A DNA stretch of 64,000 nucleotides from NCBI RefSeq assembly GCF_005502935.1, contig NZ_SCMP01000004.1, positions 124,001 to 188,000 on the forward strand. Reading direction: 5' to 3'. The notes under the pieces were generated by a model that was given only the letters and a program-made list of their open reading frames with translations, did no database searches and was not told where the DNA came from. This DNA comes from Pseudomonas sp. 2FG (GTDB lineage: Bacteria; Pseudomonadota; Gammaproteobacteria; Pseudomonadales; Pseudomonadaceae). Positions 1 through 64,000 of this stretch are shown here, piece after piece (positions within the stretch are counted from its first letter, which is position 1; each line of letters starts with the position of its first letter). Both the position numbers and the translations under genes were made by a program.

Positions 1-74
1 TGACCACCACCAGTACTGGCAAAGGCAATAGCCGGCAATACAGCGAAAATCAGTGCAGCAAATAGCTTTTTCAT
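1..74 (-). CDS. petC: Cytochrome c1 of the bc1 complex, 5' end only
   Basis: Only the first 24 codons lie in the window; the gene runs off the left edge. The visible residues, starting MKKLFAALIFAVLPAIAF, are a signal peptide with a basic start and hydrophobic core, as expected for the periplasm-facing, membrane-anchored c-type cytochrome of respiratory complex III. The start codon (72-74) overlaps the cytochrome b stop codon (74-76) by one base, so the two are translationally coupled. The assignment rests mainly on operon position after petA and petB. The haem-binding CxxCH motif lies outside the window and cannot be checked. Confidence 0.85.
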   Translation of the reverse strand, partial: MKKLFAALIFAVLPAIAFASTGGG

Positions 75-1285
75 CAGCCAGTCACCCTTTCCGGAACCGG
101 TTTGGTCTTCTCAAGCTTGGTGTAGAACGGCATCAGGATGAAGTACGCGAAGTACAGGAACGTACACACCTGCGACAACAGCGTCCGCTCCGGAGTCGGC
201 GCCAGAACACCCAGCACACCGAGAATCACGAAGGAAACACAGAACACCAGCAACCAGATCTTGCTCAGCCAGCCCTTGTAGCGCATGGACTTGACCGGAC
301 TACGGTCGAGCCACGGCAGCACGAACAGCACTGCGATAGCGGCGCCCATAGCGATTACACCCATCAGCTTGTCCGGAATCGCCCGCAGAATCGCGTAGAA
401 CGGCGTGAAGTACCAAACTGGCGCAATGTGCTCGGGGGTCTTGAAAGCGTTAGCCACTTCGAAGTTGGGCTTCTCGAGGAAATAACCACCCATTTCCGGG
501 AAGAAGAACACGATCGCGCAGAAGATAAACAGGAACACCACCACGCCGACGATATCTTTCACGGTGTAGTACGGGTGGAACGCGATACCGTCCAGCGGCA
601 CACCGTTGGCATCCTTGTGCTTCTTGATATCCACACCATCGGGGTTGTTCGAACCCACTTCGTGCAACGCCAGGATGTGCAATACCACCAGGCCAAGCAC
701 CACGATCGGCAACGCGATCACATGCAGCGCAAAGAAACGGTTCAGCGTGATCCCCGAAATCAGGTAGTCACCACGGATCCACTGGGTCAGATCGTCACCG
801 ATCACCGGAATCGCACCGAACAGCGAGATGATCACCTGGGCACCCCAGTAGGACATCTGCCCCCAAGGCAGCAGGTAGCCCATGAAGGCCTCTGCCATCA
901 ATGCCAGGTAGATCAGCATGCCGAACACCCAGACCAACTCACGCGGCTTCTGGTAGGAGCCATAGAGCAGGCCGCGGAACATGTGCAGATACACCACGAT
1001 GAAGAATGCCGAAGCACCGGTCGAGTGCAGCAGACGCAAGATCCAGCCATATTCCACATCACGCATGATGTATTCGACGGAGGCGAAGGCCTCTTCCGCC
1101 GAAGGGGTGTAACTCATCGTCAGCCAGATGCCAGTGACGATTTGGTTGACCAGCACCAACAGTGCCAGGGAACCAAAGAAGTAGAAAAAGTTGAAGTTCT
1201 TCGGTGCGTAGTACTTGCTGAGATGGTCTTCCCACATCTTGGTGGCGGGAAAGCGCGCATCAACCCACTCCATGAATTTGCTCAT
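74..1285 (-). CDS. petB: Cytochrome b subunit of the bc1 complex
   Basis: Inner-membrane core subunit of complex III (403 aa) that oxidises ubiquinol at the Qo site and carries two b haems. The four haem-ligand histidines are seen as two pairs about 100 residues apart: H87/H188 and H101/H203. The Qo-site motif is PVWY (289-292), the version typical of gamma- and betaproteobacteria rather than PEWY. At least eight hydrophobic segments are visible. It lies between the Rieske gene, whose stop overlaps this start, and cytochrome c1. Length and motifs are normal for a full-length, unsplit cytochrome b. Confidence 0.98.
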   Translation of the reverse strand: MSKFMEWVDARFPATKMWEDHLSKYYAPKNFNFFYFFGSLALLVLVNQIVTGIWLTMSYTPSAEEAFASVEYIMRDVEYGWILRLLHSTGASAFFIVVYLHMFRGLLYGSYQKPRELVWVFGMLIYLALMAEAFMGYLLPWGQMSYWGAQVIISLFGAIPVIGDDLTQWIRGDYLISGITLNRFFALHVIALPIVVLGLVVLHILALHEVGSNNPDGVDIKKHKDANGVPLDGIAFHPYYTVKDIVGVVVFLFIFCAIVFFFPEMGGYFLEKPNFEVANAFKTPEHIAPVWYFTPFYAILRAIPDKLMGVIAMGAAIAVLFVLPWLDRSPVKSMRYKGWLSKIWLLVFCVSFVILGVLGVLAPTPERTLLSQVCTFLYFAYFILMPFYTKLEKTKPVPERVTG

Positions 1286-1878
1286 CAGGCTTTCTCCTGG
1301 TCCACACCGATGACAATGACATCGTCCGACTCATATGAGTGCGGCGGCACTGGCAGATTCAAGGGGGCGGGCTGCGACTTGTAGACGCGACCGGCGAGGT
1401 CGTAACGAGAACCGTGGCACGGGCAGAAATAACCACCCACCCATTCGGCACCGAGATCGACTGGCGCCACTTCCGGGCGGAAGGATGGGGAGCAACCCAA
1501 GTGCGTGCAGATACCGACCAGCACCAGAATTTCCGGCTTGATCGAGCGCACTTCAGGGTCCACGTAGGTGGGCTGAGTCGATGCTTTGGATTCCGGATCG
1601 GCCAGGGTCCCCTCGATCTTGACCAGGTTACCGAGGATTTCCTCGGTACGGCGCACGATAAACACCGGCTGACCACGCCACTCAGCAATCATCTGCTGGC
1701 CAGGCTCAATCTTGCCGACATTCACCTTCACCGCCGCCCCTGCGGCCTTGGCCTTGGCACTCGGGAACCATGACCCCACGAACGGGACCGCAGCACCCAC
1801 CGCTCCAGCAGCACCCACCACGGAAGTGGCCGCTACCAGGAAGCGACGTCGGCCTGCATTCACGCCGTCATTGCTCAT
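1285..1878 (-). CDS. petA: Rieske iron-sulfur subunit of the bc1 complex
   Basis: This 197-aa protein carries the [2Fe-2S] cluster that takes the first electron from ubiquinol and passes it to cytochrome c1. Cluster ligands are in the two classical boxes, CTHLGC (C124, H126, C129) and CPCHG (C152, C154, H155). The N-terminus has a twin-arginine-like RRRFL motif followed by an Ala/Gly/Val-rich membrane segment (about 14-37), as in Tat-exported, uncleaved Rieske proteins. It is the first gene of petABC. The upstream 250 bases separate it from the rpsI terminator and should hold the operon promoter, but I could not pick convincing -35/-10 boxes. Confidence 0.98.
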   Translation of the reverse strand: MSNDGVNAGRRRFLVAATSVVGAAGAVGAAVPFVGSWFPSAKAKAAGAAVKVNVGKIEPGQQMIAEWRGQPVFIVRRTEEILGNLVKIEGTLADPESKASTQPTYVDPEVRSIKPEILVLVGICTHLGCSPSFRPEVAPVDLGAEWVGGYFCPCHGSRYDLAGRVYKSQPAPLNLPVPPHSYESDDVIVIGVDQEKA

Positions 1879-2079
1879 TCAGTCGTCTCCCATCAGCTTT
1901 GTGGCCTGTTATTCAGGCATCTACTAAGTAAAAATCAAGCCGCGCAAAAAATTTGCCAAATGGTAAAGAAAAGCCCCATTTCTGACAAGGCAATTACTGG
2001 ATACAAAATGGCTGAAAGCCTTGTCGGGCGCGGCATTTACCGGTGCGGCAAGTTGTCGCAACGCTAACCAGCGCCCATA

Positions 2080-2116
2080 AAAAACGCCCAGCTCCGAAAG
2101 GAAACTGGGCGCTTTT
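2080..2116 (-). terminator. Intrinsic terminator of rplM-rpsI
   Basis: Read on the minus strand, a 7-bp GC-rich stem (arms 2085-2091 and 2105-2111, CGCCCAG/CTGGGCG) with a 13-base loop is followed by a run of six T. It sits 21 bases past the rpsI stop codon, so it ends the ribosomal-protein transcript before petA. Confidence 0.85.
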
Positions 2117-2131
2117 GAACGCAGGAGCGAA

Positions 2132-2524
2132 TTAACGCTTCGAGTACTGCGGACGCTTACGCGCTTTACGCAGACCGACTTTCTTACGCTCAACTTCACG
2201 GGCATCGCGAGTCACGAAGCCAGCCTTACGCAGAGCAGGACGCAGAGCTTCGTCGTAGTCCATCAGGGCACGAGTGATGCCGTGGCGGATTGCACCAGCT
2301 TGACCGCTAACACCACCACCGAGAACGGTGACGTAGATGTCGAACTTCTCGACAGTCTCAGTCAGCTCCAGCGGCTGGCGAACTACCATGCGGGCAGTTT
2401 CGCGACCGAAGAAGTTTTCCAGGGTGCGGTTGTTGATCGAGATCTTGCCAGTACCTGCACGCAGGAAAACGCGAGCGGTTGCAGTCTTGCGACGGCCAGT
2501 GCCGTAATTTTGAGTCGCCGACAT
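2132..2524 (-). CDS. rpsI: 30S ribosomal protein S9 (uS9)
   Basis: Small-subunit ribosomal protein of the 30S head, 130 aa, the usual bacterial length. The conserved basic tail is present and ends RPQYSKR; in the family this C-terminus reaches towards the P-site tRNA. The N-terminal [13 protein letters not shown] block is the S9 signature. It is the second gene of the near-universal rplM-rpsI pair, 14 bases after rplM, and is followed by an intrinsic terminator. Confidence 0.99.
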
Positions 2525-2538
2525 AATGAACTATTCCG

Positions 2539-2967
2539 TTAAAACTTCAGTTCTTGGGGCTGCTGAGCAGTGTGTGGGTGCACGGCACCCTTGTACACTT
2601 TCAACTTACGGTACATGTCGCGACCCAGCGGGTTCTTCGGCAGCATGCCCTTGACCGCGGTCTCGAGCACACGCTCAGGCGCCTTGGCGATCAGCTTTTC
2701 GAAGTTGATCGACTTGATGCCACCCGGGAAACCGGAGTGAGAGTAGTACATTTTGTCGGTGGTCTTAGCACCGGTCACACGCACCTGCTCGGCATTGATA
2801 ACGACGATGTAGTCGCCAGTATCAACGTGCGGGGTGTATTCGGCTTTATGCTTGCCACGCAGACGGCTAGCGATTTCTGTGGCCAGACGACCCAGAGTCT
2901 GACCTGCAGCGTCGACGACAAACCAGTCGCGCTTAACAGTTTCCGGTTTAGCAGTAAAAGTTTTCAT
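2539..2967 (-). CDS. rplM: 50S ribosomal protein L13 (uL13)
   Basis: Large-subunit ribosomal protein, 142 aa, normal length. It begins [20 protein letters not shown] and has the conserved [22 protein letters not shown] stretch (written in part) and the [13 protein letters not shown] motif in the C-terminal half. It is first in the rplM-rpsI operon, with a sigma-70-type promoter about 40 bases upstream on the same strand. Confidence 0.99.
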
Positions 2968-3008
2968 TCTTTAATAGCCTCAGGGGCCGCCCTGAAATGA
3001 GACGGCGG

Positions 3009-3037
3009 ATCTTACTGAATAGTGCGCGCTTTGACAA
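3009..3037 (-). promoter_or_regulatory. Sigma-70-type promoter for rplM-rpsI
   Basis: On the minus strand a TTGTCA box (3032-3037) and a TAAGAT box (3009-3014) are separated by exactly 17 bases. The predicted start lies about 35 bases before the rplM start codon. Both hexamers differ from consensus at few positions, in keeping with a strong constitutive promoter. Inferred from sequence only. Confidence 0.65.
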
Positions 3038-3202
3038 GTCAAAGACAGCCAGAGACGGACGCTATCGGGGGCTCGGGTCATCACGTCCGTACGGCCAGTT
3101 CGGCAGGCTAGGCATCCCCCGCCGAAAATAGCTGCGGAATTATGCCGATTGCACGAAAAATTTCAACCTGATTCGATGCAACTTTTGCGCATGGAGATAT
3201 TT

Positions 3203-3280
3203 ATGGAACTTCGTAAGCTCGGTCGTACCGACCTGGAAGTGAGCGCTTTGTGCCTGGGCAGCATGACCTGGGGTGAGTAA
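3203..3280 (+). pseudogene. 25-codon remnant of an aldo/keto reductase gene
   Basis: The reading frame MELRKLGRTDLEVSALCLGS continues to TWGE and then stops. This is the N-terminus of Tas-type aldo/keto reductases, which are normally about 345 aa. A ribosome binding site (GGAG, 8 bases before the ATG) is still intact, and the frame ends five bases before a perfect hairpin terminator. From memory, P. aeruginosa has a complete aldo/keto reductase here, between rplM and an acyl-CoA dehydrogenase, so the simplest reading is an internal deletion that removed over 90 percent of the gene. It may still be translated as a 25-residue peptide; no function is known. Confidence 0.8.
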
Positions 3281-3309
3281 AAACAGCCAGGCCTAAGCCT
3301 GGCTTTTTG
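3278..3309. terminator. Bidirectional intrinsic terminator
   Basis: A perfect 8-bp stem (AGCCAGGC at 3285-3292, GCCTGGCT at 3297-3304) with loop CTAA is flanked by five A on the left and five T on the right. It can end transcription from the reductase remnant on the plus strand and from the acyl-CoA dehydrogenase on the minus strand. Confidence 0.88.
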
Positions 3310-3320
3310 CTATGCGCGCC

Positions 3321-4457
3321 TTACAACGAGCGCGCGATGATTTCCTTCATGATCTCGTTAGTGCCGGCATAGATCCGCTGCACCCGCGCATCCGCCCAGG
3401 CCCGCGCCACCGGATATTCCCACATGTAGCCGTAGCCACCGTGCAACTGCACACACTCATCCAAGACCTTGCACTGCAAATCGGTAGTCCAGTATTTGCA
3501 CATCGCCGCGGTCGGAACGTCGAGCTTAGCTTGCAGGTGCTGCTCGAGGCAGCGATCGACGAAAACTCGCCCGATCTGCACCTCGGTGGCGATCTCCGCC
3601 AGCTTGAAACGGGTATTCTGGAAGTCACCGATGGCCTTGCCGAAGGCTTTACGCTCACGGGTGTAGTCCAGCGTCCACTGCAACGCGGCCTCGGCCGAGG
3701 CCAGGGCGCCGAGCGCCACTGTCAAACGCTCCTGCGGTAGCTCCTGCATCAGATAAGCGAAGCCCATGCCCGCCTGGCCCAACAGATTCGCCTTTGGCAC
3801 CCGCACATCCTGGAAGAACAACTCGGAGGTGTCCTGCGCCTTCATGCCGACCTTCTCCAAGCGCTTGCCCTTGGCGAAGCCCGGAGTCCCCGCCTCCACC
3901 AGGAACAGACTGGTGCCCTTGGCGCCGGCCTTGGGATCGGTCTTGGCGACCACAATCACCAGATCGGCCAGATAGCCATTGGTGATAAAGGTCTTCGAGC
4001 CATTGATCACATACTCATCACCATCCAGTACGGCAGTGGTCTTCACGCCTTGCAGGTCGGAGCCCGCCCCCGGCTCGGTCATGGCGATGGCCGTGACCAT
4101 CTCGCCGGAAACCAGCTTCGGCAGGTACTTATGCTTCAGCTCTTCGGAGCCGTAATGCAGGATGTACGGCGCGACGATGTCCGAGTGCAGGGAGAAACCG
4201 ATGCCGCTCAGCCCCAGACGACTGATTTCCTCGATCACCACCGCGCTATAGAGAAAATCCGCGCCTATGCCGCCGTACTCCTCGGGAATATGCGAGCAGA
4301 GCATTCCGGCCTCACCGGCCTTATTCCACAGCTGACGGTCGATATGCCCATCCTTTTCCCACTGATGATGGAAAGGCACCGCCTCCTGCTCAAGGAACTT
4401 ACGCACGCTGTCGCGAAAGAGCTCATGGTCAGAGCTGAACAGGGTTCTTGGGATCAT
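3321..4457 (-). CDS. Acyl-CoA dehydrogenase, long-chain-type active site
   Basis: FAD enzyme introducing the alpha-beta double bond into acyl-CoA thioesters (378 aa). The family signature MTEPGAGSDLQ and the C-terminal QLHGGYGYMWEYP block are clear. The C-terminal YAGTNEIMKE motif has Ala where short- and medium-chain enzymes carry the catalytic Glu. In the family this points to long-chain or isovaleryl-type enzymes, whose base lies in another helix, so substrate is uncertain. I start at 4457 (MIPRTLFSS) because the 151 in-frame residues upstream resemble no dehydrogenase sequence. Divergent from the GlxA-type regulator gene, with a short palindrome between them. Confidence 0.93.
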   Translation of the reverse strand: MIPRTLFSSDHELFRDSVRKFLEQEAVPFHHQWEKDGHIDRQLWNKAGEAGMLCSHIPEEYGGIGADFLYSAVVIEEISRLGLSGIGFSLHSDIVAPYILHYGSEELKHKYLPKLVSGEMVTAIAMTEPGAGSDLQGVKTTAVLDGDEYVINGSKTFITNGYLADLVIVVAKTDPKAGAKGTSLFLVEAGTPGFAKGKRLEKVGMKAQDTSELFFQDVRVPKANLLGQAGMGFAYLMQELPQERLTVALGALASAEAALQWTLDYTRERKAFGKAIGDFQNTRFKLAEIATEVQIGRVFVDRCLEQHLQAKLDVPTAAMCKYWTTDLQCKVLDECVQLHGGYGYMWEYPVARAWADARVQRIYAGTNEIMKEIIARSL

Positions 4458-4503
4458 GATTGCACCTGCGAGGAGACGTCTAACGCCAGGATTGGCAGGT
4501 CCA

Positions 4504-4518
4504 GACTGTAGGACAGTC
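4504..4518. promoter_or_regulatory. Operator-like perfect palindrome between divergent genes
   Basis: GACTGT-AGG-ACAGTC, a perfect 6+3+6 dyad, lies in the 150-base divergent gap between the acyl-CoA dehydrogenase and the AraC-family regulator, 46 bases from the dehydrogenase start. It could be a regulator site, but no experimental analogue is known to me. Confidence 0.35.
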
Positions 4519-4607
4519 AAACGCCCGGACGCACTGGACACATGCGACAAAAAATAAGACGATCCAGCCAGCCATTGACCACTTTCCCCTGATAAGAACA
4601 ACAACCC

Positions 4608-5612
4608 ATGCTTACCGCGCAGTCCGCCCCCCTGAAACGAGTCAGCATTCTCGCCACTGAAGGCGTGTTCGCCTCCACCCTGATGCAGGCTAAAGACTTC
4701 TTCCACATGGCCAGCCTGCGCTACGGCAGGCAACAGGGGCAGGGCCTGACACCGGCGTTCGAGATTCAACTGGTCAGCCCCGACGGCCAGCCGGTACGCA
4801 GCTTCAGCGATGTAATCCTGCCCGTGGATGGCGCGCTGGAGCCGGCCGATGTGATCATCCTCCCCGCCTACTGGGGCGACTTTGATGCGCTCTGCAGCCG
4901 CCATCCGCAAGTCCTGAGCTGGCTACGCAGTCAACACGCCGCCGGCAGCGTGCTCTGCGGCGAAGCCATGGGCGTATTCTGGATCGCCCAGGCCGGCTTG
5001 CTCGACGGCAAGGAAGCGACCACCTACTGGCGCTTCTTCCGCGAATTCGCCGAGCGCTTCCCCAAGGTGCTGCTGAATCAGGAAAAGCACCTGTCCGATG
5101 CCGACAACCTCTACTGCGCCGGCGGCACCACCTCCGCCTGCGACCTGTACATCTATTTGATCGAGCGCTTCTGCGGCGCCAGCGTCGCCCAGGCCGTAGC
5201 CCGCGACATCCTCTATGAAGTGCAACGCAACTACACGCCTGGGCGGATCGGCTTCGGCGGCCAGAAGCTGCACCAGGACGTGACCATCCTGCAGATCCAG
5301 CAGTGGCTGGAAGAACACTTCGCCGCCAAGTTTCGCTTCGAGGATGTCGCGCGCGAGCACGGCATGAGCATTCGCAACTTTATGCGGCGCTTCCAGGCCG
5401 CCACCGGCGACAAGCCGCTGCATTACCTGCAACGGCTACGGATCGAAACAGCCAAAGGCCTGCTCAGCGCCACCCGCAAGAGCATCAAGACCATCAGTTA
5501 CGAGGTCGGCTACGACGACGCCAGCTTCTTCGCCCGGCTGTTCCGCCAGCACACGGAACTATCGCCCAACCAATACCGCCGGCAGTTCCAGCACAAGGAC
5601 AGCCATTCCTAG
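4608..5612 (+). CDS. GlxA-family transcriptional regulator (DJ-1/PfpI-like plus AraC domain)
   Basis: A 334-aa regulator with two domains. Residues about 10-190 are a DJ-1/PfpI-like (class I amidotransferase-like) fold with its nucleophile-elbow cysteine at C117 (LCGEAMGVF), used in this family as a ligand sensor. Residues about 225-325 are an AraC/XylS double helix-turn-helix ending in the typical GYDDASFFARLFRQH...SPNQYRRQF. Known relatives control carnitine, arginine or glycine-betaine catabolism; the ligand here cannot be told. It diverges from the acyl-CoA dehydrogenase, which is a plausible target. Confidence 0.92.
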   Translation: MLTAQSAPLKRVSILATEGVFASTLMQAKDFFHMASLRYGRQQGQGLTPAFEIQLVSPDGQPVRSFSDVILPVDGALEPADVIILPAYWGDFDALCSRHPQVLSWLRSQHAAGSVLCGEAMGVFWIAQAGLLDGKEATTYWRFFREFAERFPKVLLNQEKHLSDADNLYCAGGTTSACDLYIYLIERFCGASVAQAVARDILYEVQRNYTPGRIGFGGQKLHQDVTILQIQQWLEEHFAAKFRFEDVAREHGMSIRNFMRRFQAATGDKPLHYLQRLRIETAKGLLSATRKSIKTISYEVGYDDASFFARLFRQHTELSPNQYRRQFQHKDSHS

Positions 5613-5692
5613 GATGGGGTGGGTCGCCAGCCGCTGCGACCTATGATCGGCGCACCCCTTGCGGGAACCTCTAACAAGAACAGGTCATCGCC

Positions 5693-6658
5693 ATGCGCCG
5701 CTATCTACTTGCCCTCCTCGCCGTCTGCAGCCTCAGCGCCGTGGCGGACGACAACTGGCAACCCTTCCCCTACGAGCAAAGCGCCTTCGACTACTCGGGC
5801 GACAAACTGCGCCAAGCCTGGCCACAGCTGATCCGTGGTTTTGGGGCCGACTATCCGTTCCCGGACGCCGCCTGGGTGGCGAGCATGGCCGCCACCTATC
5901 CGCAAGCACTGGAGCTGACCGTAACGGGCAACACCGGCTTCACCGGCAAACCGGAAGAGGCCGAGCTTTATGCCAGCAAGCTGCAAGAGGTTTGGCGCCT
6001 GATGTTTCGCGGCGATTTTGCCGAAGCGAAAAAACAGGGCCTGGCGCTCGGCGGCGGCGGGCAAATCCCGGCGATGTTCGCCCAGGTGGTGTACGCCATG
6101 TTCCTGGTAGCGAACCAGGAGGAAAAACACCGCCTGCTGGAAGAAGTGATCGACTACACCGACCAGGCCGGCAGCCTGGTACAGGCCGACACTGTTGCCC
6201 TGTTCGGCCGCGTCTATGCCAAGGCGCGCCTGGGCGAAGAGTTGTCGGTTGCGGTGGTGCTGAAACGCGGCTACACCAGCCAGATCCCCAAGGAGCTGGA
6301 TGCCCTGCTGGCCAAGCAGCCGCAACAACCCTTCGCCCTCGCCCTGTATGGCGGCTATGAAGCCGGGGTGATCCGCAAGGTCGGCAAACTCGTGGGGAAC
6401 ATGACCTACGGAGTCAGCGCGGACAAAATGGAAACCTACTTCGCCCGCTCCTTCAAAGCCTCCGACAACCTGCCGATCGGTCACTACGAATACGCCAACG
6501 CGCTGGGTTACCTGTATGGCGAGGATGAGGAGCAGAAGATCGTCGAGCATCTCAAGCGCGCAGTGACGATCAAGCCGATCAATGCCATGGAGGCGCTGGA
6601 AGTGGCGCACGCCAAGCAGCTGCTGAAGCAATACGAGCAAAAGCTTGCGCAAAACTAA
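5693..6658 (+). CDS. Periplasmic helical-repeat (TPR-like) protein of unknown function
   Basis: I do not recognise a characterised family. The 321-aa product starts with a signal peptide (MRRYLLALLAVCSLSAVA, likely cut before DDNWQ). The rest is helical, with TPR/Sel1-like features: repeated Ala/Leu-rich helices, a gene-middle FAEAKKQGLALGG segment and a last stretch NAMEALEVAHAKQLLKQYEQK resembling a TPR hairpin. No catalytic motif or membrane anchor is visible. It stands alone after the GlxA-type regulator and converges on zapE across a shared terminator. From memory a homologue sits at the same place in P. aeruginosa (PA4437). Confidence 0.8.
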   Translation: MRRYLLALLAVCSLSAVADDNWQPFPYEQSAFDYSGDKLRQAWPQLIRGFGADYPFPDAAWVASMAATYPQALELTVTGNTGFTGKPEEAELYASKLQEVWRLMFRGDFAEAKKQGLALGGGGQIPAMFAQVVYAMFLVANQEEKHRLLEEVIDYTDQAGSLVQADTVALFGRVYAKARLGEELSVAVVLKRGYTSQIPKELDALLAKQPQQPFALALYGGYEAGVIRKVGKLVGNMTYGVSADKMETYFARSFKASDNLPIGHYEYANALGYLYGEDEEQKIVEHLKRAVTIKPINAMEALEVAHAKQLLKQYEQKLAQN

Positions 6659-6673
6659 ATGCGACCGAAACAA

Positions 6674-6700
6674 AAAAGGCTGCCCATCGGCAGCCTTTTT
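6674..6700. terminator. Bidirectional intrinsic terminator
   Basis: The stem AAGGCTGCC/GGCAGCCTT with loop CATC has A runs on its left and T runs on its right, so it works in both directions. It separates the convergent periplasmic-protein gene and zapE. Confidence 0.9.
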
Positions 6701-6714
6701 CATCGGCACGCACC

Positions 6715-7809
6715 CTAGGGCTTGTGCGCCCGCGAGAGGAACTCGTGGGACTGCATTTCCAATAGGCGACTCAGGGTCCGCTGGAACTCGAAGTTCAGCC
6801 GGCCGCCTTTGTACAGGTCCTTCAACTCGACTTCGGCCGAGAGGATCAGCTTGACGTTGCGATCGTAAAACTCGTCGACCAGGTTGATGAAGCGCCGCGC
6901 CAGGTCATCCTCGTTCACGCCCATCTGCTCGACGTTGGAGATCAGCACCGCGTGGAAAATCTTCGCCAGCTCGATGTAGTCGTTCTGGCTGCGCGGGCCA
7001 TCGCACAACTCGCGAAAATCGAACCAGGCGACGTCCTCGCACACTTTGCGCGAGCGGATTTCCCGGTTTTCGATCATCAGCACTTCATTCAGCTGAGCCT
7101 GCTCGCAGTCCGGCACCAGGCTGACAAAGCTCTTGTTCAGACTGACTTCGGCGCCCTCGTTGAGCGGCCAATAGTACAGCTCGGCCTGCTCGAGGGCGCG
7201 CAGACGATAGTCGACGCCGCTGTCGACATTGACGATGCTGGTGTGCTCTTTCAGCAGGGCAATCGCCGGCAGGAAGCGCGCGCGCTGCAGACCATCCTTG
7301 TACAGGCCGTCCGGCACGATGTTCGAGGTCGCCACCAAGCTGACACCATTCTTGAATAGTTCGTCGAGCAAGGTCGCCAGGATCATCGCGTCGGTGATAT
7401 CCGAGACGAAAAATTCGTCGAAGCAAATCACCCGCGTTTCCGCAGCAAAGCGCTTGGCGATCAGCGGCAACGGGTTTTTCTCACCGCTCAGGGTGGTCAG
7501 CTCTTCATGCACCCGCTTCATAAAGCGGTGGAAGTGCGTGCGGGTCTTCTGCTTGAACGGCAACGCATCGAAGAAGGTATCGACCAGATAGGTCTTGCCG
7601 CGACCGACACCGCCCCAGAAATACAGGCCCTTTACCGGCCCCGGCGATTTCGTGCCGAGCAGCTTGCCGAATAATCCGGGCTTGCTCTTCTCGCTGGCGA
7701 TCAGATCATCGTAGAGCCGCTGCAGATGGCGCACGGCCGTTTCCTGCGCCGCATCATGGAAGAAATCGGGACGTTTCAGGTCCGCCTGGTATCGCGCAAG
7801 GGGAGTCAT
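6715..7809 (-). CDS. zapE: Cell division protein ZapE (AFG1-like ATPase)
   Basis: P-loop ATPase of the AFG1/LACE1 family; in E. coli ZapE associates with FtsZ at late division under stress. At 364 aa the length is typical. Walker A is GGVGRGKT (66-73), Walker B ends in the FDEFFVSD block (D131-E132), and the family marker HFHRFMKRVHEEL is present at 92-104. The gene is monocistronic, set off by terminators on both sides. The start at 7809 gives the usual MTPLARYQADL N-terminus. Confidence 0.96.
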   Translation of the reverse strand: MTPLARYQADLKRPDFFHDAAQETAVRHLQRLYDDLIASEKSKPGLFGKLLGTKSPGPVKGLYFWGGVGRGKTYLVDTFFDALPFKQKTRTHFHRFMKRVHEELTTLSGEKNPLPLIAKRFAAETRVICFDEFFVSDITDAMILATLLDELFKNGVSLVATSNIVPDGLYKDGLQRARFLPAIALLKEHTSIVNVDSGVDYRLRALEQAELYYWPLNEGAEVSLNKSFVSLVPDCEQAQLNEVLMIENREIRSRKVCEDVAWFDFRELCDGPRSQNDYIELAKIFHAVLISNVEQMGVNEDDLARRFINLVDEFYDRNVKLILSAEVELKDLYKGGRLNFEFQRTLSRLLEMQSHEFLSRAHKP

Positions 7810-7827
7810 AATCGGCAGCTAGGCAAC

Positions 7828-7863
7828 AAAAACGGGGTCGCCACTTTAGCGGCGACCCCGTTG
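7828..7863 (-). terminator. Intrinsic terminator of trpS
   Basis: A 12-bp inverted repeat (7831-7842 and 7851-7862, AACGGGGTCGCC and its complement) with an 8-base loop is followed on the minus strand by a T-rich tract. It lies just after trpS and before zapE. Confidence 0.85.
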
Positions 7864-7900
7864 CTTGGCAATCGGCCAGCAGTGCCGGCCGACCGATAAA

Positions 7901-9250
7901 TCACTCCGACTGCGGTGCCAGAGCCTCGCGCAGACGCTGCATAGCGGCCTCGCAAGCAGTGGAATCGGCAAACGCCGGGCTTTCGCCAATGCTTTCAGCG
8001 TCCAGCCAGAGGGCGAACCCTTCGCCCTGCACGCGCAGATCCAGCCCACTGCCGTCCTGCAAACGCTTGCTGGCCTGACCGGCCGACTTGCCATCGGCAA
8101 AGCGCTTGGACAGCAGCAACTGTTCGCCATCGGCGGCCAACAGGCGGAAGCGGAAGCTGCCATCGTCATCGCGGAAGCTGACGAAACGTGCACCTTTGGC
8201 GGCTTTCTTCTTGCTGCCCTCGCCGACCTGCACGTTGCTGCGGAAGGAGCGCAGGCCAACGGCCTCACGCAACTCACCGAGGAACGGCGTGGCCGTCTTG
8301 CGGGCCTTCGCGGCACCGGCGAGAAGGATGTCTTCCAGGTCGGCCGGCCTCTCGATCAGCGCCTGGTAACGCTCGCGCGCCTCGCCCAGTTCGTTGTCGA
8401 GCAGCTGGAACAGGCGCTGTTTGGCTTCGCCCCAGGCCAGGCCGGCGAGCAGTTCGGCACGGAACTCCGCCTGTTGCGCCGCAGTGGCGAAGGCCTGATA
8501 GAGGGTGAACAGGTGCGAATTATCCGGATCTTTCGCCTCACCCGGAGCACGGGAGTCGGTGATGATGCGCGAGATGGCCTCCTTCAACTGCTTGGCGCTG
8601 CCAAACAGCGGGATGGTGTTGTCGTAGCTTTTCGACATCTTGCGCCCGTCGAGACCCGGCAGGGTCGCCACGCTTTCCTCGATCAAGGCCTGCGGCATGA
8701 CGAAGAACTCTTTGCCCTGGCCGAACAGATGATTGAAGCGCTGGCCGATATCTCGGGCCATTTCCACGTGCTGGATCTGGTCGCGACCGACCGGCACCTT
8801 ATGCGCGTTGAACATCAGAATGTCCGCAGCCATCAACACCGGATAGCTGTAGAGGCCCATGCTCACACCCGCATCCGGGTCTTCGCCGGTTTCGACGTTC
8901 TTATCCACCGAGGCCTTGTAGGCATGCGCACGATTGAGCAGGCCCTTGGCCGTCACGCAGGTCAGCAGCCAGGTCAGTTCGGGGATTTCCGGGATGTCGG
9001 ACTGGCGGTAGAAGGTCACCCGCTCGGTATCCAGGCCACAGGCCAGCCAGGTGGCGGCGATCTCCAGACGCGAACGCTGAATGCGCAGCGGATCGTCGCA
9101 TTTGATCAGCGCGTGGTAATCGGCGAGAAAGTAGAACGAATCCGCGTCGACCTGACGACTGGCAATGATCGCCGGGCGAATCGCCCCCGCATAATTGCCG
9201 AGGTGCGGCGTACCGCTGGTGGTGATACCGGTAAGGATACGAGTGGTCAT
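7901..9250 (-). CDS. trpS: Tryptophanyl-tRNA synthetase with extra C-terminal domain
   Basis: Class I synthetase that charges tRNA-Trp. The HIGH-like motif is TPHLGN (14-19) and the KMSKS loop is at 204-208. At 449 aa it is about 115 residues longer than the E. coli enzyme. After a Lys/Ala-rich linker near 330-345, residues about 350-390 ([20 protein letters not shown], then [17 protein letters not shown]) look like a YegP/DUF1508 repeat. From memory Pseudomonas TrpS proteins share this length, so it is a lineage trait, not a frameshift. Monocistronic with its own terminator. Confidence 0.97.
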
Positions 9251-9289
9251 GGCTATCGCTTATAGGGTTAGGCGCTTATCAGGCTGCAG

Positions 9290-9925
9290 TCAGTTCGCAA
9301 GGCGCGGCAAGACCAGATCCTTCAGTTCGGTCAGCCTGCCGTGAAAAAAGTGCCCGCATTCTGCCACTTTCAGCAACTCATGGGCACGCTCCAGGGATTC
9401 GGACCAGGCGAATACCGCTACCGGGCTGATCACTTCGTCGTTTTCCGGCTGAATCACCGTCAAGCTGCAGCGCTGGGCAAAGGCCGCATCGGCGCCGAGT
9501 CGCGTTACCGCAGGGGCGACCATAAACAGTTTATCCAGCTCAATATCCTTAGCCTCCAGACGCGCAGCCAGGGATGCCGCGACGAAGCCGCCAAAGGAAA
9601 AACCGAACAGACTCAACGGCAGTTCCGGATGCTGGGCCAGCAGCCAGTTCGCCGCGGCCTCGGCATCATCGACTTCGCCGCTCGCCATATCGTGCGCGCC
9701 GGCACTCGCCCCGACACCCCGGTAGTTGAACCGCAAGGTGGCGAAACCCGCATCGCGCGCGGTGCGCTGCAAGGTGGAGACCACCTTGTTGAGCATGGTA
9801 CCGCCCTGCACCGGGTTGGGATGGCAAATCAGCGCCAGGCCTCGGGCTTCGGGCAGGTCAAGATAAAGCGCTTCCAGTGGGCCACTGGGGCCAGCGAGCA
9901 ATAGAGAAACTTCACGAGTGGACAA
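9290..9925 (-). CDS. Alpha/beta hydrolase, dienelactone-hydrolase-like
   Basis: A 211-aa cytosolic alpha/beta hydrolase. The oxyanion region CHPNPVQGGTMLNKVV, the NYRGVGAS strand and the nucleophile elbow GFSFGG (serine nucleophile) are clear; a late HFFHG motif supplies the histidine. Relatives are annotated as CocE/YfhR-like hydrolases of unknown substrate. I start at a TTG (9923-9925) because it has a GGAG site 7 bases upstream and begins right at conserved sequence. A longer in-frame ATG near 10033 lies within a repeated element and gives a spurious leader. Conserved neighbour of trpS in pseudomonads. Confidence 0.88.
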   Translation of the reverse strand: MSTREVSLLLAGPSGPLEALYLDLPEARGLALICHPNPVQGGTMLNKVVSTLQRTARDAGFATLRFNYRGVGASAGAHDMASGEVDDAEAAANWLLAQHPELPLSLFGFSFGGFVAASLAARLEAKDIELDKLFMVAPAVTRLGADAAFAQRCSLTVIQPENDEVISPVAVFAWSESLERAHELLKVAECGHFFHGRLTELKDLVLPRLAN

Positions 9926-9969
9926 CGGGGAACTCCGTGACCCTGCACAGGGTCGACACGTCTTGGTTA

Positions 9970-10112
9970 AGAACCTGCTTAATCTCTGCTGCGCTTGGTG
10001 ATGCGGCGTTGAAAACCGGCTCGGACTGCTCATTTACAGCTCGTAAACTCCGCGTCCTCGCCTGCTTTCGCCTTGCCTGACCTGCGCTCGCGACGAGCTT
10101 AAGCAAGTTCTA
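9970..10112 (+). repeat. Long-hairpin intergenic element, copy A
   Basis: One of three intact copies of an about 143-bp element (others at 32496-32638 and 59242-59384). Terminal inverted repeats are GAACCTGCTTAA and its near-complement TTAAGCAAGTTC. A second stem pairs 10011-10020 with 10060-10069 (two mismatches), and the apex holds TTTAC-AGCTC-GTAAA, with 32 bases identical in all three copies. It lies in the divergent gap between the hydrolase and the zapG-like gene. No coding function is evident. Confidence 0.85.
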
Positions 10113-10200
10113 ATAACTTACCTACAGGGCTTGCGTCGCGCTATACAGCGCAGGTTAGAGCCGTTAACGTAAAGCAAAGCCGTTTATAGAGGAAGGACTC

Positions 10201-10635
10201 GTGGAACAGACGCTCTTGGCCTGGTTACTACCGGCACTCGCCCTGCTCGCTGGCATCACCATCGGTTTCCTGGTGGCCCGCCTGGTTCCCAGCGCCGCGC
10301 CCAGCCGCACACAGCGGCAACTGGATGAGATCCAGGAACGCTTCGAAAGCTATCAGAGCGAGGTCGTGACCCACTTCAATACCACCGCCAACCTGGTGAA
10401 GAAACTCACCCAGAGTTATCAGGAAGTGCAGGAACACCTGTCCGAGGGCGCCAACCGCCTGGCCCTCGACGAGTTGACGCGCCAGCGCCTGCTCGCGGCC
10501 CTGCACAACGACGAACAGCCGGGCCCACGCGAGCGCCTGACGCCACCGAAAAGCTCCGAAGCCCCGAAGGACTATGCGCCCAAGGCGGCCGACGCTCCGG
10601 GTACGCTGGACGCGACCTTTGGCTTGAAGAAGTAA
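10201..10635 (+). CDS. zapG: ZapG/YhcB-like inner-membrane protein (DUF1043)
   Basis: A 144-aa protein starting at a GTG with a good upstream GAGGAAGGA site. One N-terminal transmembrane helix (about 4-26, LLAWLLPALALLAGITIGFLVARL) is followed by a long helical, coiled-coil-prone segment (about 35-90) containing the family's QLDEIQERFESYQ and VTHFNTTANLVKKLTQSY blocks, then a Pro-rich tail. In E. coli this family links cell division, envelope synthesis and shape. It converges on cysNC across a terminator. The symbol follows E. coli usage. Confidence 0.85.
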   Translation: MEQTLLAWLLPALALLAGITIGFLVARLVPSAAPSRTQRQLDEIQERFESYQSEVVTHFNTTANLVKKLTQSYQEVQEHLSEGANRLALDELTRQRLLAALHNDEQPGPRERLTPPKSSEAPKDYAPKAADAPGTLDATFGLKK

Positions 10636-10685
10636 GTCGCAACGGCCATCGCCAAAACGATGGCCCAGCTGAACTGACACGCAAT

Positions 10686-10713
10686 AAAAAGCCCCGCCGA
10701 AACGGGGCTTTTT
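10686..10713. terminator. Bidirectional intrinsic terminator
   Basis: The stem AAAAAGCCCCG/CGGGGCTTTTT with loop CCGAAA is symmetric for both strands and separates convergent zapG and cysNC. Confidence 0.92.
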
Positions 10714-10726
10714 AGTGTGCAGGCGA

Positions 10727-12625
10727 TTAGATCGCGCCGCGGCTGCGCAACAGCTCGAGCACCAGTTTGACGCCCTCATCCAGCGAAACGCTCTGCGTAT
10801 CGACCACCAGGTCGGCATTCAGCGGCACATCGTAGGGGAAGGACTCGCCGGGAATATTCTCGCCAGCGGCGGCATACAGGCCTTGCGGGTCACGCTCACG
10901 GCACGCCTGCGGCGAGGCCTGCACATAAACGGTGAGCAAGCGCTCGGCCCCGATCAGCGCCTTGGCCTGTTCGCGACCTTCCGCATCCGGCGCCACGAAC
11001 GCCGCCAGGGTCAACAGACCGGCCTCATTGAACTGCCGCGCCACATGGGCGGCACGCCGCCAGTTCTCGGTACGCCCGGCACGATCCTGCGGCAAGCCCT
11101 TGTTCAGGTCGTGGCGCAGGTTCTGGCCATCCAGCACATAGACCGCGCGCCCCATATCGAACAGCTTGCGCTCCACGGCATAGGCCAGGGTGCTCTTGCC
11201 GGCACCGGACAGGCCACTGAACAGTACGGTAGCCGGCTGCTGGCCGAAACGTGCGGCACGCTCTTCGGTGGCCACATGGGCCAGCTTGCCGTGATGGCTG
11301 CCGCCTTGGGTATTCAGCGGCTCGGCGATGATCATGCCAGCGCCGACGGTGCCGTTAGTCAGGCGGTCGACGATGATGAACGCGCCCGTGGTGCGGTTGC
11401 GCTCGTAGCCATCGAGGGCGATCGGCGCATCCAGGCTGAGCTTGACCTTGGCGATCTCGTTCAGCTGCAGGCTGCTCGCCGCCCCCTCTTCCAGGGTGTT
11501 CACATCGACCTTGTGGACGATGCTGGCAATCGAGCCCGGCACATAGCTGGTGGCACGTTTGATGTCGTACTTCTTGCCCGGCAACAGCGGTTCTTCCGCC
11601 ATCCACACCAGCATGGCCTCGAAGCTGTCGGTGACCCGCGGCTGGTTATCGGCATGCACCAACAGGTCGCCACGGGAGATGTCGATCTCGTCTTCCATGG
11701 TCAGGGTCACGGCCTGGCCGGGACCGGCCTGCTCCAACTCGCCGTCGAAAGTGACGATGGACTTGACCCGACTGCTCTTGCCGGACGGCAGCACCACGAC
11801 CTCATCGCCCTTGTGCACGATGCCGCTGGCCAGGGTACCGGCGAAGCCGCGGAAGTTCAGGTTCGGACGGTTGACGTACTGCACCGGGAAACGCATGTCG
11901 GTGAAGTTGCGATCACCGGCGACCTCCACGGTTTCGAGAATCTCCATCAGCGATTGGCCGCTGTACCAGGGCGAGCGCTCGCTCTTGTTCACCACGTTGT
12001 CGCCCTTCAGCGCCGACATCGGCACGAAGTGGATCGAGGTCGGGTTGAGCTTGATGCGGTCGGCGAACTGCAGGTAGTCGGCCTTGATCGTCTCGAAAAC
12101 GCCCTGATCGAAATCCTTCAGGTCCATTTTGTTGATCGCCACGACTATGTGCTTGATCCCCAGCAAGGAGGCGATATAGCTGTGACGGCGAGTCTGGGTC
12201 TGCACGCCGTAGCGCGCGTCGACGAGGATAATCGCCAGGTCGCAGGTCGAGGCGCCGGTCGCCATGTTGCGCGTGTACTGCTCATGGCCGGGGGTGTCGG
12301 CGATGATGAACTTGCGCTTGGCGGTGGAGAAATAGCGGTAAGCCACATCGATGGTGATGCCCTGCTCGCGCTCGGCCTGCAGGCCGTCGACCAGCAGCGC
12401 CAGGTCGATATCGTCACCTGTGGTGCCGACTTTCTTCGAGTCGCGGGTGATCGCCTCCAGATGGTCTTCGTAGATCATCTTGGAGTCGTGCAGCAGGCGC
12501 CCGATCAGGGTGCTCTTGCCGTCGTCGACGTTGCCGCAGGTGAGGAAGCGCAGCAGTTCCTTGCGTTCGTGCTGGGCCAGGTAGGCGAGGATGTCCTCGC
12601 TGATCAAATCGGACTGGTGCGACAT
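10727..12625 (-). CDS. cysNC: Bifunctional sulfate adenylyltransferase subunit 1 / APS kinase
   Basis: Fusion of CysN, the GTPase that drives ATP sulfurylase, with CysC, which phosphorylates APS to PAPS. The EF-Tu-like part shows G1 GNVDDGKST (31-39), G3 DTPGH (110-114) and G4 NKMD (165-168), then beta-barrel domains to about 440. A second P-loop, GLSGAGKST (471-479), starts the APS kinase domain, which runs to residue 632 and contains [12 protein letters not shown]. It follows cysD by one base, so the two make one heterodimeric enzyme for sulfate assimilation. This fusion is the normal arrangement in pseudomonads. Confidence 0.98.
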
Positions 12626-12626
12626 C

Positions 12627-13544
12627 TTAAAAGTACCCCTGACGTTTCTTGTCTTCCATCGAACCCGCTTGGTCGTGATCGATCACGCGACCTTGGCGCT
12701 CGGACGTTCGAGTCAGGAGCATTTCCTGGATGATGTCAGTCAGGGTAGTGGCTTCGGACTCCACCGCGCCGGTCAGCGGGTAGCAACCGAGGGTGCGGAA
12801 GCGCACTTTTTTCTTCACGATGCGGGCTTTGTCCTCGTCACTCAGGTGCTCGAGGATGCGCTCATCGTCGATCAGGATCAGCGTGCCGTTCTTCTCGATC
12901 ACGTCGCGTTCGGCGGCGAAGTACAGCGGCACGATGGGGATGCCTTCGAGGTAGATGTATTGCCAGATGTCCAGCTCGGTCCAGTTGGACAGCGGGAACA
13001 CCCGAATCGACTCGCCCTTGTTGACCTTGCCGTTGTAGACGTTCCACAGCTCGGGGCGCTGGTTCTTCGGGTCCCAACGATGTTTGCTGTCACGGAAGGA
13101 ATACACGCGCTCCTTGGCACGCGACTTCTCCTCGTCGCGGCGGGCACCACCGAAGGCGGCATCGAAGCCGTACTTGTCCAGAGCCTGCTTGAGGCCCTCG
13201 GTCTTCATGATGTCGGTATGCTTGGCACTGCCGTGGGTGAAGGGGTTGATACCCTGGGCCACGCCTTCCGGGTTGACGTGTACCAGCAGGTCCAGGCCCA
13301 GCTCTGCGACCATCTTGTCGCGGAACGAGTACATCTCCTGGAACTTCCACTGGGTATCCACGTGCATGACCGGAAACGGCAGCTTGCCGGGGAAGAACGC
13401 CTTGCGGGCCAGATGCAGCATTACGGCGGAATCTTTACCGATGGAGTACAGCATCACCGGGTTATCGAACTCGGCGGCTACCTCGCGGATGATGTGGATG
13501 CTTTCCGCCTCCAACTGTTTCAGATGCGTCAGTTTATCGAGCAT
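12627..13544 (-). CDS. cysD: Sulfate adenylyltransferase subunit 2
   Basis: ATP pyrophosphatase-type subunit of ATP sulfurylase (305 aa), forming APS from ATP and sulfate in the cytosol. The PP-loop appears as [13 protein letters not shown], and the family blocks [14 protein letters not shown] and [15 protein letters not shown] are present. It is the first gene of cysD-cysNC. The 134-base upstream gap is AT-richer than its surroundings (around 13640-13675), where sulfur-starvation (CysB-type) control would be expected; I cannot identify a specific site. Confidence 0.98.
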
Positions 13545-13678
13545 GGCTACTCACGGCTTTCTCTCTGGGGAGAGCTTATTGGACGGCCTACGGGCCGTGG
13601 ACGAAGGGCGCACTTTAGCACAGCGCCCTATTCTAATCAGGCGGCCATTTAGACCTAAACGATCTAGTTATATGCCGC

Positions 13679-14437
13679 CTAAACGGGGTTCGGGCAGTCG
13701 ATAAACAGGTGCTCGATGGCAAAGCGCCGCGCCAGATAATCGCCCAACGCCTGCACGCCGTAACGCTCGGTCGCGTGGTGGCCGGCGGCGATGAAACTGA
13801 TGCCATTTTCCCGCGCGCTATGCACCGTTTGCTCCGACGCCTCACCGCTCAGGTAGAGATCCACGCCTGCCGCGATGGCCTGATCGATATAGCCCTGGCC
13901 ACCACCAGTGCACCACCCGATCCGCCGGATCATCTGCGACCCCTCCACCAGCAATGGCTCGCGCCCCAACACTTCTTGGACGCGGCGGGCAAAATCGCGC
14001 GCCGTCATGGGTTCCGCCAGAGAGCCGATCAACCCCACGGTGCGCGGATTTTCCGGCTCTAGCGGCCCCTCGACGACGATCTCCAACTGCCGCGCCAACT
14101 GTACGTTGTTGCCCACCTCCGGATGCACATCCAACGGCAGGTGGTAGGCCAGCAGACTGATGTCATGGCTCAGCAAGGTTTTCAGCCGGCGCTGCTTCAT
14201 GCCGGTCACACAAGGATTCTCGCCCTTCCAGAAATAACCGTGATGCACCAACAGCACGTCGGCCTCGGCCTCGACCGCCGCATCCAGCAGCGCCTGGCTG
14301 GCCGTCACCCCGCTGACGATGCGCCGCACCTGCGGCCGGCCTTCGACCTGCAGGCCATTCGGACAGTAATCACTGATGCGCGCCGCATTCAGGTAACGCT
14401 CGGTTTCTTCCACCAAAGTGCTCAGGGCAATGGCCAT
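13679..14437 (-). CDS. Nif3-like dinuclear metal centre protein (YbgI family)
   Basis: A 252-aa Nif3/YbgI-family protein. The metal-binding signature is seen as LLVHHGYFWKGE and, at the C-terminal side, the FIAAGHHATERYGVQAL block. The family forms hexameric toroids with two metals per subunit; some relatives are annotated as GTP cyclohydrolase I type 2, but the function is unsettled. It diverges from algW. In P. aeruginosa a homologue occupies the same place from memory. Confidence 0.93.
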   Translation of the reverse strand: MAIALSTLVEETERYLNAARISDYCPNGLQVEGRPQVRRIVSGVTASQALLDAAVEAEADVLLVHHGYFWKGENPCVTGMKQRRLKTLLSHDISLLAYHLPLDVHPEVGNNVQLARQLEIVVEGPLEPENPRTVGLIGSLAEPMTARDFARRVQEVLGREPLLVEGSQMIRRIGWCTGGGQGYIDQAIAAGVDLYLSGEASEQTVHSARENGISFIAAGHHATERYGVQALGDYLARRFAIEHLFIDCPNPV

Positions 14438-14549
14438 AAGAATTCCTCACTAGAGCTGTTGCAGGCCGCTCCTTTAATTGACCAACGGCCTCTATAATGG
14501 CGCCACCTTAAGGGCCTCTCTGCGCCCTCGCAACCCTCGGGATTTTTCG

Positions 14550-15704
14550 ATGTTCAAGGCCCTGCGTTTCCTCGGCTGGCCCCTGCTAGCCGGCGTGCTC
14601 CTAGCACTGCTGATTATTCAGTACTACCCACAGTGGGTCGGCTTGCCGCGCCAGGATGTACACATGCAGCAGGCGCCACGCTACGGCCTCGCCCAGCAGG
14701 GCCCGGTTTCTTATGCCGACGCGGTGAGCAGCGCGGCACCCGCAGTGGCCAACCTCTATACCACCAAGATTGTCAGCAAACCGGCTAACTCGCTGTTTGA
14801 AGACCCGCAGTTCCGGCGCTTCTTCGGTGACAACCTGCCCAAGCAGCGGCGTATGGAGTCCAGCCTGGGCTCGGCGGTGATCATGAGCCCGGAAGGCTAT
14901 CTGCTGACCAACAACCACGTCACCGCCGGCGCCGACCAGATTGTCGTGGCGCTGAAAGATGGCCGCGAAACCCTGGCCCGAGTGATCGGCAGCGACCCGG
15001 AAACCGACCTGGCGGTGCTGAAAATAGACTTGAAGGAGCTCCCCGCCATCACCCTCGGGCGCTCGGACGCCATCAGCATCGGCGATGTGGCGCTGGCCAT
15101 CGGCAACCCTTTCGGCGTTGGCCAGACCGTCACCATGGGCATCATCAGCGCCACCGGGCGTAATCAGCTCGGCCTGAATACCTATGAAGACTTCATCCAG
15201 ACCGACGCCGCGATCAACCCCGGCAACTCCGGCGGCGCACTGGTGGATGCCCAAGGCAATCTGATCGGTATCAATACCGCAATCCTGTCCAAGTCCAACG
15301 GCTCACAAGGCATCGGCTTCGCGATCCCGACCAAGCTGGCGCTGGAAGTGATGCAAGCCATCATCGAGCATGGCCAGGTGATCCGCGGCTGGCTGGGCAT
15401 CGAGGTCCAGCCGTTGACCCCCGAACTGGCCGAGTCCTTTGGCCTGGAAGGCCGTCCCGGGATTATAGTTGCCGGTGTGTATCGCGATGGCCCGGCGCAG
15501 AAAGCCGGGCTGCAACCGGGCGACCTGATCCTCAGCATCGACGGCGAACCGGCCAGCGATGGCCGTCGCTCGATGAACCAAGTCGCACGCGCCAAGCCGG
15601 GTGAAAAAACCAGTATCGAAGTGATGCGTAATGGCAAGCCCCTCGAGCTAATGGCCGAAATCGGTCTGCGCCCACCGCAGGCCACTAACGGCGCGAGCAA
15701 GTAA
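14550..15704 (+). CDS. algW: Site-1 protease AlgW (DegS-like serine endopeptidase)
   Basis: Periplasmic PDZ protease, 384 aa, that in P. aeruginosa makes the first cut in MucA, releasing sigma factor AlgU. One N-terminal membrane anchor (about 7-26) leaves the rest in the periplasm. The trypsin-like triad is H123, D153 and S227 (in NPGNSGGA). A single PDZ domain follows (about 265-370), which fits DegS/AlgW rather than two-PDZ DegP/MucD. I choose the ATG at 14550 (MFKALRFLGW) over an upstream in-frame ATG because it starts at conserved sequence. A TATAAT hexamer at 14493-14498 may belong to its promoter. Confidence 0.95.
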   Translation: MFKALRFLGWPLLAGVLLALLIIQYYPQWVGLPRQDVHMQQAPRYGLAQQGPVSYADAVSSAAPAVANLYTTKIVSKPANSLFEDPQFRRFFGDNLPKQRRMESSLGSAVIMSPEGYLLTNNHVTAGADQIVVALKDGRETLARVIGSDPETDLAVLKIDLKELPAITLGRSDAISIGDVALAIGNPFGVGQTVTMGIISATGRNQLGLNTYEDFIQTDAAINPGNSGGALVDAQGNLIGINTAILSKSNGSQGIGFAIPTKLALEVMQAIIEHGQVIRGWLGIEVQPLTPELAESFGLEGRPGIIVAGVYRDGPAQKAGLQPGDLILSIDGEPASDGRRSMNQVARAKPGEKTSIEVMRNGKPLELMAEIGLRPPQATNGASK

Positions 15705-15711
15705 CAGAAAA

Positions 15712-15738
15712 CACGGCGCCCCAAGGCGCCGTTTTTTA
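15712..15738. terminator. Intrinsic terminator after algW
   Basis: The stem CGGCGCC/GGCGCCG with loop CCAA is followed by six T on the plus strand. Eight bases after algW and before the convergent hisC stop, it probably serves both. Confidence 0.9.
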
Positions 15739-15751
15739 CTACGGACATGAC

Positions 15752-16810
15752 CTAGCCCAGGCAAACCTTCAGCGCCTCGACCAGCGCCTGGTTCTGCGCC
15801 GGCGTGCCGATGCTGATGCGCAGGAACTGGGCGATCCGCGCCTGTTTGAAGTGCCGCACGATCACGCCCTGCTCGCGCAGGCTGGCGGCCAGCGCTGCCG
15901 CATCCTTTTGCGGATGGCGGGCGAAGACGAAGTTCGCAGCCGACGGCAGCACCTCAAACCCCAAGTCGTTCAACGCAGCGACCAGCTGCTCACGACTGTC
16001 GATCACCGCCTGGCAGCTCTGCCGAAAGTAGGCTTTGTCCTCGAAGGCCGCGGCCGCCCCGGCAATCGCCATGCGATCCAGCGGGTAAGAGTTGAAGCTG
16101 TTTTTGATCCGTTCCAGCGCCTCGATCAAGTCCGGGTGACCGACCGCCAGACCGACCCGCAGCCCGGCCAACGAGCGGGACTTGGACAGGGTCTGGGTGA
16201 CCAGCAGGTTCGGGTAACGATCGACCAGCCTGATCGCGGTCGCGCCGCCAAAATCGACATAAGCCTCATCCACCACCAGCACCGAATCCGGATGGCTCTT
16301 CAGCAGTTGTTCGATGGCCTCCAACGCCAACAAGCAGCCGGTCGGCGCATTCGGGTTGGGGAAGATGATCCCGCCATTGGGCCTGGCGTAATCCGCTATG
16401 CGAATCTGGAACTGCTCATCCAGCGGCACCGCCTCGAACGGAATGCCATACAGGCCGCAGTACACCGGATAAAAGCTGTAGCTGATATCCGGGAACAGCA
16501 GCGGTTTGCCGTGCTGGAACAGACCGTGGAAGGCATGCGCCAGCACTTCGTCCGAGCCGTTGCCGAGAAACACCTGCGCCGGCTGCACGCCGTAGTAGTC
16601 GGCGATGGCCTGCTTCAGGCGCTCACCGTTCGGGTCAGGGTAAAGCCGCAGGTTGTCATTCAACTCCGCCTGCATCGCCGCCAGGGCTTTGGGCGAAGGA
16701 CCGTAGGGATTTTCGTTGGTGTTCAGCTTGACCAGTTTGGCCAGCTTCGGTTGTTCGCCCGGCACATAAGGCACCAGGTCTTTAACGAAGGGGCTCCAGA
16801 ATTTGCTCAT
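15752..16810 (-). CDS. hisC: Histidinol-phosphate aminotransferase
   Basis: PLP enzyme of histidine synthesis converting imidazole-acetol phosphate to histidinol phosphate with glutamate (352 aa). The N-terminal [13 protein letters not shown] block, the PNPNAPTG loop and the Schiff-base lysine K210 in [14 protein letters not shown] identify the HisC branch of class I/II aminotransferases. It is last in hisG-hisD-hisC, three bases after hisD. The other his genes are not in the window. Confidence 0.96.
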
Positions 16811-16813
16811 GGT

Positions 16814-18142
16814 TCACTCACCCTTCGCTTGATTAGCAGCAATACGGTATTCGGCACTGCGGGCGTGGGCGGTCAGCGATTCGCCACGGGCCAGCACGGA
16901 AGCGGTTTTGCCCAGTTCCGAGGCGCCCTCGGCCGAGCAGTGGATGATCGACGAACGCTTCTGGAAGTCGTACACCCCCAGCGGCGAAGAGAAACGCGCG
17001 GTGCCGGAGGTGGGCAGCACGTGGTTCGGCCCGGCGCAGTAGTCGCCCAAAGCCTCGGCGGTGTAGCGCCCCATGAAGATCGCACCGGCGTGGCGAATCT
17101 GCGGCAACCAAGCCTCTGGATCGGCGACCGACAACTCCAGGTGCTCGGGTGCGATGCGATTGGCCACCTCGATGGCTTGCTGCATGTCGCGCACCTGGAT
17201 CAGTGCGCCGCGACCTTCGATCGAGGCGCGGATGATCTCGGCGCGCTCCATGCTCGGTAGCAGCCGGGCTATGCTGGCGGCGACCTTGTCGAGGAACGCG
17301 GCATCCGGGCTGAGCAGAATCGCCTGGGCGTCTTCGTCGTGCTCGGCCTGGGAAAACAGATCCATGGCGATCCAGTCCGGATCGGTCTGGCCATCACAGA
17401 CCACCAGGATTTCCGAGGGCCCGGCGATCATGTCGATGCCGACCTTGCCGAACACATGACGCTTGGCGGTCGCCACATAAATGTTGCCCGGGCCGACGAT
17501 CTTGTCCACCGGCGGCACGCTCTCGGTGCCATAGGCCAGCGCCGCCACCGCTTGCGCCCCGCCGATGGTGAACACCCGATCGACCCCTGCGATGCAGGCG
17601 GCCGCCAGGACGATTTCATTGATCTCGCCACGCGGGGTCGGCACCACCATCACCACTTCCGGCACGCCGGCAACCTTGGCCGGGATGGCGTTCATCAACA
17701 CCGAGGACGGATAAGAGGCCTTGCCACCCGGCACATACAGCCCCGCGCGATCCAACGGCGTGACCTTCTGCCCTAGCACCGTGCCATCGGCTTCGGTATA
17801 GCTCCAGGAGTCCTGCTTCTGCTTCTCGTGGTAACTGCGCACGCGCTCGGCGGCGACTTCCAGCGCCTGGCGCTGCGCCGCGGTGATGCGCGTCAGCGCC
17901 AGCTCCAAACGCTCGCGTGGCAGGATCAGATCCGCCATGCAAGCGACGCTGAGGCCATCGAAACGCTGGGTGTACTCCACCAGCGCCGCATCGCCGCGTT
18001 CACGTACCGCGGCGATGATCTCCAGCACGCGCAGATTGACCGACTCGTCGGACACGCTTTCCCAGCTCAGCAGATGATCCAGATGACGAGCAAAGTCCGG
18101 GTCAGCAGCGTTGAGTCGGCGGATAGCAGTGGAAGCGGTCAT
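16814..18142 (-). CDS. hisD: Histidinol dehydrogenase
   Basis: Zinc-dependent NAD enzyme catalysing the last two oxidations of histidine synthesis (442 aa). Conserved blocks include [48 protein letters not shown] and [14 protein letters not shown], with the catalytic and metal-ligand His/Glu residues in the last few. I start at 18142 ([12 protein letters not shown]) because the 55 residues upstream in frame are unlike the family. A 174-base gap with a GC hairpin separates it from hisG. Confidence 0.97.
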
Positions 18143-18240
18143 AGCGGGCCTCAATAGATTGGCGATTGCTCGGGCGTCGCTAAGGCTACCAAAGCCTGCC
18201 GTGGCGACGCCCGAGAAATTGGCTATGGCACGGGTAGGCA

Positions 18241-18261
18241 GGTGCGGCGTGAAGCCGCACC
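18241..18261. repeat. Perfect GC-rich hairpin between hisG and hisD
   Basis: The arms GGTGCGGC and GCCGCACC pair perfectly around a GTGAA loop. It has no T run, so it looks like a REP-type palindrome or mRNA-stabilising hairpin inside the his operon rather than a terminator. Confidence 0.6.
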
Positions 18262-18316
18262 AGGTATTAGCGTCGGTGGCCGAACCAGGCCGCTGCTGCG
18301 CTGCCAATCATGACGG

Positions 18317-18943
18317 TCATTTGGACTCGACAGCCTCACGCAGGGTATCGATCAGCGCCTGGATACGGGCGTGCTGCATCTTCATCGAGGCCTTGTTGAC
18401 GATCAGCCGCGAACTGACGTGAGCGATCAGTTCCTGAGCTTCCAGGCCGTTGGCTCGCAAGGTATTGCCGGTGTCGACCACGTCGATGATCTTGTCCGCC
18501 AATCCCACCAGCGGCGCCAACTCCATCGAGCCGTACAGCTTGATCACCTCGACCTGACGACCCTGCTCGGCGTAGTAGCGCTTGGCGACGTTGACGAACT
18601 TGGTCGCTACGCGCAGGCGCCCTTTCGGCTCCGGCACGCCTACCGCACCGGCGGTCATCAGCTTGCACTTGGCAATCTGCAGATCCAGCGGTTCGTACAG
18701 GCCTTGGCCGCCGTATTCCATCAGCACATCCTTGCCGGCCACACCGAGATCGGCGGCGCCATGCTCGACATAAGTCGGCACGTCGGTGGCACGCACGATC
18801 AGCAGGCGCACATCCTCCTGCGTGGTCGGAATGATCAGCTTACGGCTTTTGTCCGGATTCTCGGTCGGCACTATGCCCGCCTTGGCGAGAAGCGGCAGGG
18901 TGTCGTCGAGAATCCGGCCTTTGGATAGGGCGATGGTCAGCAT
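18317..18943 (-). CDS. hisG: ATP phosphoribosyltransferase catalytic subunit (short form)
   Basis: First enzyme of histidine synthesis, joining ATP and PRPP. At 208 aa it is the short HisG type, which lacks the C-terminal ACT-like regulatory domain and in known systems needs HisZ as partner; no hisZ is in this window. It has the typical [23 protein letters not shown] start (given in part here) and the [16 protein letters not shown]-binding block. It is co-oriented with murA upstream and hisD-hisC downstream. Confidence 0.97.
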
Positions 18944-19012
18944 GAAACACGGTGTCCTTAGAGACTCGCCCGATCAAGGGCTATGCACAACTACAACAGC
19001 CGGAGCTAAGCG

Positions 19013-19056
19013 TAGGTTGGTGCTGAACGTAGCGAAGCCCAACACTGTCGCGTCCA
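19013..19056. repeat. REP-like inverted repeat between murA and hisG
   Basis: The arms GTAGGTTGGTGCTGA.. and ..GAAGCCCAAC can pair as GTTGG(T)GCT/AGCCCAAC around ACGTAGCG. A second related GGTTGGGCTTGGGC stretch follows at 19070-19083. Repeats of this GTTGGGCTTCGCT type are common between pseudomonad genes. It fills most of the 156-base murA-hisG gap. Confidence 0.5.
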
Positions 19057-19099
19057 TCGATGAGCGCAGGTTGGGCTTGGGCTTTGTTGCGGCGCCGAC

Positions 19100-20627
<1,528 letters not shown>

Positions 20628-20673
20628 GCTTAACCTCAATCGGCGCCCTACGCGCGCGGGTCGGCCATCATAC

Positions 20674-20724
20674 AAAAAAGCCCCCCGCCTGCGAACCCCG
20701 GATTGCGGAACACTGACGGAGGGC
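20674..20724 (-). terminator. Possible terminator between mlaB and ibaG
   Basis: On the minus strand an 8-bp stem (20717-20724 with 20680-20687, one G-T pair) encloses a loop of about 29 bases and is followed by six T. The large loop makes it less certain, but it would split the mla operon from ibaG-murA. Confidence 0.4.
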
Positions 20725-20737
20725 CTTATGCACTGAC

Positions 20738-21046
20738 TCAAGCGTCCAGCGGTAACAGCTCGGTCAACCCGGACACTTGCGCGATCTGGCGCATTTCGAT
20801 CGGCAGTGCGCGCACGGTCAAGGTTTTGCCGGCCGACTGGGCAACCCGCATGAAGGCCAGCAACAGTGACAGACCAACACTACTCGAGTGCACCACCGCC
20901 GCGCAGTCCAGCACCAACGCAGTAGGCTCGGCGGCACGAATCAAGCGTTCGCCCTCTGCCCGCAACAACGGCCCGGAACGAAAATCGAGCACTCCCGCCA
21001 AGTGCAGCACACCGTCCGCCGCCTGGCGAATAGTGGCATCACTCAT
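20738..21046 (-). CDS. mlaB: MlaB, STAS-domain subunit of the Mla phospholipid transporter
   Basis: A 102-aa cytosolic STAS-domain protein that in the MlaFEDB complex binds and stabilises the ATPase MlaF. The STAS phosphosite-like region LVLDCAAVVHSSSVGLSLLL is visible. It starts within the last bases of mlaC (8-base overlap), showing translational coupling; an in-frame ATG 40 codons earlier lies in mlaC and is rejected. Last gene of mlaFEDCB. Confidence 0.9.
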   Translation of the reverse strand: MSDATIRQAADGVLHLAGVLDFRSGPLLRAEGERLIRAAEPTALVLDCAAVVHSSSVGLSLLLAFMRVAQSAGKTLTVRALPIEMRQIAQVSGLTELLPLDA

Positions 21047-21692
21047 GACCGGCAGCCTGCTGGCCGGCATCGGTGCTTTTGGCGTTAGCCACCACTTGCG
21101 CCCAACCGTTGATGGTCTTGTCGAGATCGTTGTCATTTTTCTGCATGGCATCCGCGAACTGATCACGGAACAGCTTGCCGATGTTGATGCCGTTGATGGT
21201 CACGTTACGCAACATCCATTCGCCCTTGACCTTCGTCATGGTGTAGCTCACCGGGTAGACCGTGCCCTTACTGTCGCGCACTTCCATGTTCACACTGGTG
21301 CGCTCGGGGTCGGACTGCTTGCCGGAAGCCGGCAGGACACGAATATCCTGGTTGTTGTATTCCAGCAAGGCATTGCCATAGAACTGCATCAGGCTGCGCT
21401 TGAAGTTTTCCTGAAAACGCTTCATCTGCTCGGGAGTCGCACCGCGCGAGTATTTGACCGTCATGATGCTGCGCGAAATGCCATCCGCATCCACCACCGG
21501 GCCGATAATGCGATTCAAGGAGTCATAGAACTCGCTTGGATTGCTGCGGTACTGCTCTTTATTGGCCTTCAAGTCGTTCAATAGCTCATCCGTTGTCTGC
21601 TGCACCAGCTCCTGCGCCGAAGGTGCAGCCAGGACAAACAACGGGAAAACCGCCAGCAGGACCAGCAGGCCGCGTCGTAGAGCGTTAACCAT
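21039..21692 (-). CDS. mlaC: MlaC, periplasmic phospholipid shuttle
   Basis: Periplasmic lipid-binding protein of about 217 aa that carries phospholipids between the outer-membrane MlaA-porin complex and inner-membrane MlaFEDB. A Sec signal peptide (MVNALRRGLLVLLAVFPLFV, likely cut at ALA/AP) precedes the MlaC/Ttg2D domain, with YSRGATPEQMKRFQENFK and the late VNGINIGKLFRDQF-like block (seen here as TINGINIGKLFRDQF). The ATG at 21690-21692 is preferred because AGGGG lies 8 bases before it; another in-frame ATG is five codons earlier. Confidence 0.95.
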   Translation of the reverse strand: MVNALRRGLLVLLAVFPLFVLAAPSAQELVQQTTDELLNDLKANKEQYRSNPSEFYDSLNRIIGPVVDADGISRSIMTVKYSRGATPEQMKRFQENFKRSLMQFYGNALLEYNNQDIRVLPASGKQSDPERTSVNMEVRDSKGTVYPVSYTMTKVKGEWMLRNVTINGINIGKLFRDQFADAMQKNDNDLDKTINGWAQVVANAKSTDAGQQAAGHE

Positions 21693-21703
21693 GGTCAAAC
21701 CCC

Positions 21704-22171
21704 TCATTTGGCTTCTTTATTCACCGAGTTGATCAGGAATTTTCCAATCAAATCTTCCAGAACCAGTGACGACTGAGTGTCGCGAATAGTTCCGCCATCT
21801 TTGAGCAGTTCTTCATCACCACCCACGCTGATACCGACGTATTTCTCGCCGAGCAGACCCGCGGTGAGAATGGAGGCGGTCGAATCGGTCGGCAGATTGT
21901 CTACCCGGCTCTCCAACTCCATGGTCACCCGCCCGGTGTAGCTATCACGATCCAGGTCGATGGCCGTGACCTTACCGATGGTCACACCCGCCATGGTCAC
22001 CTTGGCTCGCACGGTTAGACCGGCAATATTGTCGAAATGCGCATACAGCTTGTAAGTGTCCTGGCCAGTACCCATCGTCAAACCACTGACACGCAACGCC
22101 AGCAACAGCAAGGCCAACATCCCAGCCAGGAGGAACAGGCCGACACCAATTTCCAGGGTGCGGTTTTGCAT
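21704..22171 (-). CDS. mlaD: MlaD, MCE-domain substrate-binding subunit
   Basis: A 155-aa inner-membrane-anchored MCE protein; in the family it forms a hexameric ring holding phospholipid above MlaE. One N-terminal helix (about 8-28) is followed by the MCE domain starting YKLYAHFDNIAGLTVRAKV, with TAGLLGEKYVGISVGG in the middle. It overlaps mlaE by one base (start at 22171) and is followed by mlaC. Confidence 0.96.
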   Translation of the reverse strand: MQNRTLEIGVGLFLLAGMLALLLLALRVSGLTMGTGQDTYKLYAHFDNIAGLTVRAKVTMAGVTIGKVTAIDLDRDSYTGRVTMELESRVDNLPTDSTASILTAGLLGEKYVGISVGGDEELLKDGGTIRDTQSSLVLEDLIGKFLINSVNKEAK

Positions 22172-22971
22172 CAGAAATCTCCAAACATCAAGGCCGTCAG
22201 GATAAAGTCCAGCCCCAGCACGGCGAGCGAGGCATAAACCACAGTTTTTGTCGTTGCGCGACTGATGCCTTCCGAAGTCGGCTCACAGTCATACCCCTGA
22301 AACACGGCGATCCAGGTCACCACAAAGGCAAAGACAACACTTTTGATTACACCGTTGAGCACGTCATCGGTGAACGACACCGTGTTTTGCATATTGGCCC
22401 AGAACGAGCCCTCGTAGACGCCAAGCCAGTCGATCGCCACCATGGCGCCGCCCCAGATGCCGACCACGCAGAAAACCATCGTCAGCAGCGGCAGCGAGAT
22501 GAACCCGGCCCAGAGGCGCGGAGCAATGATGTATTTCAGCGGGTCGACGCCAATCATCTCCAGGCTGGAGAGCTGCTCGGTAGACTTCATATTGCCGATT
22601 TCAGCGGTCAGCGCCGAGCCGGCGCGGCCAGCGAACAGCAAAGCGGTGACCACCGGCCCGAGCTCGCGCAGCAGAGTCAGCGCCACCATCTGCCCGACCG
22701 CCTGCTCGGAGCCATAGTCGGACAGGATACTGAAGCCCTGCAACGACAGCACCATGCCGATGAAGACGCCGGAGACCACGATGATCACCAGCGACATCAC
22801 CCCGACCGAATGGAGCTGTTTAATGAGCAAGTGCAGAAAACCATTGCCCAAGTTGCCGCGGCCAAATATGGCCCGCAACAGGAACAAGGTCGAGCTGCCG
22901 AGCGACTCGACTACATCGATACCGGCCCGGCCGAGCAGGCGAATCCGCTCGAGTATTGGCGTTTTGCGCAT
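22171..22971 (-). CDS. mlaE: MlaE, permease of the Mla phospholipid transporter
   Basis: A 266-aa integral membrane permease (DUF140 family), about five helices plus an amphipathic N-terminus. Markers include [11 protein letters not shown]-like [41 protein letters not shown] (given in part) and [13 protein letters not shown]. It works with MlaF, MlaD and MlaB in phospholipid movement that keeps outer-membrane asymmetry. Its start touches the mlaF stop codon. Confidence 0.97.
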
Positions 22972-23780
22972 CAGCGCGCCCCCAGAAGATCATCGCGGTA
23001 ATCCACCGCCGGGTAATGAAACGGCACCGGCCCATCCGCAATCCCCTGCATGAACTGGCGGATACGCGGGTTATCGGAATCCATCAATTCAGCTGGCGTA
23101 CCCTGACCCAGCACCTGCGTGTCACCCACCACGAACAGGTAATCGGCGATGCTCGCGGTCTCTGCCAGATCGTGGGAAACCACGATACTGGTGATACCCA
23201 AGGCATCGTTAAGCAGGCGAATCAAACGCACCAAGATGCCCATGGCAATCGGGTCCTGGCCAACGAAGGGTTCGTCATACATGAGGATTTGCGGGTCCAG
23301 CGCGATCGCCCGAGCCAGCGCCACTCGACGTTTCATGCCGCCCGAGAGCTCATCCGGCATCAGCTCGATGGCACCCCGCAGGCCGACCGCCTGCAGCTTC
23401 ATCAACACGATGTCGCGGATCATTTCCTCCGGCAACTGGGTATGCACGCGCAACGGGAAGGCGACGTTCTCGAACACATCGAGATCGGTGAACAGGGCGC
23501 CGCTCTGGAACAGCACGCCCATTTGCTTGCGCATATCGAACAAGGCGCTGCGTGAGAGATCGGGCAGGTTCTGGCCATTGACCCAAATCTCACCGCCGGC
23601 TGGGCGCAATTGGGCGCCAATCAAGCGTAACAGCGTGGTTTTACCGCACCCGGAAGGTCCCATGATGCCGGTGACCTTGCCACGCGGAATACGAATATCG
23701 ACATTATTGAAAATGCTGCGCGAACCGCGCTTGAAGGACACGCCCTTCAGCTCGACCGCATAGGCGTTATCGGCACTCAT
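22971..23780 (-). CDS. mlaF: MlaF, ATPase of the Mla phospholipid transporter
   Basis: ABC ATPase of 269 aa. Walker A is GPSGCGKTT, the signature is [14 protein letters not shown], Walker B runs into [11 protein letters not shown] and the switch histidine is in VVSHDL. First gene of mlaFEDCB. The start at 23780 ([13 protein letters not shown]) is used; a 20-codon upstream extension is in frame but lacks a good ribosome binding site. Confidence 0.97.
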
Positions 23781-23961
23781 CTGGACTCCTTGCGATGCAG
23801 CCTCCCTTTCAGACGCCACATCCCTCGGCGGGGACACCACGCTAACTGAACGGGCCGAATTAGCCGCGCACTATAACATTGCCGCCTTGCGCCACCCAAG
23901 ATCGAAACAGCCTTCGTTCAGCATTGCGACGGCTCTGGCAAACAGGGTCCAGCGATGGAGG

Positions 23962-23990
23962 GTGAGCGCTTTGGCCTTTACGGCTATAAT
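23962..23990 (+). promoter_or_regulatory. Possible promoter of the kdsD-lpt-rpoN run
   Basis: A perfect TATAAT (23985-23990) sits 35 bases before the kdsD start. The hexamer 17 bases upstream (GTGAGC) is a poor -35, so assignment rests on the -10 box and position. Confidence 0.45.
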
Positions 23991-24024
23991 CGCCGCCTTT
24001 TCATCCGGCCACTGTATTTACGAT

Positions 24025-24999
24025 ATGAGCCAGTCCAGCGACCTGATCCAGTCCGCGCAGCGCACCATTCGCCTCGAACTCGAAGCCGTAGAGGGCCTGC
24101 GACCCCGTATCGATGCCTCTTTCGTGCGTGCCTGCGAGCTAATTCTGGCCAGCAAGGGCCGCGTCGTCGTCGTCGGCATGGGTAAGTCCGGGCATATTGG
24201 CAACAAGATCGCCGCCACCCTGGCCAGCACTGGCACCACGGCGTTCTTCGTCCACCCGGCGGAAGCCAGTCACGGCGACATGGGCATGATCACCCGCGAC
24301 GATGTAGTGCTGGCCCTGTCGAACTCCGGCTCTACCGCAGAAATCGTCACCCTGCTGCCCTTGATCAAGCGACTCGGCATCACCCTCATCAGCATGACCG
24401 GCAACCCTGATTCGCCGCTGGCGAAAGCCGCCGAAGCCAATCTGGATGCCCGCGTCGCCCAGGAAGCCTGCCCACTGAACCTGGCGCCGACCTCCTCCAC
24501 GACCGCCTCCCTGGTGCTCGGTGATGCCCTGGCGATTGCCCTGCTGGAAGCCCGCGGCTTTACTGCGGAAGACTTCGCCTTCTCCCACCCGGGTGGCGCC
24601 CTCGGCCGCCGCCTGCTGCTGAAAGTGGAAAACGTCATGCACGCCGGCGCCAGTCTGCCGCAGGTCCAACGCGGCACCTCGCTTAAAGGGGCTCTGCTGG
24701 AAATGACCCAGAAAGGCCTGGGCATGACCGCAGTACTCGAAGCGGATGGGCGCCTCGCCGGAATCTTCACCGACGGCGACCTGCGCCGCACCCTGGATCG
24801 CAGCATCGACCTGCGCCAAGCCAGCATCGACGAGGTCATGACGCCACATGGCAAAACCGCACGCCCGGAGATGCTGGCCGCCGAAGCGCTGAGGATCATG
24901 GAAGACCATAAAATCAGCGCGCTGGTGGTGGTCGATGAGCATGACCGCCCGGTGGGCGCCTTGAACATGCACGACCTGCTACGTGCGGGGGTAATGTAA
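24025..24999 (+). CDS. kdsD: Arabinose-5-phosphate isomerase KdsD
   Basis: Converts ribulose-5-phosphate to arabinose-5-phosphate, the first step to Kdo of LPS. The 324-aa protein has an SIS sugar-isomerase domain (about 40-180, with VVVGMGKSGHIGNKIAATLASTG-type motif and HPAEASHGDMGM) and two CBS domains (about 205-320). The start at 24025 (MSQSSDLIQSAQRT) follows a TATAAT by 35 bases; 46 in-frame codons upstream are non-homologous. The stop overlaps the kdsC start. Confidence 0.97.
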   Translation: MSQSSDLIQSAQRTIRLELEAVEGLRPRIDASFVRACELILASKGRVVVVGMGKSGHIGNKIAATLASTGTTAFFVHPAEASHGDMGMITRDDVVLALSNSGSTAEIVTLLPLIKRLGITLISMTGNPDSPLAKAAEANLDARVAQEACPLNLAPTSSTTASLVLGDALAIALLEARGFTAEDFAFSHPGGALGRRLLLKVENVMHAGASLPQVQRGTSLKGALLEMTQKGLGMTAVLEADGRLAGIFTDGDLRRTLDRSIDLRQASIDEVMTPHGKTARPEMLAAEALRIMEDHKISALVVVDEHDRPVGALNMHDLLRAGVM

Positions 25000-25538
25000 T
25001 GAGCAGCCCCGTGATAAACGCCGATCTGTTAAAGCGCGCTAAAAACGTCAAACTGGCGATTTTCGATGTCGACGGCGTACTCACCGACGGTCGTTTGTAC
25101 TTCCTCACCGACGGCGGCGAATTCAAAACCTTCAACACCCTGGATGGCCACGGCATCAAGATGCTGATCGCCTCTGGAGTGCGCACCGCCATCATCAGCG
25201 GGCGCAAGACCCCAGTGGTCGAGCGTCGTGCACAGAACCTGGGCATCCAGCATCTGTACCAAGGCCGCGAAGACAAACTGGTGGTGCTCGACGAGCTACT
25301 GGGTGAACTCGGCCTAAGCTACGAACAGGTCGCCTACCTCGGCGATGACCTGCCCGACCTGCCAGTGATTCGCCGGGTCGGCCTGGGCATGGCCGTCGCC
25401 AGCGCCGACAGCTTCGTCCGCCAGCATGCCCACGGCGTTACCCACGCCCGCGGCGGCGAAGGTGCCGCCCGCGAGTTCTGCGAGTTGATCATGCGCGCCC
25501 AGGACAGCCTTGAAGCCGCCCAAACCGCCTATCTATAG
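24999..25538 (+). CDS. kdsC: Kdo-8-phosphate phosphatase KdsC
   Basis: HAD-family phosphatase that releases Kdo from Kdo-8-phosphate (179 aa, tetramer in the family). The nucleophile motif is FDVDGVLTDG near residue 24, motif II is IISGRKT, and motif III/IV is LGDDLPDLPVI. It overlaps kdsD by one base and precedes lptC by 8 bases. Confidence 0.98.
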   Translation: MSSPVINADLLKRAKNVKLAIFDVDGVLTDGRLYFLTDGGEFKTFNTLDGHGIKMLIASGVRTAIISGRKTPVVERRAQNLGIQHLYQGREDKLVVLDELLGELGLSYEQVAYLGDDLPDLPVIRRVGLGMAVASADSFVRQHAHGVTHARGGEGAAREFCELIMRAQDSLEAAQTAYL

Positions 25539-25546
25539 AGCCGATC

Positions 25547-26116
25547 ATGCTGCGCAAACTGCTTCTCTCCGTGTTTTTCACCCTCGCCGCCCTGCTGCTG
25601 GCGGCGCTTGGCTATTGGAATCTCAACCCGGACAGCCTGCTGGAGCAAACGCCCACAGCCAGCGCGGAACACGCCATCGACTTCTATGTGGTTAACGCCC
25701 GCACCGTGCAATATCAACCGGACGGCAAGCTGCATTACGAAATGACCTCCGACAAGGTCGAACACCTCAAAGCCAGCGACACCAGCCTGATGACCCGCCC
25801 AGACCTGCAACTTTATCGCGGCACCCCACAACCTTGGCATGTAAGCAGCGCCCGCGGCGAAGTGTCGCCGGGGGGTACCGAAGTCGAACTGATCGACGCC
25901 GTGCGCGTCGAGCGCACGGACGCCAAAGGTCGTCCGACCCTACTCACCACCAGCCGATTGACCCTGTTCCCCGACAAGGAATATGCGCAGACCCAGCAAG
26001 CCGTTAGAATCGAGGCGGCCAACGGGGTGACCACGGCACAAGGAATGAAAGCGTACTTGAATGACGGCAGGATGCTCCTGCTGTCCAACGTAAGAGGCCA
26101 GCATGAGGTTCGTTAA
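25547..26116 (+). CDS. lptC: LptC, inner-membrane LPS export protein
   Basis: A 189-aa bitopic protein of the LPS transport bridge: one N-terminal helix (about 4-24), then a periplasmic beta-jellyroll that takes LPS from LptBFG and hands it to LptA. The QYQPDGKLHYEMTSDKVEHL and SARGEVSPGG segments are typical. Its end overlaps the lptA start by 14 bases, as in many genomes. Confidence 0.94.
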   Translation: MLRKLLLSVFFTLAALLLAALGYWNLNPDSLLEQTPTASAEHAIDFYVVNARTVQYQPDGKLHYEMTSDKVEHLKASDTSLMTRPDLQLYRGTPQPWHVSSARGEVSPGGTEVELIDAVRVERTDAKGRPTLLTTSRLTLFPDKEYAQTQQAVRIEAANGVTTAQGMKAYLNDGRMLLLSNVRGQHEVR

Positions 26117-26660
26117 TACTTTGTCTCTCCGGACCCTCCCCCTTCTGCTCAGCTTGAGTGCCGCACTTGGAAGCGCGAGCGCCTGGGCACTGCCGACCGA
26201 CCGCGAGCAACCGATTCGCGTGCAAGCCGACAGCGCAGAACTCGATGACAAACAAGGCGTAGCGGTATACCGCGGCGACGTCGTCATTACCCAAGGCACC
26301 CTGAAGATCACCGGCCACACCGTGACCATCACGCAAACCGCCAGCGGCGATATCGAGGTCTTCACCGCCGTCGGCACACCGGCGTATTACGAGCAGAAAC
26401 CTGCTGCCGACAAGCAGATCGTCAAGGCTTACGGCCTGACTATCCAGTATTTCGCCGCCAACGAGCGCATCGTGCTGATTGATCAAGCCAAGGTAGTTCA
26501 GGAAGGCAATACCTTCGAGGGCGAGAAAATCGTCTACGACACCCAGCGCCAGATCGTCAACGCCGGCCGCGCCACCGGCGCCAACGTGACCTCGCCGCGC
26601 CCGCGCATCGATATGGTGATCCAGCCGAAGAACAAACCCGCCGAGCAGAAGGCGCAGTAA
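26103..26660 (+). CDS. lptA: LptA, periplasmic LPS bridge protein
   Basis: A 185-aa periplasmic OstA-like protein whose stacked jellyrolls carry LPS to the outer membrane. A signal peptide (cleavage near AWA-LPTDRE) precedes [26 protein letters not shown], the OstA_N hallmark (shortened here). The tail is Lys/Pro-rich. It overlaps lptC and abuts lptB. Confidence 0.96.
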
Positions 26661-27385
26661 TGGCCATCCTGAAAGCCCAACACCTGGCCAAGAGCTACAA
26701 GGGCCGCCAAGTCGTGCGCGACGTCAGCCTGTCGATTGAGAGCGGGCAGATCGTCGGCCTGCTGGGCCCGAACGGCGCCGGCAAGACCACCTGTTTCTAC
26801 ATGATTGTCGGCCTGGTTAACGCCGACCAGGGCCGCGTACTGATCGATCAGCAGGACGTCACCCATCTGCCCATGCACGGCCGTGCCCGCGCCGGCATTG
26901 GTTATCTGCCGCAAGAGGCCTCGATTTTCCGCAAGCTCTCGGTCGCCGACAACATCCTGGCGATCCTCGAGACCCGTAAGGATCTCGATCGCACCGGCCG
27001 CCGCCAGGCCCTGGAAACCCTGTTGCAGGAGTTCCATATCAGCCACATTCGCGACAGCCTCGGCATGAGCCTGTCTGGCGGTGAGCGCCGCCGCGTGGAG
27101 ATCGCCCGCGCGCTGGCCACCTCACCCAAATTCATCCTGCTCGATGAGCCCTTTGCCGGCGTTGACCCGATCTCGGTCGGCGATATCAAGCAAATCATCC
27201 ACCACCTCAAGGCCAAGGGTATCGGCGTTTTGATCACCGATCACAACGTGCGTGAAACCCTGGATATTTGCGAAACCGCCTACATAGTCAACGACGGCCA
27301 ATTGATCGCCGAAGGTGATGCCGAGACCATCCTGGCCAACCAACTGGTGAAAGAAGTCTACCTGGGCCATGAATTCCGCCTGTAG
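26660..27385 (+). CDS. lptB: LptB, ATPase of the LPS exporter
   Basis: ABC ATPase of 241 aa that powers LPS extraction by LptB2FG. Walker [11 protein letters not shown]-loop [12 protein letters not shown], signature [15 protein letters not shown], Walker [14 protein letters not shown] and switch TDHNVRETL are all present. Its lptF and lptG partners are not in the window. Start overlaps the lptA stop by one base; rpoN follows after 146 bases. Confidence 0.98.
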
Positions 27386-27442
27386 TTCGCCTAGCCGCCC
27401 ACTACAGAAAATGTGCGAGGGCTAGGCAAAACCCTCGAGGTC

Positions 27443-27458
27443 AGGCATATAATTTGCT
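27443..27458 (+). promoter_or_regulatory. Sigma-54-type -24/-12 site, overlapping a TATAAT box, before rpoN
   Basis: AGGCAT-ATAAT-TTGCT matches the sigma-54 pattern TGGCAC-N5-TTGCA, with GG (27444-27445) and GC (27456-27457) exactly ten bases apart. The same bases contain TATAAT (27448-27453), a possible sigma-70 -10 box. The arrangement, 74 bases before the rpoN start, would let sigma-54 holoenzyme compete with sigma-70 polymerase. Confidence 0.5.
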
Positions 27459-27531
27459 TCCTGGTGGCGCTTTGGCGCCCTGTAGTTGGATAGCGCATGT
27501 GCGCCGGCGAATAAGGTCCTAAGCCCCCTCC

Positions 27532-29040
27532 ATGAAACCATCGCTAGTCCTTAAAATGGGCCAGCAGCTGACGATGACACCGCAGCTGCAACAGGCCATC
27601 CGCCTCCTCCAACTGTCTACCTTGGATCTGCAACAAGAGATTCAAGAAGCCTTGGAGTCGAATCCGATGCTCGAGCGCCAGGAAGACGGCGACGACTTCG
27701 ACAACACCGACCCCCTGGCCGATGGTGCGGAGAGCGCCCCCGCCGCGCCCAACCCGGAGGAGTCCTACCAGGAAACCAGCTATCAGGAGTCCGCCCCCAC
27801 GGTCGACAACCTGGAAGAGGGCGAATGGAACGAGCGCATCCCCAGCGAACTGCCAGTCGACACCGTCTGGGAAGACATCTACCAGACCAGCGCCAGCAGC
27901 CTGCCCAGCAACGATGATGACGAGTGGGATTTCACCACCCGCACCTCGGCCGGCGAGAGCCTGCAAAGCCACCTGCTCTGGCAGCTCAATCTGGCGCCGA
28001 TGTCCGACAAGGATCGCCTGATCGCCGCCACGCTGATCGACTGCATCAACAATCAAGGCTATCTGGAAGAAACCCTGGAAGAGGTGCTAGAAGCCTTCGA
28101 CCCCGAACTGGATATCGAACTGGACGAAGTGGAAGCGGTACTGCATCGCATCCAGCAGTTCGAGCCCGCCGGTATCGCCGCCCGCGACTTGCGCGAATGC
28201 CTGCTGCTGCAACTGCGCCAGCTGCCCGCCAAGACGCTCTGGCTGAGCGAAGCCCAGCGCCTGGCGGGCGACTACCTGGATTTGCTCGGCAGCCGCGACT
28301 ACAGCCAGTTGATGCGCCGCATGAAGCTCAAGGAAGACGAGCTGCGCCAAGTGATCGAGCTGATTCAAAGCCTCAACCCGCGTCCCGGCTCACAGATCGA
28401 AGCCAGCGAACCGGAATACGTGGTACCCGACGTCATTGTGCGCAAGCACAACGAACGCTGGCTGGTGGAGCTTAATCAGGAAGCCATGCCGCGCCTGCGG
28501 GTCAATCCGCAATACGCAGGCTTCGTGCGCCGTGCCGACTCCAGTGCCGACAACACCTTCATGCGCAACCAGTTGCAGGAAGCCCGCTGGTTCATCAAGA
28601 GCCTACAGAGCCGCAACGAAACCCTGATGAAGGTCGCCACGCAGATCGTCGAGCACCAACGCGGCTTCCTCGATTATGGCGACGAGGCGATGAAGCCTTT
28701 GGTCTTGCACGACATCGCCGAAGCCGTGGGCATGCACGAGTCGACCATCTCGCGGGTGACCACGCAAAAATTCATGCACACCCCGCGCGGCATTTACGAG
28801 CTGAAATACTTCTTCTCCAGCCACGTCAGCACCTCCGAAGGCGGTGAATGCTCGTCTACCGCGATCCGCGCAATCATCAAAAAACTGGTTGCCGCGGAAA
28901 ATGCGAAAAAGCCGTTGAGTGACAGCAAGATCGCTGGTTTACTGGAGGCACAGGGCATTCAGGTGGCCCGCCGCACAGTCGCCAAATACCGCGAATCCCT
29001 CGGGATAGCGCCTTCCAGTGAACGTAAGCGACTGCTGTAA
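27532..29040 (+). CDS. rpoN: RNA polymerase sigma-54 factor
   Basis: Sigma factor for nitrogen, flagellar, carbon-catabolic and other activator-dependent genes (502 aa). Region I ([20 protein letters not shown]) is Gln/Leu-rich, region II is acidic (about 55-125), and region III holds the core-binding and DNA-binding parts, ending in the RpoN box [10 protein letters not shown] near residue 480. The HTH-like region [18 protein letters not shown] is present. It is followed by hpf, ptsN, rapZ and ptsO, the classic rpoN cluster. Confidence 0.99.
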
Positions 29041-29123
29041 GGGCTACACTGATCCAAGCCAAAGTGTTCCGGTGGCAGGCCCGTTAGCCTGTCTCTTACA
29101 CACGGCAATAAGGAGAAAGCGGT

Positions 29124-29432
29124 ATGCAAGTCAACATCAGTGGACATCAACTGGATGTGACCGACGCCCTACGCGCCTACATCGTCGAGAAACTCGAACG
29201 GGTGGAGCGCCACTTCGGAAAAATCACCAACGTGCAGGTCACCATGGAGGTCGAGAAGCTCAAACAGAAAATCGAAGCGACCCTGCACATCGCGGGCGGC
29301 GAAGTGGTCGCCCGCGCCGAACATGACGACATGTACGCCGCTATCGATCTACTCACCGATAAGGTCAACCGCCAACTTATCAAGCACAAGGAAAAGCAGC
29401 AGGGTCGCCTGCAAGGCGCCACCGCTCGCTGA
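29124..29432 (+). CDS. hpf: Ribosome hibernation promoting factor, short form
   Basis: A 102-aa HPF/RaiA-family protein that binds the 30S decoding region to make inactive 70S/100S particles in stationary phase. It starts MQVNISGHQLDVTDALRAYI and has the basic VNRQLIKHKEKQ tail. It lacks the C-terminal dimerisation domain of long HPF. A ribosome binding site, AAGGAGAAA, precedes the ATG. Formerly called the sigma-54 modulation protein because of its place after rpoN. Confidence 0.97.
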   Translation: MQVNISGHQLDVTDALRAYIVEKLERVERHFGKITNVQVTMEVEKLKQKIEATLHIAGGEVVARAEHDDMYAAIDLLTDKVNRQLIKHKEKQQGRLQGATAR

Positions 29433-29447
29433 CACCATCCCCTACCC

Positions 29448-29912
29448 ATGATTCGACTTGAAAACATACTGACCCCCGGCCGTTCCCTGGTGAGCGTGCC
29501 GGGAGGCAGCAAAAAACGTGTCCTCGAACAGATCGCCAACCTGGTCGCCCGCGAACTGCCCGACCTGGATGGACAAGACATTTTCGAGAGCCTGGTCGCC
29601 CGCGAAAAGCTTGGCTCAACCGGTTTCGGCAATGGCATCGCCATTCCACATTGCCGTCTGCCTGGCTGCGTATCGCCGATCAGCGCCCTGCTGCGCCTCG
29701 ACGCCCCGGTAGACTTCGATGCTATCGACGGCGCCCCAGTAGACCTGCTGTTTGTCCTGCTAGTGCCAGAGGCCGCCACCGATGAGCACCTGGAGCTCCT
29801 GCGCCAGATCGCCAGCATGCTCGACCGTAGTGAGGTACGCGCACAGCTGCGCCACGCACACAGCAGTGACCGCCTGTACCAGGTAGTAGTGGACGTGCAG
29901 AACGGCCGCTAG
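29448..29912 (+). CDS. ptsN: Nitrogen-PTS enzyme IIA (EIIA-Ntr)
   Basis: A 154-aa regulatory phosphocarrier of the nitrogen phosphotransferase system. The phosphorylated histidine is H68 in GIAIPHCR. It receives phosphate from NPr (ptsO, downstream) and has regulatory rather than sugar-transport roles in known species. It is 15 bases after hpf and 19 before rapZ, so probably one transcript. Confidence 0.97.
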
Positions 29913-29931
29913 GCGGAGGCGGAGCCTAATC

Positions 29932-30786
29932 ATGCGTTTGATCATCGTCAGCGGCCGCTCCGGCTCGGGTAAGAGCACCGCCCTCGATGTCCTCGAGGAC
30001 AACGGCTTCTATTGCATCGACAACCTGCCGGCCGGCCTACTCCCGGAACTGGCCGAGCGCGCCCTGTTGCACACCGAGCTGTTGCAGCCGCTGGTGGCCG
30101 TGTCGATCGATGCGCGCAACCTGCCGAGCCAGCTCAAGCGCTTTCCCGAACTGCTCGACGAAGTGCGCGCCCGGCACATCCAATGCGACGTGCTGTACCT
30201 CGACGCAGACGAAGAAACCCTGCTCAAGCGCTTCTCCGAGACCCGTCGCCGTCACCCACTGACCACCGCCGAGCGCTCGCTGGCCGAAGCCATTCACGAC
30301 GAAAGCCTGCTACTCGGGCCGATCATCGATCTAGCCGACCTGAAGATCGACACCACGCATCTCAACCTCTACCAACTGCGCGACACACTCAAGCTGCGCT
30401 TACTGAATAAGCCGGAACCGGGTACCGCGTTCCTGGTCGAATCGTTTGGCTTCAAGCGCGGCATGCCGGTAGATGCGGATCTGGTCTTCGACGTGCGCTG
30501 CCTGCCCAATCCGTATTGGAAGCCGGAGCTGCGCGAGCACTCGGGCCTCGAGCCATCCGTCGCGCAATACCTGGCCGCGCAGCCGGATGTCGAAGAGATG
30601 TTCCAAGACATCCTCGCCTACTTGGTAAAATGGCTGCCGCGCTTCGCCGCAAGCAACCGCGCCTATGTCACCATCGCCATTGGTTGCACGGGCGGACATC
30701 ACCGCTCGGTGTATCTGGCCGAGCGACTTGGCCAAGCGTTGAAAAAAACCTTAAAGAATATTCAGGTTCGCCACCGCGACCTTTAG
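29932..30786 (+). CDS. rapZ: RNase adapter protein RapZ
   Basis: P-loop protein (284 aa) that in E. coli binds the sRNA GlmZ and guides RNase E, controlling GlmS and thus amino-sugar supply. Walker A is GRSGSGKST (8-16), and the C-terminal RNA-binding domain carries the [15 protein letters not shown] motif. Whether the sRNA circuit exists in this organism cannot be told from here. Clustered with ptsN and ptsO. Confidence 0.97.
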
Positions 30787-30805
30787 TAGAAGGACTTAAA
30801 CAGCG

Positions 30806-31078
30806 ATGCCCGCCTGTGAAATCACCATCATCAACAAGCTTGGCCTACACGCGCGCGCGGCCGCCAAGTTTGTCGGCGTGGCCGGGCGCTTTCCTTGCCA
30901 GGTGCGCGTCGGTCGTGCGCCGGAATGCTACGTGGATGGCAAAAGCATCATGGCGGTCATGATGCTGGCCGCCGGTAAAGGCACCGCGATCCACCTGCAC
31001 ACCGAAGGTGAGCAGGACGATGACGCCTTAAATGCGCTGATCGAATTGATCAACAACCGCTTCGACGAAGGCGAATAG
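30806..31078 (+). CDS. ptsO: Nitrogen-PTS phosphocarrier NPr
   Basis: HPr-like protein of 90 aa. The phosphorylated histidine is H15 in LGLHARAAAKFV and the HPr-type serine is S47 in GKSIMAVMML. It passes phosphate from EI-Ntr (PtsP, not in the window) to PtsN. Last gene of the rpoN cluster and convergent with pmbA. Confidence 0.97.
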   Translation: MPACEITIINKLGLHARAAAKFVGVAGRFPCQVRVGRAPECYVDGKSIMAVMMLAAGKGTAIHLHTEGEQDDDALNALIELINNRFDEGE

Positions 31079-31089
31079 CTCAGCCGCGA

Positions 31090-31121
31090 GGTGGGCAAAT
31101 CGCCACAGCGCTATGCCCACC
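31090..31121. repeat. Inverted repeat between ptsO and pmbA
   Basis: Perfect 8-bp arms GGTGGGCA (31090-31097) and TGCCCACC (31114-31121) surround 16 bases. With no T run it is not a classical terminator, but its place between convergent genes suggests transcript-end protection. Confidence 0.5.
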
Positions 31122-31131
31122 CGAGGTTCCG

Positions 31132-32478
31132 TCAGCTCCCCGCCACCATCATCCGCTCGATCAAGACCGAACCCGTACGCACATTGCTGCGCAGTTCCAG
31201 GTCGCTACCCACCGCCAGAATCTGCTTGAACATATCACGCAGATTGCCGGCGATAGTGACTTCCTGCACCGGGAACTGGATCTCACCGTTCTCGACCCAG
31301 AACCCACCGGCACCGCGCGAGTAGTCGCCGGTCACCAGATTCAGCCCCTGCCCCATCAGCTCGGTGACCAATAGCCCGCGGCCCATGCGCCGGATCAGCG
31401 CCGCCTGGTCATCCTCGCCATGGCTGACGAACAGGTTATGCACGCCGCCGGAATTCGCCGTACTTGGCAGACCCAGCTTGCGCCCGGAGTAGGTACCCAG
31501 GATGTAGGAACGCAACTCACCGCCCTCGACGAAAGACTTGGCGTAGGTCGCCAGGCCATCGCCATCGAACGCCGCGCTGCCCAGCGCCCGCGGGATATGT
31601 GGACGCTCATCGAGGCTCAGCCACTCTGGAAACAGCTGCTGACCCAGGGCGCCTTCGAGGAAGGACGATTTGCGATACAGGTTGCCGCCGGAGATCGCCG
31701 AGAGGAAATGGCCGAACAAGCCGGTGGCCAGTTCCGCGGCAAACAGCACCGGCACCTCGCAGGTCGGCACCGGACGCGCACCCAGGCGGCTGACCGCCCG
31801 CTCGGCGGCACGCCGGCCGATACTGCCGGCATCGGCCAGATCCTCGCCACGCCGGTTGACGTCATACCAGTAGTCGCGCTGCATCAGCCCGTCAGCCTCG
31901 GCGATCATCACGCAACTCAGGCTCTGCCGGGTGCTGGCGTAACCACCGACAAACCCATGACTGTTGCCATACACGCGGCAGCCCTGGTGCGTATTGAGGG
32001 TGGTGCCGTCGGCGTTCTTGATCCGCTTATCCGCGGCAAAGGCCGCCGCTTCACAGCTCAGCGCCCGCTCGATGGCCTGCTCCGGGGTGATATCCCAGGC
32101 ATGGTAGAGATCCAGATCCGGCAAGTCGCGCGCCATCAGCTCAGGAGCGGCCAGCCCGGCACAGTCGTCCTCGGAGGCATGCTTGGCGATGGCCAGGGCC
32201 GCGGCCACCGTCTCGCGGATCGCCGAGTCACCGCTCGCCGAGGTGCTCGCCGAGCCCTTACGCTGACCGACATACAGGGTGATGCCAAAGCCCTGATCGC
32301 GGTTGAACTCCACAGTCTCCACTTCGCCCTGGCGCACCGAGGTGGACAAGCCCTGCTCCACCGATACCGCGACCTCACAGGCACTGGCGCCTTGCTGCTT
32401 GGCCTCGGCAATAATCCGCGCGACCTGCGCCTGCAATTCCGGCAAGGCCTGGGGGCCGACTACCTCTGCTGCACTCAT
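31132..32478 (-). CDS. pmbA: Metalloprotease-family protein PmbA (TldE)
   Basis: Partner of TldD; in E. coli the TldD-TldE heterodimer matures microcin B17 and degrades CcdA. The 448-aa protein has the C-terminal U62 fold with GRKLGLPSTANSGGVHNLFV and lacks TldD's HExxxH, as PmbA proteins do. The start at 32478 (MSAAEVVGPQALPEL) is chosen; the 27 codons upstream come from a repeated element that also gives a false leader to the hydrolase near 9.9 kb. tldD is 0.8 kb away, past darP. Confidence 0.95.
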   Translation of the reverse strand: MSAAEVVGPQALPELQAQVARIIAEAKQQGASACEVAVSVEQGLSTSVRQGEVETVEFNRDQGFGITLYVGQRKGSASTSASGDSAIRETVAAALAIAKHASEDDCAGLAAPELMARDLPDLDLYHAWDITPEQAIERALSCEAAAFAADKRIKNADGTTLNTHQGCRVYGNSHGFVGGYASTRQSLSCVMIAEADGLMQRDYWYDVNRRGEDLADAGSIGRRAAERAVSRLGARPVPTCEVPVLFAAELATGLFGHFLSAISGGNLYRKSSFLEGALGQQLFPEWLSLDERPHIPRALGSAAFDGDGLATYAKSFVEGGELRSYILGTYSGRKLGLPSTANSGGVHNLFVSHGEDDQAALIRRMGRGLLVTELMGQGLNLVTGDYSRGAGGFWVENGEIQFPVQEVTIAGNLRDMFKQILAVGSDLELRSNVRTGSVLIERMMVAGS

Positions 32479-32495
32479 AACCCACTCCACTTCTA

Positions 32496-32638
32496 AGAAC
32501 CTGCTCAATGTCTGCTGCGCTTGGTGATGCTGCGTTGAAAACAGGCTCGGACTGCTCATTTACAGCTCGTAAACTCCGCATCCTCGCCTGTTTTCGCCTT
32601 GCCTGACCTGCGCTCGCGGCGACCTTGAACAGGTTCTA
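32496..32638 (+). repeat. Long-hairpin intergenic element, copy B
   Basis: Second intact copy of the about 143-bp element. Terminal inverted repeats are AGAACCTGCTCAA and TTGAACAGGTTCT (one mismatch when paired). The middle stem is perfect: GAAAACAGGC (32537-32546) with GCCTGTTTTC (32586-32595). The apical part is identical to copies A and C. It lies between divergent pmbA and darP and so may contain or displace their promoters. Confidence 0.88.
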
Positions 32639-32715
32639 TGGTCAGTCACCCGACCGGGCCGGACAAGCGGCCCTCGACTCGTTATCATGGCGGCGTTTCC
32701 AACTGGATCAGCCCC

Positions 32716-33234
32716 ATGTCTGAATATTCCGACGACTTCTCCGAGGAGAAGAGCAAAACCCAAGTCAAACGCGAGCTGCATGCTCTAGTCGACCTCGGCG
32801 AGCGCCTGACAACCCTCAAACCCGACCTGATCGCACGCCTGCCGCTGACCGACGCCCTGCGTCGCGCCCTGGCCGAAGCGCCGAAGCATACGGCGAACAT
32901 CGCCCGTAAACGGCATATCCAGTTCATCGGCAAGCTGATGCGCGATCAGAACATCGACGAAATCCTGGTCCTGCTGGACCAACTGGATGCGTCTACCCGT
33001 CAGTACAACGAACGTTTCCATGGTCTGGAACGCTGGCGCGACCGTTTGATCAACGGCGGCGACGACGTTCTCGAAGCCTTTGTCGGCGATTATCCGCAGG
33101 CTGACCGGCAGCATTTGCGCCAACTGATCCGTCAGGCCCAGCACGAAACGGCACACAACAAGCCACCCGCCGCCACGCGCAAAATCTTCAAATACATCCG
33201 CGAGCTGGACGAGAGCAAACGCGGGTTGCGTTAA
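32716..33234 (+). CDS. darP: Ribosome-associated protein DarP (YjgA family)
   Basis: A 172-aa DUF615/YjgA protein; E. coli YjgA (DarP) helps late 50S subunit assembly. Conserved blocks are [40 protein letters not shown] and the closing [15 protein letters not shown] use the ATG at 32716 ([11 protein letters not shown]); an in-frame ATG 26 codons earlier starts in the repeated element's edge. Divergent from pmbA, convergent with tldD. Confidence 0.94.
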
Positions 33235-33253
33235 GCGAACTCTCGCGCAATCC

Positions 33254-33287
33254 CGGGTGGGTTAGCCGCATCGCGGCGTAACCCGCC
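33254..33287. repeat. REP-like hairpin abutting the tldD stop codon
   Basis: GGGTGGGTTAGCCGC pairs with GCGGCGTAACCCGCCC around a 3-4 base loop, with a few mismatches. The hairpin ends at the base next to the tldD stop codon (33288-33290) and lies between convergent darP and tldD. Confidence 0.65.
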
Positions 33288-34745
33288 CTAGGCCCCTGTC
33301 CCGCCCACGGTAATCGCATCGATCTTCAGCGTCGGCTGACCGACGCCCACCGGCACCGACTGACCGTCCTTCCCGCAGGTGCCGACCCCGCTGTCCAGCG
33401 CCAGATCGTTGCCAACCATCGACACCCGGCCCATGGCTTCCGGCCCGTTACCAATCAAAGTGGCCCCTTTGACCGGCGCGGTGATCTTGCCATCCTCGAT
33501 CAAGTAGGCCTCGCTGGTGGAGAACACGAACTTGCCGCTGGTGATATCGACCTGACCACCGCCGAGGTTGGCGCAGTAAATGCCCTTCTTCACCGAGGCG
33601 ATGATCTCTTGCGGGTCGCTCTCGCCGGCCAACATATAGGTGTTGGTCATCCGCGGCATCGGCAGGTGCGCGTACGACTCACGCCGGCCATTGCCGGTGG
33701 CGGCCACGCCCATCAGACGCGCGTTCAGCTTGTCCTGCATATAGCCCTTGAGCACGCCGTTTTCGATCAGCGTGGTGCACTGGGTCGGCGTGCCTTCGTC
33801 GTCCAGGCTCAGCGAGCCGCGGCGCCCCGCCAGGGTCCCGTCGTCGACTATGGTGCAGAGGCTGGAGGCCACTTGCTGGCCCATGCGCCCGCTATAGGCC
33901 GAACTGCCCTTGCGATTGAAGTCACCCTCCAGGCCATGGCCGACCGCCTCATGCAGCAGGACGCCAGACCAACCAGCGCCCATCACCACCGGGAAGGTGC
34001 CGGCCGGTGCCGGGATGGCTTCCAGATTGACCAGCGCCTGACGCAACGCCTCACGGGCATAACCCATGGCGCGGTCTTCGTTGAGGCTGTCCTTACTGAG
34101 AAAGTAGCGATAATCGGAGCGACCGCCGCCACCATGGCCACCGCGCTCGCGACGACCATTCTGCTCGACTATCACGCTGACATTGAAGCGCACCAACGGC
34201 CGCACATCGGCGCCGAGGCTGCCGTCGTTGGCGGCGACCAGAATCCGCTCCCAGACGCCCGCCAGACTGACGGTGACCTGTTTGATCCGCGGGTCCAGCG
34301 CCCGCGTAGCGACATCCACCCGTTTGAGCAGCTCGACTTTCTCCGCCCGGCTGAGCACTTCCAGCGGGTTCTCCGGTGCATACAGGCGTGCAACTTGCGG
34401 GCTGGCAAAGGCCTGCACGCGGCCATGCTGGCCGGCGCGGGCAATCGAGCGTGCGGCTCGGGCGGCCTGACTCAAGGCTTCGGCGGTGATCGCATTGCTA
34501 TAGGCGAAGCCGGTTTTCTCACCGGACTGTGCGCGTACGCCGACACCCTGATCGAGATTGAAACTACCTTCCTTGACGATGCCGTCCTCCAGTACCCAAG
34601 TCTCCGAAACCTGGCCATGGAAATACAGGTCAGCCGCATCGATCCCCGGGCCGGCCAATTCGCTTAGCACCGCTGGCAGGCTTTCGATGCTCAGACCGCC
34701 AGGGCCCAACAGGTGCTCACTGACGGATAACAACAACTCACTCAT
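33288..34745 (-). CDS. tldD: Metalloprotease TldD
   Basis: Zinc metallopeptidase subunit of the TldD-TldE (PmbA) complex, 485 aa. The metal site HEAVGH is at 265-270, and the family [27 protein letters not shown] and [21 protein letters not shown]-type blocks (here [18 protein letters not shown]) are present. I start at 34745 ([13 protein letters not shown]); 98 in-frame codons upstream overlap the nitrilase gene in another frame. Last in the mreB-to-tldD minus-strand run. Confidence 0.96.
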
Positions 34746-34771
34746 AGTCACTCCATAGGCTCTCAGAGCCT

Positions 34772-35611
34772 TTAGGTCGGCCGTACGACGGACGACACAG
34801 AAAATCGGCGGTGGCTGTACACCGGCATACGTTGACGGATCGCCGCCTGCTCGGCTGCATCGCGACTGGCCAAGAGCAGCGCCTCGCCCTGAGCCTGCTC
34901 GGCCAATACTCGCCCCCAGGGGTCGATGATTGCCGAATGGCCAAAAGTTTCGCGCCCCTTCGGGTGCATGCCGCCCTGGCCGGCGGCCAACAGGTAACAC
35001 TGCGTCTCGATGGCCCGCGCGCGCACCAGGACTTGCCAATGCGCGGCGCCGGTCACCGCGGTAAACGCCGAAGGCGCGCTGATCAATTCAGCGCCAGCCT
35101 CCCGCAGCGCGCCATACAACTCGGGGAAGCGCAGGTCGTAGCACACCGTCAGCCCCAAGCGCCCCACCGGAGTATCCGCCACCACGAGCTGCGAACCATG
35201 GGCGTAATCGTCGGACTCGCGGTAGCGACCGCGGCTGTCGGCCACATCCACATCAAACAGATGCAGCTTGTCGTAACGTGCCACCCGTTCGCCCTGCTCA
35301 TCGATCAGCAACGAACAGGCATGCGCCTTAGCCTCCGGTTGACCGTCGGGCGGCAGCGGCAAGGTGCCGGCCACTATCCATAACTTGAGGTCACGGGCGG
35401 CCTGTTTCAACCAGGGCAGGATCGGGCCTTCACCCAAGGCTTCGGCCCGCCCGAGGACGGCCAGGTCACGGCGGCCCATGGCGGCAAAGTTTTCCGGCAG
35501 CACCGCAAGCCGCGCACCACCGGCGGCGGCTTGCTCGAGCAGGCGACGGGCATGGATAAGGTTGGCCAGTACATCGTCCTGGCTAACCATCTGAATCACG
35601 GCGAGGGACAT
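34772..35611 (-). CDS. Carbon-nitrogen hydrolase (Nit/omega-amidase-like)
   Basis: Nitrilase-superfamily amidase of 279 aa with the Glu-Lys-Cys triad E40 (VLPENF), K115 (RYDKLHLF) and C157 ([11 protein letters not shown]). Close families include Nit1-type deaminated-glutathione amidase; from sequence that is the likeliest role but not certain. The ATG at 35611 is preferred because GGGAG lies just before it; another in-frame ATG is 7 codons upstream. Between yhdP and tldD. Confidence 0.93.
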
Positions 35612-35666
35612 ACCGCGCTCCCAGAAAGACATAACCGCATGCTAACCCATGCAGCGAGCCGCGGCG

Positions 35667-38600
35667 TTAGCGAGGTTTTTCAAAAGGCTTATCGAAGCTG
35701 ATTTTCGGATCCTGCCAGGGGCCTTTCACGCTGTACTGCACGCTGGCGAAACGCGCCACCTGCTTGCCCAGCAGCTTGTCGACCACGAACAACGCCCCAC
35801 CGATGGCCGGAGCGCCGACGATCAAGGCGGCCAGCGGCAAGTTGTTGCTCAATGGCAGCGTCACCAGCAGCTTGGCATCGATTTGATCGCTGGCCATGTC
35901 CAAGGTGCCATTCAGCTCGAGGTTACTCGACGGCCCGGTCAGGGTAATAGGTTTACGCGTCACGTAGACACCATTGCTGGCCACCAGCAGGCCTTTGACT
36001 CGGTCGTAACTCAGACCCTTGCCCAGCAGGTCGGAGAAGTCCAGGCGCAGCCGCCGACCGATTGAGTTGAAGTTGAGCAAGCCGAACACCCGCAGCGCCG
36101 CGGCTGAGCCTTGCGCCTCGACGAACTGGCCCTTACGCAGACTGGCATCGAGCTCACCCGACAACCGCTTGAGGCTGACCCAGGCCGGCGACCCGGGCCA
36201 GCGCCCATCGACATCCAGGTGGAAACTTTCGCTGGTGGCCGTCGGCGCGAAATTCCAGGCGAGCAGCACATCGGCCAAGTTCTTGCCCTCTAGCCGGCCT
36301 TTGTACCAGCTACTGCTGGCGCCGGGCGCGCCCTCCCAGCCAGCAGTGCCACCCAGCTGCATGCCCTTGAGGCCCAGATTCAACTCGCTGAACGTTACCC
36401 CGTTGGCAGTCGGCCGCGCTTTCAGCGACCAGGCCCCCAGCAGACTGTCACCCTGCAAGACTTGGGCGATCTGGATATCCAGCGCCGGAATCTGCCGCGG
36501 ATCGACCGCCGCGAGCGGGTCAGGCCCAGCCACCTCGGTGGGCGGCTTGGGCTTGGCGGCGGGGAAGCGTAGGCGCTCGAGGTTGACCGTGATGGCCGCC
36601 GCGCTGGCATCCGGCAAACCGATCCGGCCTTTGAGCTGAGCGTTGTCGAGGTCCAACGTCCAGCCCCCATTGGCACGGGCCAACTGCACACTCAGGTTCT
36701 CCAGCGAGGCGCCGAAGCCACGGAAGCTGCCGATCTGCAGTTCGGCACTGCTGAGCAACTGCTTGGCGCCATCGCCCTGGTCAGCCGCATAGCGTTTGCC
36801 CAGCGCCTGCCAGGCCTCCCAATCCAACTCACTCAGGCTACCGCGTACGCGCAGCCCTTTGCTGCTCGGCAAACTGGACGGCTCCTGGCCCAAGCGCAGT
36901 TCAGCCCGGCCATCGGCCAAGCGGCCAAGCGGCGCCGCCAAGGTCAGGCTGGCCAGCTTGGCATAGTCCAACCAGTAACGCCGCTCCGCACCCTGCAGGG
37001 TCATGCGCCACTCGGTCGGGCGCTCATCGGCGGCCGCTTTGCCAAAGGGTGCCGGCAGGTCGATCGCCAGCCCTTTCAGGCTGGAGTCGACGCGCAGCTG
37101 GCTGTCGGCACCCTCCAGGGTCAGCCACAATTGATAGGGCAACTCGCCGGACAACGGCAGTGGCTGGGTCGCACCCAGCCAATCGGTCAGGCTGTTCAGC
37201 GCCACTTGACCGCCCGCCTCGATCCGCGTCAGCGGCCGACCGCGCGCGCCAGCGGCGATGGCTTTGCCGCGAACCGCCCGGCCAAAGACCTGAGCGCGGA
37301 TATCCGGCGCACTCAGGCCGCTGGCCGTATCGAAGCGGAACGCGCCTTTCAGTTGAGTCAATTCGAGGTTGGGGTTAGCCAGCTTGAGGCGCGCACCGTC
37401 GGCCGAAAAGTCGACCACTACAGTGGGCGGCACACCATGGCTCAGTGGAATATCCAGGTTGAGCTTGCCGCTGAGCGCGCCCTCACCCTGCCAGCCGGCG
37501 AAGGTTTCAGCGGTGCCCAGTGGCGTGTCCTGAAGAATTTTCAGCGCATCGGCCACATTGCTCCGCACCTCGCCAACCAGCAGCAAGCGCGGCGTCTGGC
37601 CCGGCTCGACATGCGCAATGTCGACGCTGACAGCACTCACAGTACTGTCGAGCAAACGCCCTTCCGGCACCTGCACGCGCACCCCGCGGTCCTCGATAAA
37701 CACATCACCGCGCGCGCCGCGCAGTGCTGGCCAGCCGGGCTGGAAGGCCAACTCGGCGTCATGCACCTTGAAGAACAGGCTGAGGCTGCGCGCCGCATCC
37801 TCCGCGCCCTTGTTCAGCGAGCCCTGATACTGAAAATAGCCCTCGTCGATGGCGCCAGCACGGATCGCCGTCTTCAGCCAGTTGGCCAGCTCCGGGCTGA
37901 GCCCAGTGGCCAGCGTCGGTAAGTATTTCTCGGTGTAGCGGGCGTCGCCCTCGCGCAGGCCGACACGCAGGTCCATATAGTCTTCCGTCGCCGGATCGCG
38001 CATCAGGCGGATCAGGAAATCGCCGGCGAGCTTACCCTCGTCACCCACTACTTGCAGGTAGGGGCTGATCAGGGTGAAGGCCTGCTCGTCGAGGCGCCAA
38101 GTCAACCGGGCATTGGCCTTCTGATAGCGCCAGGGCTTGGGAAACAGGTGATCCAGGTGCAAGGCGAAGTTCTCGGTCGCCAGGCGCAGCTCGCCCTGAC
38201 CCAGGTCGCCACTGATGCTGCCGCTGACATTTTCCACCGCCGGCGCCCCGCCATAGGCATCGAAGCTGATGTTTTCCAGGTTGCCGGCAAATTGCACACG
38301 CTGGTCGGCGCTGGCCTGCGGCCGGTACGCCAGTTGCAGGTTGCGCAAGACACCCTGGGGTTGCAGGCCGCCCAACACCGCGGCGAGGGTTTCCGGCAAC
38401 GGTGCCAGCGCCTCGATTGCCGGAGCCAACGGCGTCAGGTTGAGACGATCCGCCGTGAGTTGCCAGCGCTCCTCGCCATCCGCGCTGGCGGCCTGATGAG
38501 TGAGGCCCAGCTGCGCCTCACCCCAACGGGTCTCACCGAAGCTCACGGCGAGCGAGTCGAGCAGCAACTGAAAACCTTTAGGCGTCCGGTCGAAGTAGCC

Positions 38601-39494
38601 CGTGAGTGCCAAATCCTGCAGCTTCACCGGCTTGCGCTGGGCGTAAGCGGCGCTCAGCTCGGGCGCATGCACACGCGCCACCGCGCGCTGGATGCCGCCC
38701 TTGGCCCAGGACAGCCAGAATTCGCCGCCTGCCTGGAGGCGCTCGACGTGCCAGTCGCGCGTCAGGCCCGCCGGCAGCCAGCGCGCCCAATCGCTCTGCG
38801 GCAGGCTGAGATACAGCTCGGCCTCCGCCTCCTGCCATGTTCCCGGGCGCAAGTGGGTGCGCAGGCTCAGGGCCAACGGCTGGCCATCGGGTAGGGTCAA
38901 ACGGCCGTCCAGGCGCTGACGGCTTATGCCATTACGCAGGCTCAAGTTGACATAGGTGAGGGTCAACGGCGCCTCGCCATGAGGCTCGAGGGTCAGTTGG
39001 CTATCCAGCAACGAAATGCGCGCGACCATTTGCAGGCCGGCGAGCCATTGCGCCGGATCCACCGGCGCGGATTCGGCACGCGCCGGCAAGCCTTCCAGCG
39101 ACCACCGGCCGTCGGCGTCCTGTTGCACACTGAGCTGCAGGCCCTCCAGCTCCAGCCGGGCAACCCGCACCTGACGCGCCAGCAAGCTGGCCACTACATC
39201 CGGCACCACCCGCACCTGATCCAGCCGCACCGCACTGGCGCCTTCGCCAACCTGCACGTCATGCGCCAGCAGCAGCGGCGCCCATCCCTGCCAACGGCCT
39301 TCCAGACTACCGATAGTCAGCGGCAAACCCAGAGTCGCCTGCACCTTGCTCTCGACTTCGCCGCGATACTCGGCGACCCAAGGCACCAGCTCGCGGCCGA
39401 GGCTGACATACAGCGCCGCCAGCACCAGACCTAAGGCACAGAGCTCCCAACTCCAGCGCAGCAGAGTGGCGAACAGGCGGGCGAGACGTTCCAT
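35667..39494 (-). CDS. yhdP: AsmA-like envelope protein YhdP
   Basis: Very large (1275 aa) inner-membrane-anchored periplasmic protein of the AsmA-like/TIGR02099 family. In E. coli YhdP, with TamB and YdbH, is needed for phospholipid movement to the outer membrane. One N-terminal helix (about 13-35) is followed by a long repeating beta-strand body (RBG-like) and a C-terminal AsmA-type segment with FNSIGRRLRLDFSDLLGKGLSYD. The start at 39494 (MERLARLFATLL) sits at the membrane helix; a 22-codon upstream extension is rejected. It follows rng by 68 bases. Confidence 0.94.
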   Translation of the reverse strand: MERLARLFATLLRWSWELCALGLVLAALYVSLGRELVPWVAEYRGEVESKVQATLGLPLTIGSLEGRWQGWAPLLLAHDVQVGEGASAVRLDQVRVVPDVVASLLARQVRVARLELEGLQLSVQQDADGRWSLEGLPARAESAPVDPAQWLAGLQMVARISLLDSQLTLEPHGEAPLTLTYVNLSLRNGISRQRLDGRLTLPDGQPLALSLRTHLRPGTWQEAEAELYLSLPQSDWARWLPAGLTRDWHVERLQAGGEFWLSWAKGGIQRAVARVHAPELSAAYAQRKPVKLQDLALTGYFDRTPKGFQLLLDSLAVSFGETRWGEAQLGLTHQAASADGEERWQLTADRLNLTPLAPAIEALAPLPETLAAVLGGLQPQGVLRNLQLAYRPQASADQRVQFAGNLENISFDAYGGAPAVENVSGSISGDLGQGELRLATENFALHLDHLFPKPWRYQKANARLTWRLDEQAFTLISPYLQVVGDEGKLAGDFLIRLMRDPATEDYMDLRVGLREGDARYTEKYLPTLATGLSPELANWLKTAIRAGAIDEGYFQYQGSLNKGAEDAARSLSLFFKVHDAELAFQPGWPALRGARGDVFIEDRGVRVQVPEGRLLDSTVSAVSVDIAHVEPGQTPRLLLVGEVRSNVADALKILQDTPLGTAETFAGWQGEGALSGKLNLDIPLSHGVPPTVVVDFSADGARLKLANPNLELTQLKGAFRFDTASGLSAPDIRAQVFGRAVRGKAIAAGARGRPLTRIEAGGQVALNSLTDWLGATQPLPLSGELPYQLWLTLEGADSQLRVDSSLKGLAIDLPAPFGKAAADERPTEWRMTLQGAERRYWLDYAKLASLTLAAPLGRLADGRAELRLGQEPSSLPSSKGLRVRGSLSELDWEAWQALGKRYAADQGDGAKQLLSSAELQIGSFRGFGASLENLSVQLARANGGWTLDLDNAQLKGRIGLPDASAAAITVNLERLRFPAAKPKPPTEVAGPDPLAAVDPRQIPALDIQIAQVLQGDSLLGAWSLKARPTANGVTFSELNLGLKGMQLGGTAGWEGAPGASSSWYKGRLEGKNLADVLLAWNFAPTATSESFHLDVDGRWPGSPAWVSLKRLSGELDASLRKGQFVEAQGSAAALRVFGLLNFNSIGRRLRLDFSDLLGKGLSYDRVKGLLVASNGVYVTRKPITLTGPSSNLELNGTLDMASDQIDAKLLVTLPLSNNLPLAALIVGAPAIGGALFVVDKLLGKQVARFASVQYSVKGPWQDPKISFDKPFEKPR

Positions 39495-39562
39495 TTCAGT
39501 TCGGCTCCACAAGCAAGTGCACATCCCGGCACTGAGAGTGCCCGGCGTCAAGCGGAGCACTC

Positions 39563-41020
39563 TCAGAGCAGAACCACATCGTATTGCTCCTGCGAATACA
39601 TGGTCTCGACCTGAAACTTGATGGTGCGGCCAATAAAGCTTTCCAGGTCGGCCACGTTGCCCGACTCCTCGTCCAACAGCCGGTCGACGACTTTCTGGTT
39701 CGCCAGCACGCGGTAGCCTTCGGCCTGATAGGCACGGGCCTCACGGAGGATCTCGCGGAAGATTTCGTAGCAGATGGTCTCCGCGGTCTTCAGCTTGCCG
39801 CGCCCCTGGCAGCTGATGCAGGGCTCGCAGAGCACCTGTTCGAGGCTCTCACGGGTGCGTTTGCGGGTCATCTGCACCAAGCCCAACTCGGTGATGCCAA
39901 TGATATTGGTCTTGGCGTGGTCGCGCTCCAGCTGCTTCTCCAGGGTCCGCAGTACCTGGCGCTGGTGCTCTTCGTCTTCCATGTCGATGAAGTCGATGAT
40001 GATGATCCCACCCAAGTTGCGCAGGCGCAGTTGCCGGGCAATCGCGGTGGCGGCCTCGAGGTTGGTCTTGAAGATGGTTTCTTCCAGCGTGCGATGGCCG
40101 ACGAAGGCGCCGGTGTTCACATCGATGGTGCTCATCGCCTCGGCCGGGTCGATGATCAGGTAACCGCCGGACTTGAGCGGCACCTTGCGCTCCAGCGCCT
40201 TCTGGATCTCGTCCTCGACGCCATACAGATCGAAGATCGGCCGCTCGCCAGGGTAGTGCTCCAGGCGGTCGGCGATTTCCGGCATCAGTTCATCGACGAA
40301 CTGGGTGATTTTCTGGAAGGTCTCGCGCGAGTCGATGCGCAGCTTCTCGGTGCGCAGGCTGACCAGATCCCGCAGGGTGCGCAGGGCCAGGCTGAGATCC
40401 TCGTAAATCACCGACGGGGTGGGCGCCGTTGTCATCTGGGTGCCGATCTGCTCCCACAACCGACGCAGATAACGAATGTCCGCGATGATTTCGTCGGCAC
40501 CCGCGCCATCGGCGGCGGTGCGCAGGATAAAGCCACCGCTCTCCTCTATCCCCTCGGCCGCGATGCAGTCGGCCACCACCCGCTTCAGGCGCTCACGCTC
40601 GACTTCATCTTCAATCCGCAGCGAGATCCCGACATGACTGGTGCGCGGCATATAGACGAGATAGCGCGAGGGAATCGACAGCTGCGTGGTCAGGCGCGCG
40701 CCCTTGCTGCCGATCGGGTCCTTGGTCACCTGCACCACCAGGCTCTGGCCTTCGTGGACCAGCGCACTGATGCTCTCCACGGCACTGCCTTCGCGGCTGG
40801 AAATCTCCGAGGCATGGATGAACGCCGCACGCTCCAGGCCGATATCGACGAACGCCGCCTGCATCCCCGGCAGCACCCGTACCACCTTGCCTTTATAGAT
40901 GTTGCCGACGATGCCGCGGCGCTGGGTGCGCTCGACATGCACCTCCTGCAGCACCCCGTTTTCCACCACCGCCACGCGCGACTCCATCGGCGTGATGTTG
41001 ATCAGAATCTCTTCGCTCAT
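39563..41020 (-). CDS. rng: Ribonuclease G
   Basis: RNase E/G-family endoribonuclease (485 aa) acting in 16S rRNA 5' maturation and mRNA turnover. The S1-like N-terminal part ([21 protein letters not shown]) and catalytic Asp region [14 protein letters not shown] are visible, as is the Zn-link-like [11 protein letters not shown]. It lacks the long RNase E tail. Its ATG overlaps the maf stop codon by 4 bases, so the start at 41020 is secure. Confidence 0.97.
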
Positions 41021-41619
41021 GCTTGCGTCTCGCTCAGGTGCTGCCAACAGGGAATGCCGAAATCGGCGAGCAGCTCCGCGGTTTCGCACAGCGGCAGGCC
41101 GACCACCGCCGAATAACTGCCGCGCAGAGCGCTGACGAACACCGCCGCCAACCCCTGGATAGCATAACCACCGGCTTTGTCCTGCGGCTCACCGCTGGCC
41201 CAATAGGCTTCGGCTTCGGCGCGCGACAGCGGACGAAACGCCACCTGGCTTCGCACCACTCGCACCTCACTACGCTGCGCCGAAGCGACGGCCACGGCGG
41301 TCAGCACTTCATGCTCGCGCCCCGCAAGGACCGCCAGCATGGCCAGGGCTTCCGCCCGATCCTGCGGTTTACCGAGAATGCGCCCATCGAGCACCACCGC
41401 CGTATCGGCACCGAGCACCACCGCACCGGCAAGGGTTTCCAAGGCAGCCAGCCCGGTCGCCGCCTTGGCGCAAGCCAAACGCTCTACATAGGCCTTTGGC
41501 GCCTCATCTGGCAATGGATTTTCATCGATAGGAGCGCTGAGCGTGAAGAAGGGCACACCGATTTGCGCCAGCAATTCTCGTCGGCGCGGCGACCCGGAGG
41601 CCAAGTAAAGCGTGGCCAT
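41017..41619 (-). CDS. maf: Maf-family nucleoside triphosphate pyrophosphatase
   Basis: A 200-aa Maf protein, hydrolysing dTTP/UTP or modified nucleotides to monophosphates in known members. The N-terminal [14 protein letters not shown], catalytic [19 protein letters not shown] and [13 protein letters not shown] blocks are present; this set is nearest the YhdE (dTTP/UTP) subgroup, though specificity is inferred. It is coupled to rng and sits after mreD. Confidence 0.95.
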
Positions 41620-41674
41620 GCAGACCTCTCCCTGTCGAACAGTGCAGGTCGGCAGCCCGCTGGCCGCAACCCGT

Positions 41675-42166
41675 TTAATTGACGTTTAAGCGCTGATGCA
41701 AGCCGCGCAGGGCAACACACACCCAGGGCCAGAGTAACGCACTGACCAAGGCCGGCAAGAGGAACGGCAAGGTTTCCGGCGGGCGATGGCCGGTCAGGGC
41801 AAACAGCCATAGCTGAACCAGCTGGGCCAGGCCGAACACCACCAGCAGCACCAGGCTCTGTTGCCACACCGGGAACATGCGCAGGCGCTGATGCAGGGTC
41901 AGCACCAGAAACGTGATCAGGCTCAGAATCAAGGCGTTCTGCCCGAGCAAGGTGCCGTACAGCACATCCCCCGCCAAGCCCAGCAGCCAGGCCGTGGTCA
42001 TCCCGACCCGATGCGGCAGGGCCAAGGTCCAGTAGGTCAGAAACAGGGCCAGCCAGAGCGGCCGACCGATTTCCATAAAGCTCGCCATCGGCGCCACGCT
42101 GAGCAGCAAGGCCGCCGCCAAACTCAACCAGATCACCCAGCCATTACGCGGACGCAAACCTATCAT
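41675..42166 (-). CDS. mreD: Rod shape-determining protein MreD
   Basis: A 163-aa polytopic inner-membrane protein with about five to six helices, part of the elongasome with MreB and MreC. It has the family features of a short, very hydrophobic chain with [30 protein letters not shown] (shown in part: [14 protein letters not shown]). It overlaps mreC by 4 bases. Confidence 0.95.
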
Positions 42167-43131
42167 CGGTGCTCCCCTGCAGTTGCAGCCGGGGTGGTCG
42201 TTGCCGGTTGCGCGAGCGGGGCGACTGGCGCTTGAGTGCTCGGCACGGCGCCGGTCGGAACCGCGGCGGGATTTTGCCCGGCCTGGCGATCGACTTTTTC
42301 TTGCGCCTCTGCAGAGTCCGTGGCGCGCTGCTCGGGCGAACGGGCATCGGTAAACACCAGCAACATATAGCGGCTACGGTTCAATGCCGCGGTAGGAATG
42401 GCACGCACAATGGCGAACGGCTGCCCGGAGTCGTGAATCACCTCTTTGACCGTCGCCACCGGATAACCCGCCGGGAAGCGCTGACCAAGCCCGGAGCTGA
42501 CCAGCAGATCGCCTTCCTTGATATCGGCGGTATCCGCCACATGCCGCAGCTCCAGGCGCTCGGGGTTGCCGGTACCGCTGGCGATGGCCCGCAGGCCATT
42601 GCGGTTGATCTGCACCGGAATGCTGTGGCTGGTGTCGGTCAGCAGCAGAACCCGCGAGGTATAAGGCATGACCTCCACCACCTGGCCCATCAGGCCGCGC
42701 GCATCCAGTACTGGCTGGCCAAGGAACACGCCATCCTTGCCGCCCTTGTCGATCAGGATGCGATGGGTGAAGGGATTAGGATCGACGCCAATCAACTCGC
42801 CGACCAGCACCTTCTCGTCGACCAGCGCGGAAGAGTTGAGCAACTCGCGCAGACGCACGTTCTGCTCGGTCAATGTGGCCAGCTTCTGCAGACGCCGCTG
42901 CATCAACAGCGCCTCGGCCTTGAGCTTCTCGTTCTCGCCGAGCAATTCGCTGCGACTGCTGAACTGCTGCGTCACCCCATCCCATATGCGTACCGGCAGA
43001 TCGGCCAGCCAATAGAACGGCGTCAGCACCAGGCCCAGCTGGCTGCGCACGGGCTTGAGCGCCTCGAAACGAGCATCGACCACCATCAGCGCAGCCGAAA
43101 GCACGACCAGCACCAGCAGGCGCACACCCAA
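42163..43131 (-). CDS. mreC: Rod shape-determining protein MreC
   Basis: A 322-aa bitopic protein: N-terminal membrane helix, periplasmic coiled coil (about 60-100, with QFSSRSELLGENEKLKAEAL) and beta-barrel domain with VLLLTDTSHSIPVQINRNG. The C-terminal tail (about 275-322) is Ala/Pro/Thr/Gln-rich and low complexity. It activates PBP2-RodA in the elongasome. The 257-base gap to mreB holds a decayed repeat and a small hairpin. Confidence 0.96.
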   Translation of the reverse strand: MGVRLLVLVVLSAALMVVDARFEALKPVRSQLGLVLTPFYWLADLPVRIWDGVTQQFSSRSELLGENEKLKAEALLMQRRLQKLATLTEQNVRLRELLNSSALVDEKVLVGELIGVDPNPFTHRILIDKGGKDGVFLGQPVLDARGLMGQVVEVMPYTSRVLLLTDTSHSIPVQINRNGLRAIASGTGNPERLELRHVADTADIKEGDLLVSSGLGQRFPAGYPVATVKEVIHDSGQPFAIVRAIPTAALNRSRYMLLVFTDARSPEQRATDSAEAQEKVDRQAGQNPAAVPTGAVPSTQAPVAPLAQPATTTPAATAGEHR

Positions 43132-43178
43132 TGAGGGGCCCTTGGCAAAGAGCGGCTTAATGGCTTGCTGCTCCGACG

Positions 43179-43285
43179 CTGTGTTTAGAATGGCTGCGCT
43201 TATTCATGCGGCATTGGAAACCGGATCGAGTGCTGACTTACGGATTGTAAACGCGACTTCTGCGCCGACTGTAGCTTTATGCCCC
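43179..43285 (+). repeat. Decayed relative of the long-hairpin element (copy D)
   Basis: This stretch of the mreB-mreC gap aligns with the middle and apex of copies A-C: GGCTGCGCTT, ATGCGGCATTGGAAACCGGA and the apical TTAC-5-GTAA dyad (43238-43251 region) recur, but the stems no longer pair well. Judged by eye; identity looks clearly lower than among A, B and C. Confidence 0.5.
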
Positions 43286-43305
43286 ACATGAATGCAGGAA
43301 ATGCG

Positions 43306-43323
43306 ACGAGCCCACCGAGGTGG
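43306..43323. repeat. Short perfect hairpin downstream of mreB
   Basis: AGCCCACC-GA-GGTGGGCA is a perfect stem with a minimal loop, 66 bases past the mreB stop. No T run follows on the minus strand. It could attenuate or stabilise at the mreB-mreC junction. Confidence 0.45.
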
Positions 43324-43388
43324 GCACGGCCCCGAGAAACGCCCAGGGCACTGCAAAAGCGTTGCGGGCGCAGCGGAACTCGCCAGTC

Positions 43389-44438
<1,050 letters not shown>

Positions 44439-44470
44439 CTAGGCAACGCGTGGGTAAAAAAGTGCGGCAA

Positions 44471-44499
44471 ACTCTAACAACGACGGGGATTTTGGGCAA
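44471..44499 (-). promoter_or_regulatory. Sigma-70-type promoter for mreB
   Basis: On the minus strand TTGCCC (44494-44499) and TAGAGT (44471-44476) are spaced 17 bases apart, about 45 bases before the mreB start. Confidence 0.5.
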
Positions 44500-44526
44500 G
44501 GCGCCAATATGTTAAATTGGCGCCTT
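44498..44526. promoter_or_regulatory. 11-bp perfect inverted repeat in the mreB-gatC divergent region
   Basis: AAGGCGCCAAT (44498-44508) and ATTGGCGCCTT (44516-44526) pair perfectly around seven AT-rich bases. It touches the proposed mreB -35 box. It may be an operator or, for transcription entering from either side, a hairpin. Confidence 0.5.
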
Positions 44527-44664
44527 TTCCGGGCTTTACGGCCCATCATAGCGGCTTTTGACCGCTCGCCCGCGGTATCCGTTCCGCACAGTTTTTTCGT
44601 ACGGTCTTCCGCCCGCCTGCCACTGGCCGCTCTTAATTGGCTGCTCTTAATTGGAGAATCCCCG

Positions 44665-44952
44665 ATGGCGCTTGAACGCTCCGAGGTGGAAAAAATCGCC
44701 CATCTGGCCCGACTGGGTCTGAATGACGCCGATATTCCACGCACCACCGAGACCCTCAACACTATTCTCGGTCTGATTGATCTGATGCAGGCGGTCGACA
44801 CTACCGGCATCGAGCCCCTGGCTCACCCGCTGGAAGCCACTCAGCGCCTGCGCGCCGACGTTGTGACCGAGGAAAATCACCGCGATGCCTACCAGGCCAT
44901 CGCCCCGGCAGTACAAGACGGCCTGTATCTCGTGCCGAAAGTGATCGAGTAA
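44665..44952 (+). CDS. gatC: Asp/Glu-tRNA amidotransferase subunit C
   Basis: Small (95 aa) subunit that wraps GatA-GatB in the GatCAB complex, which converts Asp-tRNA(Asn) and/or Glu-tRNA(Gln) to the amides. The [13 protein letters not shown] start and [16 protein letters not shown] block are typical. The start at 44665 ([10 protein letters not shown]) follows a TTGGAG site; 52 upstream in-frame codons are non-homologous. The stop overlaps the gatA start by one base. Confidence 0.96.
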
Positions 44953-46409
44953 TGGATATGCACCAACTGACTCTGGCCGAGATCGCCCGCGGCCTCGCCG
45001 ACAAACAATTCTCTTCCGAGGAGCTGACGCGCAACCTGATCGCGCGCATTCAGCAACTCGACCCGCAGCTGAACAGCTTTATCAGCCTCACCGAAGCGCT
45101 GGCCCTGCAACAGGCCAAGGCCGCCGATGCCCGCCGCGCCGGCGGTGAAAGCGGCGCCCTGCTCGGCGCGCCGATCGCCCACAAGGATCTGTTCTGCACC
45201 CAGGGCATTCGCACCAGCTGCGGCTCGAAGATGCTCGACAACTTCAACGCCCCCTATGACGCCACCGTGGTCGCCAAACTCGCCGCGGCGGGCACCGTGA
45301 CGCTGGGCAAGACCAACATGGATGAGTTCGCCATGGGCTCCTCGAACGAGTCCAGCTATTACGGCGCGGTGAAGAACCCCTGGAACCTCGCCCACGTACC
45401 GGGCGGCTCCTCCGGCGGCTCGGCCGCGGCGGTGGCGGCCCGCCTGTTGCCGGCGGCGACCGGCACCGACACCGGCGGCTCGATCCGTCAACCGGCGGCG
45501 CTGACCAACCTCACCGGGATCAAGCCGACCTACGGCCGCGTCTCGCGTTGGGGCATGATCGCCTACGCCTCCAGCCTCGACCAGGGCGGCCCACTGGCCC
45601 GCACTGCCGAAGACTGCGCGCTGCTGCTGCAGGGCATGGCCGGCTTCGACCCTAAAGATTCGACCAGTGTCGATGAGCCCGTGCCGGATTACAGCGCCAG
45701 CCTGAACCACAGCCTGGAAGGCCTGCGCATCGGCCTGCCGAAGGAATATTTCGGCGCCGGCCTCGACCCGCGCATCGCCGAGCTGACCCTGGCCTGCGTC
45801 AAGGAGCTGGAAAAACTCGGCGCGGTGGTCAAGGACATCTCCCTGCCGAACATGCAGCACGCGATTCCGGCCTATTACGTGATCGCCCCAGCCGAGGCTT
45901 CCTCCAACCTGTCGCGTTTCGACGGCGTGCGCTTCGGCCATCGCTGCGAGAACCCGGTCGACCTCACCGACCTGTATAAGCGCTCACGCGCCGAAGGCTT
46001 CGGCATTGAAGTGCAGCGGCGGATCATGGTCGGTGCCTATGCGCTGTCCGCCGGTTACTACGACGCCTACTACCTGCAGGCGCAGAAGATTCGCCGGCTG
46101 ATCAAGAACGACTTCATGGCGGCCTTTAAAGAAGTGGACGTGATACTCGGCCCCACCACGCCGAACCCGGCCTGGAAACTCGGCGAGAAGAACAACGACC
46201 CGGTGGCGCAGTACCTGGAAGACATCTACACCATCACCGCCAACCTCGCCGGCCTGCCGGGCATTTCCATGCCTGCGGGTTTCGTCGAAGGTCTGCCGGT
46301 TGGCGTGCAGTTGCTGGCCCCCTACTTCCAGGAAGGCCGCCTGCTCAACGTAGCCCACCGCTACCAGCAGGTCAGCGGCTGGCACCAACAATCGCCGGCC
46401 GGTTTCTAA
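44952..46409 (+). CDS. gatA: Asp/Glu-tRNA amidotransferase subunit A
   Basis: Amidase-signature enzyme (485 aa) that frees ammonia from glutamine for GatB. The Ser-cisSer-Lys triad is K78, S153 (GGSSGGS) and S177 ([10 protein letters not shown]), with spacings of 75 and 99 residues as in the family. Overlaps gatC by one base and is followed after 12 bases by gatB. Presence of GatCAB suggests indirect Asn-tRNA (and/or Gln-tRNA) charging. Confidence 0.98.
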
Positions 46410-46421
46410 GGGGTTTATGAC

Positions 46422-47867
46422 ATGCAATGGGAAACTGTGATCGGGCTGGAAATCCACACCCAGCTCGCCACCCAATCGAAGATTTTCTCCGCCAGCTCCA
46501 CCACTTTTGGCGCCGAGCCGAACACCCAGGCCAGCCTGGTCGATCTCGGCATGCCCGGCGTGCTGCCGGTGCTCAATGAGGAAGCGGTGCGCATGGCGGT
46601 CAAGTTCGGTCTGGCGATCGATGCCGAGATCGGCGCCAGCAACGTCTTCGCCCGCAAGAACTACTTCTATCCGGACCTCCCCAAGGGCTACCAGATCAGT
46701 CAGATGGAACTGCCGATTGTCGGCAAGGGCCACCTGGACATCAGCCTGGAAGACGGCACGATCAAACGCGTCGGCATCACCCGCGCGCACCTGGAAGAAG
46801 ACGCCGGCAAGAGCCTGCATGAAGACTTCAGCGGCATGACCGGCATCGACCTCAACCGCGCCGGCACGCCGCTGCTGGAGATCGTCTCCGAGCCGGACAT
46901 GCGCAGCGCCAAGGAAGCCGTGGCCTACGTCAAGGCCATCCACGCCCTGGTGCGTTATCTGGGGATTTGTGACGGCAATATGGCCGAAGGCTCGCTGCGC
47001 TGCGACTGCAACGTCTCGGTACGGCCGAAAGGCCAGGCCGAGTTCGGCACCCGCTGCGAGATCAAGAACGTCAACTCGTTCCGCTTTATCGAGAAGGCGA
47101 TCAACTCCGAGGTGCAGCGGCAGATCGAGCTGATCGAAGACGGCGGCAAGGTCATCCAGCAGACCCGCCTGTACGACCCGAACAAAGACGAAACCCGCGC
47201 CATGCGCAGCAAGGAGGAAGCCAACGACTACCGTTACTTCCCCGACCCGGATCTGCTGCCGGTGGTGATCAGCGCGCAATTCCTCGACGCCACCCGCGCC
47301 ACCCTGCCGGAACTGCCGCCGCAGAAGCGCGAGCGTTTCCAGGCCCAGTTCGGTTTGTCCGCCTACGATGCCAGCGTGCTGGCCTCCAGCCGCGAGCAGG
47401 CGGATTACTTCGAACAGGTCGTCAAGATCGGCGGCGACGCCAAGCTGGCGGCCAACTGGGTGATGGTCGAGCTGGGCAGCCTGTTGAACAAGCAAGGCCT
47501 GGAGATCGAACAAGCGCCGGTATCCGCCGAACAACTGGGCGGCATGCTGGTGCGCATCAGCGACAACACCATCTCCGGCAAGATCGCCAAGATGGTCTTC
47601 GAGGCCATGGCGGGCGGCGAAGGCAGCGCCGATCAAGTCATCGAAGCCCGCGGCCTGAAACAGGTCACCGACAGCGGCGCCATCGAGTCGATGCTCGACG
47701 AGATGCTCGCCGCCAACGCCGAGCAGGTCGAACAGTACCGCGCCGCCGATAAAGCCAAGCGCGGCAAGATGTTCGGCTTCTTCGTCGGTCAGGCGATGAA
47801 GGCCTCCAAAGGCAAGGCCAACCCGCAGCAAGTGAACGAATTGCTCAAGCAAAAGCTCGAAGGGTAA
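46422..47867 (+). CDS. gatB: Asp/Glu-tRNA amidotransferase subunit B
   Basis: Kinase-like catalytic subunit (481 aa) that activates the misacylated tRNA and transfers ammonia. Conserved blocks: [42 protein letters not shown] and [17 protein letters not shown], plus the C-terminal YqeY-like tail domain with [18 protein letters not shown]. Followed 15 bases on by a strong terminator. Confidence 0.98.
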
Positions 47868-47882
47868 GCAGTTCAACACCGC

Positions 47883-47912
47883 ACAACGCCGGGCTCGCCC
47901 GGCGTTGTTTTG
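47883..47912 (+). terminator. Intrinsic terminator of gatCAB
   Basis: CAACGCCGGGC pairs with CCCGGCGTTG around a short loop (TCG) and is followed by TTTTGT, 15 bases after the gatB stop. Confidence 0.88.
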
Positions 47913-47927
47913 TCCAGAGGTATAAGT

Positions 47928-48317
47928 ATGTGGCGTTTACTGACTCTCAGCGCACTGTTCGGCCTGCTCGCGGGTTGCGCCGGTCTGCCGTTCGGCCTCG
48001 GCTCAGGTGGTGACAGCGAAAGCCGCTACAACGCCGAGGGCAAAGCCTCCTATTACGGCGCCAAGCACCACGGCAAACGCACCGCCAGCGGTGAGAGATT
48101 CGACCAGCACCAACTGACCGCCGCGCACCGCAGCCTGCCCTTCGGCACACGGGTGCGGGTGACCAACCTGAACAACGACAAGACCGTGGTAGTGCGTATC
48201 AACGACCGGGGCCCCTACGCCCGCGGGCGCATCATCGATGTCTCACGCAAGGCCGCCCAGCAACTCGACATGCTGCGCGCCGGCGTGGCGCCGGTGCGGG
48301 TGCAAAGCCTCGACTAA
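47928..48317 (+). CDS. Small RlpA-like septal-ring lipoprotein (DPBB domain only)
   Basis: A 129-aa lipoprotein: signal peptide with lipobox LLAGC (lipidated C17), short Gly/Ser linker, then a double-psi beta-barrel (about 38-128). The catalytic-type residues of RlpA lytic transglycosylases are kept: YYGAKHHGKRTASGERFD, the His of AAHRSLPFGTRVRV and the Asp of RINDRGPYARGRIID. It has no SPOR domain, unlike full RlpA, so septal targeting by naked glycan is not expected. The ATG at 47928 follows an AGAGG site. Confidence 0.9.
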   Translation: MWRLLTLSALFGLLAGCAGLPFGLGSGGDSESRYNAEGKASYYGAKHHGKRTASGERFDQHQLTAAHRSLPFGTRVRVTNLNNDKTVVVRINDRGPYARGRIIDVSRKAAQQLDMLRAGVAPVRVQSLD

Positions 48318-48330
48318 CAGGAGTAGAGCC

Positions 48331-48714
48331 ATGAGCGAACCAGCGAAAGCCGGCGAACAGGTACGCCGCCAAGTGATGGGCGATGCCTTCGTCGATCGCG
48401 CCCTGGGCAATGCCAGCGAGTTCACCCAGCCCCTGCAAGACTTCGTCAACGAACACGCCTGGGGCGGCGTCTGGACCCGTGAAGGTCTGCCGCTGAAGAC
48501 TCGCAGCCTGATCACCCTCGCCGCGCTGACCGCGCTGAAATGCCCGCAAGAGCTGAAAGGCCATGTGCGGGGTGCGCTGAACAACGGCTGCACGGTCGAG
48601 GAAATCCGCGAGGCGCTGCTGCATTGTGCGGTGTATGCCGGCGTACCGGCGGCGATCGACGCCTTCCGCGCGGCCCAGGAGGTGATAGACGCCTGGCAGG
48701 GCGCAGGCGAATAA
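48331..48714 (+). CDS. Carboxymuconolactone-decarboxylase-family protein
   Basis: A 127-aa all-helical CMD/AhpD-like protein, resembling 4-carboxymuconolactone decarboxylase in layout (LGNASEFTQPLQDFVNEHAWGGVW, then LALTALKCPQELKGHVRGALNNG in part). Only one Cys precedes the conserved His (KCPQELKGH), so the AhpD CxxC peroxidase site is absent. No beta-ketoadipate genes are nearby, so its substrate is unknown. The ATG at 48331 follows AGGAG. Confidence 0.88.
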   Translation: MSEPAKAGEQVRRQVMGDAFVDRALGNASEFTQPLQDFVNEHAWGGVWTREGLPLKTRSLITLAALTALKCPQELKGHVRGALNNGCTVEEIREALLHCAVYAGVPAAIDAFRAAQEVIDAWQGAGE

Positions 48715-48726
48715 GCGGCGCTGCGC

Positions 48727-49668
48727 CTAGATCCAGCCGCCCCACTGCAACACGAAGATGCCGATATTGGTGGTCAGCGCCGCCGCCAGGGTGGTGATCA
48801 CTATGATCGCCGCGGCCAGCTCCTGGTTGCCGTTCACCGCCTTGGCCATGACGAAGCTGGCGGCAGCGGTGGGGCTGGCGAAATAGAGGAACAGGATGCC
48901 CAACTCGGCGCCGCGGAAACCGTAGAGGAACGCCCCGAGGGTGCAGAGCAGCGGCAACCACACCAGCTTCATCAGGCTGGCGCTGATGGCCAGACCGCTG
49001 CTCGCCCGCAGGGACGCCAACGACAGGGTGCCGCCGATGCAGATCAACGCCAGCGGCAGGGTCAGCTGCGCGAGGTATTCACCGGACGTGGTCAGCCAGA
49101 CCGGCAGGCCTATCTGCCAATAGGCGAAGGGGATGGCCGCGAGCACGCCGATGATCAAGGGGTTGCGCAGAATGCTCTTGATAATACTCCAGGCATCCGA
49201 CTTGGAGCTTGGGCTGTAGATCGCCAGCACTACCGCCGACAGGCTGTTGTAGGACAGGATCACCACCCCGGCCAAGACCCCGCCCAGCGACAAGCCGTAG
49301 TCGCCGTACAGGCTGGTCGCCAGCGCCAGGCCGACAATGCCGTTGTTGCCACGAAAGGCGCCCTGGGTATAGACCCCGCGATCGGCCCTGGGGCAACGCC
49401 AGATCGCCCAGCCCCAGGCCAAGAGAAACCCCAGCAGCGTCGCGACGACGAAATAGCCCAGTACCGCCGGCTGCAAAGCCGTGCGTAGATCGGCATGCAG
49501 GATGGCGAGAAACAGCATGACCGGCATGCTGACGTTGAACACCAGCGCCGATGCCGTGCCGATAAACGCCGCATCGATCAGCCCCAGGCGTTTGAGCAAC
49601 ACGCCGAGAAACAACATGGCGAAAACCGGCGCGGTGATGCCGAAGGTTGCAGAGATGAGCGCGAGCAT
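48727..49668 (-). CDS. AEC-family (auxin efflux carrier type) permease
   Basis: A 313-aa transporter of the auxin-efflux-carrier/malonate permease family with about ten hydrophobic helices in two inverted halves. The central FRGNNGIVGLALA segment is typical of the crossover loop. Bacterial members export or import organic acids or amino acids; the substrate here is not predictable. It converges with the CMD-family gene and stands alone. Confidence 0.88.
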   Translation of the reverse strand: MLALISATFGITAPVFAMLFLGVLLKRLGLIDAAFIGTASALVFNVSMPVMLFLAILHADLRTALQPAVLGYFVVATLLGFLLAWGWAIWRCPRADRGVYTQGAFRGNNGIVGLALATSLYGDYGLSLGGVLAGVVILSYNSLSAVVLAIYSPSSKSDAWSIIKSILRNPLIIGVLAAIPFAYWQIGLPVWLTTSGEYLAQLTLPLALICIGGTLSLASLRASSGLAISASLMKLVWLPLLCTLGAFLYGFRGAELGILFLYFASPTAAASFVMAKAVNGNQELAAAIIVITTLAAALTTNIGIFVLQWGGWI

Positions 49669-49801
49669 GTCGTGTGCTGAGCCAGGCGGGTGTCGTTAGG
49701 CGGCTAATGATAAGTCAGCCGCAGCGCCAGCGCATGCAAACAACTGCCGCGTGCAAAGCCCTTTTGCTCGCTCCTACATTTTGCCCAAGAGCACTTTATT
49801 T

Positions 49802-51538
49802 CTAAGCCGGCAACACCACTGGCGCTTGCTCCAGCTGGCGATTTTCCAGGCGCAGTTGCCGCCCATGGAAACGTTTCAGGCTGGAGCGGTGACCGATGCT
49901 GATCAGGCTGGTGTCTGGCAATTCATCGACCAGCAACTGATAGAGCGCCGCCTCATCGACCTCATCGAGGGCAGACGTCGCCTCGTCGAGGAACAACCAG
50001 CGCGGCGCGACCAGCAAGGCCCGGGCAATCGCCAGCCGTTGCAGCTCGCCGGGCGAGAGCACCCGCTCCCAGTGATCTTCCAGGTCCAGACGGGCGACCA
50101 GATGTTCCAGCCGGCAGTCGCGCAGCACCTGCTCCAGGCGCTCCTGCGGGTAGCACTCGGCTCGGTCGGGGTAACTCAGGGCGCCGCGCAGACTGCCAAT
50201 CGGCAGATACGGTTTCTGCGGCAGGAACAGGCTGCTGTCCGGCAGGCTCAAGGCGCCGCTACCGAACGGCCAAAGCCCGCTCAGCGCCCGCAGCAGCGTG
50301 CTCTTGCCGCTACCCGAGGCGCCGCTGATCAACACGTGCTCACCGGGAGCGATGCGCAACGAAGTCGGCTCGAGCAGCGTGCGGCCATCGGCCAGGCTCA
50401 GCCGGACGCCCTCCAGCGATAGCTGTTCAGCCTGAGTCTGCCGGCGAATAGCCGGCGCTTGTTCTTGCGCCTGCCCCTCGGCCAGCGCCTGGCGGAAGCT
50501 CAGGATCCGGTCGCAGGTGGCGCGCCAGGCCGCCAGACTGGCGTAGGCGTCGATGAACCAGCTCATGCTCTCCTGCACATTGCCGAACGCCGAATTGATC
50601 TGCATCAGATCGCCGAGCTGGATCTTGCCGGCGAAGTAGCGCGGAGCGGCGACCACCAGCGGAAAGATGATCGCGATCTGCGAATAGCCGGCGCTGAAAA
50701 AGGTCAGGCGCTTCTGCACCTTCATCAGTTGCCAGAAGTTGCTCCAGACACTCTGGAAACGCGTCATCAGCCGTTGTTGCTCGTTGGCTTCGCCGTTGTA
50801 GAGGGCAATGCTTTCGGCATTTTCACGGATGCGTACCAGACCGAAACGCAGGTCGGCCTCGAAGCGTTGCTGGCGGTTATTCAGCCCGATCAGGCGCCGC
50901 GCGACCAGGTGCACCAGCCAGCTGCCGACCATGGCATAGAGCAAGGCGGCCCAGAACATATAGCCGGGTATCTCGACCCCGAAGACCTCGATGCTGCCCG
51001 ACACGCCCCAGAGGATCACCGAGAACGACACCAGGCTGACCACATTGCGAATCAGCCCCAGGCCCAGGCCCAAGGTGTTGTCGGTAAAACTGTTCAAGTC
51101 CTCGGCCAGACGCTGGTCGGGGTTGTCGGTGTAGCCACGCTGCTCCAGGCGGTAGAAGTTCTTGTGCTGCAACCAGGCATCGAAATGCTGCTCCGTCAGC
51201 CAGCGCCGCCAACGGATGGTCAACATCTGGGTCAGGTACAGGCGATAGACCGCCACCAGAATCGCCACCGCGGCGATCCCGCAGAAATACAGAATCAGCT
51301 GGGTAAAGGCCGGCAGGTCCTTATTCTGCAGCGCGTTGTAGAACTCGCGGTACCAACTGTTGACCGCCACCGAGATGGCCACGCCGACCAGCGACAGTGC
51401 GATCACCACGATCAGCAGCAGCCAGGCCATGGCCTTCTCCTCACTGCGCCAATAGGACGCCGTGAGCAGCCAGACCCGCGCGAAGAAGTTGCTCTGCACC
51501 ACATCGTTGACCGCTGAATATTCGGCGTTCTTGCTCAT
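49802..51538 (-). CDS. ABC transporter, fused membrane and ATPase domains (SbmA/YddA-like)
   Basis: A 578-aa half-transporter. Residues about 20-330 hold six helices of the ABC_membrane_2 (SbmA/BacA-like) type, with REFYNALQNKDLPAF and RWRRWLTEQHFDAWL. The ATPase has Walker A GASGSGKSTLL, signature LSPGELQRLAIARAL and Walker B WLFLDEATSALDE. It resembles E. coli YddA and Mycobacterium Rv1819c. Substrates of such proteins are mostly unknown; peptide or vitamin B12-like uptake or export is possible. Not linked to an outer partner gene. Confidence 0.92.
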   Translation of the reverse strand: MSKNAEYSAVNDVVQSNFFARVWLLTASYWRSEEKAMAWLLLIVVIALSLVGVAISVAVNSWYREFYNALQNKDLPAFTQLILYFCGIAAVAILVAVYRLYLTQMLTIRWRRWLTEQHFDAWLQHKNFYRLEQRGYTDNPDQRLAEDLNSFTDNTLGLGLGLIRNVVSLVSFSVILWGVSGSIEVFGVEIPGYMFWAALLYAMVGSWLVHLVARRLIGLNNRQQRFEADLRFGLVRIRENAESIALYNGEANEQQRLMTRFQSVWSNFWQLMKVQKRLTFFSAGYSQIAIIFPLVVAAPRYFAGKIQLGDLMQINSAFGNVQESMSWFIDAYASLAAWRATCDRILSFRQALAEGQAQEQAPAIRRQTQAEQLSLEGVRLSLADGRTLLEPTSLRIAPGEHVLISGASGSGKSTLLRALSGLWPFGSGALSLPDSSLFLPQKPYLPIGSLRGALSYPDRAECYPQERLEQVLRDCRLEHLVARLDLEDHWERVLSPGELQRLAIARALLVAPRWLFLDEATSALDEVDEAALYQLLVDELPDTSLISIGHRSSLKRFHGRQLRLENRQLEQAPVVLPA

Positions 51539-51568
51539 TTAACAGACTCAGGCTCGCTGTGCGGTTAT

Positions 51569-51594
51569 AAAAAAGAGCGCCTCAAGTGGCGCTC
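51569..51594 (-). terminator. Intrinsic terminator of roxS-roxR
   Basis: On the minus strand GAGCGCC and GGCGCTC (51575-51581 and 51588-51594) make a perfect 7-bp stem with a 6-base loop, followed by six T. It lies 32 bases past the roxR stop. Confidence 0.88.
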
Positions 51595-51626
51595 CCTGAC
51601 TCATCTGGTTACCCGCGCTGGCGCAC

Positions 51627-52187
51627 TCAGCGCCGAACCGGGCGCTTCTGCAACTTGCGCTGCAAGGTACGCCGGTGCATGCCCAGCGCGCGAGCGGTGG
51701 CGGAGATGTTGCCATCATGTTCGGCAAGCACGCGCTGAATATGTTCCCACTGCAGGCGATCGACCGACATCGGGTTTTCCGGCACCAGGCTGTCGAGGTC
51801 GGCGTGTTCGGAAACCAGGGCGGTCAACACATCATCGGCATCCGCCGGTTTGCACAGGTAGTTGGCCGCGCCGCGCTTGATCGCTTCCACCGCGGTGGCG
51901 ATGCTCGAGTAGCCGGTGAGGATCACCACGCGCATTTCCGGGTCCAGCGCCAGCAACTTCGGCAACAACACCAACCCCGAGTCGCCTTCCATCTTCAGAT
52001 CCAGCACCGCGTAGTCCGGCAGGTCCTGCTCGGCCAGGGCGAAGCCCTCTTCGGCGGAACCGGCGATCGACACGCGCAAGCCGCGGCGGCTCATGGCGCG
52101 GGCCATCACCCGGGTGAAGGTGGGGTCATCGTCGACCAGCAGCAGATGCGGCTGTTCTTCGCCTTCGATCAGGTTCTCTTCGCTCAT
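51627..52187 (-). CDS. roxR: Redox response regulator RoxR (RegA/PrrA/ActR family)
   Basis: A 186-aa response regulator: receiver domain (about 12-125) with acidic pocket DDD (19-21) and phospho-acceptor D63 in VLDLKMEGDSG, then a Fis-type helix-turn-helix at the end (NISATARALGMHRRTLQRKL). In pseudomonads RoxSR controls terminal oxidases including the cyanide-insensitive one. I choose the ATG at 52187, which has GGAG 8 bases before it; another in-frame ATG lies 4 codons upstream at the roxS stop. Confidence 0.95.
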   Translation of the reverse strand: MSEENLIEGEEQPHLLLVDDDPTFTRVMARAMSRRGLRVSIAGSAEEGFALAEQDLPDYAVLDLKMEGDSGLVLLPKLLALDPEMRVVILTGYSSIATAVEAIKRGAANYLCKPADADDVLTALVSEHADLDSLVPENPMSVDRLQWEHIQRVLAEHDGNISATARALGMHRRTLQRKLQKRPVRR

Positions 52188-52198
52188 AACATTCTCCA

Positions 52199-53446
52199 TT
52201 ACGCGGGCAGACGCGGCAGGCGCAACTCGGTGAGCGTGCCGCCGTCCTCATGGTTATAGAGTTTCACCGAACCGCCGGCCCGCGTCACGCTGGCCTGACT
52301 GAGGAACAGGCCGAGGCCGAAGCCTTTGCCCTTGGTGGTAAAGAAGGGTTTGCCGAGCTGCTCGGCAATCGCCAGCGGCACGCCGGCGCCATGGTCACGA
52401 ATGCTGATGCACAACTCGGCGGCATTCCAATTCAGGCGGATCTCGAGCTGCTCGGGGCAGGCATCCGCCGCATTGTTCAGCAGATTGAGCAGCGCCTGGG
52501 TCAGCTCCGGCGGCGGCGACAAGCGCGGCACGGCGCCCGTGCCCAGCAGTTGGTAGCGATAACTGGCTTCCGGACGCATCAGGTGCCAACGATTCAGCGC
52601 GGTCTCCAGCCAGACGCCCACCGCTTGCTCCTCGACCGTCAGACGGCGGTCGGCTTCGGCGGCGCGCACCAACTGTTGCAGGGTTTCCTTACAGAGTTTG
52701 ACCTGTTCCTGCAGCACCGCCAGATCCTCCTGCAGCAGCGGGTCCGGGTGTTCGCGCCGAATCTCCTTGATCAGCACGCTCATGGTCGCCAGCGGCGTCC
52801 CCAGTTCATGGGCGGCGCCCGCGGCCTGGGTCGCCACGGCGAGCAATTGCTGGTCACGCATGCCTTCCTCGCGACGTTGCGCGCGCGACTGTTCCTGGCG
52901 GCGCAACTCCTCGGCCATCTTCGCCGCAAAGAAGGTGATCAGCGCCGCCGCCAGCGCAAAGCTCAGCCACATGCCATAGATCAGCAGCTTCTCGCGCTCC
53001 ACCAGCTGCATATCCAGCGGGTGGTACCAGACCAGCAGCAGCGTGTAGCTGGCCAGCGCCAGGCCGCTGAGGATCACCGAATAGAGCCACGGCAAGGTGG
53101 CCGCGGCGATGGTCAGCGGCACCAGGTAATAGGAGACGAAGGGGTTGGTCGAGCCGCCGGAAAAATACAGCAGCACGCTGTGGATGATCAGGTCACAGGC
53201 CAGCTGCCCGGCGTATTCCAGCTCGGTCACCGGCCACGGCCCGCGCAGGCGCAGGGCCGTCAGCACGCAGAGCAGGGCGGAAAGCCCGAGGGTGATGCCC
53301 AGCGCCAACCAGGGCAGCGGCAGGAAGTCCGACAGGTAGGCGAAGCCCACCGAGCCGGCCTGAGCGGCCAGCACCAGGATGCGGATCAGCGTCAGGCGCC
53401 AGAGATTCTGGTGGCTGGCCGATAACAATTGAACGGGCGCGAGCAT
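52199..53446 (-). CDS. roxS: Redox sensor histidine kinase RoxS (RegB/PrrB family)
   Basis: A 415-aa sensor kinase with about six membrane helices in the first 180 residues. The RegB-family quinone-sensing motif GGSTNPF (98-104) lies in a periplasmic-side loop. The phosphorylated histidine is H213 (AAHELGTPLA), and the ATP-binding domain with N and G boxes (LLNLLNNAADACPE, FFTTKGKGFGLGLFL) completes the chain. It overlaps roxR's upstream region, so the two are cotranscribed. Confidence 0.95.
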   Translation of the reverse strand: MLAPVQLLSASHQNLWRLTLIRILVLAAQAGSVGFAYLSDFLPLPWLALGITLGLSALLCVLTALRLRGPWPVTELEYAGQLACDLIIHSVLLYFSGGSTNPFVSYYLVPLTIAAATLPWLYSVILSGLALASYTLLLVWYHPLDMQLVEREKLLIYGMWLSFALAAALITFFAAKMAEELRRQEQSRAQRREEGMRDQQLLAVATQAAGAAHELGTPLATMSVLIKEIRREHPDPLLQEDLAVLQEQVKLCKETLQQLVRAAEADRRLTVEEQAVGVWLETALNRWHLMRPEASYRYQLLGTGAVPRLSPPPELTQALLNLLNNAADACPEQLEIRLNWNAAELCISIRDHGAGVPLAIAEQLGKPFFTTKGKGFGLGLFLSQASVTRAGGSVKLYNHEDGGTLTELRLPRLPA

Positions 53447-53656
53447 GAGCTCTCCTGATGAGTGCTCCAGATGACCGGGGCGAGTATAACCATGCGGCGG
53501 GCCAGCCTGCCCAGCTGCGGCAACGCGCCGCAGTCAGCGCTGACGGAACCCGGCCACGCGGGCTAGAGTCTGATACTCGTCGCCCACCCAAGGAAGCGCT
53601 ATCGCGGTATCTGTCTAAATTGCCACGCAGTGCCGAAAACCTCACAAGGAGTTGTC

Positions 53657-54373
53657 ATGCAATCCCTCACCCGCCTTGCCGCCACCCTCGCCCTCACTTC
53701 TGCCGCACTCATCAGCTTGCCGACCCTGGCCGACGAGGCGCGCTACAACCAAATCGCCCTGCGCGCCGAGGTCAGCCAGGACGTGGCCCACGACCTGATG
53801 CACGTCACCCTCTACAGCGAGGCGCAAAACAGCGACCCGGCCAAACTCGCCGCCGAAACCACCCAGACCCTGAACAGCGCCGTGGAACAGGCCCGCCAGG
53901 TCAAAAACGTCAGCGTCAAACTCGGCAGCCGCAACAGCTACCCGGTCTACGACGACAAAGGTCAGCAGATCGCCGGCTGGCGTGAACGCGCCGAACTACG
54001 CCTGGAAAGCGCCGACTTCGCCGCGCTCTCCAAGCTGACCGGCGAGCTGCTGAAGGACTTGAAGATGGGCAGCATGGACTTCGCCATCTCCAATCCTTCC
54101 CGCAAAAAGACCGAAGACGAGCTGCTGAAGGAAGCGGTCGCCGCCTTCAAGGCCCGGGCGCAGCTGGCCACCGAAGCCCTCGGCGGCCAGAGCTACAAGT
54201 TGGTCAACCTGAGCCTCAACAGCGCGGGCTTCCAGCCGATCCGGCCGATGCGCATGGAGGCCATGGCGAGCGGCATGTCGCTGGCCAAAGCCGCGCCGAT
54301 ACCGGAAATCGAGGCCGGCACCAGCGAGGTCACGGTCAACGCCGATGGTGTCATCGAAGTGCAGATGCCCTGA
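53657..54373 (+). CDS. SIMPL-domain (DUF541) periplasmic protein
   Basis: A 238-aa protein with a signal peptide (MQSLTRLAATLALTSAALIS..., cut near LADEA) and one SIMPL/DUF541 domain. The family is related to E. coli YggE, linked to oxidative-stress tolerance, and to the BP26 antigen; biochemical role unknown. The start at 53657 follows AAGGAG; a longer in-frame start lacks a site. A perfect 13-bp inverted repeat follows the gene. Confidence 0.9.
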   Translation: MQSLTRLAATLALTSAALISLPTLADEARYNQIALRAEVSQDVAHDLMHVTLYSEAQNSDPAKLAAETTQTLNSAVEQARQVKNVSVKLGSRNSYPVYDDKGQQIAGWRERAELRLESADFAALSKLTGELLKDLKMGSMDFAISNPSRKKTEDELLKEAVAAFKARAQLATEALGGQSYKLVNLSLNSAGFQPIRPMRMEAMASGMSLAKAAPIPEIEAGTSEVTVNADGVIEVQMP

Positions 54374-54723
54374 TCCACCCCATAGGCGCACCAAGGCGGT
54401 TCTGATCGACTCGCCACGAGTCGATCAGAGACCGTACAGTCACTAAGTGAATTTAAATAAGTCTATATAAATCAATATATTACATTCCATCTCGGCACGA
54501 CCCGTAATTTCCCCGGCTCGGCCCCTCTAGCCGGCTCAAGAACCCACAACCCCCTCCGCCCTGCCCGATTTTTTACAGAAATGCGACATCTACGGACGAA
54601 CTCGCCGCAGCTTCTACGCTGATTGGACCGCGTGACTTGCACTGGGCACACGCCCTGCATAGTTTCACCCGGGTCGGCTCACGAGGCCGTACCTCAAACA
54701 ATGACAACAAACCTGAGGCCATC
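54374..54723. other. Intergenic region before the dpp operon: inverted repeat, AT-rich island, sigma-54-type site
   Basis: These 350 bases hold no gene. At 54403-54431 a perfect 13-bp inverted repeat (TCTGATCGACTCG and complement, loop CCA) lies 30 bases after the SIMPL gene, without a T run. At 54442-54452 is the palindrome TCACTAAGTGA, inside an AT-rich stretch (about 54440-54488) unlike the GC-rich surroundings. A -24/-12 site follows at 54644-54660. Confidence 0.7.
54644..54660 (+). promoter_or_regulatory. Sigma-54-type promoter candidate for dpp
   Basis: GGGCAC-ACGCC-CTGCAT matches TGGCAC-N5-TTGCA at nine of eleven positions, with GG (54645-54646) and GC (54657-54658) ten bases apart. 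It would start transcription about 55 bases before the first binding-protein gene. The AT-rich island 160-200 bases upstream is where an activator might bind. Confidence 0.5.
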
Positions 54724-56325
54724 ATGCATAAACACGTCGTCATTCCGTTCATGCTCACCGCTGGACTGATCGCCAGCGCGCCCTTCGCCCATGCCGCCAG
54801 CAACCTGGTGTATTGCTCCGAAGGCAGCCCCGCCGGTTTCGACCCGGGCCAATACACCACCGGTACCGACTTCGACGCCTCGGCAGAAACCGTGTTCAAC
54901 CGTCTGACCCAATTCGAGCGCGGCGGCACCGCGGTAATCCCCGGCCTGGCGACCACCTGGGATGTTTCCGAAGATGGCCTGACCTACACCTTTCACCTGC
55001 GCGACGGCGTGAAGTTCCACACCACCGAGTACTTCAAGCCGAGCCGCGAATTCAACGCGGACGATGTGCTGTTCACCTTCCAGCGCATGCTCAATAAAGA
55101 CCATCCGTTCCGCGTGGCCTACCCGACCGAGTTCCCCTACTTCACCGACATGGGCATGGACGCCAATATCACCAAGGTCGAGAAAGTTGACGCCAAGACC
55201 GTCAAGTTCACCCTGGCCAGTGTCGACGCGGCCTTTATCCAGAACCTGGCGATGAGCTTCGCCTCGATCCAGTCCGCCGAATACGCCGACCAGCTGTTGA
55301 AACAAGGCAAGGCCGCCGACATCAACCAGAAGCCGATCGGCACCGGCCCCTTCGTGTTCAAGCGTTACCAGAAGGACGCGCAGATTCGCTTCACCGGCAA
55401 CAAGGACTACTGGGTTCCGGGCGATGTGAAGGTCGATAATCTGATCTTCTCCATCAGCACCGATGCCTCGGTGCGCATGCAGAAGCTCAAGGCCAACGAG
55501 TGCCAGATCACCCTCAACCCGCGCCCGGCCGACCTGGAGTCGCTGCAGAAAGACCCGAACATCCAGATGCCGTCGCAGCCGGGCTTCAACGATGGCTATA
55601 TCGCCTACAACGTCCTGCACCAACCGCTGGACAAGCTGGAAGTGCGTCAGGCGCTGGACATGGCGGTGAACAAGCAAGCGATCATCGACGCGGTGTACCA
55701 GAGCGCCGGCCAGCTGGCCGTGAACGGCATGCCGCCGACCCAGTGGTCCTACGACGACAGCATCAAGGACGCCGGCTACAACCCGGAGAAGGCCAAGGCG
55801 CTGCTGAAGGCCGCCGGCGTCAAGGAAGGCACCGAGATCACCCTCTGGGCCATGCCGGTGCAGCGCCCGTACAACCCCAACGCCAAGCTGATGGCCGAGA
55901 TGCTACAGAACGACTGGGGCAAGGTCGGGATCAAGGCGAAGATCGTCACCTACGAGTGGGGCGAGTACCTCAAGCGTTCCAAGGCCGGCGAGCACGACGC
56001 CATGCTGATCGGCTGGAGCGGCGACAACGGTGACCCGGACAACTGGTTGGGCACCCTGTACGGCTGCGATGCGGTGGAAGGCAACAACTTCTCCAAGTGG
56101 TGCCATGCCGACTACGACAAGCTGATCAAGGAGGCCAAACGCACCACCGACCAAGCCAAACGCACCGAGCTGTACAAGCAGGCGCAGCACATCCTCAAGC
56201 GTGAAGTGCCGATCACCCCGATCGCCCACTCCACCGTGTACCAACCGATGCGCAAGAGCGTGCAGGACTTCAAGATCAGCCCGTTCGCCCTGAACTCCTT
56301 CTATGGTGTCAGCGTCGGTAAGTAA
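54724..56325 (+). CDS. dppA: Dipeptide/peptide ABC transporter binding protein, first copy
   Basis: Periplasmic family 5 solute-binding protein, 533 aa. A signal peptide ends near FAHAAS. Family markers are LVYCSEGSPAGFDPGQYTTG, the LRDGVKFH strand, FNADDVLFTFQRM and the GWSGDNGDPDNW loop. Two cysteine pairs typical of DppA are kept (YCSEG and GCDAVEG...WCH). It heads dppA-A-B-C-D-F. From memory P. aeruginosa has several such binding proteins in this locus with different peptide ranges, so specificity is open. Confidence 0.95.
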   Translation: MHKHVVIPFMLTAGLIASAPFAHAASNLVYCSEGSPAGFDPGQYTTGTDFDASAETVFNRLTQFERGGTAVIPGLATTWDVSEDGLTYTFHLRDGVKFHTTEYFKPSREFNADDVLFTFQRMLNKDHPFRVAYPTEFPYFTDMGMDANITKVEKVDAKTVKFTLASVDAAFIQNLAMSFASIQSAEYADQLLKQGKAADINQKPIGTGPFVFKRYQKDAQIRFTGNKDYWVPGDVKVDNLIFSISTDASVRMQKLKANECQITLNPRPADLESLQKDPNIQMPSQPGFNDGYIAYNVLHQPLDKLEVRQALDMAVNKQAIIDAVYQSAGQLAVNGMPPTQWSYDDSIKDAGYNPEKAKALLKAAGVKEGTEITLWAMPVQRPYNPNAKLMAEMLQNDWGKVGIKAKIVTYEWGEYLKRSKAGEHDAMLIGWSGDNGDPDNWLGTLYGCDAVEGNNFSKWCHADYDKLIKEAKRTTDQAKRTELYKQAQHILKREVPITPIAHSTVYQPMRKSVQDFKISPFALNSFYGVSVGK

Positions 56326-56333
56326 CCCCACAG

Positions 56334-56382
56334 AGCCTGTTCAAGAGCATCGCCAAAGCAGCAGATATTGAACAGGTTCTAA
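56334..56382 (-). repeat. Internal-deletion derivative of the long-hairpin element (copy E)
   Basis: These 49 bases keep both ends of the element and lack its middle. Read on the minus strand, about 37 bases match the left end of copy B (AGAACCTGTTCAATATCTGC, then TGC.TTGGCGATGC) and about 12 match its right end. The termini AGCCTGTTCAA and TTGAACAGGTTCT pair almost perfectly. It sits 8 bases after the first dppA stop, as a hairpin between the two binding-protein genes. Confidence 0.75.
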
Positions 56383-56482
56383 GCCTATTGCCGAGCCGGT
56401 TACCCACCGGCCCGGCAACCGTGCAGCGGCGGCCCACCCGGCCGTCATCTGCATGAACCGTCGTACCCTGGGGGAATATCCG

Positions 56483-58084
56483 ATGCCCAGCCGCAATTTT
56501 CTGTTTTCCAGCCTGCTGTTGGCCGCGCTACTGGCCGGCACTGCGCAGGCCGCTTCCGACACCCTGGTGGTCTGCACCGAGGCCAGCCCCGAAGGCTTCG
56601 ACATCGTTCAATACACCGCGGCAACTACCGCCGATGCTTCGGCGGAAACGGTGTTCGACCGGCTGGTGAGTTTCGTACCCGGCAGCACCGAGCTGCGCCC
56701 CGGCCTGGCCGAGCGCTGGGACATCTCCGCAGACGGCTTGAGCTACACCTTTCACCTGCGCCAAGGGGTGAAGTTTCATCACAGCAAGGCCTTCAACCCA
56801 AGCCGCAACCTGAATGCCGACGATGTGCTGTGGAGCTTCCAGCGCCAGCTCGACCCGCAGCACCCCTGGCACCAACTGGCCGGCCGGGGCTTTCCCTACG
56901 CCGAGTCGATGGGCATGGCGGCGCTGATCGAGCGCATCGACAAGCTCGACGCCAGCACCGTACGTTTCACCCTGAAGCATCCGGAGGCGCCGTTCCTGGC
57001 CGATCTGGCCATGGGTTTCGCCTCCATCTATTCCGCGGAATATGCCGCGCAGTTGCTCGCCCAGGGGCAGCCGGACAGGCTCAACCAGCAGCCGATCGGC
57101 ACCGGGCCCTTTGTCTTCGAGCGCTACAGCAAGGACGCGCAAGTGCGCTTTCGCGCCAACCCCGATTACTGGGACGGTGCGCCCAAACTGGCGCGGCTGA
57201 TCTTCGCCATCAGCCCCGACCCCAACGTGCGCCAGCAACAACTCAAGGCCGGCGACTGCCAAGTCGCGCTCTACCCGCGGCCGACCGATATTCCGGCCCT
57301 GCGCGGCGATCCCGAGCTCAAGGTGTTGGAACTGGACTCGCTGCTGGTTGCCTATGTCGCCCTGAACACTCGGCATCCGCCCCTGGACGATGTGCGCGTG
57401 CGCCAGGCGCTCAATCTGGCCTTCGATAAAACCGTCTACCTGCGCGCCCAATTCGGCGCAGGCGGCGCCAGCCCCGCAGTGGCGCCCTACCCGCCGACGC
57501 TGTGGGGCCACGATGCGAGCCTCAAAGGCTGGCCACACGACCTGGAGCGCGCCCGCCAGTTGCTCAAGGCGGCCGGCCAGCAAGACGGCTTCCACCTGTC
57601 GATCTGGACCCGCCCCGGTGGCGGGCCGACTAACCCCAACCCCGGCATCGGGGCGCAAATGCTGCAGGCCGACCTGGCGAAGATCGGCATCCAAGCGGAT
57701 ATCCGCGTGTACGAATGGGGCGAGCTGATCAAGCGGGCGAAGCACGGTGAACATGATCTGGTGTTTATGGGCTTGGCCGGCGACAACGGCGACCCGGACA
57801 ACTGCCTCACGCCGAACCTGTCCTGCGCCGCCGCGGAAAGTGGCGAGAACCAGGCCGGCTGGTGCGATCCGCAGTTCGACGCGCTGATCACCAAGGCCCG
57901 CCAGGTGCCTGAGCAAGCGCAGCGCGCCGAACTGTACCGCCAGGCACTGGCGATTTTCCATAAGCAAGCGCCGTGGATTCCCCTGGCCCATCCCAAGCAA
58001 TTCAGCGCACTGCGCCGCGACGTGGACGGTTTCGTCCTGAGCCCGCTGGGCTCGAATAACTTTTCCAGGGTAGAACTTAAATGA
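56483..58084 (+). CDS. Dipeptide/peptide ABC transporter binding protein, second copy
   Basis: A second family 5 binding protein, also 533 aa and clearly a paralogue of its neighbour, sharing VCTEASPEGFD, TFHLRQGVKFHHSKAFNPSR-like and GDNGDPDN motifs. The signal peptide ends near TAQAAS. Ligand-loop differences are visible: the first copy's GDNGDPDNWLG reads GDNGDPDNCLT here, and the following loop diverges, suggesting another peptide range. I start at 56483, preceded by GGGGGA; an in-frame ATG at 56453 has no clear site. Same strand as dppBCDF. Confidence 0.93.
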   Translation: MPSRNFLFSSLLLAALLAGTAQAASDTLVVCTEASPEGFDIVQYTAATTADASAETVFDRLVSFVPGSTELRPGLAERWDISADGLSYTFHLRQGVKFHHSKAFNPSRNLNADDVLWSFQRQLDPQHPWHQLAGRGFPYAESMGMAALIERIDKLDASTVRFTLKHPEAPFLADLAMGFASIYSAEYAAQLLAQGQPDRLNQQPIGTGPFVFERYSKDAQVRFRANPDYWDGAPKLARLIFAISPDPNVRQQQLKAGDCQVALYPRPTDIPALRGDPELKVLELDSLLVAYVALNTRHPPLDDVRVRQALNLAFDKTVYLRAQFGAGGASPAVAPYPPTLWGHDASLKGWPHDLERARQLLKAAGQQDGFHLSIWTRPGGGPTNPNPGIGAQMLQADLAKIGIQADIRVYEWGELIKRAKHGEHDLVFMGLAGDNGDPDNCLTPNLSCAAAESGENQAGWCDPQFDALITKARQVPEQAQRAELYRQALAIFHKQAPWIPLAHPKQFSALRRDVDGFVLSPLGSNNFSRVELK

Positions 58085-58087
58085 ACC

Positions 58088-58161
58088 TGTAGGAGCGGAT
58101 TTATCCGCGATGCGCTTGGGCTACCGAGGCGCCCTCTTCGCGGATAAATCCGCGCCTACAC
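58088..58161. repeat. REPIN: two inverted REP sequences
   Basis: GTAGGAGCGGATTTATCCGC (from 58088) and its near-complement GCGGATAAATCCGCGCCTAC (to 58161) face each other across about 25 bases. This is the typical pseudomonad GGATTTATCCGCG REP in its doublet form, normally mobilised by a RAYT transposase; none is in the window. It lies between the second binding protein and dppB. Confidence 0.88.
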
Positions 58162-58231
58162 AAACATAACGAACCGACCGGCCTATGCAGCCAGTCGAGC
58201 AGATGAACCTGATGTGGAGTGCCGAAACACC

Positions 58232-59242
58232 ATGCTGTCCTTTATCGCCCGCCGCCTGGGGCTGTTGATCCCCACCTTCTTCGGCATCACCTTGCTGACC
58301 TTCGCGCTGATCCGCCTGATCCCCGGCGACCCGGTGGAGGTGATGATGGGTGAACGCCGCGTCGACCCGGAAATGCACGCCCAGGCCCTGGAGCGCCTGG
58401 GCCTGAACAAGCCCCTGTATGAACAGTACCTGAACTACATCGGCGACCTCGCCCAGGGTAATTTGGGCGAATCGCTGCGCACCCGCGAGAGCGTCTGGCA
58501 CGAGTTCCTCACCCTGTTTCCGGCGACCCTGGAGCTGTCCCTCGCCGCCCTGCTGTTCGCCGGCACGCTCGGCCTGCTGGCCGGGGTGATCGCGGCGTTG
58601 AAGCGCGGCTCATTGTTCGACCATGGGGTGATGGGCATCTCCCTGGCCGGCTACTCCATGCCGATTTTCTGGTGGGGCCTGCTGCTGATCATGTTCTTCT
58701 CCGTCGGCCTCGGCTGGACGCCGGTCTCCGGCCGCATCGACCTGCTCTACGACATCGAGCCGGTCACCGGCTTCATGCTCATCGACACCCTGCTCGGCGA
58801 TGAGGAAGGGGCCTTTATCGACGCCCTCCGGCATCTGATCCTGCCGGCCATAGTGCTGGGCACCATCCCCTTGGCGGTGATAGCACGGATGACCCGCTCG
58901 GCGATGCTCGAAGTGCTGCGCGAAGACTACGTGCGCACCGCGCGCGCCAAGGGCCTGTCGCCGGCCCGCGTGATCTTCGTGCATGGCCTGCGCAATGCGC
59001 TGATCCCGGTGCTGACAGTGTTCGGCCTGCAGGTCGGCACGCTGCTGTCCGGCGCGGTGCTGACCGAGACCATCTTCTCCTGGCCGGGCATCGGTAAATG
59101 GCTGATCGAGTCGATCGGCGCCCGCGATTACCCGGTGGTGCAGAACGGCATCCTGTTGATCGCCTGCCTGGTGATCCTGGTCAATTTCGGCGTGGACATC
59201 CTCTATGGCCTGGTCAATCCACGCATCCGTCATCAACGCTAA
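58232..59242 (+). CDS. dppB: Dipeptide ABC transporter permease DppB
   Basis: Inner-membrane permease of 336 aa, six helices. It starts MLSFIARRLGLLIPTFFGIT and has the EAA-type cytoplasmic loop LREDYVRTARAKGLSPARVI that docks on the ATPase, and the end NFGVDILYGLVNPRIR. An upstream GTG start (58214) is possible, but the ATG at 58232 gives the usual family N-terminus. Confidence 0.96.
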   Translation: MLSFIARRLGLLIPTFFGITLLTFALIRLIPGDPVEVMMGERRVDPEMHAQALERLGLNKPLYEQYLNYIGDLAQGNLGESLRTRESVWHEFLTLFPATLELSLAALLFAGTLGLLAGVIAALKRGSLFDHGVMGISLAGYSMPIFWWGLLLIMFFSVGLGWTPVSGRIDLLYDIEPVTGFMLIDTLLGDEEGAFIDALRHLILPAIVLGTIPLAVIARMTRSAMLEVLREDYVRTARAKGLSPARVIFVHGLRNALIPVLTVFGLQVGTLLSGAVLTETIFSWPGIGKWLIESIGARDYPVVQNGILLIACLVILVNFGVDILYGLVNPRIRHQR

Positions 59243-59384
59243 GAAGCTGTTTCAAACTGTCTGCGCATCGGTGAGGCGGCGTTAAAAATGGCTTCGGACT
59301 GCTCATTTACAGCTCGTAAACTCCGCGTCCTTAGCCATTTTTGCCTTGCCTGACCTTCGCTCGACGATTTTGAAAACACCTTCT
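59242..59384 (+). repeat. Long-hairpin intergenic element, copy C
   Basis: Third intact copy of the about 143-bp element, placed inside the dpp operon between dppB and dppC and beginning at the dppB stop codon. Its middle stem AAAAATGGCT (59284-59293) pairs perfectly with AGCCATTTTT (59333-59342), with a sequence different from that of copy B, while the 32-base apex is identical. Termini AGAAGCTGTTTCAAA and TTTTGAAAACACCTTCT pair with small bulges. Confidence 0.87.
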
Positions 59385-59396
59385 GTGGAGGCAAAC

Positions 59397-60302
59397 ATGA
59401 ATACCACTACCACGCTGGCCGACCCGAGCGCCCTCTATCCCTCGCCGCTGAAAGAATTCTGGCAAGCCTTCGCGCGCAACAAGGGCGCGGTCGCCGGCCT
59501 GCTGTTCATGCTGCTGATCCTGTTCTGCGCGCTGTTTGCGCCCTGGGTGGCGCCGCACGATCCGAGCGAGCAGTTTCGCGAGTTCCTGCTGACCCCGCCG
59601 GTCTGGCTGGAGGGCGGCAATGCGCAGTTCCTGCTGGGCACCGACGAGCTCGGTCGTGACCTGCTGTCGCGCTTGATCCATGGTTCGCGCCTGTCGCTGC
59701 TGATCGGTTTGAGCTCGGTGCTGATGTCGCTGATTCCGGGGATTTTCCTCGGCCTGCTCGGCGGCTTCTTCCCGCGTGTCCTCGGCCCCGCGATCATGCG
59801 CGTGATGGACGTGATGCTGGCCCTGCCCTCGCTGCTGCTGGCGGTGGCGATTGTCGCCATCCTCGGCCCAGGACTGATCAATACGGTAATCGCGATCGCC
59901 GTCGTGTCGCTGCCGTCTTATGTGCGCCTGACCCGCGCCGCGGTGATGGGTGAACTGAACCGCGACTACGTCACCGCCGCGCGTCTGGCCGGCGCCGGCT
60001 TGCCGCGCCTGATGTTTATCACCGTGCTGCCCAACTGCATGGCCCCGCTGATCGTGCAGGCCAGCCTGAGCTTTTCCTCGGCGATTCTGGATGCCGCCGC
60101 GCTGGGCTTTCTCGGCCTCGGCGTCCAGCCGCCCACCCCGGAGTGGGGCACCATGCTGGCCTCGGCGCGCGACTACATAGAACGCGCCTGGTGGGTGGTC
60201 AGCCTGCCCGGCCTGACCATCCTGCTCAGCGTGTTGGCGATCAACCTGATGGGCGATGGCTTGCGCGATGCACTCGACCCGAAACTCAAGAATGCAGTCT
60301 GA
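59397..60302 (+). CDS. dppC: Dipeptide ABC transporter permease DppC
   Basis: Second permease (301 aa) of the transporter. The N-terminal segment LKEFWQAFARNKGAVAGLLF and the periplasmic FLLGTDELGRDLLSRLIHGSR block are DppC/OppC marks; the EAA loop is NRDYVTAARLAGAGLPRLM. The start at 59397 has GGAGG 9 bases ahead, just past repeat copy C; in-frame codons further up lie in the repeat. Confidence 0.96.
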   Translation: MNTTTTLADPSALYPSPLKEFWQAFARNKGAVAGLLFMLLILFCALFAPWVAPHDPSEQFREFLLTPPVWLEGGNAQFLLGTDELGRDLLSRLIHGSRLSLLIGLSSVLMSLIPGIFLGLLGGFFPRVLGPAIMRVMDVMLALPSLLLAVAIVAILGPGLINTVIAIAVVSLPSYVRLTRAAVMGELNRDYVTAARLAGAGLPRLMFITVLPNCMAPLIVQASLSFSSAILDAAALGFLGLGVQPPTPEWGTMLASARDYIERAWWVVSLPGLTILLSVLAINLMGDGLRDALDPKLKNAV

Positions 60303-60312
60303 GGAGCCCGTC

Positions 60313-60441
60313 ATGAGCAGCCAAATAACCAAGCGCCAAACCCTGGTGCGCGCGGCGCACCCTACAGCGATGCCCCGTATGCGCCCGACGATCTGTAGGG
60401 TGCGCCGTGCGCACCACAACGGACAGGAGCACCGCGCATGA
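60313..60441 (+). CDS. Possible 42-codon leader ORF, coupled to dppD
   Basis: An ATG with a strong GAGGAG site 6 bases upstream opens a 42-codon frame, [20 protein letters not shown] onward, most of which lies in a REPIN-like inverted repeat. Its TGA overlaps the dppD ATG (ATGA). It may be a chance frame made when the repeat inserted after an older start, or a short coupling ORF. No homology is recognised. Confidence 0.3.
60345..60415. repeat. REPIN-like inverted repeat between dppC and dppD
   Basis: Two 23-base arms (60345-60367 and 60393-60415) are complementary at 22 positions, with a 25-base spacer. The core is CTGTAGGGTGCGCC. This is a different repeat family from the one at 58.1 kb. 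Confidence 0.85.
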
Positions 60442-61424
60442 GCCTTCTGGATATCAAGAACCTCAGCGTGCGCTTCGGCGACGCGAATGCCGTGCCGGTG
60501 GTCGACGGCCTCGATCTGTCCGTCGAGAAGGGCGAAGTGCTGGCCATAGTCGGCGAGTCCGGCTCCGGCAAATCGGTGACCATGCTGGCGCTGATGGGGC
60601 TGATCGACGCCCCCGGCATAGTCCAGGCCGACAGCCTGCAATTCGATGGCACCGACATGCTCACGCTGAAAGGTCGGCAACGTCGACGGATCATCGGCAA
60701 AGACCTGGCCATGGTCTTCCAGGACCCGATGACCGCCCTTAACCCCAGCTACACCGTGGGCTTCCAGATCGAGGAAGTGCTCCGCCAACACCTCGGCCTG
60801 TCCGCCAAGGCCGCCCGCCAACGGGCGCTGGAACTGCTCGAACGGGTCGAGATTCCCGGCGCCGCCAGCCGCTTGAACGCTTATCCGCACCAGCTTTCCG
60901 GCGGCATGAGCCAGCGCGTGGCGATCGCCATGGCGATTGCCGGCGAGCCGAAACTGCTGATCGCCGACGAGCCGACCACCGCGCTGGACGTCACCATCCA
61001 GGCGCAAATCATGGACCTGCTGCTCGATCTGCAACGCGACCGGAATATGGCCCTGGTGCTGATCACCCACGACCTCGCGGTAGTGGCGGAAACCGCCGAC
61101 CGCGTCTGCGTGATGTATGCCGGCCAGGCGGTGGAAGTCGGCAAGGTGCCGGAGCTGTTCGATGCGCCGGCGCACCCCTACACCGAAGCCCTGCTGGCGG
61201 CGATCCCCGAGCATTGCCAGGGTGCCGCGCGCCTGTCCACGCTGCCGGGCATAGTCCCCGGCCGTTACGACCGCCCCCACGGTTGCCTGCTTGCGCCGCG
61301 CTGCCCCTATGTCCAAGAGCGCTGCCGTGCCCAACGCCCGAGCCTCGACCCGAGCGCGCTGGGGGCCGTGCGTTGCTTCTTCCCACTGAACCAGTTGCCA
61401 TCGAATCAGGAGGTGACGCGATGA
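60438..61424 (+). CDS. dppD: Dipeptide ABC transporter ATPase DppD
   Basis: ABC ATPase of 328 aa. Walker [11 protein letters not shown], signature [16 protein letters not shown], Walker [14 protein letters not shown] and switch [10 protein letters not shown] are present. The C-terminal oligopeptide-type extension has the Cys-rich [14 protein letters not shown] that binds an Fe-S cluster or structural metal in relatives. It pairs with DppF. Confidence 0.96.
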
Positions 61425-62404
61425 GTGTCGTACTGACCGCCCGCGATCTCACCCGCCATTACGAGGTGTCCCGCGGCCTGTTCAAGGGCCATGCCACCGT
61501 GCGCGCCTTGAACGGGGTGTCCTTCGAACTGGAGGCGGGCCAGACCCTGGCCGTGGTTGGCGAGTCCGGCTGCGGCAAGTCCACCCTGGCCCGTGCCCTG
61601 ACCCTGATCGAGGAACCCTCGTCCGGCTCACTGCAGATTGGCGGCCAGGAAGTCACAGGTGCCAGCAAGGCCGAACGCAAGCAACTGCGCCGCGATGTGC
61701 AGATGGTCTTCCAAAGCCCCTACGCCTCGCTCAACCCGCGGCAGAAGATCGGCGATCAACTGGCCGAACCGCTGCTGATCAACACCGCGCTGTCGCGCAG
61801 CGAACGACGCGAGAAGGTCCAAGCGATGATGCAGCAGGTCGGCCTGCGCCCCGAGCATTACCAGCGCTACCCGCATATGTTCTCCGGCGGTCAGCGCCAG
61901 CGGATCGCCCTGGCGCGGGCGATGATGCTCCACCCCAAGGTGCTGGTGGCGGACGAACCGACCTCGGCACTCGACGTGTCGATCCAGGCCCAGGTGCTCA
62001 ACCTGTTTATGGACCTGCAGGAAGAGTTCAACACCGCCTACGTGTTCATCTCGCACAACCTCTCGGTGGTGCGGCATGTCGCCGATCAGGTGCTGGTGAT
62101 GTACCTCGGCCGCCCGGTGGAGATGGGCCCGAAGGCGTTGATCTACAGCCGCCCGCTGCACCCCTACACCCAGGCGCTGCTCTCGGCCACGCCGACCATC
62201 CACCCGGACCCGCTGAAGCCGAAGATCAAGATAGTCGGCGAACTGCCCAACCCGCTCGACCCGCCTTCGGGCTGCGCCTTCCACAAGCGCTGTCCCTATG
62301 CCACCGAGCTGTGCAGCGTGGAGGAGCCGGCGCTACGTCTGCTGGATGCGCGGCAGGTGGCTTGCCACCATGCCGAGCGGATCAACGCGGTGGTCTTGCC
62401 GTAG
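61421..62404 (+). CDS. dppF: Dipeptide ABC transporter ATPase DppF
   Basis: Second ATPase (327 aa): Walker [10 protein letters not shown], signature [15 protein letters not shown], Walker [13 protein letters not shown], switch ISHNLSVV, and the C-terminal [15 protein letters not shown] motif. It starts within the dppD stop (ATGA overlap) after an AGGAGG site, so the start is secure. Last gene of the operon; followed by repeats, with no clear terminator. Confidence 0.96.
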
Positions 62405-62432
62405 CCCCTCTCGGATTGCGCCGCGCTTTGCC

Positions 62433-62474
62433 CCCCCCTCTCCCTAACCCTCTCCCCCAAGGGGCGAGGGGATG
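62433..62474. repeat. CCCTCTCCC-type intergenic repeat
   Basis: A pyrimidine-rich CCCCTCTCCCTAACCCTCTC stretch followed by AAGGGGCGAGGGGA can fold back partially. Such CCCTCTCCCTAACCC repeats occur between genes in many proteobacteria. It begins about 30 bases after dppF. Confidence 0.6.
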
Positions 62475-62501
62475 GAGTGTGCGTGCTGCAACTGTAGAAA
62501 C

Positions 62502-62580
62502 GTAGGGTGGATGGCGCTTTTCCATCCACCATCGAGGCTGAACGAGAGAAGGTGGATGAACAGAGCGTCATCCACCCTAC
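62502..62580. repeat. REPIN-like inverted repeat between dppF and pxpC
   Basis: Each half is itself a hairpin (GTAGGGTGGATGGCGC...CCATCCACC and GGTGGATGAACAGAGCGTCATCCACCCTAC), and the two halves are inverted copies of each other across about 20 bases. It lies between convergent dppF and pxpC and may end both transcripts. Confidence 0.8.
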
Positions 62581-62601
62581 GCCTACATCCGTCACTCTCT
62601 T

Positions 62602-63522
62602 CTAGCACCCGAAAAATCGGTAGAACTCGCGCAACTCGGCCTGCGCATCGCTCAGGCTGATCACGGTGAAGCGCAGGTTCTGCTGCGCCGGGCATTGCGC
62701 CAGTCGCCCCAGATCCAGCGGATGTAGCCAACCGAGCAGCGGATAACCGCCCATGGTCTGCCGGTCGGCCAGCAGCACGATCGGCTGACCATCCGGCGGC
62801 ACCTGAATGGCGCCCGTCGCCACCCCCAACGACCATTGCCGCGCCGGCACGCTCAACGCCTGCCCCTGCAAGCGTGCGCCCATGCGGTCGGACTGCGGGC
62901 TGAGCTGCCAGTGTTGGGCGAAGAAGGCTTGCACCTGGTCTTCGCCGAAGCTGGCCGCATCGCCGCCCGTGATCACCCGCAGCAAGGGCAGCTGCCGATA
63001 GTCCGGGACATAGGGCCAGGGCACGCTGGCCGGACAGGGCAACTGCGCCGGCGCACAACCCAGGCAGTCGCCGGCCAGCAGCGCGCGGCCATCGGCGTGC
63101 ACACCGCCCAACCCCTCGCGCACCTGACAGGCGACACTGCCCAGCACCGGCGGTGCGCTAAAGCCACCGACCGCCGCCAGATAACCGCGCTGGCCGCTGC
63201 GGGCAAACCCCAGGCTCAAGCGCTGGCCGGCCCGTAGCGGAAAACGCGACCAACCCGGCCGCACCTGCCCCGCCACCTGGATCGGCAGATCCGCGCCGCA
63301 GACGGCGACCCAGGTATCCACCTGGCTTTCCAGCTCCAGCCCGCCGAGCGCGACCTCCAACAGCGGCGTGCCCCACGCATTGCCCAGCAGCCGATTGGCC
63401 CAGGCCGCCGCCTGCTGATCCACTACCCCGGCTGGGGAGACGCCGAGATGCTGCCAGCCGAAACGCCCGGCATCCTGCAACAGGCTCAAGGGGCCCGGCT
63501 TGATGACCTTGAGCCCCCTCAC
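62602..63522 (-). CDS. pxpC: 5-oxoprolinase subunit PxpC (biotin-dependent carboxyltransferase-like)
   Basis: A 306-aa KipA/allophanate-hydrolase-subunit-2-like protein; with PxpA and PxpB it forms the ATP-dependent 5-oxoprolinase that opens pyroglutamate to glutamate. The N-terminal VIKPGPLSLLQDAGRFGWQHLGVSPAG and later SDRMGARLQG and TMGGYPLLG blocks are diagnostic. The start is a GTG (63520-63522) overlapping the pxpB stop codon (GTGA) with a GGGGGGAG site before it; the longer frame upstream lies inside pxpB. Confidence 0.93.
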   Translation of the reverse strand: MRGLKVIKPGPLSLLQDAGRFGWQHLGVSPAGVVDQQAAAWANRLLGNAWGTPLLEVALGGLELESQVDTWVAVCGADLPIQVAGQVRPGWSRFPLRAGQRLSLGFARSGQRGYLAAVGGFSAPPVLGSVACQVREGLGGVHADGRALLAGDCLGCAPAQLPCPASVPWPYVPDYRQLPLLRVITGGDAASFGEDQVQAFFAQHWQLSPQSDRMGARLQGQALSVPARQWSLGVATGAIQVPPDGQPIVLLADRQTMGGYPLLGWLHPLDLGRLAQCPAQQNLRFTVISLSDAQAELREFYRFFGC

Positions 63523-64000
63523 AGCTCCCCCCTCTCGGCGAGGTAGGTGTGCCGATCGATCGGTACGAAGCGCACTCGGTCGCCCAGCGCCAGCGGGCAC
63601 ACTGGCGTCGCCTGGGCATCGAACAGGCGCCACGGGCAACGGCCAATCAGGTGCCAGCCGCCTGGCGCGGCTTGTGGGTAGATCGCGGTCTGGCGTTCGG
63701 CAATCGCCAAGCTACCGGCCGGCACCCGCGTGCGCGGAGTGGCACGGCGCGGCAGCGCCAGACGCGCGTCCAGCTCGCCGAGGTAGGCGAAGCCCGGGGC
63801 GAAACCTATGGCGCCGACCCGGTATTCGCCCGCGCTGTGCAACTCGATCACCTCGGCCACGCTCAAACCGCAGGCGGCGGCCACGGCGGCGAGGTCTTCG
63901 GCGGCGTACCAGATAGGGATTTGCTGTAAGCGCCCGGCATTGCTGGGCGGCGGCTCGGCCTGCCAAGCTTCCAGCAGGGGCGCCAGCTGCGCCGCCAAGT
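63519..64000 (-). CDS. pxpB: 5-oxoprolinase subunit PxpB, 5' end outside the window
   Basis: KipI/allophanate-hydrolase-subunit-1-like protein, partner of PxpC; at least 160 residues are visible and the N-terminus is cut by the right edge. The family blocks IPIWYAAEDLAAVAAACGLSV, GFAPGFAYLGELDARLALPRRATPR (given in part) and GWHLIGRCPW are clear. A TTG at 63996-63998 keeps the frame open but is not a believable start, because homologues begin earlier. pxpA, if present, is outside the window. Confidence 0.93.
   Translation of the reverse strand, partial: LAAQLAPLLEAWQAEPPPSNAGRLQQIPIWYAAEDLAAVAAACGLSVAEVIELHSAGEYRVGAIGFAPGFAYLGELDARLALPRRATPRTRVPAGSLAIAERQTAIYPQAAPGGWHLIGRCPWRLFDAQATPVCPLALGDRVRFVPIDRHTYLAERGEL

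Follow-up and report, generated by a model that had tools for sequence, protein, structure and literature searches.

The rpoN gene of Pseudomonas sp. 2FG is probably autorepressed: we infer that sigma-54 holoenzyme, held as a closed complex at a candidate site within the sigma-70 core promoter of rpoN, would occlude this promoter and lower transcription of its own gene. This judgment combines the operator-like behavior of the site with what is known about closed complexes and with published reports of occlusion and binding. The window, i.e., the whole stretch of 64,000 nucleotides that was analyzed, contains the site in the gap between lptB and rpoN. It belongs to a genome of 4.23 Mb that its RpoN relatives place in Pseudomonas.

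The rpoN locus and its candidate site

The element AGGCATATAATTTGCT is located 89 bp from the rpoN ATG (Table 1). The sequence-only reading had claimed an exact GG-N10-GC spacing together with TATAAT in front of rpoN, and this is confirmed at 27443-27458 on the plus strand, with ten bases between GG and GC. GG-N10-GC is the signature of sigma-54, and the element carries both this spacing and the surrounding letters of a sigma-54 recognition site, with matches to TGGCACG-N4-TTGCW at five of the eight non-core letters (C, A, T, T, and W), exactly at the threshold used. The identity of rpoN is supported by a Sigma54_DBD match (PF04552; 234 bits; window positions 28555-29031). The upstream open reading frame is presumably lptB, and its name also follows the E. 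coli K-12 gene order lptB-rpoN-hpf-ptsN-rapZ.

Table 1. Positions of the features at the rpoN locus, in coordinates of the window.
Feature	Position	Strand	Details	Basis
lptB (presumed), gene 5' of rpoN	26660..27385	+		ORF; name by recognition and E. coli K-12 gene order
Conserved CTAGGCAAA block	27422..27430	+	Profile columns -21 to -13	Conservation profile; role putative
GGCAAA, putative non-consensus -35	27425-27430	+	17 bp 5' of TATAAT	
Sigma-54 type -24/-12 element AGGCATATAATTTGCT	27443..27458	+	GG 27444-27445, GC 27456-27457	Sequence and conservation
TATAAT, putative sigma-70 -10 box	27448..27453	+	Within the sigma-54 spacer	Sequence; promoter function predicted
Predicted start region	27460..27469	+	Sigma-70 ~27460-27461, sigma-54 ~27469	Standard promoter geometry
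rpoN leader, two GGCGC/GCGCC-type hairpins	27466-27479 and about 27492-27505	+		Joint alignment and folding of 28 chosen sequences
rpoN (sigma-54)	27532..29040	+	502 aa	ORF; PF04552 match

A simple sigma-70 scan of 26500-29500 returned no promoter because the -35 is poor. The CTAGGCAAA block is conserved though far from a consensus -35, and its AGGCA lies 19 bp 5' of the AGGCA in the sigma-54 site. As judged by eye, this block overlaps the lptB stop codon in genus g6 and is altered or absent in some genera (e.g., g2 and g13). It was rejected as a second sigma-54 half-site, with no GC found ten bases 3' of its GG in the window. The lptB-rpoN gap also contains a terminator-like inverted repeat on the minus strand (27416-27437); this match faces away from rpoN and its stem was not seen by eye in the relatives compared, and it was set aside.

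Bare motif statistics were discarded as evidence. In the window, GG-N10-GC alone occurs 1317 times compared to 1267 expected, TATAAT four times compared to 3.2, and TGGCACGNNNNTTGCW with up to three mismatches 116 times compared to 134. These counts are not in excess of chance, so the motif is no evidence by itself and its conservation is the evidence. In the genome of the window, the pattern GGCATNNNNNTTGCT was found at 17 places, against three for a reversed control pattern, and is thus not specific to rpoN.

Downstream of the site, the two leader hairpins have most of their pairs standard in 25-28 of the 28 chosen pseudomonad sequences (21 of 28 for one closing pair), with a few two-sided changes. 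An Rfam search found no family at its threshold and one sub-threshold match, which we take as chance. These hairpins may represent a second layer of control and are not needed for the proposed occlusion.

Conservation within the family

Among 298 Pseudomonadaceae genomes searched, 90 were counted, comprising 30 loci and 60 genomes picked for diversity. The rpoN upstream DNA of these 90 genomes (19 genera) and of 80 Pseudomonas records makes up the family sample of 170 loci (L002-L171, with L003 being the genome of the window itself). Four repeats (L001, L172, L173, and L175) were left out of this count, as was L174, which is from the same genus and has the site.

At the anchored element, GG and GC are kept in 163 of these 170 loci and TATAAT in 137, with near-duplicates remaining in the sample (e.g., L008 and L043). 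The conservation in other pseudomonads that the sequence-only reading had named as a check was therefore found. The two parts of the element are not equally durable: 26 loci have GG/GC without TATAAT, and none has TATAAT without GG/GC. The changed boxes beside an intact GG/GC include TAAATC (five of six loci in genus g18), TATATC (three of four in g7), TAGAAT (two of four in g17), and TACGAG (L025 and L028, both in g1). Inspection by eye placed a second TATAAT directly 5' of the site in all four g17 loci, and GATAAT at the same position in two of the four g7 loci. In L025 and L028, an insertion of ~12 bp splits the element, and AGGCATACGAGTTGCATAAGAACTTGCTT keeps GG-N10-GC (with TTGCA) while TATAAT is lost. 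Three of the four loci of the A+T-rich genus g13 have an intact 17-mer and the fourth differs by one letter, although the -35 block and leader are unrecognizable in this genus. The same 17-mer is present in L111, which was deposited as P. putida.

A column profile over 17 genera, which leaves out g3, g5, L025, and L028, gave rounded values of 1.00 for the columns of GGCA and TTGC, compared to 0.99, 0.96, 0.92, 1.00, 0.88, and 0.85 for those of TATAAT. The contrast shrinks when g3 and g5 are added (GG, 0.95; GC, 0.97 and 0.92; TATAAT, 0.96, 0.93, 0.90, 0.97, 0.81, and 0.87). No block conserved across the 17 genera was found from -110 to -31, a result that covers conserved, near positions. We also scored sites against the consensus, with GG and GC obligatory and at least five of the eight other letters matching, and found them in 160 of the 170 loci at the true spacing compared to 0-19 at nine wrong spacings.

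The anchored count fails in g3 (one of one locus) and g5 (six of seven). Two g5 loci, L133 and L165, retain a weak GG-N10-GC at AGGCATG. An inverted site replaces the forward one in L135 (g3) and L161 (g5), and that of L161 covers a TAAAAT box. Across the g5 loci (L133, L137, L160-L163, and L165), the element is mostly AGGCATGCTA-like and usually lacks GC. Two of these loci have an extended -10-like TGCTAAAAT, and the inverted site of L161 lies over that box.

Recurrence in other gammaproteobacteria

A DNA-level search was abandoned as a route to recurrence, with matches in only four of 115 genomes of the order, all of them Pseudomonadaceae. Because nucleotide alignment misses the recurrence, the comparison used upstream DNA anchored on rpoN. 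Searches with RpoN matched 94 of 95 genomes in the order and 120 of 149 in the class. The sample outside of the family contains 154 genomes, namely, 66 of 90 matching genomes of the order and 88 of 117 further matching genomes of the class; those left out were lower-scoring and many aligned in pieces. The threshold of five of eight letters was settled after cutoffs of 4, 5, and 6 had been tried on the 66 genomes of the order and the first 28 of the class. The last 60 genomes of the class were fetched with this threshold already in use and serve as a clean test.

Forward sites were found in 59 of these 154 genomes at the true spacing, compared to 1-9 at nine wrong spacings, and a further 23 have a site in reverse orientation only (0-6 at wrong spacings), such that 82 have a site in any orientation. 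The other 72 genomes lack any site at this threshold, whichever strand is read. The clean test gave 14 forward and 13 reverse-only sites, each compared to 0-5 at wrong spacings. At least three forward matches and one reverse match lie wholly or partly within lptB. When only DNA 3' of lptB was considered (109 of the 154 genomes, in which the lptB end was recognized), there were 36 forward sites (1-8 at wrong spacings) and 18 reverse-only sites (0-5). As a control, 1375 other windows from 54 flanked loci, mostly coding DNA, contained 40 forward and 56 reverse matches, which is not above wrong spacings, compared to 24 and six, respectively, upstream of rpoN in these 54 loci. Sites of the TGGCACG-N4-TTGC type occur at the same place outside of Pseudomonadaceae. 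In E. coli K-12, the rpoN upstream region offers no more than a degenerate GG-N10-GC with a score of 3/8.

Overlap with predicted sigma-70 promoters

Depending on the lineage, the predicted -10 box is located within the site, immediately 3' or 5' of it, or 34 bp from the first base of the site. All of these -10 boxes are predictions. Near forward sites, a -10-like box with four of six letters was found in 48 of 59 cases, compared to 36.5 +/- 3.3 at random positions, and one with five of six letters in 23 of 59, compared to 13.7 +/- 2.7. For reverse-only sites, the four-letter criterion gave 19 of 23 compared to 13.7 +/- 2.2 (P 0.009), and the five-letter criterion lends no support (7 of 23 compared to 5.1 +/- 1.8, P 0.20).

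For offsets, 32 consensus sigma-54 sites from the genome of the window and ten class genomes served as a generic control. In offset classes chosen after looking, the predicted box starts at +16 to +18 from the first base of the site in 22 of 59 forward cases compared to three of 32 generic sites (Fisher P 0.006), and at +33 to +35 in 15 of 59 compared to one of 32 (Fisher P 0.008). The former layout is mostly TTGC, two bases, and TAnnnT. In the latter, the box position brings the -12 letters to the -35 position, and TTGCAT or TTGCCT lies exactly 17 bp 5' of TACACT or TAAACT in six of the 15 cases. Both contrasts fail with five-of-six-letter boxes (+17 phase, 10 of 59 compared to one of 32, P 0.09; +34 phase, two of 59 compared to zero of 32). 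Some forward sites have TATAAT or TACACT just 5' of GG. Ten of the 23 reverse-only sites have a box that starts 8-15 bp upstream of the site, a range also chosen after looking, compared to 3.6 expected; with five of six letters, there are four such sites compared to 1.0 expected.

As far as these predicted boxes go, the site shares DNA with the sigma-70 promoter of its own gene, and the reverse-only counts show that either orientation is tolerated. Sites in reverse orientation only are incapable of starting rpoN transcription. To judge from this placement before, in, or after the predicted -10 box and in both orientations, the site behaves as an operator on which an occluding protein acts and not as a promoter.

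Proposed mechanism and other explanations

Sigma-54 polymerase makes stable closed complexes without its activators. At rpoN, sigma-70 RNA polymerase would transcribe the gene from TATAAT with a weak -35, and sigma-54 holoenzyme that exceeds its activated promoters would bind GG-N10-GC in the same core promoter. The proposed closed complex would persist for want of an enhancer-binding protein acting on it and would physically exclude sigma-70 polymerase. The outcome would be homeostatic negative feedback on free sigma-54. The sequence patterns suggest that idle sigma-54 polymerase parks at the candidate site and checks its own gene. The sequence-only reading had proposed such a block of a sigma-70 promoter, and it gains support from GG/GC outlasting TATAAT, from the recurrence outside of the family, and from the inverted sites; the negative sign of the effect is the expected one. 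For occupancy, RpoN ChIP-seq in P. aeruginosa reported binding upstream of rpoN itself (PMC8855297), which agrees at the level of the gene, with the exact site being a prediction.

We consider it an even bet that this is an old homeostatic circuit of gammaproteobacteria, in which the site persisted at rpoN while the way in which it overlaps the sigma-70 promoter was reworked into five or more arrangements. In three of these, the -10 box is within the site, immediately 3' of it, or immediately 5' of it; in the others, the -12 element doubles as the -35 or the site is inverted. Under this scenario, rpoN would sense idle rather than total sigma-54, because only unactivated holoenzyme blocks. In P. 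putida, expression of rpoN reportedly rises upon removal of the protein. The opposite, positive autoregulation, was reported in Stenotrophomonas maltophilia, where an rpoN promoter fusion was silent when rpoN was mutated (PMC8229486), and hence such a site may serve as a promoter in some gammaproteobacteria, or their wiring may differ.

That report also fits an unlikely explanation of the site at large, namely, that the site acts as a functional, activator-dependent sigma-54 promoter and provides positive autoregulation beside a separate basal sigma-70 start. Forward sites are indeed commoner than reverse-only ones (59 and 23 of 154), the +17 geometry would put the starts of both polymerases at nearly the same base, and sigma-54 promoters at rpoN were predicted in several classes (PMC12316311). 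However, reverse-only sites cannot drive rpoN, and the phased -10 boxes are mostly absent from generic sigma-54 sites (present in 3/32 and 1/32). The family also has no conserved block from -110 to -31, which speaks to conserved, nearby activator sites, and the CTAGGCAAA block of g6 already overlaps the lptB stop by eye.

The uniformity of the family core, AGGCA-N6-TTGCTT, and its GGCAT in place of the consensus TGGCAC could point to recognition by a DNA-binding protein other than sigma-54. We regard this as highly improbable, given the sigma-54 signature, the TGGCACG-N4-TTGC-type sites at the same place outside of the family, and the ChIP-seq signal (PMC8855297). The least probable explanation is that the sigma-70 promoter alone is constrained and that GG and GC are passengers of a conserved -10 region. 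TATAAT does lie within the block, and 137 of 170 loci retain it, but GG/GC outlast it 26 to 0, and the spacing-specific recurrence extends to genomes outside of the family in which the -10 boxes sit elsewhere. The site lends itself to a clean test, since GG or GC can be altered with TATAAT intact.

Comparison with known systems

The usual view is that RpoN levels are stable (PMC7657599) and that control is left to the activators; tight control of RpoN is mentioned in PMC2725144. If true, a conserved occlusion site at rpoN would explain these stable levels, and sigma-54 would have another basic function, in which it senses and represses its own supply. In Yersinia, both activating and suppressing sites have been reported (PMC7657599). 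A 2025 survey predicted sigma-54 promoters at rpoN in several classes, including gamma, and read them as autoregulation (PMC12316311); overlap or the sign of the effect is not mentioned in its available portions. The available portions of PMC3247240, PMC8743547, PMC8657755, and PMC2725144 contained nothing on the promoter of rpoN itself.

Sigma-54 occlusion and the autoregulation of rpoN in P. putida are already known, the latter being cited as such (Kohler et al., 1994) in PMC8855297. In the open literature that was searched, we did not find a site inside the rpoN -10 box, which the 1994 paper on P. putida may describe, nor its near-invariance across Pseudomonadaceae or its recurrence in several geometries and both orientations.

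Repression of sigma-70 promoters by sigma-54 polymerase at overlapping sites is documented in E. coli, with in vitro tests of four promoters and C at -12 in all of the repressing motifs (Schaefer et al., 2015; PMC4551910). As at argT, chaC, mdfA, and patA, where repression is by binding competition (PMC4551910), the -12/-24 site here lies under a predicted sigma-70 footprint; unlike those genes, the target is rpoN itself, which would give feedback, and the conservation is wide. The glmY/glmZ system is similar in having two polymerases that compete on fully overlapping promoters, and glmZ transcription goes up in an rpoN mutant (PMC3844500). Negative feedback on rpoN is also found in Rhizobium leguminosarum (PMC3538637). 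Unlike the present case, that organism belongs to another bacterial class. The sigma-54 promoter of glmY/glmZ is driven by a dedicated activator, whereas to our knowledge none acts at rpoN. The autoregulation in P. putida, which reportedly is repression, concerns the same gene and the same family as those described here, and L111, deposited as P. putida, shares the 17-mer.
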